49,778 nt of DNA from an uncultured Mycoplasmatota bacterium. GTDB lineage: Bacteria; Bacillota_I; Bacilli_A; RF39; UBA660. Under the pieces are notes generated by a model. It saw only the letters and a program-made list of their open reading frames with translations. It had not been told where the DNA came from and searched no databases. Position numbers and translations under genes: made by a program. Positions within the stretch are counted from its first letter, which is position 1; each line of letters starts with the position of its first letter. Positions 1-49,778 of the stretch are shown in pieces. The DNA lies in NCBI GenBank assembly GCA_947166445.1, contig CAMVED010000008.1:1-49778 (forward strand). Reading direction: 5' to 3'.

Positions 1-1
1 T

Positions 2-817
2 AATTATATAGTATCAGATAAATCAAATAAAACTATTTTAGAAGAAGGTAAAACTTTAGCGCCTTCAGAAGCTTGCATAAGCCTTAAACTATTTTTAGGA
101 CATGTTAAAAACTTAGAAAACAAATGTAACTTTTTATTTATACCTAGAATAGAAACTATAAAAAAGAATGAAAAGATGTGTACAAATTTTTATTTATTAC
201 CAGATTTAGTAAGAAATCTATTTAATATTAATATTCTTGACTTTAACATAAATATAGATAAAAACAAAACATTTAAAAATGCGTTTACTGAATTAGGTTT
301 GTATTTAGGATTTTCTTATAATAAAACAATGGAAGCTTACAAAAAAGCTATAGAAGAAGCAAAAAAAGAAAAAAATAATTTGTTATTAAAACAAACAACT
401 AAATTAAATGATAATAATAAAAAAATACTAATCGTAGGTCACTCTTATAATATTAATGATGAGCTGATTGGAAAACCTATTAGTAATATGTTAAACAATA
501 GAGGTTTTTCGTTAATATACGCCGATATATGTGATGAAAACAAAGATGATGAATTATCTTCCTCTGTATATTTTTCTTACAACAAAGAGCAAATAAGAGC
601 AATAAACAAATATAAAGAATATGTAAATGGAATAATAATTATTTCTACTTTCCCATGCGGACCAGATTCTATAATTAATGATCTAATTATCAGAAACATA
701 AATAATCTACCAATTATAAGCTTAATAATAGATGAAGTAAATGAAACTACTGGAATAACTACAAGACTTGAAAGCTTTATAGATATAGTAAATAAAGAGG
801 CAGCATATGAAAAATAA
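2..817 (+). CDS. Acyl-CoA dehydratase activase-related protein (DUF2229/HgdB-like), N-terminus truncated by window start
   Basis: Frame stays open upstream of the listed ATG to base 2 (..PSEACISLKLFLGHVKNLE..FIPRIE..); C-terminal FPCGPDSI...IDE..TTGITTRLESFIDIV motif. Confidence 0.75.
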   Translation, partial: NYIVSDKSNKTILEEGKTLAPSEACISLKLFLGHVKNLENKCNFLFIPRIETIKKNEKMCTNFYLLPDLVRNLFNINILDFNINIDKNKTFKNAFTELGLYLGFSYNKTMEAYKKAIEEAKKEKNNLLLKQTTKLNDNNKKILIVGHSYNINDELIGKPISNMLNNRGFSLIYADICDENKDDELSSSVYFSYNKEQIRAINKYKEYVNGIIIISTFPCGPDSIINDLIIRNINNLPIISLIIDEVNETTGITTRLESFIDIVNKEAAYEK

Positions 818-1877
818 AATAATATCATTCCCCCATATTGGTGATTACTGCTATTTTGTAAAACCTTTTTTAGAAAATCTCACAAGTTTAAATGTAAAAT
901 TTGCTCCCCCAATCACAAAAAAAACTATAGAACTAGGAAGCAAATATTCTCCAGATACTATTTGTTTACCATTTAAGTATAATGTTGGAAATTATATTGA
1001 AGCTTTAGAAGAAGGTGCAAATATACTATTTCAGTTTGGAGGTGGATGTAGATATGGTAATTATGCTCCCCTTCAGAAAAAAATTTTAAAAGATTTAAAC
1101 TATGACTTTGAGTTTTATGAACTTATTAAAAATGGAAAAACAAGTTTCTCTCATATTTATAAAACTTTTAAAAGTATAAACCCAGAAATAACAAAAAGTA
1201 AACTCATAAAAGAACTAATACTAGTTTTCATTAAAATAATGCTATATGATCATCTAGAGCACTATAGAAGGAAGAAAATTCCAATAGAACCGGAAAAATT
1301 CAAAAAACTAAAATATAAATTTATTAATAATCTTAAAAGCCAAAAAAACATCTTTAGAATATTAAAAACATATTTTATTTATAGAAAAAAATATAAAAAA
1401 GTAAGATGCAAAAAGCCTAAACTAAAAATAGGTTTAATCGGAGAACTATACACATCTATGGAACCTTTTTCTACTTTTGATTTAGAAGAAGAACTAAAAA
1501 AATATGATGTAAGTATTAAAAGATATACTACTGTATCATATCTATTAATATACAAAAAAATATTTAATAAAATAGCAAAGTATAAAGTTCGTAATTATTT
1601 AAAATATCATATTGGAGCGGATGCAACTTATAATGTATACAGAACTTTAAAGTTAAAGGAAAAAGGTTATGATGGAATCATCCACACTAAACCTTTTGGA
1701 TGTACACCAGAAGTTGGAGTAATACCAATTTTATCAAAAATATCAAATGAAAAGAACATACCAATTATGTTCTTAAGCTTTGATACAGAAACATCAAATA
1801 CAGGAATAAAAACAAGAGTTGAAGCTTTTGTGGATATGTTAATGATGAGAAAGGAAAAGAAAAGTGAAAAAAAATAA
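807..1877 (+). CDS. 2-hydroxyacyl-CoA dehydratase-like (HgdB-like) protein
   Basis: CLPFKYNVGNYIEALEEGANILFQFGGGCRYGNY and GCTPEVG...SFDTETSNTGIKTRVEAFVDM motifs; overlaps upstream ORF by 11 nt. Confidence 0.75.
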   Translation: MKNKIISFPHIGDYCYFVKPFLENLTSLNVKFAPPITKKTIELGSKYSPDTICLPFKYNVGNYIEALEEGANILFQFGGGCRYGNYAPLQKKILKDLNYDFEFYELIKNGKTSFSHIYKTFKSINPEITKSKLIKELILVFIKIMLYDHLEHYRRKKIPIEPEKFKKLKYKFINNLKSQKNIFRILKTYFIYRKKYKKVRCKKPKLKIGLIGELYTSMEPFSTFDLEEELKKYDVSIKRYTTVSYLLIYKKIFNKIAKYKVRNYLKYHIGADATYNVYRTLKLKEKGYDGIIHTKPFGCTPEVGVIPILSKISNEKNIPIMFLSFDTETSNTGIKTRVEAFVDMLMMRKEKKSEKK

Positions 1878-2811
1878 AGCTTATTTAGGAATAGATATTG
1901 GATCAATTTCTACAAAAGGAGTAATTATTGATGAAAAAAACAATATATTAGCCAGTGAATATATTTGGACAAAAGCTGATCCTATAAATACAGTTAAAAA
2001 ACTTCTTAAAACATTAAAGAATAAAATACCAAAAGAATACAACGTTGTAGCAGTAGGAACAACAGGTAGTGCCAGAAAATTAATAGGAATTATGACAAGA
2101 GCCTCAATTATAAAGAATGAAATAACAGCACATGCTATTGGTACTCTATCAAAATACAAAGACGTAAAAACTATCTTCGAAATTGGAGGACAAGATTCTA
2201 AAATTATTTTAATTGAAAATGGGATAGTAACAGATTATGCCATGAACACAATATGTGCTGCAGGAACCGGATCATTTTTATCAAGCCAAGCAAAAAGACT
2301 TGGAGTAGATGTAAAAGATTTTGGAAAAATTGCAATAAACTCAAAAAATCCTACTAAGATAGCAGCACGTTGCACAGTGTTCGCAGAATCAGATCTTGTT
2401 CATAAAGCCCAAATAGGTCACAAAAAAGAAGACATCATTGCAGGACTATGTGAAAGCGTTGTAAATAATTATTTAAACAACGTAGCAAAAGGTAAAAAAA
2501 TAAAACCCCCCATTGTATTCCAAGGAGGAGTTAGTAAAAATATTGGAGTTGTAAAAGCATTTGAAAAAATAACTAAAGAAAAAATAATAACTGATAAAAA
2601 CGGTCATTTGATGGGAGCACTTGGTGTAGCGATTCTATCAAAAAAAGAAAAAGAAGAATTATTTGATTTTGATATACTTAATCTAAACTTTGAAACAAAA
2701 GGATATGAATGCAAAAAATGCCCCAATCACTGTGAAATAATCGCCATAAAAAAAGATAAACAAATAATAGATGCTTGGGGTAACAGATGTGAAAAAGGTG
2801 CACTTATTTAA
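1864..2811 (+). CDS. Acyl-CoA dehydratase activase, BadF/BadG/BcrA/BcrD ATPase family
   Basis: LGIDIGSISTKGVI, EIGGQDSKII, NTICAAGTGSFL, FQGGVSKN motifs. Confidence 0.85.
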   Translation: MKKNKAYLGIDIGSISTKGVIIDEKNNILASEYIWTKADPINTVKKLLKTLKNKIPKEYNVVAVGTTGSARKLIGIMTRASIIKNEITAHAIGTLSKYKDVKTIFEIGGQDSKIILIENGIVTDYAMNTICAAGTGSFLSSQAKRLGVDVKDFGKIAINSKNPTKIAARCTVFAESDLVHKAQIGHKKEDIIAGLCESVVNNYLNNVAKGKKIKPPIVFQGGVSKNIGVVKAFEKITKEKIITDKNGHLMGALGVAILSKKEKEELFDFDILNLNFETKGYECKKCPNHCEIIAIKKDKQIIDAWGNRCEKGALI

Positions 2812-2824
2812 ACAAAATAAAAAA

Positions 2825-2901
2825 TGGCGCGCCCAGAAGGATTTGAACCCTCAACCTCTTGGTCCGTAGCCAAACGCTCTATCCAATTGAGCTATGGGCG
2901 C
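2825..2901 (-). tRNA. tRNA-Arg(ACG), CCA end encoded
   Basis: Minus-strand cloverleaf GCGCCCAUAGCUCAAUUGGAUAGAGCGUUUGGCUACGGACCAAG..GGUUCAAAUCC..UGGGCGCG-CCA; 7-bp acceptor stem; anticodon loop CUACGGA. Confidence 0.95.
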
Positions 2902-2992
2902 ATGTATGCCATTTACTAACAAAAAGATTATACTACAATAGTCTTTTTTTTTCAAGTGTAATTTAAAAAAATAGTAGTACACTTAAATACTA

Positions 2993-3691
2993 CTACTTAT
3001 CTATTTCAAAATAATTTCCACTATCTAAATATAGTTTTCCTGTCTTACCTTCAAATTTTATTACCATTTTATCGTAATCGTTAAAATTCTTAAATTTTGG
3101 AAGATTAATATACACCCTATTAGAATCGTTCATATATAATATAAATCTATCATCATCAAACTTATTAGGTTCATATTTAATTTGAGATACTCTTTTTAAT
3201 AAACCATAATCTATTTGCTTTAGTTTCTTAATTAATTCATTATATTTAGTATTAGGAACATAATTTATCAAATATGGCACATCTAATACCTTATTTATAT
3301 CATTAGAAACTTCATTATTTTTATCAAATACAATCTTATTTGTATCCTCCCTTATAAATAATGGTTTGTTTTCAGAAATATAAATATGCAATTGAAACAA
3401 GATATTTCTACTAACTTTTGCATCTTTAATAAAATCATCATTTTTTAATTTTTTTTCAATTTTTTTAATATTTACTGAAAAGAAATTAGGATAATCTACA
3501 ATATCAGCAATTTCTAAAACTTCATTATCGCTAACAATACTATTGCCATCAATAATAACAGCTTTAGTTTTAACATCAAATACGTATGAACACAATAAAA
3601 CTATACTAAGTAAAATAAATATTAACACACTTAGTATAAGAACAAATATTCTAAATTTTTTATTAGTCTTCCTACGTCCCTTTTTACTCAT
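2993..3691 (-). CDS. ftsQ: Cell division protein FtsQ/DivIB
   Basis: Basic N-terminus, single TM, POTRA/FtsQ-like pattern; follows murG-murB. Confidence 0.75.
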   Translation of the reverse strand: MSKKGRRKTNKKFRIFVLILSVLIFILLSIVLLCSYVFDVKTKAVIIDGNSIVSDNEVLEIADIVDYPNFFSVNIKKIEKKLKNDDFIKDAKVSRNILFQLHIYISENKPLFIREDTNKIVFDKNNEVSNDINKVLDVPYLINYVPNTKYNELIKKLKQIDYGLLKRVSQIKYEPNKFDDDRFILYMNDSNRVYINLPKFKNFNDYDKMVIKFEGKTGKLYLDSGNYFEIDK

Positions 3692-3692
3692 A

Positions 3693-4601
3693 TTATTTCT
3701 CCCAATTAAATAATTCTTGTTCTACACGTAATTTTACACCAAAATTCTTTTCAACCTCTTCTTTAGCTAAATCCATTAAATACTTTATATCTTCTGAAGT
3801 AGCATTATTTTTATTAATTATAAAGTTAGCGTGTTTATCACTAATTTGTCCACCGCCATGTACAAACCCTTTTAGATTTGAATCCTCAATCAATTTACCT
3901 GCATAATTACCTTCAGGATTTCTGAAAACAGATCCTGCAGAAGGATATTCTAATGGTTGTGAAGAAAATCTTCTATTTTTTCGATCTTCTATCAAAGCAA
4001 CTATTTTATCCTTTTCACCCTTCTCTAATTTAAAATATGCTTTTAAAACTATCCAATTCTTTTCCATAAAAATAGAATGTCTATAACTAAAATCTAAATC
4101 TTTATTACCAAGAGTTCTAAATTCAAGATTTTCATCTAAAATATCAACCTTTTCTAAAACCTTAGAAACATCGCTTAAATAAGCACCAGCATTCATATAC
4201 ACTGCTCCTCCAACAGTAGCAGGAATACCACAAGCAAATTCAAGCCCAGAATAACCTTCTCTTGAAATTGTATTAGCAAGAAGCGCAAAATTATAACCAG
4301 CTTCTACTTCTACATACTCTCCCTCTTGTTTTAAACTTTTTAAGTTAGAAAGTTTAATAATAACGCCTTCATAATCTCTACTACTAGCTAATATGTTTGA
4401 GCCATTACCAAACACCTTAAAATCTATATTATTATCTTTTAAATATTTTACTATTTCTCTTAAAGAGTCAACATCATTTGGGTAAACTACAAGTCTAGCA
4501 TTACCTCCAGTTTTATATGTAGTAAGAGTCTTAAAAGAAACGTTTTCTTTATAAGTTCCTAGCGATTTTTCATCTATTATGTTTATTAAGTTTTTCATCA
4601 T
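3693..4601 (-). CDS. murB: UDP-N-acetylenolpyruvoylglucosamine reductase
   Basis: TYKTGGNAR, GNGSNIL, EFACGIPATVGGAVYMNAGAY, YPSAGSVFRNP motifs. Confidence 0.95.
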   Translation of the reverse strand: MMKNLINIIDEKSLGTYKENVSFKTLTTYKTGGNARLVVYPNDVDSLREIVKYLKDNNIDFKVFGNGSNILASSRDYEGVIIKLSNLKSLKQEGEYVEVEAGYNFALLANTISREGYSGLEFACGIPATVGGAVYMNAGAYLSDVSKVLEKVDILDENLEFRTLGNKDLDFSYRHSIFMEKNWIVLKAYFKLEKGEKDKIVALIEDRKNRRFSSQPLEYPSAGSVFRNPEGNYAGKLIEDSNLKGFVHGGGQISDKHANFIINKNNATSEDIKYLMDLAKEEVEKNFGVKLRVEQELFNWEK

Positions 4602-5670
4602 TTAACAACCTTTCTATCTCTTTGTAAATTCTAGTATTGCTATCAGTAATACCCATTTTTTTTGCAGCATTCATCATTTTTTTATAATATTCTTTATCGC
4701 TTAATATTTTATCTATCTCATTAAACAAGTATGTACCATCAAAATCAGTTTCTTTTATTACTACTGAAGCACCAGTTTCACCTAAATCATTAGCATTTAT
4801 CTCTTGATGATTATTAGCAACATATGGACTTGGAATCAAAATTGATGGAATTCCAAGAGAAGTTATTTCAGAAATAATTGTAGCACCAGCTCTAGTAATA
4901 ATTAAATCAGTAAATTTTAATACTTCCCCCATTTTTTCAATATATGGAACAATTTTAACATTCTTAGGAAGTTTTGTTTTAGCAATTTCATCGTAATTAT
5001 CTTTACCAGTAACAAGTAAAACCTCATAAGGTTTATTCTTAAATTCATCAAGCAAATCTACAATTTTCTTGTTTATAGTCGAAGCTCCTAAAGAACCCAT
5101 TGTAATAAGAACTAATTTTTTAGATAGAGAAAGATCATAATCCTTCTTATTCCCTTTTTTAAATTTTTGTATCTCTTCACCGCGAGGATTACCAGTAAGT
5201 ACTACATTTTTGTTTTTAAAATACTTTCTTGATGATTCCATAGAAACACATACAGAATCAGCATATTTACTAAGTATTAAATTAGACTTACCAGGAATAC
5301 TATTTTGTTCGTGTAATAACACTTTTACTTTCAAAGAACGAGCTGCCAAAACCACCGGAACAGTAATATATCCTCCAACTCCAATAACAATATCTGGTTT
5401 AAACTTCTTCATTATTTTTTTACACTTAGCAGTACCTAATAATGTATTTTTTACAAAATTAAACATCATCTTTGGATTTTTAGAAAGACCATTCATCTTG
5501 ATTCCTTCATACTCTATTTGCATATTAGGAACTATATCTTTTTCCATTCTATCAGTAGTACCTATATAAAGTATTTCAGCATCTTTATCTTCTTCTTTTA
5601 TTTTATCTATAATACTAAGAGCAGGATAAATATGTCCACCTGTACCTCCCGCAGAAACTATATATCTCAT
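4570..5670 (-). CDS. murG: UDP-N-acetylglucosamine--undecaprenyl-PP-MurNAc-pentapeptide transferase
   Basis: VSAGGTGGHIYPALSI, GVGGYITVPVVLAA, HEQNSIPGKSN motifs; overlaps murB by 32 nt. Confidence 0.95.
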   Translation of the reverse strand: MRYIVSAGGTGGHIYPALSIIDKIKEEDKDAEILYIGTTDRMEKDIVPNMQIEYEGIKMNGLSKNPKMMFNFVKNTLLGTAKCKKIMKKFKPDIVIGVGGYITVPVVLAARSLKVKVLLHEQNSIPGKSNLILSKYADSVCVSMESSRKYFKNKNVVLTGNPRGEEIQKFKKGNKKDYDLSLSKKLVLITMGSLGASTINKKIVDLLDEFKNKPYEVLLVTGKDNYDEIAKTKLPKNVKIVPYIEKMGEVLKFTDLIITRAGATIISEITSLGIPSILIPSPYVANNHQEINANDLGETGASVVIKETDFDGTYLFNEIDKILSDKEYYKKMMNAAKKMGITDSNTRIYKEIERLLNDEKLNKHNR

Positions 5671-5726
5671 ATAATCACTCCTATAATAATTATATCATTA
5701 AAATGTGCTATTATTAAGCGTTTTTA

Positions 5727-6317
5727 TTAATTTCTAAGTGAATATTCACAACCACAATAGTCTTGTCTATATAAATCATACTCTTTAGAAAGAACAATAC
5801 TTCTTTTATAACCTTCTTTTTTCTTAAAATCAGAGTATAAATAAGGAATACTATATTTTTTTTCTAAAAAATAACCAATTTCATTTATCATTTTACTATT
5901 CTTATGAGGACTAACTGAAAGCGTTGTTGTAAAATAGTCATATCCATTTCCTTTTGCATAACGACATGCTTCTTCCATACGTAAACCTATACACTCTTTA
6001 CAACGAAGTCCACCTTCTCGTTCTTCTTCTAATCCAGAAACTGTTTTTCTATATAAATCATAATCATATTTACCCTCAATAAATCTAATATTAGAATCAA
6101 GTTTTTTTAATAAAGATTCTTGAGTATTACTTCTCTTAACAAATTCAGATTCAGGATATATATTAGGATTATAGTAATATACGTCAACATCAAAATACTT
6201 AACAAGAAGTTCAAGTACTGAACTAGAACATGGTCCACAACAACTATGAAGTAATAATTTAGGTCTATGATCTAATTTTTCTAAAAAAGATTCAAAATCT
6301 TTGTAATTATCTATCAT
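5727..6317 (-). CDS. queH: Epoxyqueuosine reductase QueH
   Basis: LLHSCCGPCSS and DYCGCEYS Cys motifs; start refined to MIDNYKD after GGTGGTTGAC. Confidence 0.88.
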   Translation of the reverse strand: MIDNYKDFESFLEKLDHRPKLLLHSCCGPCSSSVLELLVKYFDVDVYYYNPNIYPESEFVKRSNTQESLLKKLDSNIRFIEGKYDYDLYRKTVSGLEEEREGGLRCKECIGLRMEEACRYAKGNGYDYFTTTLSVSPHKNSKMINEIGYFLEKKYSIPYLYSDFKKKEGYKRSIVLSKEYDLYRQDYCGCEYSLRN

Positions 6318-6391
6318 GTCAACCACCAGAAAAATTATACCACAAAACAAAGAAAAAAAATACTAAAACATTAGTCTTAGTATTTTATTTT

Positions 6392-7102
6392 TTATATAAA
6401 CTCTTTTGTCACTACTTTGGTTCCCTCTTTGTTATCAAAAACATCTTTTATATTATTTATTTTATTTGAATTATATACATATAAAGGTATTTTATGTTTA
6501 GCAAGACTCGTAAGAGCTTCCAAATCTAAAACCATTAATGAATCAATTCCTTGTTTAAGTGACATGTTAAGTAATTCTTCATGTGAAATTTCTTTTATTT
6601 TTTTAGCGCCTTCTAACTTTGGATCCTTATCATAAATTGCATCAATATTCTTAGACATAAGTATTAAATCAGCTTTATATTCAATTGCTTTAGAAACAGT
6701 AGTCATATCTGTAGATAAATTGGGTATTCCAAGTCCTCCACCGAAAACAACTACTTTGCCTTCTTTTAAATCCTTTTCTACTTCATATGGTTCTGCTTTT
6801 TCTATAATTCCAGTTACATCAAAAGCACTATAAGCGCAAGAAACAATTCCTTGTTCATTTAAATATGAAGATATAGCAAGACTATTCATGACAGTTGCGA
6901 GCATTCCTATATAGTCAGAAGTAACACTATTTATATTTAGTTTGTTTCTACCTCTCCAAAAGTTCCCCCCACCAACTACTAATATTAGTTCGTTATGTTC
7001 TTTTAATTCTTTTATACCACTACATATTTTTTCTATAGCAGTATCAGATAAACCATTTTCACCTTTTAACGCTTCACCGCTTATTTTTATAACTATTCTC
7101 AT
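6392..7102 (-). CDS. pyrH: UMP kinase
   Basis: KISGEALKG, VVGGGNFWRGR, DYIGMLATVMN motifs. Confidence 0.95.
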   Translation of the reverse strand: MRIVIKISGEALKGENGLSDTAIEKICSGIKELKEHNELILVVGGGNFWRGRNKLNINSVTSDYIGMLATVMNSLAISSYLNEQGIVSCAYSAFDVTGIIEKAEPYEVEKDLKEGKVVVFGGGLGIPNLSTDMTTVSKAIEYKADLILMSKNIDAIYDKDPKLEGAKKIKEISHEELLNMSLKQGIDSLMVLDLEALTSLAKHKIPLYVYNSNKINNIKDVFDNKEGTKVVTKEFI

Positions 7103-7132
7103 AAATCCTCCTAGAAAAAAAGACTAAAACTT

Positions 7133-7672
7133 TTAATAATTTTCAGCCTTAACTTCAAAATAACTTTGTGGATGAGCACAAACTGGACAAACCATTGGAG
7201 CCTTCTTACCAATAACTACATGTCCACAATTACGGCAAATCCAAATAGTATCTTCATCTTTAGAAAATACAACTTCATCTTCAATATTCTTAAGAAGTTT
7301 TTTGAATCTTTCTTCGTGATGTTTTTCAATTTCTCCAACCATTCTAAATTTTTTAGCTATTAAATCAAAACCTTCTTCTTCTGCAACTTTAGCAAACTCT
7401 TCATACATATCAGTCCATTCATAGTTTTCACCTTCTGCTGCAGCCTTTAGATTTTCAGTAGTTTCTGGAACAGCACCACCATTTAATTCTTTAAACCACA
7501 TTTTAGCATGTTCTTTTTCATTATTTGCTGTTTCTTCGAAAATAGCTGCTATTTGATTATAACCATCCTTTTTAGCTTTACTAGCAAAATAAGTATACTT
7601 ATTTCTAGCTTGTGATTCTCCTGCAAAAGCAGCCATTAAATTAGCTTCTGTTTTACTTCCTTTTAATTCCAT
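7133..7672 (-). CDS. Rubrerythrin
   Basis: Ferritin-like ExxH motifs ([20 protein letters not shown]-like) and C-terminal rubredoxin CxxC pair [21 protein letters not shown]. Confidence 0.95.
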
Positions 7673-7804
7673 AATTCTTACCTCCAACTATTATTATATA
7701 GTTTTTAAAATATACTTTCAAGATTTTTTAGATTTTATTGCTTTCTAATAGTTAATTGTAATTTTTTATCTATTATCAATCCTCTACGGGGTTTTGGTTT
7801 AATA

Positions 7805-7900
7805 TATAAAAAAGCCTAACTTGTTGTTAGGCCACCCCAATAAGGTAACGCTTAACACTCAAAAATTAAGTGTTCCTTTTTATAAGAGATTACTCTCCTA
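7805..7900 (-). ncRNA. Candidate orphan structured small RNA or leader element, family not recognised
   Basis: Minus-strand promoter TTGAAA-16-TATAAT (-10 at 7906-7911), hairpins GGAGAGTAATCTC and AACACTTAATTTTTGAGTGTT, then terminator GCCTAACAACAAGTTAGGC-TTTTTT. Confidence 0.55.
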
Positions 7901-7936
7901 AGTTAATTATACTAAACAAATATTTTTTTTCAAGTA

Positions 7937-8659
7937 CTATTTAGTATTTTTACCTAAATTATATAATTGTTTGACTTCTTTTACAGTAAGTAATCTATAA
8001 TCTTTAGAAGCAAGTCCATCAAGTGTTAAAAAAGCAAACCTTTCTCTTTTTAGTTTTAATACTTTATGATTAACGCGTTCAAACATTTTCTTAACTTGAT
8101 GGTTTCTTCCTTCGGTAATAGTTAGTTCAATAATACTAGTATCAGTTTTTTTATCATAACTTTTAATCTTTACTCTTGCTTTTTGAGTTTTTATATTATC
8201 TATTATTACTCCCTTTTTTAAAGCCATAAGTTCATTAGGTAAAAGTTTTCCATTTATTTTAGCTATATAAGTTTTTTCAATATTATTCTTTGGGTGAGTT
8301 AATAAATTAGAAAGTTCTCCATCATTAGTTAAAAGAATAATACCAGTAGTATCATAATCAAGTCTACCAACAGGAAATATCCTAAGATTTGTATCAATTA
8401 AAGACGTAATTATCTTTCTATTCTTATCATCATCAGTAGTACATACTACTCCCCTAGGTTTATTAAGTAAATAATATACTTTTTGTTCTTGTTCTATAAG
8501 AATATCATCTACCTTTATTTGATCTTTATCATCCACTTTATGCCCTAATTCGGTAACAATAATATCATTAACTTTCACTTTTCCTTCTTTAATCAATTCT
8601 TCAGCTTTTCTTCTAGAGCAATAACCAGAATTTGCTATTTTCTTTTGCAATCGTTCCAT
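7937..8659 (-). CDS. Pseudouridine synthase, RsuA/RluB family
   Basis: S4 domain (SGYCSRRKAEELI..G.V.VN) and PVGRLDYDTTGIILLTNDGEL, EGRNHQVKKMF motifs. Confidence 0.92.
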   Translation of the reverse strand: MERLQKKIANSGYCSRRKAEELIKEGKVKVNDIIVTELGHKVDDKDQIKVDDILIEQEQKVYYLLNKPRGVVCTTDDDKNRKIITSLIDTNLRIFPVGRLDYDTTGIILLTNDGELSNLLTHPKNNIEKTYIAKINGKLLPNELMALKKGVIIDNIKTQKARVKIKSYDKKTDTSIIELTITEGRNHQVKKMFERVNHKVLKLKRERFAFLTLDGLASKDYRLLTVKEVKQLYNLGKNTK

Positions 8660-8696
8660 AAGCCACCTCTAGAAGAATTATAAATTATTTTTTACA

Positions 8697-9746
8697 TTAA
8701 TGCAAACCTAAAAACTTTTTTATTTTTGGGATTATTCCGTCTTTTTTTTCTTTTAAATAAACCTTTTCTTTATAAATCTGTTCGTTATCTAAATAAATAA
8801 TTATATCTCCAACATAACCTCTTTTACTTTTATTATAAATTAATGCTTTCTTTATTCTGTTTCTTTCTTCTTTAGTTAAAGGATATTTAAATGAATTATT
8901 TATATAAAGTTTACCATTTAAATCAGTTTTTTCATCAAAGTTATTCTTATCTAGTATTAGATAATTTTTATATTTTGAAAAAATATCTTCATACATACTT
9001 ATATGACTTTTATAACCATAAGTATTACCACGAGATGCTATTACTATATTTAAATCATTATTTGAAGCACTACTTACAAGTAATCTTCCAGCCTTTGGTG
9101 TATATCCAGTTTTACCTCCCGTAGCTTTATTATACATTTTTAATATTTCAGTTCTATTTCTAAAATAATAACTTTTTTTATCACTGCTAGTATTGTATTC
9201 TTTCGTACCTACTATCTCTCTAAATAATTTATTTTTATATCCATAAGAGTATATAACTGCTAAATCGTTTACTGAAGTCATATTTTTAGTAGTATCATCG
9301 AGTCCAGTAGGATTTTCAAATACTGTTTTTTTTAAATGTAATTGCCTCGCTTTTTCATTCATAAGTCTTACAAAATTATCTATACTACCACCAGAATAAT
9401 TAGCAAGCGCCAAAGCCGCATCATTACCACTTCTAAGTATCATACCATATAATAAATCTTGTAAAAGAATATTCTCACCAACCTCTACATAAATATTAGT
9501 GCCATCTGCTATTAATATTTCATTTCCTACTTTTACAACATCAGCAGAATTAGAATTTTCAATTGCTACAATTAAAGTCATTATTTTAGTGGTGCTTGCA
9601 GGAAGTATACTCTCATCTTTAGCTAATTCTTTTATTACTCTGCCAGAATCCATATCCATAACAACATAATTACTTAAATATTCCTCTGCGTTTACTCTAA
9701 AAGAAATAAGCAATAGTAAAACTATAAACAAAAACACTTTTTTCAA
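8697..9746 (-). CDS. D-alanyl-D-alanine carboxypeptidase (DacF-like PBP)
   Basis: SxxK (LPASTTKIMT), SGND, KTGYTPKAG motifs; signal peptide. TTG start (MKKVFLF..) fits the AGGTGAT Shine-Dalgarno better than the upstream GTG. Confidence 0.88.
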   Translation of the reverse strand: MKKVFLFIVLLLLISFRVNAEEYLSNYVVMDMDSGRVIKELAKDESILPASTTKIMTLIVAIENSNSADVVKVGNEILIADGTNIYVEVGENILLQDLLYGMILRSGNDAALALANYSGGSIDNFVRLMNEKARQLHLKKTVFENPTGLDDTTKNMTSVNDLAVIYSYGYKNKLFREIVGTKEYNTSSDKKSYYFRNRTEILKMYNKATGGKTGYTPKAGRLLVSSASNNDLNIVIASRGNTYGYKSHISMYEDIFSKYKNYLILDKNNFDEKTDLNGKLYINNSFKYPLTKEERNRIKKALIYNKSKRGYVGDIIIYLDNEQIYKEKVYLKEKKDGIIPKIKKFLGLH

Positions 9747-9795
9747 ACAAATCACCTAGTTAATAATATGAAAAAAAGAAGTCACTATTAACTTC

Positions 9796-11643
9796 TTATA
9801 TATATTTTTCAGTAATTCTTTTTACTTCATCTTCTATTTTTTCTTCAAGTATACAATCGGTAAAACCATCTTCTATAAAATGATCTTTAATAAACTCTTT
9901 ATCTTTATTAATTGTAATAATTATTGGAGTATTAAACTTTTTTATCTTTTTTAATTCTTTCATTATTGTAAATGCAGAATCTGGTTTCATTTCATCTTTT
10001 AATATAATTAAATTATATTGATCACCAGAATTAATCTTATCTATTACATCTTGTCCTACTAAAGTACCAACTGTATCTACATCAGATTTTGATATCAAAC
10101 GTCCAAGTTTTTCAAGAGTTTCATTATTATCATCTGCTATTAAAACTCGTTTTTTATTTTTCAAACTTTTACCATACTTTTTAGCATTTTCTATTTGAAC
10201 ATCACTCTTAGTTTTTCCTATTTTTTGATCAATAACTATAACTACTATTGTACCTTTTTCTCCTTCGCTTCTAATACTAATAGAGCCACCTAACATTTTG
10301 ATTATTTTAATTACAATAGGCAATTTCAAATCTAAACTATCAATCTTTTCAAATTCTTCAGCGCTCAATTCTTCATTTGAAGAAAGCAATTTATTTATTT
10401 TAGCAATATCCATACCTTTACCAGAATCTTTAATTGTAAAAATCATTCTGCAAGTATCATATCTAGTAACAGTATCTACTTCAAAATCAATAAATCCTTC
10501 ATCTGTATATTTTATACTATTAGAAATTATAGATAAAAGCACTTGTTTTAATTTTATATAATCACCACATAATTTTTCTGGATAACTATTATGTACTTTA
10601 ATACTAAACTTAATATCGTCTTCTTTCTTAGCAATTGCCAAACTGTTTTTTACATATGCTTCTGTATCTACAAATATCTTCTTAGTAATATACTCATTAT
10701 CTTGCATCTTTATTTTCTTAAAGTCCATTGAAGATACATCAGTTATGTCATTTATTATGAAATAAGCATTATTAGCATCTTGTTCTATTTGTTTGATTAT
10801 TTGTTCTCTTTCAGTTTTATTTTTAGCATCATAATAAGCTTTAGTATTATCTAAAATATCTTTAACAGGCTTTTTCATTTCTTGCGATACTTTAAATAAG
10901 AAATTTGATTTATCATTTACTGTTTCTTCAACAAGTTCTTTATTCCGAAGTAATGTATCAATCATTTGCATATCTGGATTCTCAATGGTATGAAACATTA
11001 TGAATGCTATAAATACAAATACTGGATTTATTATATAGTTAAGTGAAGGATTTAAAATAATAACAAGTACCACTAAAGAACCTAAAACAATAAATAAATA
11101 AAGTGGTATATATTTCTTGTTTTTTAAATTTTTTCTATTCGAAAGTACACATACTATTTGAGTAATAAAACCTATAGCAAACATTGTATAAGTAAATAGT
11201 ATTGCAGGACCTTCCGCTACTGCACCAGAATCAGATATTTCAACTGAAATTGGCAAAACAAGAATAAGTGCTATACTTACAAGTTCTAAAGTATTAAATA
11301 CTTTACTAACTTTAGATTCATTAATTATACCTTTTCTAGAAACGTGAAAAAAGTAGTAAGTTAGGATAGAAATCCAAAGAAGCAAACATATCAAATACAA
11401 TTTATTAAGTATCACAATAAATGTCAAACTATAATGTAATGAAGGAGTTACAGCAAGTCCTAACACTAAACCACTTAACGATATAAAGACATTTACTATT
11501 AAAAAGTTTTTATATGTTTCATCCTCAAACTGTTTAGATCTCTTTTTTCTAAAAAATATTATACATGTAGAAACAATAAGTAAAAATGCATAAATATTAA
11601 TTAATAAAAATCCTAAAATACTACTCATATCATCACTCTCCAA
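9796..11643 (-). CDS. Membrane histidine-kinase-like protein with degenerate DHp and receiver domains
   Basis: About seven N-terminal TM segments; FLFKVSQEMKKPV (H-box with Q in place of H); intact N-box SIISNSIKYTDEG and DSGKGM; C-terminal REC-like RVLIADDNNET..LIILKDEMKP. Confidence 0.75.
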   Translation of the reverse strand: MESDDMSSILGFLLINIYAFLLIVSTCIIFFRKKRSKQFEDETYKNFLIVNVFISLSGLVLGLAVTPSLHYSLTFIVILNKLYLICLLLWISILTYYFFHVSRKGIINESKVSKVFNTLELVSIALILVLPISVEISDSGAVAEGPAILFTYTMFAIGFITQIVCVLSNRKNLKNKKYIPLYLFIVLGSLVVLVIILNPSLNYIINPVFVFIAFIMFHTIENPDMQMIDTLLRNKELVEETVNDKSNFLFKVSQEMKKPVKDILDNTKAYYDAKNKTEREQIIKQIEQDANNAYFIINDITDVSSMDFKKIKMQDNEYITKKIFVDTEAYVKNSLAIAKKEDDIKFSIKVHNSYPEKLCGDYIKLKQVLLSIISNSIKYTDEGFIDFEVDTVTRYDTCRMIFTIKDSGKGMDIAKINKLLSSNEELSAEEFEKIDSLDLKLPIVIKIIKMLGGSISIRSEGEKGTIVVIVIDQKIGKTKSDVQIENAKKYGKSLKNKKRVLIADDNNETLEKLGRLISKSDVDTVGTLVGQDVIDKINSGDQYNLIILKDEMKPDSAFTIMKELKKIKKFNTPIIITINKDKEFIKDHFIEDGFTDCILEEKIEDEVKRITEKYI

Positions 11644-11654
11644 TAATAACTATT

Positions 11655-13652
11655 CTATTTTATTTTTCTTACCTTACCCTTTTTATCTTTAAAAATATCA
11701 ATACTTTCAACTGCAACATTTGTTTCGTTTACGACAACGCTTATTTCATCACCAGTTAATCCTTCCGCCTCAAGAGCCTTAAAGTCTACTTTATTTCCTT
11801 TATTTAAAGGGAGACTTTCTCTAATTTTAAACTTTGAAGGAATTTGTCTAGAATTCATATTAGGGTTCCCTATTATATTATTATAAACTATATCTTCAAT
11901 TATTGCAATTTGTTCTTCTTCATTTAAATCATTATTTTCAAGTACCAAATGACAAATTGGCATTTGTCCTCTTATATCCTTATCATAATAAGGAACAATT
12001 CTTGCATATCTAACATTTTCATTTTCTTCAATAGGTTTTTCTATTTCAGAAGGTTTAATCTTAAATCCATCGATTCTTGCAAAAGATCTACCTTTTCTTT
12101 CATCAATAAAGAAACATCCATCTTTATCCATATATCCAATATCTTTTGTTCTAATATAACTGTTACCGTCCATTTCATAATGAGGAACAATTACATCACC
12201 ATGAAGCAATCCATTAGTTACATGATTAGCAGAAACTGCAATTTCTCCTCTCAAAACATCCATACCATCTTCGAAACGAAGAGGGACCAATCTATCTTCT
12301 ATTTCGGGATCAACCATCGTATAAATAGTCTTTGGAGCAGGTATACCAATAGTATTTGGTTTGTTATAATCATCCTTAGCATAAGTTCCGCAACCACAAA
12401 ACTCGCTCATACCATGACCTTTTTCAACTTCTGCATTACTACCATGTTCTCTTAACCATTCACTAATTCGTTCTTCGTCTTCATATGTCATAGCATCCCC
12501 ACCATACACAACTCTTTGAATGTATGATAAATCTTCATTTTTTAATAACTCATATTCAGGAAGAGCTGTTAAAAAAGCAGGTGGAGTCATTATTGCACTT
12601 GGTTTATATTTCTTTATCAAATATCCAAATTCACTTATAACAAATGCAGGAACATCGATATTAATACCTCTGTTATAGAAACTTTGAATATCATTGTTAT
12701 ATCTTCCAAAAGGCGCAAATCCAGGAAGTATATGAAGGGATGTTCCTCCTTCGTTAGGACCTACTCCTGCAATTTGGCATTGAATTACCGAAGCGTTGGC
12801 ATTTCCATTTGATAAAGCAATAGGTTTTGGTCTTGCTCCACTTGTACCAGAAGTATGACCAATATAATTAATAAGATCTGGATCTGATACTATTTCAAAT
12901 CTTGAATTTTGGCATTCTTTTACTAAATCCATATAATTATATACATTTAATGGTGATGTACTTATTGCTGCATTCAAAACTTCTTGTTGCTTTTGAACAT
13001 CCCCCATTAGTTTAGCAGAAACACTTTTTAATATGTCAACAGGAATATTATCACTAATATCAAAATTACCTTGTTTTAATTTATCATAATTAATTACATC
13101 AGTAACATAACTAAGATAAGCTCTTTCATCCATACTATCTGATGCATTAATAATTATAACATCATTAATACCCATTTCCTTAAGTTCATTTTCTATAGGC
13201 TTAATCATTCCCAAATAACACATATCAACTGCTACAATATATTTAGGCTTCTCATATTTAATTATTTCTAAAAGCTTCCTCGAATTAGTTATTGGATCCA
13301 TACTATCTGGTCTAGGATCGATATAATCAGTAATTGCACCAATTTGACTTGCTCCAAACCAAATATCCCTTTCTTCTGGTATATTTGGAACCATACTTAA
13401 AATAATATCACCTTGTTTTACTCCAAGATTAGATAATACTTTTGAGGCGTTATTAGCTCTATCCCATAACTCATCATAACTAATTTTTTTGCCATAATAC
13501 TCAACAGCAACCTTAGATTTTCTCCATTTGTTTCTCTCTTTCAAAAGATCAACCATACCAACTGTAGGTTCACCAAATGGCACATATAAACCATCATAAT
13601 ACTTCATCCACGGTCTATCTATATGTGGATAACCAGTTTTTTTATTTTCCAT
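11655..13652 (-). CDS. AMP-dependent synthetase/ligase (acyl-CoA synthetase-like)
   Basis: YIGHTSGTSGARPKPIALS, GHGMSEFCGCGTYA, TKDIGYMDKDGCFFIDERKGRSF motifs; start at MENKK after GGGGAGGAATT. Confidence 0.85.
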   Translation of the reverse strand: MENKKTGYPHIDRPWMKYYDGLYVPFGEPTVGMVDLLKERNKWRKSKVAVEYYGKKISYDELWDRANNASKVLSNLGVKQGDIILSMVPNIPEERDIWFGASQIGAITDYIDPRPDSMDPITNSRKLLEIIKYEKPKYIVAVDMCYLGMIKPIENELKEMGINDVIIINASDSMDERAYLSYVTDVINYDKLKQGNFDISDNIPVDILKSVSAKLMGDVQKQQEVLNAAISTSPLNVYNYMDLVKECQNSRFEIVSDPDLINYIGHTSGTSGARPKPIALSNGNANASVIQCQIAGVGPNEGGTSLHILPGFAPFGRYNNDIQSFYNRGINIDVPAFVISEFGYLIKKYKPSAIMTPPAFLTALPEYELLKNEDLSYIQRVVYGGDAMTYEDEERISEWLREHGSNAEVEKGHGMSEFCGCGTYAKDDYNKPNTIGIPAPKTIYTMVDPEIEDRLVPLRFEDGMDVLRGEIAVSANHVTNGLLHGDVIVPHYEMDGNSYIRTKDIGYMDKDGCFFIDERKGRSFARIDGFKIKPSEIEKPIEENENVRYARIVPYYDKDIRGQMPICHLVLENNDLNEEEQIAIIEDIVYNNIIGNPNMNSRQIPSKFKIRESLPLNKGNKVDFKALEAEGLTGDEISVVVNETNVAVESIDIFKDKKGKVRKIK

Positions 13653-13872
13653 AATTCCTCCCCTGTATATCATAATATTACAAATTAATTATAACATTGT
13701 ACTTCTACTTTTCCAAATTAAAATGTCAACACTTGACAAAAAAAGTAATCCTATCATAAAATCAAACAACAAAAAAAGCAACTATCTAAGCAACATTTGC
13801 GTTTTAAAACAAATTTCATAGCTACAATTGTAAAATTTCAAAATATTTATTATAATAAAAACAGGTGATATT

Positions 13873-14769
13873 ATGAATGTCGTAATAAAAATTGATGAAG
13901 AAACAAAGAAAAAAATGATTGAGTACTACAAGGATAAAGTAAGAGAAAAAACTCCTCCTTATGCTATATTTCAAGCCCAAGAGGAAGATACTATTATTAC
14001 ATTATACGAATCAGGAAAAGCTATGTTTCAAGGAACTAGTGCATTCGTAGATGCAAATATGTGGAAAGCTATAAAAGAAAACGATGAAACAGATGTAGAT
14101 CAAAACGATTATATGAATGTTTCTTCAGTAGGATCTGATGAAGTTGGTACCGGAGACTATTTTGGACCAATTGTTGTTACAAGTACTTATGTAAAAAAAG
14201 AAGATATTGATTTTCTAAAAGATTTAGGAGTTACTGATTCTAAAAAAATAACTGACGACAAAATAAAGAAAATAGCGCCTGAAATAATTAAAAAAATTAA
14301 ATATAAAAGCATTATATTAAAAAATGAAGAATATAACGAAAAGTATTCTAAAGAAAATAACATGAATAAAATAAAAGCTATTATGCACAATAAAGTACTT
14401 TACTCTATTTTAAAAGATATAAATGAAAAACCAGAATTAGTTATTGTAGATGAATTTGCTAGAGAAACAAGATACTATTCATATCTTGAAGATGTTCCAA
14501 ATGTAGTAAAAGGAATTACCTTTGTTACAAAAGCAGAATCAAAAAACCTGGCAGTAGCTGCAGCCTCTATTATAAGCAGATACATATTTTTAAATGAATT
14601 TGATAAAATGTGTGATAATTATCATTTACCATTACCAAAAGGAAGTGGACATGAAGTAGATACTATAGGACAAGAAGCAGTAGAAAAATATGGAAAAGAA
14701 ATACTTGATAAAATAGCTAAAAAGAATTTTTCTAACACCAGTAGAATACTTCGAACTAAAATAATTTAA
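13873..14769 (+). CDS. rnhC: Ribonuclease HIII
   Basis: SDEVGTGDYFGPIVV, LGVTDSKKITD, AAASIISRY motifs with N-terminal TBP-like domain. Confidence 0.93.
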   Translation: MNVVIKIDEETKKKMIEYYKDKVREKTPPYAIFQAQEEDTIITLYESGKAMFQGTSAFVDANMWKAIKENDETDVDQNDYMNVSSVGSDEVGTGDYFGPIVVTSTYVKKEDIDFLKDLGVTDSKKITDDKIKKIAPEIIKKIKYKSIILKNEEYNEKYSKENNMNKIKAIMHNKVLYSILKDINEKPELVIVDEFARETRYYSYLEDVPNVVKGITFVTKAESKNLAVAAASIISRYIFLNEFDKMCDNYHLPLPKGSGHEVDTIGQEAVEKYGKEILDKIAKKNFSNTSRILRTKII

Positions 14770-14801
14770 AAACAAGTAAACTATTTATTTACTTGTTTTT
14801 T
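14769..14801. terminator. Bidirectional terminator hairpin between convergent genes
   Basis: AAAACAAGTAAA-ctattt-ATTTACTTGTTTT with flanking A and T runs. Confidence 0.75.
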
Positions 14802-15820
14802 TCTGGATTAAACATTAGTTTTACTAAATCAATAAATACTTTTTTAGTATTTTCATCTACTCCTTTAATATCAAAAACCATCTTTTTAAAATCGTTAAAA
14901 TTGATATTATTAAAACCTTTTTCATATATATTATTATTTTCTAAAAATACATTTACTTCATCTAATATTTTTAACATATCATCATCTTTTAATTTAATTA
15001 GACTTTTATCAATACTTTCCTTAAACTTTCTAGAAGTAATTATCAAATTAGTTTTTACAAAGAACTGACCAAATACATCCCAGTTAGTAGGATAATGCTG
15101 TTTAAAACCAATACCTTTAGCTTTTATATAAGTATAATTATCATTAAAAAGAAGAACTCCTACTATACTACCTTCTGGAAGTATATTAATTGTTTTATCA
15201 TTAACTTTCTTAAATTCTTTAGAATTATATTGTTCTTTTCTAAAGCCCGGCCCATCAAAATTATAGATCTTTTTTATTCTAGTAAAAATTGAATTCGTAC
15301 ACATCATAGAAGAAGCCATAGCAAGATTACCACCTTTAGAATGACCACATACATATATGTTCTTATCACTATTTTTAATAGTATCATTTAAATACTTAAT
15401 AGCATATTCTTGCGTATTAGTAGGAAACTTACAAGATAACATAAAATTTTCCATCCAACCAGATACAGATGCATTAGTCCCCTCATACACTACATAAGTA
15501 TTATCTTCATCTCTAATAGTAAAAGCACCAAACTGTAATGTATTATTATTAATTTTAGAAATATTTGATACTCTTAAATTTTTATATCTTTTACTACTAT
15601 AAATTATTCTATATATTTCTAATGCTATTGGAGCAATCGCACCATGTTCATACTTATTTATATATTTATTTAAATCTTCTAATAACACATAATCTTTCAT
15701 ACTTTTAAGAGGTAAATATATAAGTATAGAAAAAAGAAGTGCATCCATTACATTAAATAGTATTTCATCAAAACTATAATCTTTATAATAATTTAGATAT
15801 TCATATATATTTTTATTCAT
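14789..15820 (-). CDS. Mbeg1-like / DUF2974 alpha/beta-hydrolase (lipase-like)
   Basis: VVYEGTNASVSGWMENF and YVCGHSKGGNLA nucleophile elbow. Confidence 0.75.
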   Translation of the reverse strand: MNKNIYEYLNYYKDYSFDEILFNVMDALLFSILIYLPLKSMKDYVLLEDLNKYINKYEHGAIAPIALEIYRIIYSSKRYKNLRVSNISKINNNTLQFGAFTIRDEDNTYVVYEGTNASVSGWMENFMLSCKFPTNTQEYAIKYLNDTIKNSDKNIYVCGHSKGGNLAMASSMMCTNSIFTRIKKIYNFDGPGFRKEQYNSKEFKKVNDKTINILPEGSIVGVLLFNDNYTYIKAKGIGFKQHYPTNWDVFGQFFVKTNLIITSRKFKESIDKSLIKLKDDDMLKILDEVNVFLENNNIYEKGFNNINFNDFKKMVFDIKGVDENTKKVFIDLVKLMFNPEKNK

Positions 15821-15935
15821 AATACATCTCCCATAATATAAATATATTATATAAAATCTTATTTAATCTTTTAATAAACCATTAATTTCACAACATATAG
15901 TTATTTGCATATGATATATCAGAAAGGAGTTATAT

Positions 15936-16190
15936 ATGCATTACAATAATACTGTGCCCTATTACCCTAACAACATATATTTGGATAATTCCTATAGGCA
16001 AGTAAGACCTAGACCAGGATTTGGCCCAGGACCACGCCCTGGATTTAATAATAATAGATTAGTAGGACCCGGAGGATTCCTACTTCCATTTGCATTAGGA
16101 TTTGTATCATCGCCACTTATTTTCGGAGCAACTCGCCCTAGACCTCCATATTATCCAGTATATGGGCCTGGTTACTTTCCATACTATTAA
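15936..16190 (+). CDS. Small Pro/Gly/Tyr/Arg-rich protein (coat-like low complexity)
   Basis: AGAAAGGAG Shine-Dalgarno; composition RPRPGFGPGPRPGF...RPPYYPVYGPGYFPYY. Confidence 0.7.
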   Translation: MHYNNTVPYYPNNIYLDNSYRQVRPRPGFGPGPRPGFNNNRLVGPGGFLLPFALGFVSSPLIFGATRPRPPYYPVYGPGYFPYY

Positions 16191-16225
16191 GTAAAAGATT
16201 TACTTTAAAAGTAAATCTTTTACTT
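16189..16225. terminator. 18-bp perfect inverted repeat, bidirectional terminator overlapping the end of the 16200 CDS
   Basis: AAGTAAAAGATTTACTTT-A-AAAGTAAATCTTTTACTT. Confidence 0.65.
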
Positions 16226-17408
16226 TGCTTTCTGATAATACTTCATTAAACTCATTTATCCTAGATTTAAGAATTATACTTTTATACAAAATATCATTAT
16301 ATATCTTTGTATTTTCCCTAAATATATTAGATAAATTTGCTTTAAATTGTCCATAAAAATCTGAATATTCTTTATCAAATATCTCATTAAACTTATCACG
16401 ATTATGAGCAGAAACATTAAACTCTTTCTTGTAATCTTCGAAAAGTTTATCAAACTTAAGATTAAGCTCATATATATGTGATATTAAATCATTAAATTCT
16501 TTAACCCTCTCTCTCATTTTACCATTTTCTAAAGTAACAGCAAAATTCATCTCATCAAATATATTTTTAGATTTTACTCTTACTGTATTATTAAAACCAT
16601 GTAAATAATCTTTAGTAGAGTTTAATTTAGTACTGTTTTGCTTCTTTATCCCTAAGTTATCCTCAACACTATTTTCAAACTTAACAAAAAAGTTATCTAT
16701 AAGTTTAGAATTATTTTTTGTATACTTTTCAATAACAAAATACTCTTGTTCTTTTAAATATATATAAGTAGTATTTGTGATTACCTTTAAATTCATGTTT
16801 TTAATTTTTTCTAAATCTTCAATAGTTTCTTGAACTATACTATCAATAAAACTCTTATAAGTACTAAGTAACACCTCATTTTTAATTGTTATATTTTTAA
16901 TCATTTCTTCAGTAATTGAATCAACATATTTTTTTACTATATTAGTAATTTTTTTACTGTCATTAACAATACAATTAGTATGAATCTGTTCAAGAAGCAA
17001 ATTACCATTAGAATTTGATAAAATTTTTATTTTTTCATCTATCTTAGTATTTGTGCTTATTTGAGTTTTAAAATTAGTATATATATTACTTAAATTATTA
17101 GCATTTATATATTTATTATAAACACTAACTTTTACAATTTTACAAAACTCGTTTATTAAACTATCAATAGTTTTAGAATAATAATCTTTCATATTACTAA
17201 AAACTAAATTAGTATTACTCTTAAAATTATTACAAACCAAATCATATAACTTATCTTTGTCATAAACCTCATAACTAAGTTCAGTATACATAATTTCATT
17301 CATCTGAATAAAAAAGAATAATGTTTTTTCATCATTTTGATTAAATGAAGTTGTATAATTATTAGCTAACTCCTTTAATTCTTTGTCTATTTTAGATGTA
17401 TCATTCAT
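16200..17408 (-). CDS. Hypothetical alpha-helical/coiled-coil protein
   Basis: 402-aa ORF, Lys/Glu/Asn-rich, heptad-like; no family recognised. Confidence 0.65.
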   Translation of the reverse strand: MNDTSKIDKELKELANNYTTSFNQNDEKTLFFFIQMNEIMYTELSYEVYDKDKLYDLVCNNFKSNTNLVFSNMKDYYSKTIDSLINEFCKIVKVSVYNKYINANNLSNIYTNFKTQISTNTKIDEKIKILSNSNGNLLLEQIHTNCIVNDSKKITNIVKKYVDSITEEMIKNITIKNEVLLSTYKSFIDSIVQETIEDLEKIKNMNLKVITNTTYIYLKEQEYFVIEKYTKNNSKLIDNFFVKFENSVEDNLGIKKQNSTKLNSTKDYLHGFNNTVRVKSKNIFDEMNFAVTLENGKMRERVKEFNDLISHIYELNLKFDKLFEDYKKEFNVSAHNRDKFNEIFDKEYSDFYGQFKANLSNIFRENTKIYNDILYKSIILKSRINEFNEVLSESKVKDLLLK

Positions 17409-17509
17409 AAGATATCACCCCTCTATTTTTTACTATATTTATATTTTATACTTTTTTAAGACAAAATACTAGTAAATAAATATTTTTTTATTAAAATTAC
17501 TAAGGTTGA

Positions 17510-17538
17510 TTTACATTTTAACTAAAATATTATATAAT
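17510..17538 (+). promoter_or_regulatory. SigmaA-type promoter TTTACA-17-TATAAT for class B sortase gene
   Basis: -35 TTTACA 17510-17515, 17-nt spacer, -10 TATAAT 17533-17538. Confidence 0.7.
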
Positions 17539-17565
17539 TGTGCTATAAGATACGGAGGTGGTAGT

Positions 17566-18420
17566 ATTAACAATAATAGTTTTAATGACTTTTTTGAATA
17601 CATTAATGACAATAATGAACAAAACACAATAATACCTCCGAAACCAAATAAGAATTTAAATATGATTGCCACTATGTTTGCCATTGCACTATTACTAAGT
17701 GGTGGCTACGGAGTAAAATATATACTTGATCAAAAGCAAGATATTGAAGATTCTAGAATAAGACAACAAGAATTACTTACAAGCAGTCAGCAAAAAGCAA
17801 GAGAAATAACTGAAAGTATCAAAAAAGAAGAACAACAAAACAAAGATAAAACAAATATTCATCGCAACTTTTCTGAATTAAAAGAAAGAAATGGTGACAC
17901 TGTAGCCTGGTTATATGTGCCAGGTACTGATATAGATATGCCAATCGTTAAAGGAGTAAACAATTCTTATTATTTAACACATGATTTTGATAAAAAAAGT
18001 AACGCCATGGGTTGGGCTTTTGCAGATTCACAAAACACATTCCCTACTCTTAGTACAAATACCATTATGTATGGTCATACATACAAAATGACCACTATAT
18101 TCAGTAAATTAAAAAATGTTTTAGAAAAAAAATGGTTAGATAATGAAAATATGCAAAGAATAACATTAGATACTGAAAAAGAAAGATTAATATTTAAAGT
18201 ATTTAGCGTTTACACAATTAAAGAAACTACTGATTATCTTCAAATAAGTTTTAATAGCAAAGATAAATATCAAAATTATTTAAATACATCATTAGAAAGA
18301 AGTATTAAAGACTTTAAAACTATTCCTACAGTAAATAATAAAATACTTACTTTATCAACTTGTTATCAAGATTCAAACCAAAGACTAATTGTCCAAGCAA
18401 AATTAATAGGCTCTGAATAG
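17566..18420 (+). CDS. Class B sortase
   Basis: DMPIVKGVNNSYYLTHDF, MYGHTYK, TLSTCYQDSNQRLIVQAKL (His, Cys, Arg all present). ORF track starts at TTG 17506, but promoter and SD placement suggest an ATT start at 17566. Confidence 0.85.
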   Translation: MNNNSFNDFFEYINDNNEQNTIIPPKPNKNLNMIATMFAIALLLSGGYGVKYILDQKQDIEDSRIRQQELLTSSQQKAREITESIKKEEQQNKDKTNIHRNFSELKERNGDTVAWLYVPGTDIDMPIVKGVNNSYYLTHDFDKKSNAMGWAFADSQNTFPTLSTNTIMYGHTYKMTTIFSKLKNVLEKKWLDNENMQRITLDTEKERLIFKVFSVYTIKETTDYLQISFNSKDKYQNYLNTSLERSIKDFKTIPTVNNKILTLSTCYQDSNQRLIVQAKLIGSE

Positions 18421-18430
18421 AGCCTGTTTT

Positions 18431-18432
<2 letters not shown>
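18408..18432 (+). terminator. Intrinsic terminator after sortase gene
   Basis: AGGCTC-tgaata-GAGCCT-GTTTTTT. Confidence 0.8.
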
Positions 18433-20437
<2,005 letters not shown>

Positions 20438-20516
20438 TTATAAAAGAATTAAATAAATAAAACAAGAAATATTGCCAAAAACAAGTATTTTTCATATATT
20501 ACTATAGGTGATAAAA

Positions 20517-20723
20517 ATGAAACATAGTTTCTTTTGTTCATGTAATGTCTGTCGTAATAGAAGACGTTCTAGCAAGTTTTATTTAATGTTTTTATGTTTT
20601 TGGATACTGATAATTGTTTATCAATCATTCATAACTATGTTCTTTTGTGTCACTATTAATGCAATAATTCTATTTATAGAAATAATTCTATTTTTCATCT
20701 TCTTGTTAAAAATACTTTGGTAA
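20517..20723 (+). CDS. Small membrane protein with N-terminal CxCxxC
   Basis: TAGGTGAT Shine-Dalgarno; MKHSFFCSCNVCRNRRR followed by two hydrophobic segments. Confidence 0.55.
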   Translation: MKHSFFCSCNVCRNRRRSSKFYLMFLCFWILIIVYQSFITMFFCVTINAIILFIEIILFFIFLLKILW

Positions 20724-20750
20724 AAAGAAAAAAACCGTTATAGGTTTTTT

Positions 20751-21425
20751 TTATGAAATAATATCTCTAATTATAAATGAAGCAATAAGTATACCAGCAG
20801 AAGAAGGAACAAAAGTACTAGAAGGAATAACATTACCTTCTTTTTTTATTGGTTCTTCAGCAGAATAACAACACAAAACGTTTTCTTTTATATTCTCATC
20901 TTTTATAAATTTTCTAAGTATTCTAGCTATTGGATCATATTTAGTTTTTCTTATATCACAAATCATAAGTTTAGATGGATCCATTCTTTTACCTGTTCCT
21001 AAACAAGTAATAAATTTAGTGCGCTTTTCTATACATTTTTTAATTACAAGTTTTTTAGTATTAATAGTATCACAAGCATCTATAAAATAATCTATTTCTT
21101 TTGAAAAAATATCATCAATATTGCTTTCATCAATAAAAGAATCGATTTTTCTTACATTCACATTCTTATTTATACTTAGTATTCTTTTTTCAAATTCATC
21201 TATCTTTTTATTGCCAACGCTATCCAAATTAGCAATTATTTGTCTATTTATATTACTTATATCAATAGTATCGTTATCTATTATAGTAATACTTTCTACT
21301 CCAGATCTAACTAGAGATTCAACAACATAACCTCCAACTCCTCCAAGTCCTAAAACTACTATATTTTTTGTTTTTATTTTTTCTAAAGATTCTTTACCAA
21401 TTAATAGTTCTAATCTATCAAACAT
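20751..21425 (-). CDS. tcdA: tRNA threonylcarbamoyladenosine dehydratase (ThiF/E1-like)
   Basis: VVLGLGGVGGYVVESLVRSGV, DNDTIDISNINRQI, DACDTINTK motifs. Confidence 0.88.
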   Translation of the reverse strand: MFDRLELLIGKESLEKIKTKNIVVLGLGGVGGYVVESLVRSGVESITIIDNDTIDISNINRQIIANLDSVGNKKIDEFEKRILSINKNVNVRKIDSFIDESNIDDIFSKEIDYFIDACDTINTKKLVIKKCIEKRTKFITCLGTGKRMDPSKLMICDIRKTKYDPIARILRKFIKDENIKENVLCCYSAEEPIKKEGNVIPSSTFVPSSAGILIASFIIRDIIS

Positions 21426-21441
21426 AAAACAAAAATAGACT

Positions 21442-22164
21442 TTAGTCTATTTCCATATTATGATACACATCAGACACGTCATCTAGTTCTTCAAGTGCAT
21501 CAATAAGTCCCATTATTTTAGTAGTTTTATCTTCATCTAGAGAAATATAATTTGAAGGAATAAATCTAACCTCATTCATAATAAAATCTGTTACTCCAAA
21601 AGTTTCCAAAGCTTTATTCATTTTTACAAAATCTTCAGGTGTAGTAGATATCTCATAAGAATCATCGTTAGTAGTAAAGTCAAGTGCATCATTTTCAAGA
21701 GCTACTGTCATTATATCATCTTCATTATATGAATTAGGTACAACAATAATACCTTTTCTTTCAAACATATAACTAACTGATCCATCCGTACCTAAATTTC
21801 CACCACGTTTAGTAAATGTACTTCTTACCATTGATGCTGTTCTATTTCTATTATCTGTTAAACAGTCGACCATTATTGCTACACCATTTGGTCCATAACC
21901 TTCATAACGAACAAATTCGTAATCTTCTCCTCCTGAACTTTTAGTAGCTTTATCTATAGCAGAAGCTATTCTATCTTTTGGCATGTTAGCAGCTTTTGCT
22001 TTATCTACAACCATACGAAGTGATGGATTATTATCAATATTACCATCAGTTCCCTTAGCAGCAACATAAATTTCCTTAGCAAGTTTTTGAAAAGCCTTTC
22101 CTCTTTCAGCATCTATTAATCCTTTTTTACGTTTAATGGTAGCCCATTTAGAATGTCCACTCAT
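21442..22164 (-). CDS. YebC/PmpR family DNA-binding regulatory protein
   Basis: MSGHSKWATIKRKKGLIDAERGKAF...GGNLGTDGSVSYMFERKG. Confidence 0.95.
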   Translation of the reverse strand: MSGHSKWATIKRKKGLIDAERGKAFQKLAKEIYVAAKGTDGNIDNNPSLRMVVDKAKAANMPKDRIASAIDKATKSSGGEDYEFVRYEGYGPNGVAIMVDCLTDNRNRTASMVRSTFTKRGGNLGTDGSVSYMFERKGIIVVPNSYNEDDIMTVALENDALDFTTNDDSYEISTTPEDFVKMNKALETFGVTDFIMNEVRFIPSNYISLDEDKTTKIMGLIDALEELDDVSDVYHNMEID

Positions 22165-22227
22165 TTTTCTCACCTCAAAAAAATTATACTATAAATATCA
22201 AAAAAAAGAAACACAGTAGTTTCTTTT

Positions 22228-23946
22228 TTATTTATCTTCTTTATATAAATGAAGCATTTTTTTATAAATATCAGGCTCAATTATATTTATTGCCGCAATA
22301 GCAGTCTCTAAAGATTTCTTATAATTGCCTTTCATAAATAGTTGCCCTGCTACATCTAAACCTTGTTCAATATCCTTATCAATAGGTTTGTATCTATTGC
22401 CATACATAATAGCCATTTCACACAGTTTAGCGGTCTTTACCATCTCATTTGTTGTACCATATAATTTAAGTGATAAATCACGAGCTGTGTCTACCCTTAT
22501 ATTTAATGTCTTAATAGTAATAGGACTTTTTTCTAATTCTTTTACTATTTCTTCAATAGCATCATTTGCTTCACTAAGTTCTACAAAGTAACTGTTTGAG
22601 ATAATTGGAAGTGGATTATGTCTAATCTTAGCTCTACATTTCTTTAAAAGTTCTGTCACTTCATCAAGTTGTTCTCTTGCCCTCATTTCATCATCATGCA
22701 TACTTCCAAGAGATTTTAAACAGACATTAAGATCATCTTCAACTTTTCCAAAACCACTTGATAAATGCATTATTTTATCCTTAAGCTTTGAATATGGAAA
22801 TGCTTTGTTTTTCAAATCTCCAATTATATCATTAAAACTATTATTTATTTTAAATAACTCTTTATTTATTTGCTCAAGATCTGCCAAATCTTCAGAATCT
22901 AAATTATACATACTCTTGATATCATCAAGTTGATTATATATATCCGTAACAATACGATTAACTTTTTGAAGTTTAACTTTAAATCCTTTAGCAGTCTCAT
23001 CAAATAACTTCTTACTTTTCTTTTCTATTTCAAAATCAGTAAATAAATTATCTAGATAATCAAGAAAAGTCTTAAGTTCGAACATACTATCTTCCAAATT
23101 AAGAATTTTTATTCTAGTTTTAATATCATTAACTTTATTTTCTATTTGTTCAAGATTATAAGGAACTTTCATATGTTCAAGAGGATAATCTTTAGCCACT
23201 AATTTATCATAAGTATCACGTACCTCTTTTATTCTATTGGGAATTATCTTATCAGTAAGAAGCAAAAGATCAGGAAGTTCTTCAACCACTACTCCCATAT
23301 GAGCAATCATTTCATCAAGTACTTTTACAAGCCCTACAACCTCTTCATACTCGTTTTGTTCCATTACTACTTCAAAGTCTGTAAATTTCTTTTCAATATT
23401 TTCAAATTGAAGTTCAATATTATTGATAACATCACCATATGCAGATCTATTGTTATCAAGAGTTCTTTCAAGTTCTCTAAATCTTGATTTTAATTTAGTT
23501 ACAATAGCACGATTTCTCTCTTCACTCATAGTAACTTCTCGAATCTCATCAAGCAAATTATCTGTGCTAACACGAAGTTTATATATTTCCATTTCTAAAT
23601 TAACTACAGATGTGCGGGCTTCTTTGTAATCATTTTCCTCAAGTAAATTATCTACTTCTAGAAGTTTGTCAGTAATTTCACTATATCTTTCATTTTTAAT
23701 TAATTCATATCTTTTCTTCCAGTCTTTATATTTATTTTCAAGTTCAGAATTATTTATAATAACCTTTACTTTATCAAGTTCAGTCATGACTGGAGTAGCT
23801 ACAATTAAATTACGTTGTCTTTCTAATTCTTCAAGTTTTTCGCGTAATTGCTTGCGTTGTTTACGTTTTATTACAATAAAACCAACAAGGCACATTACTA
23901 TAATAATTATTACTATTCCTATAATATATAACTTCTTAATGTCCAT
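22228..23946 (-). CDS. ezrA: Septation ring formation regulator EzrA
   Basis: Single N-terminal TM followed by long spectrin-like coiled coil with LEKKYKDWKKRYE-type start typical of EzrA. Confidence 0.85.
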   Translation of the reverse strand: MDIKKLYIIGIVIIIIVMCLVGFIVIKRKQRKQLREKLEELERQRNLIVATPVMTELDKVKVIINNSELENKYKDWKKRYELIKNERYSEITDKLLEVDNLLEENDYKEARTSVVNLEMEIYKLRVSTDNLLDEIREVTMSEERNRAIVTKLKSRFRELERTLDNNRSAYGDVINNIELQFENIEKKFTDFEVVMEQNEYEEVVGLVKVLDEMIAHMGVVVEELPDLLLLTDKIIPNRIKEVRDTYDKLVAKDYPLEHMKVPYNLEQIENKVNDIKTRIKILNLEDSMFELKTFLDYLDNLFTDFEIEKKSKKLFDETAKGFKVKLQKVNRIVTDIYNQLDDIKSMYNLDSEDLADLEQINKELFKINNSFNDIIGDLKNKAFPYSKLKDKIMHLSSGFGKVEDDLNVCLKSLGSMHDDEMRAREQLDEVTELLKKCRAKIRHNPLPIISNSYFVELSEANDAIEEIVKELEKSPITIKTLNIRVDTARDLSLKLYGTTNEMVKTAKLCEMAIMYGNRYKPIDKDIEQGLDVAGQLFMKGNYKKSLETAIAAINIIEPDIYKKMLHLYKEDK

Positions 23947-24055
23947 AGAACCACCTACTATAACAATTTTATCATAAAAACAATTCCAAATAAAGAATAA
24001 AAGTTAACTTTACAAAAAAAAGATACTATTTTACATAGTATCCCTTTATCATTTA

Positions 24056-25870
24056 TTATTGTAATCTAAATGATTTATAATTACTCCATGGACCGTATAC
24101 TTTTGTACCATTTGATAATCTATACGCTCTAACTTTGTAATAATATGTTTTATTAGCTTTTGTATCCAATTTATAACCAATATATTTATTATTAACTGTT
24201 TTTACAACACTATAATTTCTTGTTTTATATACAGATCTTGCTATTTGATATCCTGAAGCACCATCTACTGTTTTCCATTTTACTTGTACCTTAAAATCAT
24301 CATATTTTGTTATTGTTGGTAAATTCATTTTCTTTAAAGTATATATATTAATTAATTTATATTTAGTACTTTCAATATTTTTTACTTTTCCATCAGTACC
24401 ATAGAATCTTAGCAAAGGAACTATTTTGAAGTTGTATTTTACACCTGGTTCTAGATCTGTTTTTGTATAGTATGATTTTAAAGTCCATGTAATTTTTTTC
24501 CAAGTACTTTCTGTTGATTTTTTATAGTAAATGTAACAACCATCAAAATAATTATTATTACTATTATTGTCTCTTGTCCATGAAACTTTTACTGCATTAT
24601 ATTTATCAAGCTTTGCAGCAATTGTTTTTGGTACTGCAGCATATATTACTTTTGTAGTTGTTTTAACAGTTACTGGATATGCTGGCATTATAAATTTGTG
24701 TGTTTTTTTATCATAACCAACCTCTTCAGTTATATCTGAATTATCAGAAGTTTTTAATATTTGTACTTTATCTATTGCATAAGCGTAAGCAAACCAATTG
24801 TCTACTAAAACAGGTTCTCCTTCAAATGCCTCATTTGGCATACCTATTGATGCAGTAGTTGGTTTATTAGTAATCTTATATGTATCAAAATCACCCATTT
24901 TAACAAATGAATAATAAGTGTCAAAGTCTGAATTACTTAATACTTCCGAATTTGTTCCATCAGGTTCAAAACTTCCCATTATTTTTTTGTCATAATTATC
25001 TAAATTCACTCCCCCAGAAAGAGCAGCTGAACTAGCTGATATTGTTATATTACCATCATTTATCCATAATGAACCCCAATCATCATCTCCTCCATCAATA
25101 GTTTCAATACCAGTTTTTACACCCGAAATATTAATATTGGTATCACCATTAATTTCCATTTTTAATGCAAATATACCATGGTTTTCATAACCATCAGGTG
25201 TTGTTGTTGTATTATTAATAATTATTGTAGAGTTATTAATATGTAAGTTTGTAGAATAAAAAGACATACAACCATTTGTTATAGATATATTAGCATTATT
25301 AATTTCTGCATTTGAGAATAAACTATTATCATTTGCGTAATCACCATTTGCCTCTATAGAAGACAAACCTTCACCAGAATTTATATTAATAGTAGCATCG
25401 TTAATTGTTAGATTTCCTACTTCTATGGTTCTGTCATTATCACCATCACTAGTATGCAAATTTATATTTAATGTACCAGTACCTTCTATATCAAGATTTG
25501 CTTCCATGAAAATGGCATAATATTTCGAATTTATTGTATTAATACCATTTAAGACAAGTTTAATATCCCTATAAACAACGTTATGAGAACTATCATAAAT
25601 AGGATTGTGTTCTTCATAGCCAATTCCTGTATCTCCATAATAATTACCAGAATCATAATTAACATCGATAGTTGCGTTATTAAGTGTTAAAGTTTTAGTA
25701 GAATTATCAAATGTAGCAGTACCGCTTCCACAATTTATTATTGTTTTTTCACTTGTAAATTCTTCTCCATTTACCCATAAACCATAACTTTCTGCTGCTT
25801 TTACATTATTTATTCCAACAAATCCTATTAGCATTATTGTTAGCATAAATAATAGATTTTTTATTTTCAT
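24056..25870 (-). CDS. Secreted surface protein: beta-helix/carbohydrate-binding-like region plus fibronectin type III-like domains
   Basis: Signal peptide MKIKNLLFMLTIMLIGFVGINNVKAA after AAGGAGG; WVNGEEFTSEKTIINCGSGTATFDNSTKTLTLNNATI; two C-terminal Fn3-like repeats; no sorting signal. Confidence 0.8.
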   Translation of the reverse strand: MKIKNLLFMLTIMLIGFVGINNVKAAESYGLWVNGEEFTSEKTIINCGSGTATFDNSTKTLTLNNATIDVNYDSGNYYGDTGIGYEEHNPIYDSSHNVVYRDIKLVLNGINTINSKYYAIFMEANLDIEGTGTLNINLHTSDGDNDRTIEVGNLTINDATININSGEGLSSIEANGDYANDNSLFSNAEINNANISITNGCMSFYSTNLHINNSTIIINNTTTTPDGYENHGIFALKMEINGDTNINISGVKTGIETIDGGDDDWGSLWINDGNITISASSAALSGGVNLDNYDKKIMGSFEPDGTNSEVLSNSDFDTYYSFVKMGDFDTYKITNKPTTASIGMPNEAFEGEPVLVDNWFAYAYAIDKVQILKTSDNSDITEEVGYDKKTHKFIMPAYPVTVKTTTKVIYAAVPKTIAAKLDKYNAVKVSWTRDNNSNNNYFDGCYIYYKKSTESTWKKITWTLKSYYTKTDLEPGVKYNFKIVPLLRFYGTDGKVKNIESTKYKLINIYTLKKMNLPTITKYDDFKVQVKWKTVDGASGYQIARSVYKTRNYSVVKTVNNKYIGYKLDTKANKTYYYKVRAYRLSNGTKVYGPWSNYKSFRLQ

Positions 25871-25953
25871 TTTTTTACCTCCTTTTTTATTATTCTTTCT
25901 TTTCACTATATTGTTTCTACCTCCTATTCTATATATTAACAATATACACTTTT

Positions 25954-25982
25954 AATATATAACAGACCCCCCTCTGTGTCAA
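25954..25982 (-). promoter_or_regulatory. Promoter TTGACA-17-TATATT with palindromic operator ACAGACCCCCCTCTGT in the spacer
   Basis: -35 at 25977-25982, -10 at 25954-25959 (minus strand); 16-bp palindrome 25962-25977. Confidence 0.65.
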
Positions 25983-26038
25983 CATTTCTTTATTAACATT
26001 TTTATTGATTTACGCTTTTTTACAAAAGAAAGAATGCT

Positions 26039-28156
26039 TTACATAGCATCCTTTCTAGAAAAGTTTAATCTTCCTTTATTATCAGTACCAATGAACTTAA
26101 CCACTATTTCGTCTCCTACTTTTACAACATCTTCTGTCTTTTCAACACGTTCTTTTGCAAGTTTTGAAATATGTACTAATCCTTCACAACCAGGCCATAC
26201 TTCAACGAAACATCCAAAGCTTTCTACTTTTACTACTTTTGCGTTGTATACTTCTCCAACTTCTACTTCACGAACAACATCTTCAATTAATTTCATAGCT
26301 TTATCAATTACATCGTAATCAGTATGGTATAGAATTACTCTACCATCATCTTCAATATCAATCTTAACAGCGTTTTTATCATTTACACTTACTACGTTAC
26401 TTGCTTCTTGAATAATTCTAGTAATAACTTCTCCGCCACGTCCAATAACATCTTTGATCTTTTCTTCTTTAATTTTCATTTGTTTAATTTTTGGAGCATA
26501 AGGAGATAATTCTTTACGTGGTTCAGATATAGCACTACTCATGTTTTCAAGAATTTCAAATCTTGCTTTTTTAGCTTGTTGTAAAGCTTCTCCAAGTATT
26601 TCTTTAGTAATACCTTTAATTTTTATATCCATTTGAAGAGCACATATACCATTTTTAGTACCTGCTACTTTAAAGTCCATATCTCCGAAATGGTCTTCTG
26701 CACCTTGAATATCTGTAAGAATTGTATACTTATCACCTTTAGTAATTAATCCCATAGCAATACCAGCAACCATATCTTTAATTGGAACACCTGCAGCCAT
26801 TAAACTCATACATCCTGCGCAAATAGAAGCTTGTGAAGATGAACCATTACTTTCAAGCACTTCAGATACTACTCTTATTGTATAAGGAAATTCTTCTTCA
26901 CTAGGTATAACTCTAGCAAGCGCTTTTTCACCAAGTGCACCATGTCCAATTTCCCTTCTACCTGGAGCACCATATCTACCTGTTTCTCCAACACTAAATT
27001 GTGGAAAATTATAGTGATGCATAAATCTTTTACCTTCTTCATCAGAAAGTCCATCAAGAATTTGATATTCGTTAATTGATCCAAGTGTAGTTACGCTAAG
27101 AACTTGAGTTTGACCTCTTGTAAACATTGCAGATCCATGTGTACGAGGAAGTAAATCAATTTCTGAAGACAAAGGTCTTATTTCATCAATTGCTCTTCCA
27201 TCAGGTCTTATATGTTCTTCTGTAATAAGTCTTCTTATTTCTTCATATTCGATAGCTTCAAGCACTTCATTTACTTGATTAATAACACCATCTAAATCAT
27301 CAGAATCTTTATACATTTCTCTAAATGTTTCACGAACTTCTTCTTTAAGTTCATCAATTTTTTCTTGACGTTCTAATTTTCCTTCAATTTGAATGGCATT
27401 AACCATTTTTACAGTAATAATATCTCTTACTTTAGAATTTATTTCCTCATCTACTTTAATAATTGGATAATCTTTTTTAGGCTTACCAATTTCTTCTACT
27501 ATTTTTTCTTCAAAAGCAATAAGTTCCTTTATAGCTTCATGACCAAACATCAAAGCATCTAACATATCTTCCTCACTGGCTTCTGCAGCACTTGATTCAA
27601 CCATATTAATTGCATCTTTTGTACCAGCAACAGTAAGATATATATCACTTTTTTCTTGTTCTTCTACAGTAGGATTTATTACAAATTCTCCATCAACTCT
27701 ACCAACAACAACTGATGCAATTGGACCTTCGAATGGTAAATCACTTATAGAAAGTGCAAGTGAAGATCCAAATAAAGCAGTCATTTCAGGACTATTATCT
27801 GTATCAACTGAAAGTACAGTATTTACTATTTGCACCTCATTTTTAAAACCTTCAGGGAAAAGTGGTCTAATAGGTCTATCAATTAATCTTGCAGCAAGTG
27901 TTGCATTTTCCGTAGGTCTTCCTTCTCTTTTAATAAATCCTCCAGGAATTTTACCAACAGAATATTGTTTTTCTTGATATAAAACCATAAGTGGAAAGAA
28001 ATCTCCTGTAGTTGGTTCTTTCTTATTAGTAACTGCAGATAACACTACTGTATCTCCATATCTAACTAAACAAGAACTTGAAGCTTGCTTAGCCATTTTC
28101 CCTATTTCAACTGTTATAGGTCTTCCTCTAAACTCAAAATTATACGTTTTTTCCAT
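26039..28156 (-). CDS. pnp: Polyribonucleotide nucleotidyltransferase
   Basis: [32 protein letters not shown] (VIGRGGEVI) and S1 domains. Confidence 0.97.
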
Positions 28157-28174
28157 TTTTACTTCATTCCTTTC

Positions 28175-28696
28175 TTATCTATTTCTAGATTTAGTACGGT
28201 TTTTCATATTTAAATCTAAGCTTTCGCTTACATCACTCAAAAATCTTTTCATGTTTTCAGGTGTCTCTTCATTGTACTCTTTCATAACTTTATCGATTAT
28301 AATAAAAGCATCCTCTCCAAGTTCTTTTATTAGTTTTAGTAAAATTTCATAAGTTATTCTTCTGTTCTTTATTTTTGTCATATTATAATTATCTTTAAAT
28401 TCTTTTAAATAAATAGCAATTTCTTCTTTACTAAGTTTTAATTTATTAGTAAAGTTATTAAAGCTAAATAAAGTATCCATATCAATATAAAGGTCTCCTA
28501 CTTCTCTACCTGAAGAAAAATAGTTAACTCCAGTTTTAATATCCTTAAAACAAGCAGTATAATAATCGCTTTCATTTTCTACTACTATCCATTTTAAAAA
28601 CCTTTTAGAAATAACCATTTCATCACTATAATACTCTATTCCAGATACAATAAAAAGTCCAACAATATATAATTTATCAGTTTGTATTTTTTGCAT
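28175..28696 (-). CDS. Hypothetical protein
   Basis: 173-aa ORF between pnp and rpsO; no family recognised. Confidence 0.6.
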   Translation of the reverse strand: MQKIQTDKLYIVGLFIVSGIEYYSDEMVISKRFLKWIVVENESDYYTACFKDIKTGVNYFSSGREVGDLYIDMDTLFSFNNFTNKLKLSKEEIAIYLKEFKDNYNMTKIKNRRITYEILLKLIKELGEDAFIIIDKVMKEYNEETPENMKRFLSDVSESLDLNMKNRTKSRNR

Positions 28697-28742
28697 AAAG
28701 CCCCCATAGAAAATAAAAAGACACTAAAAAATAAGCGCCTAT

Positions 28743-29012
28743 CTATTTTCTTAAACCTAATTTTTTTACAACTTCACGATATCTAGTAACATCTTTATTT
28801 TTTAAATAATTAAGTAAACTTCTTTGTTGACCAACTTTTTTAAGCATTCCTCTTCTTGAATGAAAATCATGCTTGTGTTCTTTTAGATGTTCTGTTAAAG
28901 CCTTGATTTCTTCAGTAAGAATTGCTATTTGAACTTCTGTACTACCAGTATTTTTTTCATCTTTAGCAAATTTCTTAACAATTTCAGCTTTTTTTTCTTT
29001 TGTTAAAGCCAT
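28743..29012 (-). CDS. rpsO: 30S ribosomal protein S15
   Basis: [10 protein letters not shown]-like [48 protein letters not shown]. Confidence 0.97.
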
Positions 29013-29021
29013 AATTTACCT

Positions 29022-29100
29022 CCTTTATATATCATTCACCGAAACCAAGATGAATAAGGATTTCGTTCATCTGAGTAACGGAAGCAATAATAATATACTA
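29022..29100 (-). promoter_or_regulatory. Candidate rpsO 5' leader (autoregulatory structure)
   Basis: Minus strand GATGAA-CGAAATCCTTA-TTCATC hairpin whose loop CGAAA can pair with downstream TTTCG, directly upstream of AAAGGAGGTAAATT-ATG. Confidence 0.5.
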
Positions 29101-29193
29101 TAATTTATGTAAAAAAGCAAGTAAAATTATAATTTTATTTGACATGATAAAATCAAAACACTATAATATCTCTTACATAAGGAGAAAAATAAT

Positions 29194-29505
29194 ATGCAAG
29201 AAAAAGAAAAAGTAAAAAATATTTCAAAAGCAGGATTATTCATTACTAATACAGTTGAAACTTTTGCTTTTAAAACAGCAGAAATTATAGGACTATTAAC
29301 AATACAGATTAGTGCATTGGATTTAGGGCTTGACGGAAACATAGACATTTTTTATAACAATCCAACAAAATACACAGCAGCATTATTATCCCCTATAGCA
29401 GTTGGATATCTAATCAAAAAAATTGATCCTAATAACGAAACCGCTAAAGAAATAGATGAAATAATTGAAGATTTTAAACCCAAAGCCAAAATAAGAAAAA
29501 AATAA
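29194..29505 (+). CDS. Hypothetical small protein
   Basis: 103-aa ORF with AAGGAGAAA Shine-Dalgarno and GACAATGTC-TTATTTTTT terminator after it. Confidence 0.6.
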   Translation: MQEKEKVKNISKAGLFITNTVETFAFKTAEIIGLLTIQISALDLGLDGNIDIFYNNPTKYTAALLSPIAVGYLIKKIDPNNETAKEIDEIIEDFKPKAKIRKK

Positions 29506-29514
29506 GACAATGTC

Positions 29515-31293
29515 TTATTTTTTTTGTTCTTTACTACCAATTACTTTATCTTTTAATTTTTCTTCAGTTTCTAAAACAGTATAAGCAACTTTACCCACTA
29601 AAGTTTTAGGAAGTTCTTTTCTAAATTCAAATATTCTAGGCATAGAATACTTAGCAATATTCTTTTCACAATACTCTTTTATTTCTTCTTCAACTTCATC
29701 AGTAAGTTTTACCTCTTTTTTTAGTACAATAAAAGCTTTAGCTATTTGACCACGATATTTATCAGGTACTCCAATTACAGTAGAACTTGATACATATTCA
29801 TGTTTATTAATAACAGTTTCTATATACGATGGATAAATATTATATCCAGAAGAAATAATAATCCTCTTTAAACGGGATTTAAAATAAACGAATCCATCTT
29901 TATCCATACAACCAATATCACCAGTATGAAGCCAAATTTTACCATCACTATGCTTTTTTAAAGTATTATTTGTTTCTTCTTCTTCGTTAATATATCTTTG
30001 CATCACGCTAGGACCATATATACATATTTCTCCATCTTCCATAGGTTTAACTTCTTTAGTAGTACCTATTTTAACAATCTTATAAATGTTATCAGGAAAA
30101 GGTATACCAATAGACCCCTTTCTATGCATTCCCGTAGGAGAAAGACATGTAGCAGCACATGCTTCAGTAAGACCATATCCTATTCTAACCCTAGCTTTAG
30201 AGCCATACTTTTCAAACATATCATTGTATTTATTATAATTTTCTTCATCCATTATATCTCCACCAGATACAATACAATTAATTGAAGCAAAATCATCTTT
30301 TTTAAAACTAGAACTATTATATAAAGCTTCAAATAAAGTAGGAACACCCACAAAAAAGGTAGGTTTTGTTTTTCTAATTAAATTTATAAGTGTTTTAGCC
30401 TTAAAAGTAGGAACAAGTATGCAAGTCATACCAATATGAAGTGGAGCATGAATACAAACACCAAGACCAAATCCATGAAAGATTGGCATAATAGAAAGAA
30501 TAGAATCACCTGCTTTAGATGGGTCACACATAAAATGAGCTCCATGAGCAAGAGCATTAAAATTCAAATTAGAAAGCATAATTCCTTTTGGAGTGCCACT
30601 TGTACCACCACTATAAAGAATAACTGCAGTATCGGTTTTTTTTCTGACAACACTATACTCTTCATAATAGGAACTACCCTTTTTAATAAATTTTTTATAA
30701 GAAATGACTTCTCTATTTTTAAATGCTCTTAAAAATACTTGTCTTATTTTCTTTACTGCCTTTGTTACATCTGTTTTAAATATATTATACATAAACTTTT
30801 TCAAACCTTTTAAGTCATCACCTGCAGAAGAAACAATTATTTTAGTAACACTCGTATTATTAATTATGTTAATTACTTTTTTATAATCTATATCTATTGT
30901 TAAAATATATTTAGATTTTGTCTTATTTAAAAATAGTTCAATCTCTTTTTCACTGGAAAGTGGATGAATCATATTCGATATAGCACCAACCATATTAACA
31001 GCATAAAACATGTATAAAGCAGTTGGAGTATTAGGCATACAAATACTAACAACATCACCTTCAGAAACTCCCAAACTCTTAAGAGATTTTGCACATTCAA
31101 TTATTCTATCCATAAGTTCCTTATAAGTAATCTTGTTATTATAGTATTCAAGTGCATAGTTATTCGGATATTTTAAGGCTGTTTGCATAACAACATCAAC
31201 CATAGATCCATCGGGATATTCGATAGATTTAGGGACATTTTTGTAAAAAGATAACCATGGATATTCTTCTTTATTTAACTTCAATTTTTTCAT
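29515..31293 (-). CDS. AMP-dependent synthetase/ligase (fatty acyl-CoA ligase-like)
   Basis: LYSGGTSGTPKGIMLSN, RIGYGLTEACAATCLSP, LHTGDIGCMDKDGFVYFKSRLKRIIISSGYNIYP. Confidence 0.92.
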   Translation of the reverse strand: MKKLKLNKEEYPWLSFYKNVPKSIEYPDGSMVDVVMQTALKYPNNYALEYYNNKITYKELMDRIIECAKSLKSLGVSEGDVVSICMPNTPTALYMFYAVNMVGAISNMIHPLSSEKEIELFLNKTKSKYILTIDIDYKKVINIINNTSVTKIIVSSAGDDLKGLKKFMYNIFKTDVTKAVKKIRQVFLRAFKNREVISYKKFIKKGSSYYEEYSVVRKKTDTAVILYSGGTSGTPKGIMLSNLNFNALAHGAHFMCDPSKAGDSILSIMPIFHGFGLGVCIHAPLHIGMTCILVPTFKAKTLINLIRKTKPTFFVGVPTLFEALYNSSSFKKDDFASINCIVSGGDIMDEENYNKYNDMFEKYGSKARVRIGYGLTEACAATCLSPTGMHRKGSIGIPFPDNIYKIVKIGTTKEVKPMEDGEICIYGPSVMQRYINEEEETNNTLKKHSDGKIWLHTGDIGCMDKDGFVYFKSRLKRIIISSGYNIYPSYIETVINKHEYVSSSTVIGVPDKYRGQIAKAFIVLKKEVKLTDEVEEEIKEYCEKNIAKYSMPRIFEFRKELPKTLVGKVAYTVLETEEKLKDKVIGSKEQKK

Positions 31294-32134
31294 TTGCATT
31301 TCCTTCAAGTAATTTTGGATTATTTAATAAATATTGTAAAAGTTGCATTGATTTTATCATATAAAAACCATCAGCAATACCTTCATCAAGTGTTAAACCA
31401 AAATCACAAAAATCTCGTATTTCCTTAGTTCCATCTTCTTTTATTATTTCTTTCTTATATATTTTACCCATAGTTGCCATTATAGAATTAGAGCCAAAAT
31501 CAGTAATATTATGATAAATACCGCCTTGGCAACCAATAGAACCTATATTTGAAAGGATAACAGTACTATAGTATAAAAGTTCTTCTGTTAAAGATTTAGG
31601 TAACAAATCATGCCTATCTAAAAATTTAAAAACTCCTACTATCGATCTTCTTAAAACTTTAGGCATATGTCCTACAGTAGAAACTAGTTTATCACCACCA
31701 GTTTGTGAACTAGTTCTAGCACTCTTAACATTACCAGATATTTTTTTACTAAGTGTAAATATATTATCATCTTCAGCTACTTTTAAAAGTTGCATTAATT
31801 CTTCAGCAGTATCATTAAACTCAGTCTTAGCAACAAAAGATAAAACAACATCATTTCTTTGATAAAACTTACCATTAACTATAAATATATTAAGTTGTGG
31901 TCTATTATATATAACTTTAGCAATAGCAGTTGCAAAAATATGAAAATATGTTAAATGAATATCACTTTTTTTACCAAATTTTTCTTTGTATTTAATTGCT
32001 TCTGTTACATCTACTGGATAATCAATATATACCTCTCTATCTGCTCTTCTTTTCTTTATATCAGTCATAACATACATCATACCGTTTAAGTCTTTTAATT
32101 TTTTTCCATCTCTACGATCTCCAAACTTTTTCAT
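31271..32134 (-). CDS. CAT/2-oxoacid dehydrogenase E2-like acyltransferase-fold protein
   Basis: C-terminal DFGLTLDEGIADGFYMIKSMQLLQYLLNNP resembles the E2/CAT HxxxDG region; overlaps the ligase gene by 23 nt. Confidence 0.7.
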   Translation of the reverse strand: MKKFGDRRDGKKLKDLNGMMYVMTDIKKRRADREVYIDYPVDVTEAIKYKEKFGKKSDIHLTYFHIFATAIAKVIYNRPQLNIFIVNGKFYQRNDVVLSFVAKTEFNDTAEELMQLLKVAEDDNIFTLSKKISGNVKSARTSSQTGGDKLVSTVGHMPKVLRRSIVGVFKFLDRHDLLPKSLTEELLYYSTVILSNIGSIGCQGGIYHNITDFGSNSIMATMGKIYKKEIIKEDGTKEIRDFCDFGLTLDEGIADGFYMIKSMQLLQYLLNNPKLLEGNANEKIEVK

Positions 32135-32358
32135 AAAATACCTACTTTCTTAAAATCTCTAAATAAATTATAACATAAACAATAAAAAAACACTAGAAAA
32201 AGATATCCAGTGGATTTACCAAAAACTACCAATGTAAAATTAATGTAAAATATCTTTATTGTTGGTTCTATTTATTATACAATTTAACAGATACGTTTGG
32301 AAATCAGATGTTTTCCTTTTCTTTTTCTGGGGGTTATAAAGAAAAGGTGGTGATACTT

Positions 32359-32436
32359 ATGACTAAAAGAGAAAAATCTCTATTTATCATAATATTGCTA
32401 TTATTTTTTATAGTAATAACTTTATTATACAAATAA
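32359..32436 (+). CDS. Candidate type I toxin peptide MTKREKSLFIIILLLFFIVITLLYK
   Basis: ATG 8 nt after AAAAGGTGGTGAT; one TM helix, charged ends; absent from the ORF track because of size. Confidence 0.65.
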   Translation: MTKREKSLFIIILLLFFIVITLLYK

Positions 32437-32548
32437 TAAAAAGCATCTGATATCAACCCTTGTTGATTCAGATGCATCTCAATGAATTGGGAAACGTCTG
32501 ATACCTACTTCAAACGTATCCTTTTTTATTTTATGAAGTTTCCCTCAT
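32437..32548 (-). ncRNA. Candidate antisense antitoxin RNA
   Basis: Promoter TTGAAA (32578-32583)-17-TATAGT (32555-32560) on minus strand; terminator stem GCATCTGA..TCAGATGC (32443-32475) followed by TTTTTATTATTT. Confidence 0.6.
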
Positions 32549-32680
32549 ATATATACTATATCATAAATATAAATTTATTTCAATATTTGTTTCTAATTGC
32601 TTTTCATATTTTGTTAATATTACCCAGTACATTTTATCAATAGTAGAATATAATAAATTGTAACTAAAAGGAGGTAAAAT

Positions 32681-33664
32681 ATGAAAAGAACAATAGTTAT
32701 TATTACTGGAGTAGTAGCCTTTATCCTTTTATGTTTAGGATATAGTTTTTACAGTAGTAATAATAATTCTAATTTAACAAAAGTAAAAGTAGCAGAAGTA
32801 ACTCATAGTGTTTTTTATGCACCCCAATATGTAGCGATTAAAAAAGGATATTTTGAAGATGAAGGACTCGATGTAGAACTTACCCTAACAAGTGGTGCTG
32901 ATAATGTTATGGCAGCAGTTCTATCTGGTGATGCAAACATTGGACTATCTGGATCAGAAGCTACAATATATGTTTATAATAAAGGTGAAAAAGATTATAT
33001 AAAAACATTTGCACAACTTACCCAAAAAGATGGATCATTTTTAATATCTAGAAAAGAAATTAAAAACTTTACTGTAAATGATTTAAAAGGAAAATATGTA
33101 ATTGGAGGCCGCCAAGGTGGTATGCCCGAAATGACTCTTGAATATATCTTAAAAGAAAACGGAATCAATCCAAACAAAGATCTTAATATTGATACAAGTA
33201 TTCAATTTGCAGCCATGGCAGGATCATTTATCGGAGGTACTGGTGATTTTGTAACTCTTTTTGAACCACTTGCAACCCAAGTAGTAAATGAAGGATATGG
33301 TTATAAAGTTGCACAACTTGGTACTCTTACTGATAACGTTCCATATACAGCTTACAACGCAAGGAAAAGCTATATAAATGAAAATAAAGATATAATAGAA
33401 AAATTTACTAAAGCCATTCAAAGAGGACTTAACTTTGTAAATGAAAATGATAGTAGTACTATTGCAAAAGCTATAATGAATCAGTTTCCCGACACTTCTT
33501 ATAATGATATTAAAAACGCCGTAGAAAGTTATAAAAAAAATAATACTTGGCCAAAAACCACAACATTTACCAAAAAATCATTCGATCACTTACAAGAAAT
33601 TATAATTAAAGCAGGTTTCTTAGACAAAAAAGTAAGTTATAAAGATTTAATTCATGAAAACTAA
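32681..33664 (+). CDS. ABC transporter substrate-binding protein, NMT1/THI5 or SsuA-like
   Basis: KVAEVTHSVFYAPQYVAIKKGYFEDEGLDVELT...GDANIGLSGSEA; AAGGAGG Shine-Dalgarno. Confidence 0.88.
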   Translation: MKRTIVIITGVVAFILLCLGYSFYSSNNNSNLTKVKVAEVTHSVFYAPQYVAIKKGYFEDEGLDVELTLTSGADNVMAAVLSGDANIGLSGSEATIYVYNKGEKDYIKTFAQLTQKDGSFLISRKEIKNFTVNDLKGKYVIGGRQGGMPEMTLEYILKENGINPNKDLNIDTSIQFAAMAGSFIGGTGDFVTLFEPLATQVVNEGYGYKVAQLGTLTDNVPYTAYNARKSYINENKDIIEKFTKAIQRGLNFVNENDSSTIAKAIMNQFPDTSYNDIKNAVESYKKNNTWPKTTTFTKKSFDHLQEIIIKAGFLDKKVSYKDLIHEN

Positions 33665-34406
33665 TCTTTTAGAAATAAAAAACTTAAGCAAAATATACCA
33701 TAATGAAAAAGGAGAACTTATTGCCTTAAAAGATATAAGTCTTGAAATTAAACAAGATGAATTCGTTTCTTTAGTAGGCCCATCAGGATGTGGAAAATCA
33801 ACAATTCTTTCAATTATTTCAGGAATGATGAAAAAATCTTCTGGAGAAATAAAATTTAATAAAAAAAAACCTAAAATCGGATATATGCTGCAAGAAGATT
33901 CGTTATTTCCATGGAGAACAGTACTAGATAATGCTTGTTTAGGACTAGAAATAAAAAAAGAATTAAATGATAATACAAAGAAAAATGTAATAAGACTTTT
34001 AAAAAAATATGGATTAGGAGATTTCATAGATAGTTATCCTAATAGTTTATCTGGAGGTTTAAAACAAAGAGTTGCCTTAATTAGAACACTAGCTCTAAAT
34101 CCTGACATACTACTTTTAGATGAACCCTTCTCTGCTCTAGATTATCAAACTAGACTTGCCTTATCTGATGATTTAAAACATATAATCTTAAACGAGAAAA
34201 AAACTGCAATTATGGTTACACATGATATAGCAGAGGCAATCAGTATGTCAGATAAAGTAATTGTTATAACTAATCGCCCTGGAAAAGTTAAAAAAATAAT
34301 AAACATAGAACTAGAAAAAAATGGTGCTCCTACTGAAAATAGAAAAGATAAAAGATTTAATTATTACTATGAAATGATTTGGAAGGAATTGGATCATCAT
34401 GTATAG
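33654..34406 (+). CDS. ABC transporter ATP-binding protein (SsuB/TauB-like)
   Basis: Walker A GPSGCGKST, LSGGLKQR signature, Walker B DILLLDEPFSALD. Confidence 0.95.
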   Translation: MKTNLLEIKNLSKIYHNEKGELIALKDISLEIKQDEFVSLVGPSGCGKSTILSIISGMMKKSSGEIKFNKKKPKIGYMLQEDSLFPWRTVLDNACLGLEIKKELNDNTKKNVIRLLKKYGLGDFIDSYPNSLSGGLKQRVALIRTLALNPDILLLDEPFSALDYQTRLALSDDLKHIILNEKKTAIMVTHDIAEAISMSDKVIVITNRPGKVKKIINIELEKNGAPTENRKDKRFNYYYEMIWKELDHHV

Positions 34407-35184
34407 TAATGAACATCAACTCTATTTAAAAAATAAAAAAAGGAACAAAAACATAATATTGTTCTTCAGAATATTTATAGTACTATTTTTTCTAATTGTT
34501 TGGGAGGTGCTAGCTAAAACAGAAATAATAAATCCGTTTCTCACCTCTTCGCCCTCAAAAGTTATAACTACTATTATAGATTTATATAAACAAAATAATT
34601 TATTTAAACATATTTGGACTACTTTTTATGAAACAATCGCAAGTTTCTCAATTGCTAGTATAATTGGCTTAATAGTAGCCAGCATCTTATGGAGTAATAA
34701 CACCATATCTAAAATATTAGACCCCTATTTAACAGTTCTAAACTCACTTCCTAAAGTATCACTAGGACCACTTATTATAATTTGGATAGGCGCAAATACT
34801 AATTCAATTATTTTTATGACGCTTTTAATAACAGTATTTACCGCAATAATCAATATATATAGTGCTTTTATTAATACTGACAAACAAAAAATAATACTAT
34901 TAAAAACATTCGGAGCAAACAAAATACAAATATTTACAAAGCTAGTTCTAAGAGGAAACACAAAAAATTTAGTAAACACTTTAAAAATAAATATAAGTCT
35001 ATCTTTAATTGGAGTAATAATGGGAGAACTTTTAGTATCTAAAAAAGGTCTTGGATACTTAATTACATATGGATCACAAGTATTTAATTTAAACTTAGTC
35101 ATTACTTCAATATTCATGCTGGGCATAATGTCTTATTTACTTTATTTTTGTATTGATTTATTAGAAAAGAAACTAAATAAATAA
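34399..35184 (+). CDS. ABC transporter permease (SsuC/ThiX-like)
   Basis: Six TM segments; NSLPKVSLGPLIIIWIGANTNS EAA-like loop; overlaps ATPase gene by 8 nt. Confidence 0.92.
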   Translation: MYSNEHQLYLKNKKRNKNIILFFRIFIVLFFLIVWEVLAKTEIINPFLTSSPSKVITTIIDLYKQNNLFKHIWTTFYETIASFSIASIIGLIVASILWSNNTISKILDPYLTVLNSLPKVSLGPLIIIWIGANTNSIIFMTLLITVFTAIINIYSAFINTDKQKIILLKTFGANKIQIFTKLVLRGNTKNLVNTLKINISLSLIGVIMGELLVSKKGLGYLITYGSQVFNLNLVITSIFMLGIMSYLLYFCIDLLEKKLNK

Positions 35185-35208
35185 CGAAGAAAAATCTTCG
35201 TTATTTAT
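35177..35208. terminator. Bidirectional terminator between convergent genes
   Basis: AAATAACGAAGA-aaaa-TCTTCGTTATTT. Confidence 0.75.
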
Positions 35209-35791
35209 TATTTGAAACTCTAATTAAATGTGCTATATAAATGAGCTGTTTATCAAAAGACTTACAAGTAGTAAGAACTAACTTTTTAGTATAAATATTA
35301 TCTTTTATAGTAATTTCACCATTTTTGTTTTCATAATAATACTTAACTATTTTATATTCATATCTTTTATTATTAAAATAAACATAAACTATATCATCAA
35401 TATCTAACTTATATAATTTTTTAAAATAAGAAACATATGAATTACCACTATGAGCTGCCAAAACAAAAGTACTATTATTTTCATTTGGTAACATAAATGG
35501 TTTTAATATAGTAATATTCTCATTAATGTTATTATGAACAGATAAAGGATGGACAAAACCACCCTTTAAATTTATTTTTGGTATTTCAATAAACCCTATA
35601 AAATCATTATTATCATGTTTAATATTTGATTTAATTAACTTGGTTGTAACTACAGGAGTCTCATTAAAAAACTCATCAATTTTTTTATTATAATTTTTTA
35701 TTGATTTATAATTATATATTAAATCAAAACTCATTAGCATTATTCCAACAAATATAAATAACAAAAAAACTACTCTAATTATACTTCTCAT
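35201..35791 (-). CDS. Sortase (pilin-linked, class C/D-like)
   Basis: FVLAAHSGNS His motif and LVLTTCKSFDKQLIYIAHL Cys motif; adjacent to LPXTG-like pilin. Confidence 0.8.
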   Translation of the reverse strand: MRSIIRVVFLLFIFVGIMLMSFDLIYNYKSIKNYNKKIDEFFNETPVVTTKLIKSNIKHDNNDFIGFIEIPKINLKGGFVHPLSVHNNINENITILKPFMLPNENNSTFVLAAHSGNSYVSYFKKLYKLDIDDIVYVYFNNKRYEYKIVKYYYENKNGEITIKDNIYTKKLVLTTCKSFDKQLIYIAHLIRVSNNK

Positions 35792-37826
35792 ATATAAAAT
35801 AACTAGAACCAATTACTACTAGTATACTTGCTATAATACCAATAATATTAAAAGCACCAGTTTTAGGAACTTTCACTGTGTTTTTATTATTTTTAATTAT
35901 AAGTTTAACATTTTGCTTATCTTCTTTTATTTCAAAACAATGTTTTTCTTTTGAAAGTTTATATCCCTCGGGAGCTTTTGTTTCATAAACGCAGTACTTT
36001 CCGGCAATCATAGTTTTAATAGTTAATTTTCCGTTTTTATTAGTAACACCCTTAAACATTGCTTTGTTATTTTCAACTAGGTATATATCAAATTCTGCTC
36101 CACTTAATAACTCATCTGTTTTACTATCTTTTTTTACTATTGTCAAAGATCCTTCTTTTCTATAATTTTTCATATTTGCTTTTATTATTTTTCCGTTTTC
36201 TATTACTTCAAAAGACATTCTCTCATTATTCAATTTATAATATTTTGGAGCTTCTTTTTCCAAAATATAGTATTTACCTATATCCAAATTAGGTAGAAAA
36301 ATCTTACCGTTTTTATCAGTTCTACCACTGTAAATCAAAGTATTATCCTCTTTATAAATTTCCATTAAACAATTAGGAACAGGTACATCTAAAGAATAAT
36401 CAGTTTTTGAGAATTCTAATACAGATTTTTTTATATCTTTAGCCTTTAATTCGTACATTTTTTCTTTATTTACATTAACAGTGATATCATCAGAAAACAC
36501 ATACCCTTCTTCACCAGTTACTTGTTTCAAGGTATAAACACCATATGGTAAATCAATCATACCAATACCGTCTTGATTAGTAACCAACTCTTCTATCTTA
36601 TTGTTATTTTTGTCAAAAATATCAAATGATGCACCTTTTTCGGGAACATATTTTTCACCTGAACCACCTTTTGTTTTAATAAGCTTTATAGTTCCTTTTA
36701 TTACTTCGTCCTCTACATTAATTGTTATATTATTATCTTTACCACTCAAAGTAAAAGGATACGTTTCTTCATTTATTTTATACCCTTTCGGAGCCTTTAT
36801 TTCTTTCAACAAATAATCACCATAAGGTAAACCAGTTTTAGCTAAACCAAATTCTTTAGTTTTTATTTTCGTTACTAGTTCATTATTTGTATTATATATT
36901 CCATATTCAGCACCTTCAAGAGTAGCATCTCCTGAAGGAACTGACTTTTTCGTTTCGCTATCTACTTTTTGAATATTTACAAAACCATCAGTTACTTCCA
37001 AAAGAAATTTAAAAGATTTCCCTTCCGGTGCACCCATTCTAATAATATCTTGAAAATCACTACTAACAAAAGCTCCAAACTTTTCATTTGTTTTAGGTAC
37101 TATTTTAAAACTGACTTGATAAGGACTACTAAATTCAGAATACACAGTTAACTTATCATTGTTTTGCTCAAGCAAAACTCTTTGAGAAACATTTGACAAA
37201 GTATAATTATGGAAAACTTTATTAGTATCGGTTAACGTCTTTTTTTTGCCAGCTTCTACTATTACAATTTGATTAGCAAAACTTGGAAGCTTACTATAAT
37301 CATTTACTAATTTATTCAACTCAGATACTTCACTTTTATATAACAATGAATCTGGAACAGCATCACGATTCACTTTAAATGTCCAAGTTAAATCAGGTCT
37401 CATTATCCTCCATATCATAACTTGTGTTATTCCATACCATTTTTTATCAGTATGATCAATAAAATTATCTTTATAACCATATCCAAAATAAGCAAGAAGT
37501 TGAACCTTTTTATACTTTTCTTCTGTAAGATCAGTTTTACTAATTATTTCATCTTTATCTGTATAAATATTATGAGAGCCTGAATAAGAACCTACAAGTG
37601 GTGTTGCAGGATCAATACAATAATAAATCTTATCATCTATGGTAGACTTAATCATCCAACTATTATAATCCATGTACCTATTAGATTCTTCTGCAAAAAC
37701 AGTAAAACCTGAATCTGGGTGCCATACCTCATAAAGCTTTCCATTATACACACTAGCATTAACCCAATTTATTCTAATTGCTAATAATGAAATCATCATT
37801 AACAAATAAATCAATATTCTTTTCAT
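35775..37826 (-). CDS. Surface adhesin/pilin: thioester domain, SpaA/prealbumin-like repeats, VPKTG sorting signal
   Basis: Signal peptide after GAGGAGGTAAAA; YYCIDPA and GITQVMIWRI (TED motifs); four Y.L.E..AP.GY-type repeats; KVPKTGAFNIIGIIASILVVIGSSYFIYEKYN. Confidence 0.9.
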   Translation of the reverse strand: MKRILIYLLMMISLLAIRINWVNASVYNGKLYEVWHPDSGFTVFAEESNRYMDYNSWMIKSTIDDKIYYCIDPATPLVGSYSGSHNIYTDKDEIISKTDLTEEKYKKVQLLAYFGYGYKDNFIDHTDKKWYGITQVMIWRIMRPDLTWTFKVNRDAVPDSLLYKSEVSELNKLVNDYSKLPSFANQIVIVEAGKKKTLTDTNKVFHNYTLSNVSQRVLLEQNNDKLTVYSEFSSPYQVSFKIVPKTNEKFGAFVSSDFQDIIRMGAPEGKSFKFLLEVTDGFVNIQKVDSETKKSVPSGDATLEGAEYGIYNTNNELVTKIKTKEFGLAKTGLPYGDYLLKEIKAPKGYKINEETYPFTLSGKDNNITINVEDEVIKGTIKLIKTKGGSGEKYVPEKGASFDIFDKNNNKIEELVTNQDGIGMIDLPYGVYTLKQVTGEEGYVFSDDITVNVNKEKMYELKAKDIKKSVLEFSKTDYSLDVPVPNCLMEIYKEDNTLIYSGRTDKNGKIFLPNLDIGKYYILEKEAPKYYKLNNERMSFEVIENGKIIKANMKNYRKEGSLTIVKKDSKTDELLSGAEFDIYLVENNKAMFKGVTNKNGKLTIKTMIAGKYCVYETKAPEGYKLSKEKHCFEIKEDKQNVKLIIKNNKNTVKVPKTGAFNIIGIIASILVVIGSSYFIYEKYN

Positions 37827-37970
37827 TTTTACCTCCTCATATAAATAATTACTAAAAAAAATGAAAAGACCTAACTTTTCTTTGTTTTTTTTCGATTTTT
37901 TCATAAAAATAGATATTTACAATTCAAAGAATAACAGATTTTCATAAAATAAAATAGAAAGGATGATGAT

Positions 37971-38381
37971 ATGGAAGGACGCAATAATAATGGTTGTGGA
38001 AACAGACCATTTCCACCATTTCCTAATATAAACTTTGTTGGTGTCATTGGACCTACCGGACCTACTGGACCAAGCGGAGGACCTACTGGTGCTACTGGGC
38101 CTACGGGACCTCAAGGTTTAACAGGTGAAACTGGACCAACTGGTGCTACGGGACCTACTGGACCTACTGGACCTGCTGGTCCTGCTGGTGGTGTTGGACC
38201 TGCTGGTCCTGCCGGTGCTACTGGGCCTGCTGGCCCTGCAGGAGTTACTCCAACATTTACTATGGGAACAGTTACTACTGGAGCTCCTGGAACAGAGGCT
38301 TCAGCAACAATGACTGGCACACCTCCTAACTATGTATTAAACTTAACAATACCACAAGGGCCTACCGGACCTGCTGCATAA
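37971..38381 (+). CDS. Collagen-like GXX-repeat protein (BclA-like layout)
   Basis: [10 protein letters not shown].. repeat tract with GPT/GAT/GPA triplets, short N-terminal leader, non-repeat C-terminal [34 protein letters not shown]. Confidence 0.9.
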
Positions 38382-38400
38382 AATTATTATATGGTTAATT

Positions 38401-38437
38401 TAAAAAGTAGGAAAAAACATAATATTCCTACTTTTTT
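38401..38437 (+). terminator. Intrinsic terminator after collagen-like gene
   Basis: AAAAAGTAGGAA..TTCCTACTTTTTT. Confidence 0.8.
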
Positions 38438-38493
38438 GTGCATACATTATATATTTAATTCATTTTTATTCATAAATTATAATGGTGATACTT

Positions 38494-39588
38494 ATGAATA
38501 AAAACAAATATAAAGTATGTGTTTATGCGATTACTAAAAATGAAGAGAAATTTGCTAAACGATGGTTTAATTCGATGAAAGAAGCTGATAAAATATATAT
38601 ACTTGATACAGGTTCCACTGATAAAACAGTACAAATTCTAAAAAACCTTGGAGCTCATGTTATCACAAAAGAAATAAAACCATGGAGATTTGATATAGCT
38701 AGAAACCTATCATTAGATTTAGTACCAACCGATACTGACATTTGTGTTTGTACTGATTTAGATGAAGTTTTTGAAAAAGGTTGGCGAACAACACTAGAGA
38801 AGATTTGGTCAAAAAACAAAATAACAAGATTAGGATACAACTACAATTGGAGTTTTGATAGCAATAACAATCCAGCGGTTAACTTTTATATATCAAAAAT
38901 ACACAGTAGAAACAATTACATTTGGAAACATCCAGTTCATGAAGTTTTAGTAAACATTAAGAACAATGAAGAATTAATAAACACCAACGAAATAACTTTA
39001 AATCATTATCCAGATAATAAAAAATCAAGATCAAGCTATTTACCACTTTTAGAATTATCAGTACAAGAAGACCCAAACGATGATAGAAACGTACACTATC
39101 TAGGAAGAGAATACATGTATTATCAGCAATGGGAAAAAGCTATAAAAACTTTAAAAAAACATCTATCACTTCCAACTGCAACTTGGAAAGATGAAAGATG
39201 TGCATCAATGAGATTTATTGCTAGATGTTATAGTAATTTAAATAATAAAAATGAAGCAATTAAATGGTATGATAAAGCAATAAAAGAAGCCTCTTACTTA
39301 AGAGATCCCCACGTTGAAAAAGCTCTATTAATGTATAAACTTCAAGATTATAACAAAGTAATATACTTATGTAACAAAGCATTAGATATACCTAAAAATG
39401 AAAAAAGTTATATAAATGAACCATTTAGTTATGACCACACAATATACGATTTATTATCAATGTGCTACTACTATAAAAATGATAAAAACTTAGCACTCTA
39501 TTATATTAATAAAGCAATAGAAATATCTCCAAACATTGAAAGATTAAAAAACAATAAAAAAATATTTGAAAATATGGAAGAGTTTTAA
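38494..39588 (+). CDS. Family 2 glycosyltransferase with C-terminal TPR-like repeats
   Basis: YAITKNEEKFAKRWFNSMKEADKIYILDTGSTDKTVQIL, DICVCTDLDEVF; TPR-like helices NKNEAIKWYDKAIKEA. Confidence 0.85.
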   Translation: MNKNKYKVCVYAITKNEEKFAKRWFNSMKEADKIYILDTGSTDKTVQILKNLGAHVITKEIKPWRFDIARNLSLDLVPTDTDICVCTDLDEVFEKGWRTTLEKIWSKNKITRLGYNYNWSFDSNNNPAVNFYISKIHSRNNYIWKHPVHEVLVNIKNNEELINTNEITLNHYPDNKKSRSSYLPLLELSVQEDPNDDRNVHYLGREYMYYQQWEKAIKTLKKHLSLPTATWKDERCASMRFIARCYSNLNNKNEAIKWYDKAIKEASYLRDPHVEKALLMYKLQDYNKVIYLCNKALDIPKNEKSYINEPFSYDHTIYDLLSMCYYYKNDKNLALYYINKAIEISPNIERLKNNKKIFENMEEF

Positions 39589-39622
39589 CTCTTCTTTTTA
39601 TTTTATTAGCATATAATTTAAT

Positions 39623-40420
39623 ATGATAAATTTTATAAAAGGAATAATAGTTGGAATTTTTAACATCATACCAGGTCTTAGTGGCAGCGCTCTATTAGTT
39701 ATTTTTGACTTGTATGAAAAATGTTTAAATTCAATAGGAAACTTTTTTAGAAAACCAAAAGAAAACTTTATTTTTCTCTTACCTATTACTCTTGGAATAA
39801 TACTAGGAACTTACCTTTTTAGCAATATTGTTTTTGTGCTCATAAACAAGTGGCCTATGGAACTATATACAATATTTACTTTTTTTATACTAGGAACAAT
39901 ACCCCATTTGTTTCATGAAGCTACTAAAAAAGGTTTTCAAAAAACATATATAATTTCCTTTTTAACTACTTTTATTTTAGGAATGTCCTTACTATTTTTA
40001 GATACTAAAAACTTAAACTATAGTATTGATTATAGTGCTATAAGTATTATTAAATACTTTATAATTGGTATAACTTTATCATTTTCTACAATAATACCAG
40101 GTATATCTTCAACAGTATTATTATCTTTAATGAATCTATATGGCATATACATATATAGTATATCTTCTATTAATCTATTTGTACTGATTCCTGCATGTCT
40201 AGGATTTGCTATTACTACATTTTTTATATCTAAAATAATAAATTATTTATTAAAAAACTATTATGGCTATACTTATTTTGCTATTCTTGGTTTTTCTTTA
40301 TCTACAATTCCTTGTCTTTTACAAACAAAAATAGTTTTCAACAACAGTTTTGTTATTAGCATAATAATAGGAATAATTGCTTTCTTTATAACTAATTATT
40401 CATTCAGGGTGATAAAATGA
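39623..40420 (+). CDS. DUF368 family membrane protein (PopT-type undecaprenyl phosphate translocase family)
   Basis: IKGIIVGIFNIIPGLSGSALLV and SFSTIIPGISSTVLLSLMNLYG repeat motifs. Confidence 0.85.
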   Translation: MINFIKGIIVGIFNIIPGLSGSALLVIFDLYEKCLNSIGNFFRKPKENFIFLLPITLGIILGTYLFSNIVFVLINKWPMELYTIFTFFILGTIPHLFHEATKKGFQKTYIISFLTTFILGMSLLFLDTKNLNYSIDYSAISIIKYFIIGITLSFSTIIPGISSTVLLSLMNLYGIYIYSISSINLFVLIPACLGFAITTFFISKIINYLLKNYYGYTYFAILGFSLSTIPCLLQTKIVFNNSFVISIIIGIIAFFITNYSFRVIK

Positions 40421-41157
40421 ATACAACTATCGCCTTTGTTTTATCTTCTCTAGCAGGTCTCTCAACTTTAATAGGATCTTTTATAATATTTTTATCTAAA
40501 AAAAAGAGTTTAAACTTCCTAATCGGAGGAATTTCCTTTGCTTCTTCTGTAATGCTATTTCTATCATTATTTGACTTAATACCAGAAAGTATTCATTTTT
40601 TTAAATACACTTACACATCTTTTATAAGCATTATTATATCCTTAATATTTTTATGTATTGGTATGTGTATATCCTTGATAGTAGATAAACTTTTTCCGAA
40701 TACATTTAACGAAAAATCATTATATAAACTAGGATTAATTACAATGATTGGTATTATGATTCATAATATTCCTGAAGGCATTGCTACATTTATAACAACT
40801 AGCGAAAACATAAAACTAGGCTTATCTATCACTATTGCTATTGCAATGCATAATATCCCCGAAGGAATAAGTATATCCCTTCCTATTTACTACTACTCAA
40901 GAAGTTATAAAAAATCCTTTTTTTACACATTTATATGTGCTATTTCTGAACCTTTCGGAGCATTAATAGCTTATTTGTTTTTAAAACCATCCTATCACAC
41001 ATTTGGAATAATCTACTCACTAATCGCAGGAATCATGATCCATATCTCAATTTATGAATTATTGCCAGAAGTCACTAAATATAAAAGGCATAGAATAACT
41101 TATATATTCTATGCCTTAGGAATAATACTAGTACTAATAAATCTATTATTATTTTAA
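40417..41157 (+). CDS. ZIP family metal transporter
   Basis: IHNIPEGIATFI and MHNIPEGISISLPIY metal-site motifs. Confidence 0.93.
   Translation: MNTTIAFVLSSLAGLSTLIGSFIIFLSKKKSLNFLIGGISFASSVMLFLSLFDLIPESIHFFKYTYTSFISIIISLIFLCIGMCISLIVDKLFPNTFNEKSLYKLGLITMIGIMIHNIPEGIATFITTSENIKLGLSITIAIAMHNIPEGISISLPIYYYSRSYKKSFFYTFICAISEPFGALIAYLFLKPSYHTFGIIYSLIAGIMIHISIYELLPEVTKYKRHRITYIFYALGIILVLINLLLF
41085..41116 (-). terminator. Putative terminator for the 41149 gene lying inside the convergent ZIP CDS
   Basis: 12-bp stem AAGGCATAGAAT-aacttatat-ATTCTATGCCTT; read on the minus strand it is followed by TTATATTT. Confidence 0.5.
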
Positions 41158-42375
41158 ATTACTATTATACTTTTGTACTATAGTACTATAATCATAACCA
41201 TTTATTTTATATTCTTTTAACTTACTATTAGAATATCCCAAAACGTAAATATTCTTATCTTTTAAATATATACTACTATAAAAATCATTTTTATTACCTT
41301 TTAAAATATTAGAATCTTTTTCATATAAATTTTTATCATATTTAACTATTACTGCATCACTTGCTAAAGATTTATCTTTAGGTTTTCCAACGTAACCACA
41401 AACAATGATATTTCCATCACTATCGATATCTATATCATTAAAATAATTTATATTGTAATTAGTATACTTTGTATTATCTATTTCATTTAGTTTTGAATCA
41501 AATTTTACAAGAGCAGCACTATAATTACTTAACTCTTTTGGATTAACTACCTTAGTAGTAGCAACATAATAACTATTTCCATCTTTTACAACAGCATTAA
41601 TACCACTTTTATCAGTATATCCAAATGAACCAGATTCTAATTTTTTACCATTTTTATCATATCTTACTATAATTCCAGAATTAGCTTTTCCAAGCCCTAC
41701 AACTACATAAGAATCTTTTTCAACTATAATATCGTTAAATGATCCAGTATAAGGTCCTCCGTTATTGACTCTTAATTTTTCTTTACCATTTTGATCATAT
41801 TTTAAAAGAATTCCGCCACCAGTAGTATGATTTCCAATATAACCATCACTATAAATAGAAGTACCTACTACAACAATATCATCACCATCTAATTTAACTT
41901 TTTTAAATTCTGTTTTTTCTAGTATACTTAAATTTTTTCTCCATACTATTTTAAAATTTTTATCATATTTAGATATTATTCCCTCAGACATACCCTCATC
42001 ATGCTGTTCTTTAGTCATTTCAACTTTTCCAACAGCAATATAACCATCTGAAACTTTAACTACATCATTATAACGTCCATTGTATCCCTTTAAAAAACCT
42101 ACTTCTTTTATAGTTTTTCCATCTTTAACTTCAATAATAGTAGCTTTTTCATAACCATCGTCGTATTTGTTAATCTTACTATATCTATAATCACTAGCTC
42201 CTACTCCAATATAATTATTCTCATCATTAAGTACTAAATTGCTAACAACATTATAAAAAGTTGAAGCTTTTCTGTTCTTATAAATCTTAACACTAAAAAA
42301 TATAATTTCTCCCACTAGAAAAACTACCAAAGCAATTATTATAATTCTATATATTTTCTTTTGTTTTTCTGTCAT
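41149..42375 (-). CDS. Membrane-anchored beta-propeller-like extracellular protein
   Basis: N-terminal TM anchor; repeated (V)KYDKN-type blades; start after AGGAGTTGATA. Confidence 0.65.
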   Translation of the reverse strand: MTEKQKKIYRIIIIALVVFLVGEIIFFSVKIYKNRKASTFYNVVSNLVLNDENNYIGVGASDYRYSKINKYDDGYEKATIIEVKDGKTIKEVGFLKGYNGRYNDVVKVSDGYIAVGKVEMTKEQHDEGMSEGIISKYDKNFKIVWRKNLSILEKTEFKKVKLDGDDIVVVGTSIYSDGYIGNHTTGGGILLKYDQNGKEKLRVNNGGPYTGSFNDIIVEKDSYVVVGLGKANSGIIVRYDKNGKKLESGSFGYTDKSGINAVVKDGNSYYVATTKVVNPKELSNYSAALVKFDSKLNEIDNTKYTNYNINYFNDIDIDSDGNIIVCGYVGKPKDKSLASDAVIVKYDKNLYEKDSNILKGNKNDFYSSIYLKDKNIYVLGYSNSKLKEYKINGYDYSTIVQKYNSNLK

Positions 42376-42463
42376 ATTATCAACTCCTAAATAAAAATAG
42401 TGCATTACACATATAATATGTTAACACACTATTTTTAAAGTTTCAATTCATAAAACCAAATAA

Positions 42464-42883
42464 TTATTTTTCTGCTTTTTTAGTAGTTTTTTTATCTTTA
42501 GCTTCAAGTTTTTTAGTTATTTCTTTAGTAGCTTTAATAGCAGATTTTCTAAGTTCTTCAATTGAAGAATTAACTACTGGAGTAGCTTTGTCTTTAGCAA
42601 TTTTTGCAAGTTCTTCGGTTTTTTTCTTAATAACTTCAGCTTTTTCCTTAGCAATATCTAAAGCTTTTTCTTTATCTAAATCTTTAAGTTCAGCACTTAT
42701 TTCACCAATCTTAGCTTCGATATCATTCTTAACTTCTCCATAGTCAACTTCTTTTAGTTTCTTAACCATTTCATCAAATTTCTTAGATAAATCCTTTCTC
42801 ATTTCTTCTCCAGATTTTGGTGCTACCAATAAACCAATTCCTAAACCTGCTAAAGCTCCTGCTAATAAACTTCCTTTTTTCAT
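42464..42883 (-). CDS. YtxH domain-containing protein
   Basis: MKKGSLLAGALAGLGIGLLVAPKSGEEMRKDLSKK. Confidence 0.85.
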   Translation of the reverse strand: MKKGSLLAGALAGLGIGLLVAPKSGEEMRKDLSKKFDEMVKKLKEVDYGEVKNDIEAKIGEISAELKDLDKEKALDIAKEKAEVIKKKTEELAKIAKDKATPVVNSSIEELRKSAIKATKEITKKLEAKDKKTTKKAEK

Positions 42884-42896
42884 TTTATTTCCCTCC

Positions 42897-43163
42897 TTAT
42901 TTTTCCTTCTTAAATAATTTATCAATTACTAAAAGTGCTTTTCCTACTACTGTTTCACTAACACTAGTAACTGCATCAGATACAGTATCAATTGCATTAA
43001 AAACACCATCAACACTTTTTAATTTTTTGTATGCATCATCTAGTATCATATTAAGTTTGTCTGTAGTATTAATTAATTTTACGCTAGCAACTATTAAAAA
43101 TACCACCAACACTGAACAAAGTGTCAATAAAATTGTTAATAATACTGCATTTGCTCCTACCAT
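42897..43163 (-). CDS. DUF948-like membrane protein
   Basis: N-terminal TM then amphipathic helix, next to YtxH gene. Confidence 0.6.
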   Translation of the reverse strand: MVGANAVLLTILLTLCSVLVVFLIVASVKLINTTDKLNMILDDAYKKLKSVDGVFNAIDTVSDAVTSVSETVVGKALLVIDKLFKKEK

Positions 43164-43179
43164 TTTTATTCCTCCTTAC

Positions 43180-44136
43180 TTATTCCCTAGTTTCATACAT
43201 CATATCGATTAAATCATATAAATTCTTTTCATCAGGTTCTTCTGTATCATCCTCTACTACATCCAAATCTTTGATATTTTTCACTTTTTTGATTTCACTA
43301 GCAGTTTTTGGTCTCAATTGTTCTTTTGTTATTTCAAGTTCTTGAGTAGATTGTAATTCTTTTTCAGGTGCTTCTTCCAACTGATCTTTAATTTCATTAC
43401 TTAAATTATTATTTTTAATAGTACGTGTAGCACTAGATTTTGTTTTAACTTTTGCACTATCTTTATAATCAACGTTATATTCAAGTCCTAAATCATCAAA
43501 ATACTCTTCTGCATCTCCAAGCGTGATTTTTGATATTGCAGGTGGTTCCTCTTGTTTCATATCATACAAAAGTCCTAAATCATCGTCTTCCTCTTCACTA
43601 CTAACAGGAGTTACCCCATAAGCTTTTTGTCTGACAGTATCAAGTGTAACAGCCTCTCTCTTTTCTTTTGCAAACATTTCATTAAAAGATGACAAATCAT
43701 CATTTCTAGGTTGCTCTAAAACAGGACTTACTCCTACAAAACCATATACTGGAGAAATAATTGGTGAAGGTTTAAACTTCTCTTTTTGTCTATCATCTTT
43801 GTACCCAGAATACAATGGTTTCTTAACTTCTTCCCTTATAATTTCCTTCTTAGGCACAACAACAGGCTCATCTTCCATAATAATATCTTCTTCATCAAAA
43901 ATCATCGGTGTAACACGATGTTCCCTCTTTGGAAGTACTGGTTTTTTTTCTTCAATTTCTTCCTTTGGAAGTTCTATTTTCTTTGGTATAGTTTTTTCTA
44001 TATCAATTTTTTTAACCACTTCATCATCAAAATTATTGATTTTAACTGGTGATTTTTTAGTTTCCTCCACAACTTCTGTATCTTCTAGTTCATCTTCTTC
44101 AAATATTGCATTTTTTATTTTATCCAATAGTTTCAT
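43180..44136 (-). CDS. Hypothetical acidic protein
   Basis: 318-aa ORF, Glu/Lys/Pro-rich, inside a same-strand operon. Confidence 0.65.
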   Translation of the reverse strand: MKLLDKIKNAIFEEDELEDTEVVEETKKSPVKINNFDDEVVKKIDIEKTIPKKIELPKEEIEEKKPVLPKREHRVTPMIFDEEDIIMEDEPVVVPKKEIIREEVKKPLYSGYKDDRQKEKFKPSPIISPVYGFVGVSPVLEQPRNDDLSSFNEMFAKEKREAVTLDTVRQKAYGVTPVSSEEEDDDLGLLYDMKQEEPPAISKITLGDAEEYFDDLGLEYNVDYKDSAKVKTKSSATRTIKNNNLSNEIKDQLEEAPEKELQSTQELEITKEQLRPKTASEIKKVKNIKDLDVVEDDTEEPDEKNLYDLIDMMYETRE

Positions 44137-44148
44137 ATTAACACCTCT

Positions 44149-44802
44149 TTAATCTGAAGATTCCATATTAATAATATCTTCATCATTATTAGATTTACTT
44201 TCTTTATAATCCCCATATTCTTCTACATATTCTAAGAAATTATTGCCTTTCTTTTTAGGTCCAAGAAGTTCAAATAATTCAGAATCATATACTAAAGCAT
44301 TTGAGCCTATCATACTATCAATTATTTTATAATTATAATTTATACTTTTTAAAACCAATAAACTATTAGCAATAGCCCTTTTAACATCTTTAGTAACTAC
44401 TTCTATTTTAGCATAATTATACATAACTTCAACTAAATATCCACCTTTAGAATTACTAACTGTTACATATCCTTCTAAATCATTATAATCTATACTCTTA
44501 CTATACTTATAATCGTCTACAACTATATTATACTTATTTTGTTTTTTATTATAGTAACTTATTAAATCAACGTATAAATAGTATTTATCTCCATATGAGT
44601 ACAAAATATCATTACCTTTTAAATCACCAATTAATGTCATATGACTAGGTAAATATAATTTATATCCTTCCATATAAGTATTATATTTATGTACTTTCTC
44701 ATTTAATACCCTATCTACAATACCATCGTAATTCGTATTACTTATGTTAGTGCATCCAGTAAGTATAAAGAAAGTAGCCACTATTAGCAAATACTTTTTC
44801 AA
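44149..44802 (-). CDS. Putative lipoprotein
   Basis: MKKYLLIVATFFILTGCTN lipobox. Confidence 0.75.
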   Translation of the reverse strand: MKKYLLIVATFFILTGCTNISNTNYDGIVDRVLNEKVHKYNTYMEGYKLYLPSHMTLIGDLKGNDILYSYGDKYYLYVDLISYYNKKQNKYNIVVDDYKYSKSIDYNDLEGYVTVSNSKGGYLVEVMYNYAKIEVVTKDVKRAIANSLLVLKSINYNYKIIDSMIGSNALVYDSELFELLGPKKKGNNFLEYVEEYGDYKESKSNNDEDIINMESSD

Positions 44803-44838
44803 TTATTTCACCTCTTTTATTATATCAAATTAAAAACA

Positions 44839-45480
44839 TTATTCATTCTTTTTAACTGCATTTAACATATAAATTTGACAACCTTTTCTTGAAAATTTTT
44901 CCTCATATTCAGTCACAATATTATTATAGTCTTCTTTTTTATGTAAGTCTAGTGATAAATCAGTTATTTTATAACCATAATTTGAAAGTGAAACAACAGA
45001 ATACTCAAATAAATCTCTGTTATCAGTCTTCATAATTATTTTATTATCACCTAAAAATATTATATCATACTTTTCTAAAAATCTAAAGTTTGTTAATCTT
45101 CTTTTCTCATGTCTTGCCTTTGGCCAAGGATCTGAAAAATTTAAATATAAAGTATCAATTTCTTTAGAAAAAATATCATCAATTTTTAAAGCATCATAAT
45201 TTATTAAATGTAAATTGTTTAAAAAAGGTTTATTTTCAAGATCTTTAACACCATAAGCAAGAACTGTATCAATTCTTTCAATACCTATATAATTAATATC
45301 AGGATTTTGTCTTGCTATTTCATATATAAAAGAACATTTACCTGTACCTATTTCTAAACAAATTCTATTATTGTTTTCAAATAAACTATTCCATTTTCCT
45401 TTATAAAAAGAAGGATTAGATATAACATACTTACTATTTTCTAATATTTCTTTCTTATTTTTGATATTTCTAACGCGCAT
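44839..45480 (-). CDS. trmB: tRNA (guanine-N7-)-methyltransferase
   Basis: CLEIGTGKCSFIYEIA, GIERIDTVLAYG, LNFSDPWPKARHEKRRLT motifs. Confidence 0.95.
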   Translation of the reverse strand: MRVRNIKNKKEILENSKYVISNPSFYKGKWNSLFENNNRICLEIGTGKCSFIYEIARQNPDINYIGIERIDTVLAYGVKDLENKPFLNNLHLINYDALKIDDIFSKEIDTLYLNFSDPWPKARHEKRRLTNFRFLEKYDIIFLGDNKIIMKTDNRDLFEYSVVSLSNYGYKITDLSLDLHKKEDYNNIVTEYEEKFSRKGCQIYMLNAVKKNE

Positions 45481-45566
45481 ACTAACCACCACATATTATT
45501 ATACAATAGCCTAATCAAAAAACAAATATATATCATAAAATAAAAATAGAAAAAGGAGGAATACTA

Positions 45567-45782
45567 ATGCCTAATATGCCATTTTTTGGATATCAAAATC
45601 CTTACAATCAAATGCCTACTTCTAATCAAAATAATTTAACTCTTAATGCCTATTTAGAAATTCAAAATAAAATAACAATACTAGAAAACAAAGTAAATGA
45701 ATTAGAAAAGCGTCTAGAGTTGTTAGAAAATCAAAAAAACAACAAAAGCTTTGAATATCAAACTAGTATGAACATGATGTAA
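45567..45782 (+). CDS. Small coiled-coil protein with PN/Q-rich N-terminus
   Basis: AAAAGGAGGAATACTA-ATG; heptad helix ITILENKVNELEKRLELLE. Confidence 0.65.
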   Translation: MPNMPFFGYQNPYNQMPTSNQNNLTLNAYLEIQNKITILENKVNELEKRLELLENQKNNKSFEYQTSMNMM

Positions 45783-45783
45783 T

Positions 45784-47148
45784 ATGAACATAAAAAACAA
45801 TTCAAAATATGTCAAAAAACACGATATATTTATTTGTACTCATGATGAAGAAAATAACAGGCATAATTACATAGATAATATTAAAAAAGCAAGTGCAATT
45901 ATCGTAGACCAAGATATAAATAAAAACATTAAAATTCCCTTAATAAAGGTAAACAATACCAATGATACAATGTTTCAAATATATAATGACTATTACAATA
46001 GACCAACAGAAGGTTTAAATATAATTGGTATAACAGGTACAGATGGAAAAACAACTACTGCTTATATAATAAAAGAAATATTAGATAACTTATATGACAC
46101 TGCCTACTTAGGTACATTAGGACTAATCTACAAAGATAAAAAACTAGCTACACAAAATACTACAGTAGGAATAGATAAATTTTTAGAATATGCAAACATT
46201 CTAAAAAAAGAAAAAATAAACAACTTAGTAATGGAAATATCAAGTGAAGGATTATTACATAACAGATGTAATAATATAAAACTAAAAAGAGCTATTATAA
46301 CCAATATAACCAGTGACCATTTAAACGTTCACAAAACATTTGAAAACTACTTAAATTCAAAATTAAAAATCATAAATCTTTTAGATCAAGATGGAATAGT
46401 TATAGTAAATACAGAAGATATATCATATAAGTATATAAAGAATAATAAGAAAAAAATAAAAATATTAACATACGGGTTTAATAAAAAAGCAGATTATAGA
46501 ATTAAAAACTATAGATTAACAAATCAAAAAACAGAATTTACTTTAAAACACAAAAACAAAAAATATAAAATTGAAAGTCCTTTACTTGGAAAATTCAATA
46601 TATATAATTTAACTGCTGCTGTTGCAACAATTAATTCATTAGGAATTGAAATAGAAAAAGTATCAGAAATAATAAAAACTCTAAAACCTATTCCTGGAAG
46701 ATTAAATGTATTTAAAACAAAAAACAAAGCAAATCTGATACTTGATTACGCACACACTATAAACGCAACCCAAAAAATATTAGAATTTTCAAATAGTACA
46801 AAACGAGGAAACATTATAACAGTAGTAGGATGTGCTGGAGGTAGAGAAAAAGAAAAAAGAAAAGATATAGGCAAAATAGTTACAGAACTTTCAGATAAAG
46901 TTATTTTTACTATGGATGACCCTAGATATGAAAAAGTAAAAGATATAGTAAACGATATGCTAAAAGAAGTAAATAAAGACAATTTCATATATATAAAAAA
47001 CAGAAAAAAAGCTATAAAAAAAGCTATAAATATAGCAAAAGAAAATGATACAATTCTAATATTAGGAAAAGGAACAGATAACTATATGGCAATTAAAAAC
47101 AAATATAAAAAATACAATGATTTAAAAGAAATAAAAAAATACATTTAA
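45784..47148 (+). CDS. murE: Mur ligase, MurE-like (UDP-MurNAc-tripeptide synthetase)
   Basis: GITGTDGKTTTAYI, MEISSEGL, PIPGRLNVF, LDYAHT, DDPRYE motifs. Confidence 0.88.
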   Translation: MNIKNNSKYVKKHDIFICTHDEENNRHNYIDNIKKASAIIVDQDINKNIKIPLIKVNNTNDTMFQIYNDYYNRPTEGLNIIGITGTDGKTTTAYIIKEILDNLYDTAYLGTLGLIYKDKKLATQNTTVGIDKFLEYANILKKEKINNLVMEISSEGLLHNRCNNIKLKRAIITNITSDHLNVHKTFENYLNSKLKIINLLDQDGIVIVNTEDISYKYIKNNKKKIKILTYGFNKKADYRIKNYRLTNQKTEFTLKHKNKKYKIESPLLGKFNIYNLTAAVATINSLGIEIEKVSEIIKTLKPIPGRLNVFKTKNKANLILDYAHTINATQKILEFSNSTKRGNIITVVGCAGGREKEKRKDIGKIVTELSDKVIFTMDDPRYEKVKDIVNDMLKEVNKDNFIYIKNRKKAIKKAINIAKENDTILILGKGTDNYMAIKNKYKKYNDLKEIKKYI

Positions 47149-47164
47149 AAAATGTATTTTTATT

Positions 47165-47680
47165 CTATATATCTAAATCTTCTAAAAAGTTTTCTCCTTT
47201 TTGTACTTCATGTCTTATTAAATCATTATAATTTTGTTGTCTCAATGCTTCATATACAACTATTGCTACACAATTAGATAGATTTAAACTTCTTACATCT
47301 TCAGTCATTGGTATTCTCATACAATGATCTAAATTATCTTTTAATATTTTTTTATCTATTCCACTAGATTCTTTTCCGAAAATAAGATAAATATTTTCAT
47401 CTTTATTACTATAGTCAAAATCACTATGAGGTTTCTTACCATATCTAGTAAAGAAATAATATGTACCTTTATTTTTGCTTTTAAAGTCTTCATAGTTTTC
47501 ATAAACTTCATAATTTAATTTATCTATATAATTAGCACCACTTCTTTTTATACTTTTTTCATCAAGAGAAAAACCAAGTGGTTTAATAAGGTGTAATTTA
47601 GAACCCGTTGCCACACAAGTTCTCATAATATTTCCAGTATTTTGAGGTATCTCAGGTTCATATAAAACTACATTAATCAT
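47165..47680 (-). CDS. trmL: tRNA (cytidine(34)-2'-O)-methyltransferase
   Basis: VLYEPEIPQNTGNIMRTC, LIFGKESSGI, IPMTEDVRSLNLSNCVAIVVYEALRQ. Confidence 0.95.
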   Translation of the reverse strand: MINVVLYEPEIPQNTGNIMRTCVATGSKLHLIKPLGFSLDEKSIKRSGANYIDKLNYEVYENYEDFKSKNKGTYYFFTRYGKKPHSDFDYSNKDENIYLIFGKESSGIDKKILKDNLDHCMRIPMTEDVRSLNLSNCVAIVVYEALRQQNYNDLIRHEVQKGENFLEDLDI

Positions 47681-48210
47681 AATTCATAGCCATCCAAAAA
47701 CAAATCTACATCATCAATAGTTAATTTGTTTTTACCGTTAGAACTTAAAACATCAATTATCTTACCTTCATTAAATATCAAAAGTGTCGGATACTCATAA
47801 ACTTTTTTAACTAACTTATCACTTTTGTATTGATTATAAACTTTGTTTAAAAGATTGTTTTCATCCCTATCATAACCTAAATTAAGATATATGATATCTT
47901 CAGATAAATTGTTATCTTTTATATATTTTACAAATTTTTTCTCAAAACTTCTACATACAGATTCATCAGTAGTACACATATACATAATAAGCACATCTCT
48001 CTCCTGAAGAACAGTATCTATATTATTATATTCTACTTCTCTTAAAGTTGATGTAATAATTGGAGTATTAATCTTTGAGTCATTATACTGTTTAAACCAA
48101 GATAACAAATAAACAAAAGCAAGTAATGTAATTACAACAATAATACCTAACACTAAATAATTCTTTACAGGTATTTCTTTTGTTTCTTCCTTTGTTTTTT
48201 TATTAGCCAT
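47677..48210 (-). CDS. Membrane-anchored thioredoxin-fold-like protein
   Basis: TM anchor, DVLIMYMCTTDESVCRSFEKKF, cis-Pro-like EYPTLLIFNEGKII. Confidence 0.65.
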   Translation of the reverse strand: MANKKTKEETKEIPVKNYLVLGIIVVITLLAFVYLLSWFKQYNDSKINTPIITSTLREVEYNNIDTVLQERDVLIMYMCTTDESVCRSFEKKFVKYIKDNNLSEDIIYLNLGYDRDENNLLNKVYNQYKSDKLVKKVYEYPTLLIFNEGKIIDVLSSNGKNKLTIDDVDLFLDGYEL

Positions 48211-48283
48211 ATTTACCACCTCATTTTAATTATATTCTAACATATTAAATTTACTTAAGTAAAGGATTTTAAAAAAGAAATAG

Positions 48284-49778
48284 TTACTCTATTCCTTTTG
48301 TTTTTATTTCATTATTAATCTTTTCTATAAACTTATCTGTTCCTAGTGTCACAGTTTCTTCACTTCCATGAAGTCTATAACTAACACTATTAGAATCTAC
48401 TTCTTTTTGACCCAAAATTAAATTATATGGATACTTTTTAATTTGAGCTTCTCTCATTTTGTAACTTAATTTTTCATCTCGATCATCCAGATTTACTCTA
48501 ACACCATTTTCTTTTAGTTTAGATACAATTTCTTTAGCATAGTCTAAATGATAATTGTTATTTACTGGTATTACATTTATTTGTAATGGTGCAAGCCAAA
48601 GTGGTAAATTACCTTTAGTTTCTTCAAGTAAAAATGCTATGAATCTATCAAGAGATCCAAGAATAGCTCTATGAATTACAATTGGAGTCTTTTTACTACC
48701 ATCTTGATCTATATAAGTTAAGTCAAAATTCTTTGGAAGTAAGAAATCTAATTGAATTGTAGGAATAGCTACTTCATTACCTACTGCAGGTTTAATAAGA
48801 ATATCAAGTTTAGGTCCATAGAAAGCAGCTTCTCCTTCAGCCTCAAAATAATCTACTCCAATTTCATTTAATACGTCTCTTAATGCAGATTCTGCAGTAT
48901 CCCACATTTCATCATCTTGATAATATTTTACTTTATCCTCTTTATCTCTCAAAGATAATCTGAATTTATGCTTTGTAATATCTATTCCAAAATCCTTATA
49001 AACATCTATTATTAAGTCAAGTACTCCTTTAAACTCTTCTCCAATTTGTTCTGGTGTTACAAAAATATGAGAATCGTTTTGAGTAAAACATCTAGCACGT
49101 TCTATCCCTTTAACTGCTCCAGCTGCTTCGTATCTAAAATCATTTGCTACTTCTGCAATCTTCAAAGGTAAATCTCTATATGAATGAAGCTTATTTCCAT
49201 AAATAACCATATGATGAGGACAATTCATAGGCCTTAAAACATATTCTTCATCATCCAATTTCATAGATGGAAACATATCATCTTTATAGTGATCCCAGTG
49301 TCCACTTGTCTTATATAGTTCTACATTACCCAAATCAGGAGTATGAACGTGTAAATAACCATTAGATACTTCTTTTTCAGTTATATAGTTTTGAATAATT
49401 CTCCAAAGAGTATATCCGTTAGGAAGCCAAATAGGAAGACCTTTTCCTACTAAATCATTAAGCATAAATATTTCAAGATCTTTACCTATCTTACGGTGAT
49501 CTCTTTCTTTTGCTTCTTCAAGTTCTTTAAGATGAGCTTCCAAATCTTCTGGATTTTCAAAACAAATACCATATATTCTTTGAAGCATTTTATTATTTGA
49601 ATCACCTTTCCAATATGCTCCACTTACTTTTAAAAGTTTAAAGTTTTTCAAAAGCTTTGTAGATTCAACATGTGGTCCGCGACAAAGGTCAGTAAAATCT
49701 CCTTGAGTGTACATAGAAATAACAGTATCATCTTCATCCATTCTAGATATTAAATCTACTTTGTATGGATCATCTTTA
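48284..49778 (-). CDS. thrS: Threonyl-tRNA synthetase, N-terminus beyond window end
   Basis: [59 protein letters not shown]; frame remains open past the listed Met (..[18 protein letters not shown]). Confidence 0.97.

What the first reader, a model, noticed from the sequence alone, without database searches (positions are those of the whole stretch)
32276..32583. Unannotated type I toxin-antitoxin-like locus with a 25-aa hydrophobic peptide
Seen in sequence: (1) ORF 32359-32436 encodes MTKREKSLFIIILLLFFIVITLLYK behind AAAAGGTGGTGAT. (2) Perfect 10-bp hairpin CCTTTTCTTT (32315-32324) / AAAGAAAAGG (32338-32347) covers part of the SD. (3) The two mRNA ends are complementary: GATACGTTTG (32290-32299) with CAAACGTATC (32511-32520), 10 bp, and ATCAGATGTTTTCC (32303-32316) with GGGAAACGTCTGAT (32489-32502), 14 bp including two G-U. 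(4) A convergent minus-strand promoter TTGAAA-17-TATAGT (32578-32583/32555-32560) and a 13-bp terminator stem at 32443-32475 followed on that strand by TTTTTATTATTT define an RNA of about 110 nt antisense to the mRNA 3' end. Established: Hok, AapA1 and Fst-type systems use occluded RBSs, mRNA end pairing and antisense RNAs against small membrane peptides. The peptide does not match Fst, TxpA/BsrG or Ldr sequences as I remember them, so it may be a new family. Toxicity is inferred.
Basis: partly seen in the sequence, partly recalled or inferred. Interest (0 to 1): 0.75.

Follow-up and report, generated by a model that had tools for sequence, protein, structure and literature searches.

The report
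New gut-bacterial toxin/antisense-RNA gene family
A 370-base stretch encodes a 25-residue membrane peptide, probably toxic, together with an opposing RNA that should silence it; it is one copy of a large, apparently undescribed family of such self-poison/antidote pairs, with at least five different peptide types, found in up to 28 copies per genome in one family of uncultured animal-gut bacteria.

Summary
The mRNA folds 8.8 SD better than shuffles, the antisense RNA 6.6. Relatives settle the class. In 30 copies the named pairs hold in 96% of cells against 32-44% when slid, and 21 of 42 pairs have compensatory changes. The peptide is under purifying selection (dN/dS 0.2). The locus belongs to a larger superfamily: one conserved antisense promoter/5'-hairpin module with at least five different toxin classes, each rebuilding a long 5'-3' mRNA end duplex with different letters. 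The module matches 108 of 146 genomes of the window's order, 1-28 copies each, few outside its family. The window copy is a recent insertion: two congeners have an empty site. No Pfam, NCBIfam, PHROGs, PADLOC or Rfam family matches. Best reading: a new superfamily of type I toxin-antitoxin loci combining Gram-positive 3' overlap with hok/AapA-like end pairing. Transcription and toxicity are untested; the step that opens the ribosome site was not found.

The parts
32216..32588 (.). unit shared by dispersed copies within the genus: sense promoter region to antisense -35 box
   Evidence: 97% identical second copy at G000:C3:68234 with unrelated flanks; G001 copies C26 and C2 match window about 32221-32588 and 32216-32586; end alignment
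32278..32283 (+). probable sense -10 box (TACAAT; canonical extended -10 TGnTATAAT in most relatives)
   Evidence: aligned with TATAAT of relatives 6-7 nt before the paired 5' end; weak in this copy
32289..32527 (+). toxin mRNA, about 239 nt (ends inferred)
   Evidence: 5' end just after the -10 box, 3' end in the T-tract 32522-32527; fold z -8.8
32290..32316 (+). 5' arms of the long-distance end duplex (32290-32299 and 32303-32316)
   Evidence: helices 1 and 2: 96.7% and 97.8% of cells paired, 9 pairs with compensatory change
32315..32347 (+). Shine-Dalgarno-sequestering hairpin (32315-32324 with 32338-32347)
   Evidence: helix 3 (86.9% paired); local hairpin median z -3.0 to -5.0 in all toxin classes
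32345..32350 (+). Shine-Dalgarno AGGTGG
32359..32436 (+). 25-aa hydrophobic peptide ORF, putative toxin (class A, KRE type)
   Evidence: conserved in about 30 copies; dN/dS 0.23 in frame against 0.63 and 1.40 in other frames
32443..32475 (-). antisense RNA intrinsic terminator stem, followed on the minus strand by TTTTTATTATTT
   Evidence: helix 4: 97.5% paired, 9 of 12 pairs with compensatory change; equivalent terminators in classes B, D and E
32489..32520 (+). 3' arms of the end duplex (32489-32502, 32511-32520); the same stretch can form the sense terminator hairpin before T-tract 32522-32527
32433..32548 (-). antisense RNA (antitoxin), about 115 nt, fully complementary to the mRNA 3' UTR
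   Evidence: promoter and terminator positions; fold z -6.6; covered by model R1
32534..32547 (-). 5' hairpin of the antisense RNA (TGAGGGAAACTTCA), beyond the mRNA 3' end
   Evidence: in relatives CAAG..CTTG (92) alternates with GAAG..CTTC (most of the other 61), a compensatory swap (alignment)
32555..32583 (-). antisense promoter: -10 TATAGT (32560-32555, TG before it), -35 TTGAAA (32583-32578)
   Evidence: conserved in relatives
32188..32626 (.). interval absent from the orthologous site in congeners G001 and G003
   Evidence: flanks are separated by only 26-31 nt there (sequences)

Best explanation
The locus is a chromosomal type I toxin-antitoxin pair. A weak promoter makes an mRNA of about 239 nt for a 25-residue single-helix membrane peptide. 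Its leader hides the Shine-Dalgarno in a hairpin, and the finished transcript closes its 5' and 3' ends into a duplex of about 24-30 bp, so it is stable but not translated. A convergent promoter makes an antisense RNA of about 115 nt with its own 5' hairpin; it is perfectly complementary to the mRNA 3' UTR, would pair there and hand the mRNA to double-strand-specific decay. If antisense supply fails, mRNA that escapes the closed fold is translated and the peptide damages the membrane. The locus is one member of a superfamily of one family of gut Bacilli, in which one conserved antisense module is joined to at least five toxin types and copies have multiplied within genomes. Shown here: anatomy, covariation, protein-level selection, distribution, recent insertion. 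Inferred: transcription of both RNAs, repression, toxicity, and what triggers translation.
For: mRNA fold z -8.8, antisense fold z -6.6. Structure pairs 96% against 32-44% slid, 21 of 42 pairs with compensatory changes, no shuffle of 500 as good. ORF dN/dS about 0.2 in classes A and C, higher in the other frames. At least five toxin classes at a fixed distance (mostly 145-175 nt) from the same antisense module. End duplex in every class, 88-100% of members in classes A-E beating all 50 shuffles. Antisense terminators in all classes, inside the ORF end in class B. 97 of 130 model matches carry an intact ORF against 0.7% of controls. Net charge at least +1 in 98% of the peptides. 1-28 copies per genome in 108 of 146 genomes of the order. 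Precedents: Gram-positive type I pairs overlap at their 3' ends (PMC4147584); AapA mRNAs use 5'-3' end pairing and SD hairpins (PMC6733600).
Against: No expression or toxicity data. In equilibrium folds the Shine-Dalgarno is about 80% paired in full-length, 3'-trimmed and 5'-trimmed forms, so no translated form was identified. The local 5' hairpin is clearly better than shuffles only in class A. Class B shows only weak protein-level selection (dN/dS 0.65), partly expected since its ORF end also encodes the antisense terminator. The sense promoter of this copy is weak. A quarter of model matches had no ORF under the criteria used.
Confidence: 0.85

Rival explanations
1. A miniature mobile element or palindromic repeat whose inverted arms only look like a regulated mRNA; the ORF is incidental.
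For: Copies are dispersed and multiply within genomes, and the window copy is absent from the same site in two congeners.
Against: ORF under purifying selection in its frame and intact in 97 of 130 copies. The unit ends at the antisense -35 box and shows no clear terminal inverted repeat. The arms change completely between toxin classes while pairing is kept. Promoters and terminators on both strands are conserved.
Confidence: 0.06
2. A small membrane peptide with a non-toxic regulatory or stress role, controlled by a cis-antisense RNA.
For: No toxicity was shown, and many small membrane peptides are not toxins (general knowledge). The gene architecture would be the same.
Against: Different peptides share the module with only size, charge and one membrane helix in common, as expected if membrane insertion itself is the activity. 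Multiple redundant locks on translation, gain and loss between congeners and decayed copies fit a toxin better.
Confidence: 0.08
3. The same kind of pair, but an addiction cassette carried mainly by prophages or plasmids rather than a chromosomal module (a rival on its role, not on its class).
For: Many Bacillus and C. difficile type I pairs lie in prophages (PMC4147584, PMC6563280).
Against: No match in 50,697 phage records and only one weak, partial match (E 6e-4, 22% of the query, Ca. Stammera) in 72,556 plasmid records. The window copy sits between acyltransferase-like and ABC-transporter genes. The IMG/VR scan could not be run, and these hosts' phages are poorly sampled.
Confidence: 0.1

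Closest known systems
aapA/IsoA of Helicobacter pylori
   Same: 30-aa-class membrane peptide, multicopy, 5'-3' mRNA end pairing, SD-sequestering hairpins (PMC6733600)
   Different: Here the antisense RNA overlaps the mRNA 3' end and normally stops near the stop codon, outside the initiation region; no sequence relation was found; in silico the SD stays closed without the 3' end
BsrG/SR4 and TxpA/RatA of Bacillus subtilis
   Same: Convergent antisense RNA overlapping the mRNA 3' end, SD in a leader hairpin for BsrG (PMC4147584; PMC8309996)
   Different: Toxins 38-59 aa against 23-40 aa here; conserved 5'-3' end duplex and a shared antisense 5' hairpin here; no family match
Fst/RNAII (par) and Lpt, SprA1 relatives
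   Same: Small membrane peptide, convergent RNAs overlapping at 3' ends, SD in a stem
   Different: The APxxxGxxx motif is absent (no P or G in the window peptide); here each RNA has its own terminator; no DRa/DRb-like organisation was looked for
hok/Sok
   Same: Inert full-length mRNA with end pairing and refolding (as cited in PMC6733600)
   Different: Shorter toxin, no overlapping mok frame seen, antisense at the 3' end instead of the leader (last two from general knowledge of hok)
Clostridioides difficile CD2517.1/RCd8 group
   Same: Convergent small hydrophobic toxin and antisense RNA, several copies (PMC6563280)
   Different: 34-53 aa toxins with lysine-rich C-termini, often in prophages; no end-pairing hallmark reported in the passages read

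Membership tests
type I toxin-antitoxin (general class) | small hydrophobic peptide ORF conserved as protein | tested here: met
type I toxin-antitoxin (general class) | cis-antisense RNA gene with own promoter and terminator overlapping the toxin mRNA | tested here: met
   conserved promoter, 5' hairpin and terminator by sequence; transcription itself untested
type I toxin-antitoxin (general class) | translation controlled by mRNA structure at the ribosome site | tested here: met
   SD hairpin conserved in all classes, SD about 80% paired; prediction only
type I toxin-antitoxin (general class) | peptide is toxic and the antisense RNA relieves it | not testable with these tools
   needs expression experiments
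aapA/IsoA | 5'-3' long-distance mRNA pairing | tested here: met
aapA/IsoA | 3' trimming exposes the SD | tested here: not met
   equilibrium folds: SD unpaired 0.17 full length, 0.21 trimmed
aapA/IsoA | sequential SD-hiding metastable hairpins during transcription | tested here: inconclusive
   SD hairpin strong in all classes, local 5' hairpin only in class A
Fst/Ldr-like | APxxxGxxx motif | tested here: not met
   peptide contains neither P nor G
TxpA/BsrG-like | 3'-end overlap of convergent RNAs | tested here: met
TxpA/BsrG-like | toxin sequence homology | tested here: inconclusive
   no Pfam or NCBIfam match; no direct comparison with TxpA or BsrG, and such short peptides limit sensitivity
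known Rfam antitoxin or sRNA families | covariance-model match | tested here: not met
   nothing near gathering score
MITE / dispersed palindrome | repeat without conserved ORF, terminal inverted repeats | tested here: not met

The most novel reading that the evidence does not exclude
One conserved antisense module (promoter, GNRA-like 5' hairpin, A-rich linker) has been fitted to at least five unrelated membrane peptides. The specificity arms were rewritten each time so that mRNA end pairing and antisense complementarity are kept while paralogues in one cell stay distinct. This would be a modular, self-duplicating RNA addiction cassette that dominates the toxin content of small-genome gut Bacilli.
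Probability: 0.35. Interest if true: 0.82.

Novelty: new variant of a known kind. Interest (0 to 1): 0.7.

Why it matters
Type I toxin loci have been found mainly by similarity to known ones (PMC12390103). Here a whole superfamily with at least five toxin types was invisible to Pfam, NCBIfam, PHROGs, PADLOC and Rfam, in about 1 Mb genomes carrying up to 28 copies. It suggests that mRNA end pairing as a lock, as in hok and AapA, also occurs together with Gram-positive 3' overlap. It supplies hundreds of natural variants for testing how such RNAs fold, discriminate between paralogues and spread, and gives search models for annotation of uncultured gut bacteria.

Tried and rejected
MITE/palindrome: rejected by ORF selection and retention and lack of clear terminal repeats. 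3' trimming as the activating step: SD stays paired. 5' processing as the activating step: SD stays paired. Antisense-terminator arm as a general second copy of the 3' arm: holds often in class A and about half of class C, not in B, D or E. Known families: no hit in Pfam, NCBIfam, PHROGs, PADLOC or Rfam; the few sub-threshold hits look like chance. Phage and plasmid origin: nothing in phages, one weak partial plasmid hit. IMG/VR scans failed six times because the machine gave no answer. A first regular expression for the antisense 5' hairpin was misregistered and was redone.

Full report
Observation. The stretch 32276-32525 folds at -79.3 kcal/mol against -39.6 +/- 4.5 for dinucleotide shuffles (z -8.8); the minimum-energy fold has the end duplex and the antisense-terminator stem, with the Shine-Dalgarno region paired. 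The antisense strand 32548-32430 folds with z -6.6 and shows a 5' hairpin, a middle hairpin and the terminator. The minus-strand promoter ties for the best sigma-70-like score in the neighbourhood, although such sites are no more frequent there than in shuffles, so its weight comes from conservation.

Relatives of the same class. The window genome (755 kb, 53% complete) holds a 97% identical copy and three further class A copies, two of them cut by contig starts, plus an intact class C copy at C2:12337 (L256) and two weaker matches at C7:15871 and C8:7829. About fifteen related genomes carry full or near-full copies at 73-81% identity. The peptide M[TSN]KRExSLFIIILLLFFIVITLLFK is recovered in about 30 copies. 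In 29 ORFs dN/dS is 0.23 in frame and 0.63 and 1.40 in the other frames, and third positions vary most. A few copies have a stop, a frameshift or a lost start codon.

Structure. Helix by helix, the two end-pairing helices are 97-98% paired, the Shine-Dalgarno hairpin 87%, the antisense-terminator stem 97.5% with 9 of 12 pairs compensated. RNAalifold finds the same helices unprompted. The same arms can form local hairpins instead: a 5' hairpin and the sense terminator, 91% paired. Local-hairpin energies beat shuffles for the Shine-Dalgarno hairpin in all classes, for the terminator in most, and for the 5' hairpin clearly in class A only.

A superfamily. The 3' fifth of the element, the antisense promoter and 5' end, matched many places without the KRE peptide. 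These carry other small peptides at the same distance: K.EKYL..KIVPTV (class B, 30 aa), NKKDFLILSL (C, 27 aa), KT[KR]TFIIKVLKLI (D, 30 aa), KKQSYHLQVLKYVITIL (E, 31 aa) and others. Whether these classes share a distant common ancestor cannot be told from such short hydrophobic peptides. In each class the mRNA start, right after a -10 box (mostly extended), is complementary to the mRNA end just before the T-tract, with quite different letters in each class; 88-100% of members in the five classes beat all 50 shuffles. Antisense terminators exist in all classes; in class B the stem lies in the last codons of the ORF, which may explain both its conserved C-terminus and its weak dN/dS (0.65). The antisense 5' hairpin swaps CAAG..CTTG for GAAG..CTTC around a mostly GAAA loop.

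Distribution. A pattern scan of named genomes returned at least 120 stretches, nearly all from MAGs labelled uncultured Bacilli, Tenericutes, Mollicutes or similar, many from rabbit (Lapin), ruminant, deer and chicken gut, including Candidatus Ventrenecus. A covariance model of the antisense module (R1) matches 56 of 79 genomes of the window's family at E <= 0.001 and 108 of 146 of its order at E <= 1e-5, 1-28 copies each, every listed genome being of the same family. In a draw of 199 from the class, 14 of the 15 matching genomes are of this family and only one is not (G350, an intact class D copy near a contig end, so transfer or binning error). The exact GTDB name of the family was not established here; an RF39-like placement is my guess and unverified.

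Mobility. The 97% copy shares about 370 bp with the window and has unrelated flanks; within the genus the shared unit runs from about 32216 to 32588, that is from the sense promoter region to the antisense -35 box. The window's flanking genes (acyltransferase-like and an NMT1-like ABC transporter protein) are separated in the alignment by only 26-31 nt in congeners G003 and G001, where no element lies, and by an unrelated stretch in G002 and G004. The copy is therefore most simply a recent gain, though loss in the congeners is possible. No transposase or clear terminal repeat belongs to the unit, so how copies move is unknown. A covariance search of 100 named loci gave 137 matches; of 130 with enough flank, 97 have an intact small hydrophobic ORF with a Shine-Dalgarno, against 8 of 1130 control positions.

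Mechanism. The arrangement fits two established principles: Gram-positive type I pairs overlap at their 3' ends, where RatA promotes decay and SR4 both decay and SD closure (PMC4147584), and AapA mRNAs are locked by 5'-3' pairing with transient SD hairpins (PMC6733600). Here the end duplex adds about 30 kcal/mol (-79 against -47 without the 3' arms) and would protect both mRNA ends. But the Shine-Dalgarno is about 80% paired in the full-length form, without the 3' arms, and after 5' trimming, so the translated form is not identified; folding during transcription or active unfolding by ribosomes or helicases are possibilities left open. Toxicity is inferred from size, charge (net +1 or more in 98%), membrane helix and the multiple locks.

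Novelty. None of the representative peptides matches Pfam, NCBIfam, PHROGs or PADLOC and the RNA matches no Rfam family. No paper in the held library joins toxin-antitoxin with RF39; a 2025 paper mentions type I systems in Tenericutes without detail, and the T1TAdb paper was not held, so an entry there cannot be excluded. I file it as a type I toxin-antitoxin superfamily, a new variant because it combines hok/AapA-like end pairing with Gram-positive 3' overlap and carries different toxins on one antisense module. It could not be assigned to the Fst, TxpA/BsrG, hok or AapA families on the tests made.

Noticed in passing
window 7750-7920 (+ sense): A diverged, apparently decayed relative: antisense-type terminator hairpin GCCTAACTTGTTGTTAGGC, paired 3' arms AACACTCAAAAATTAAGTGTTCC before a T-tract, and a minus-strand TATAAT/TTGAAA promoter; the upstream ORF remnant (..IVIFYLLSILYGVLV) is broken by stops. 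A similar relict lies at G000:C7:15851 (L257). R1 score 32.9 bits, E 0.004.
   Followed up: partly
L062, L147, L199, L130, L165: Tandem arrays of 3-5 elements, sometimes of mixed toxin classes, spaced about 330-480 nt apart.
   Followed up: no
L116:5910, L130:554: Antisense module next to a non-hydrophobic 29-aa ORF MS[ED]SDREKLKNTLKELLNSISLDVCTDAC in place of a membrane peptide; may be chance or a different cargo.
   Followed up: no
G000 contigs C9 and C17, positions 4-206 and 4-197: Both contigs start inside the element at the same query base (114), so near-identical copies break the assembly and copy numbers in these MAGs are probably underestimated.
   Followed up: no
L258 (G350:C32:11600-12038): Only match found outside the window's family: an intact class D toxin locus near the end of a 12-kb contig of another family; horizontal transfer or binning error.
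   Followed up: partly
window 32213-32256: Genus-specific sequence upstream of the sense promoter with repeated TTACCA-like and AATGTAAAA motifs, seen only in copies of the window's genus; possible regulator site.
   Followed up: no
window 35775-37904 (-): 709-aa protein with a thioester domain and SpaA-like repeats, a surface adhesin-like gene.
   Followed up: no
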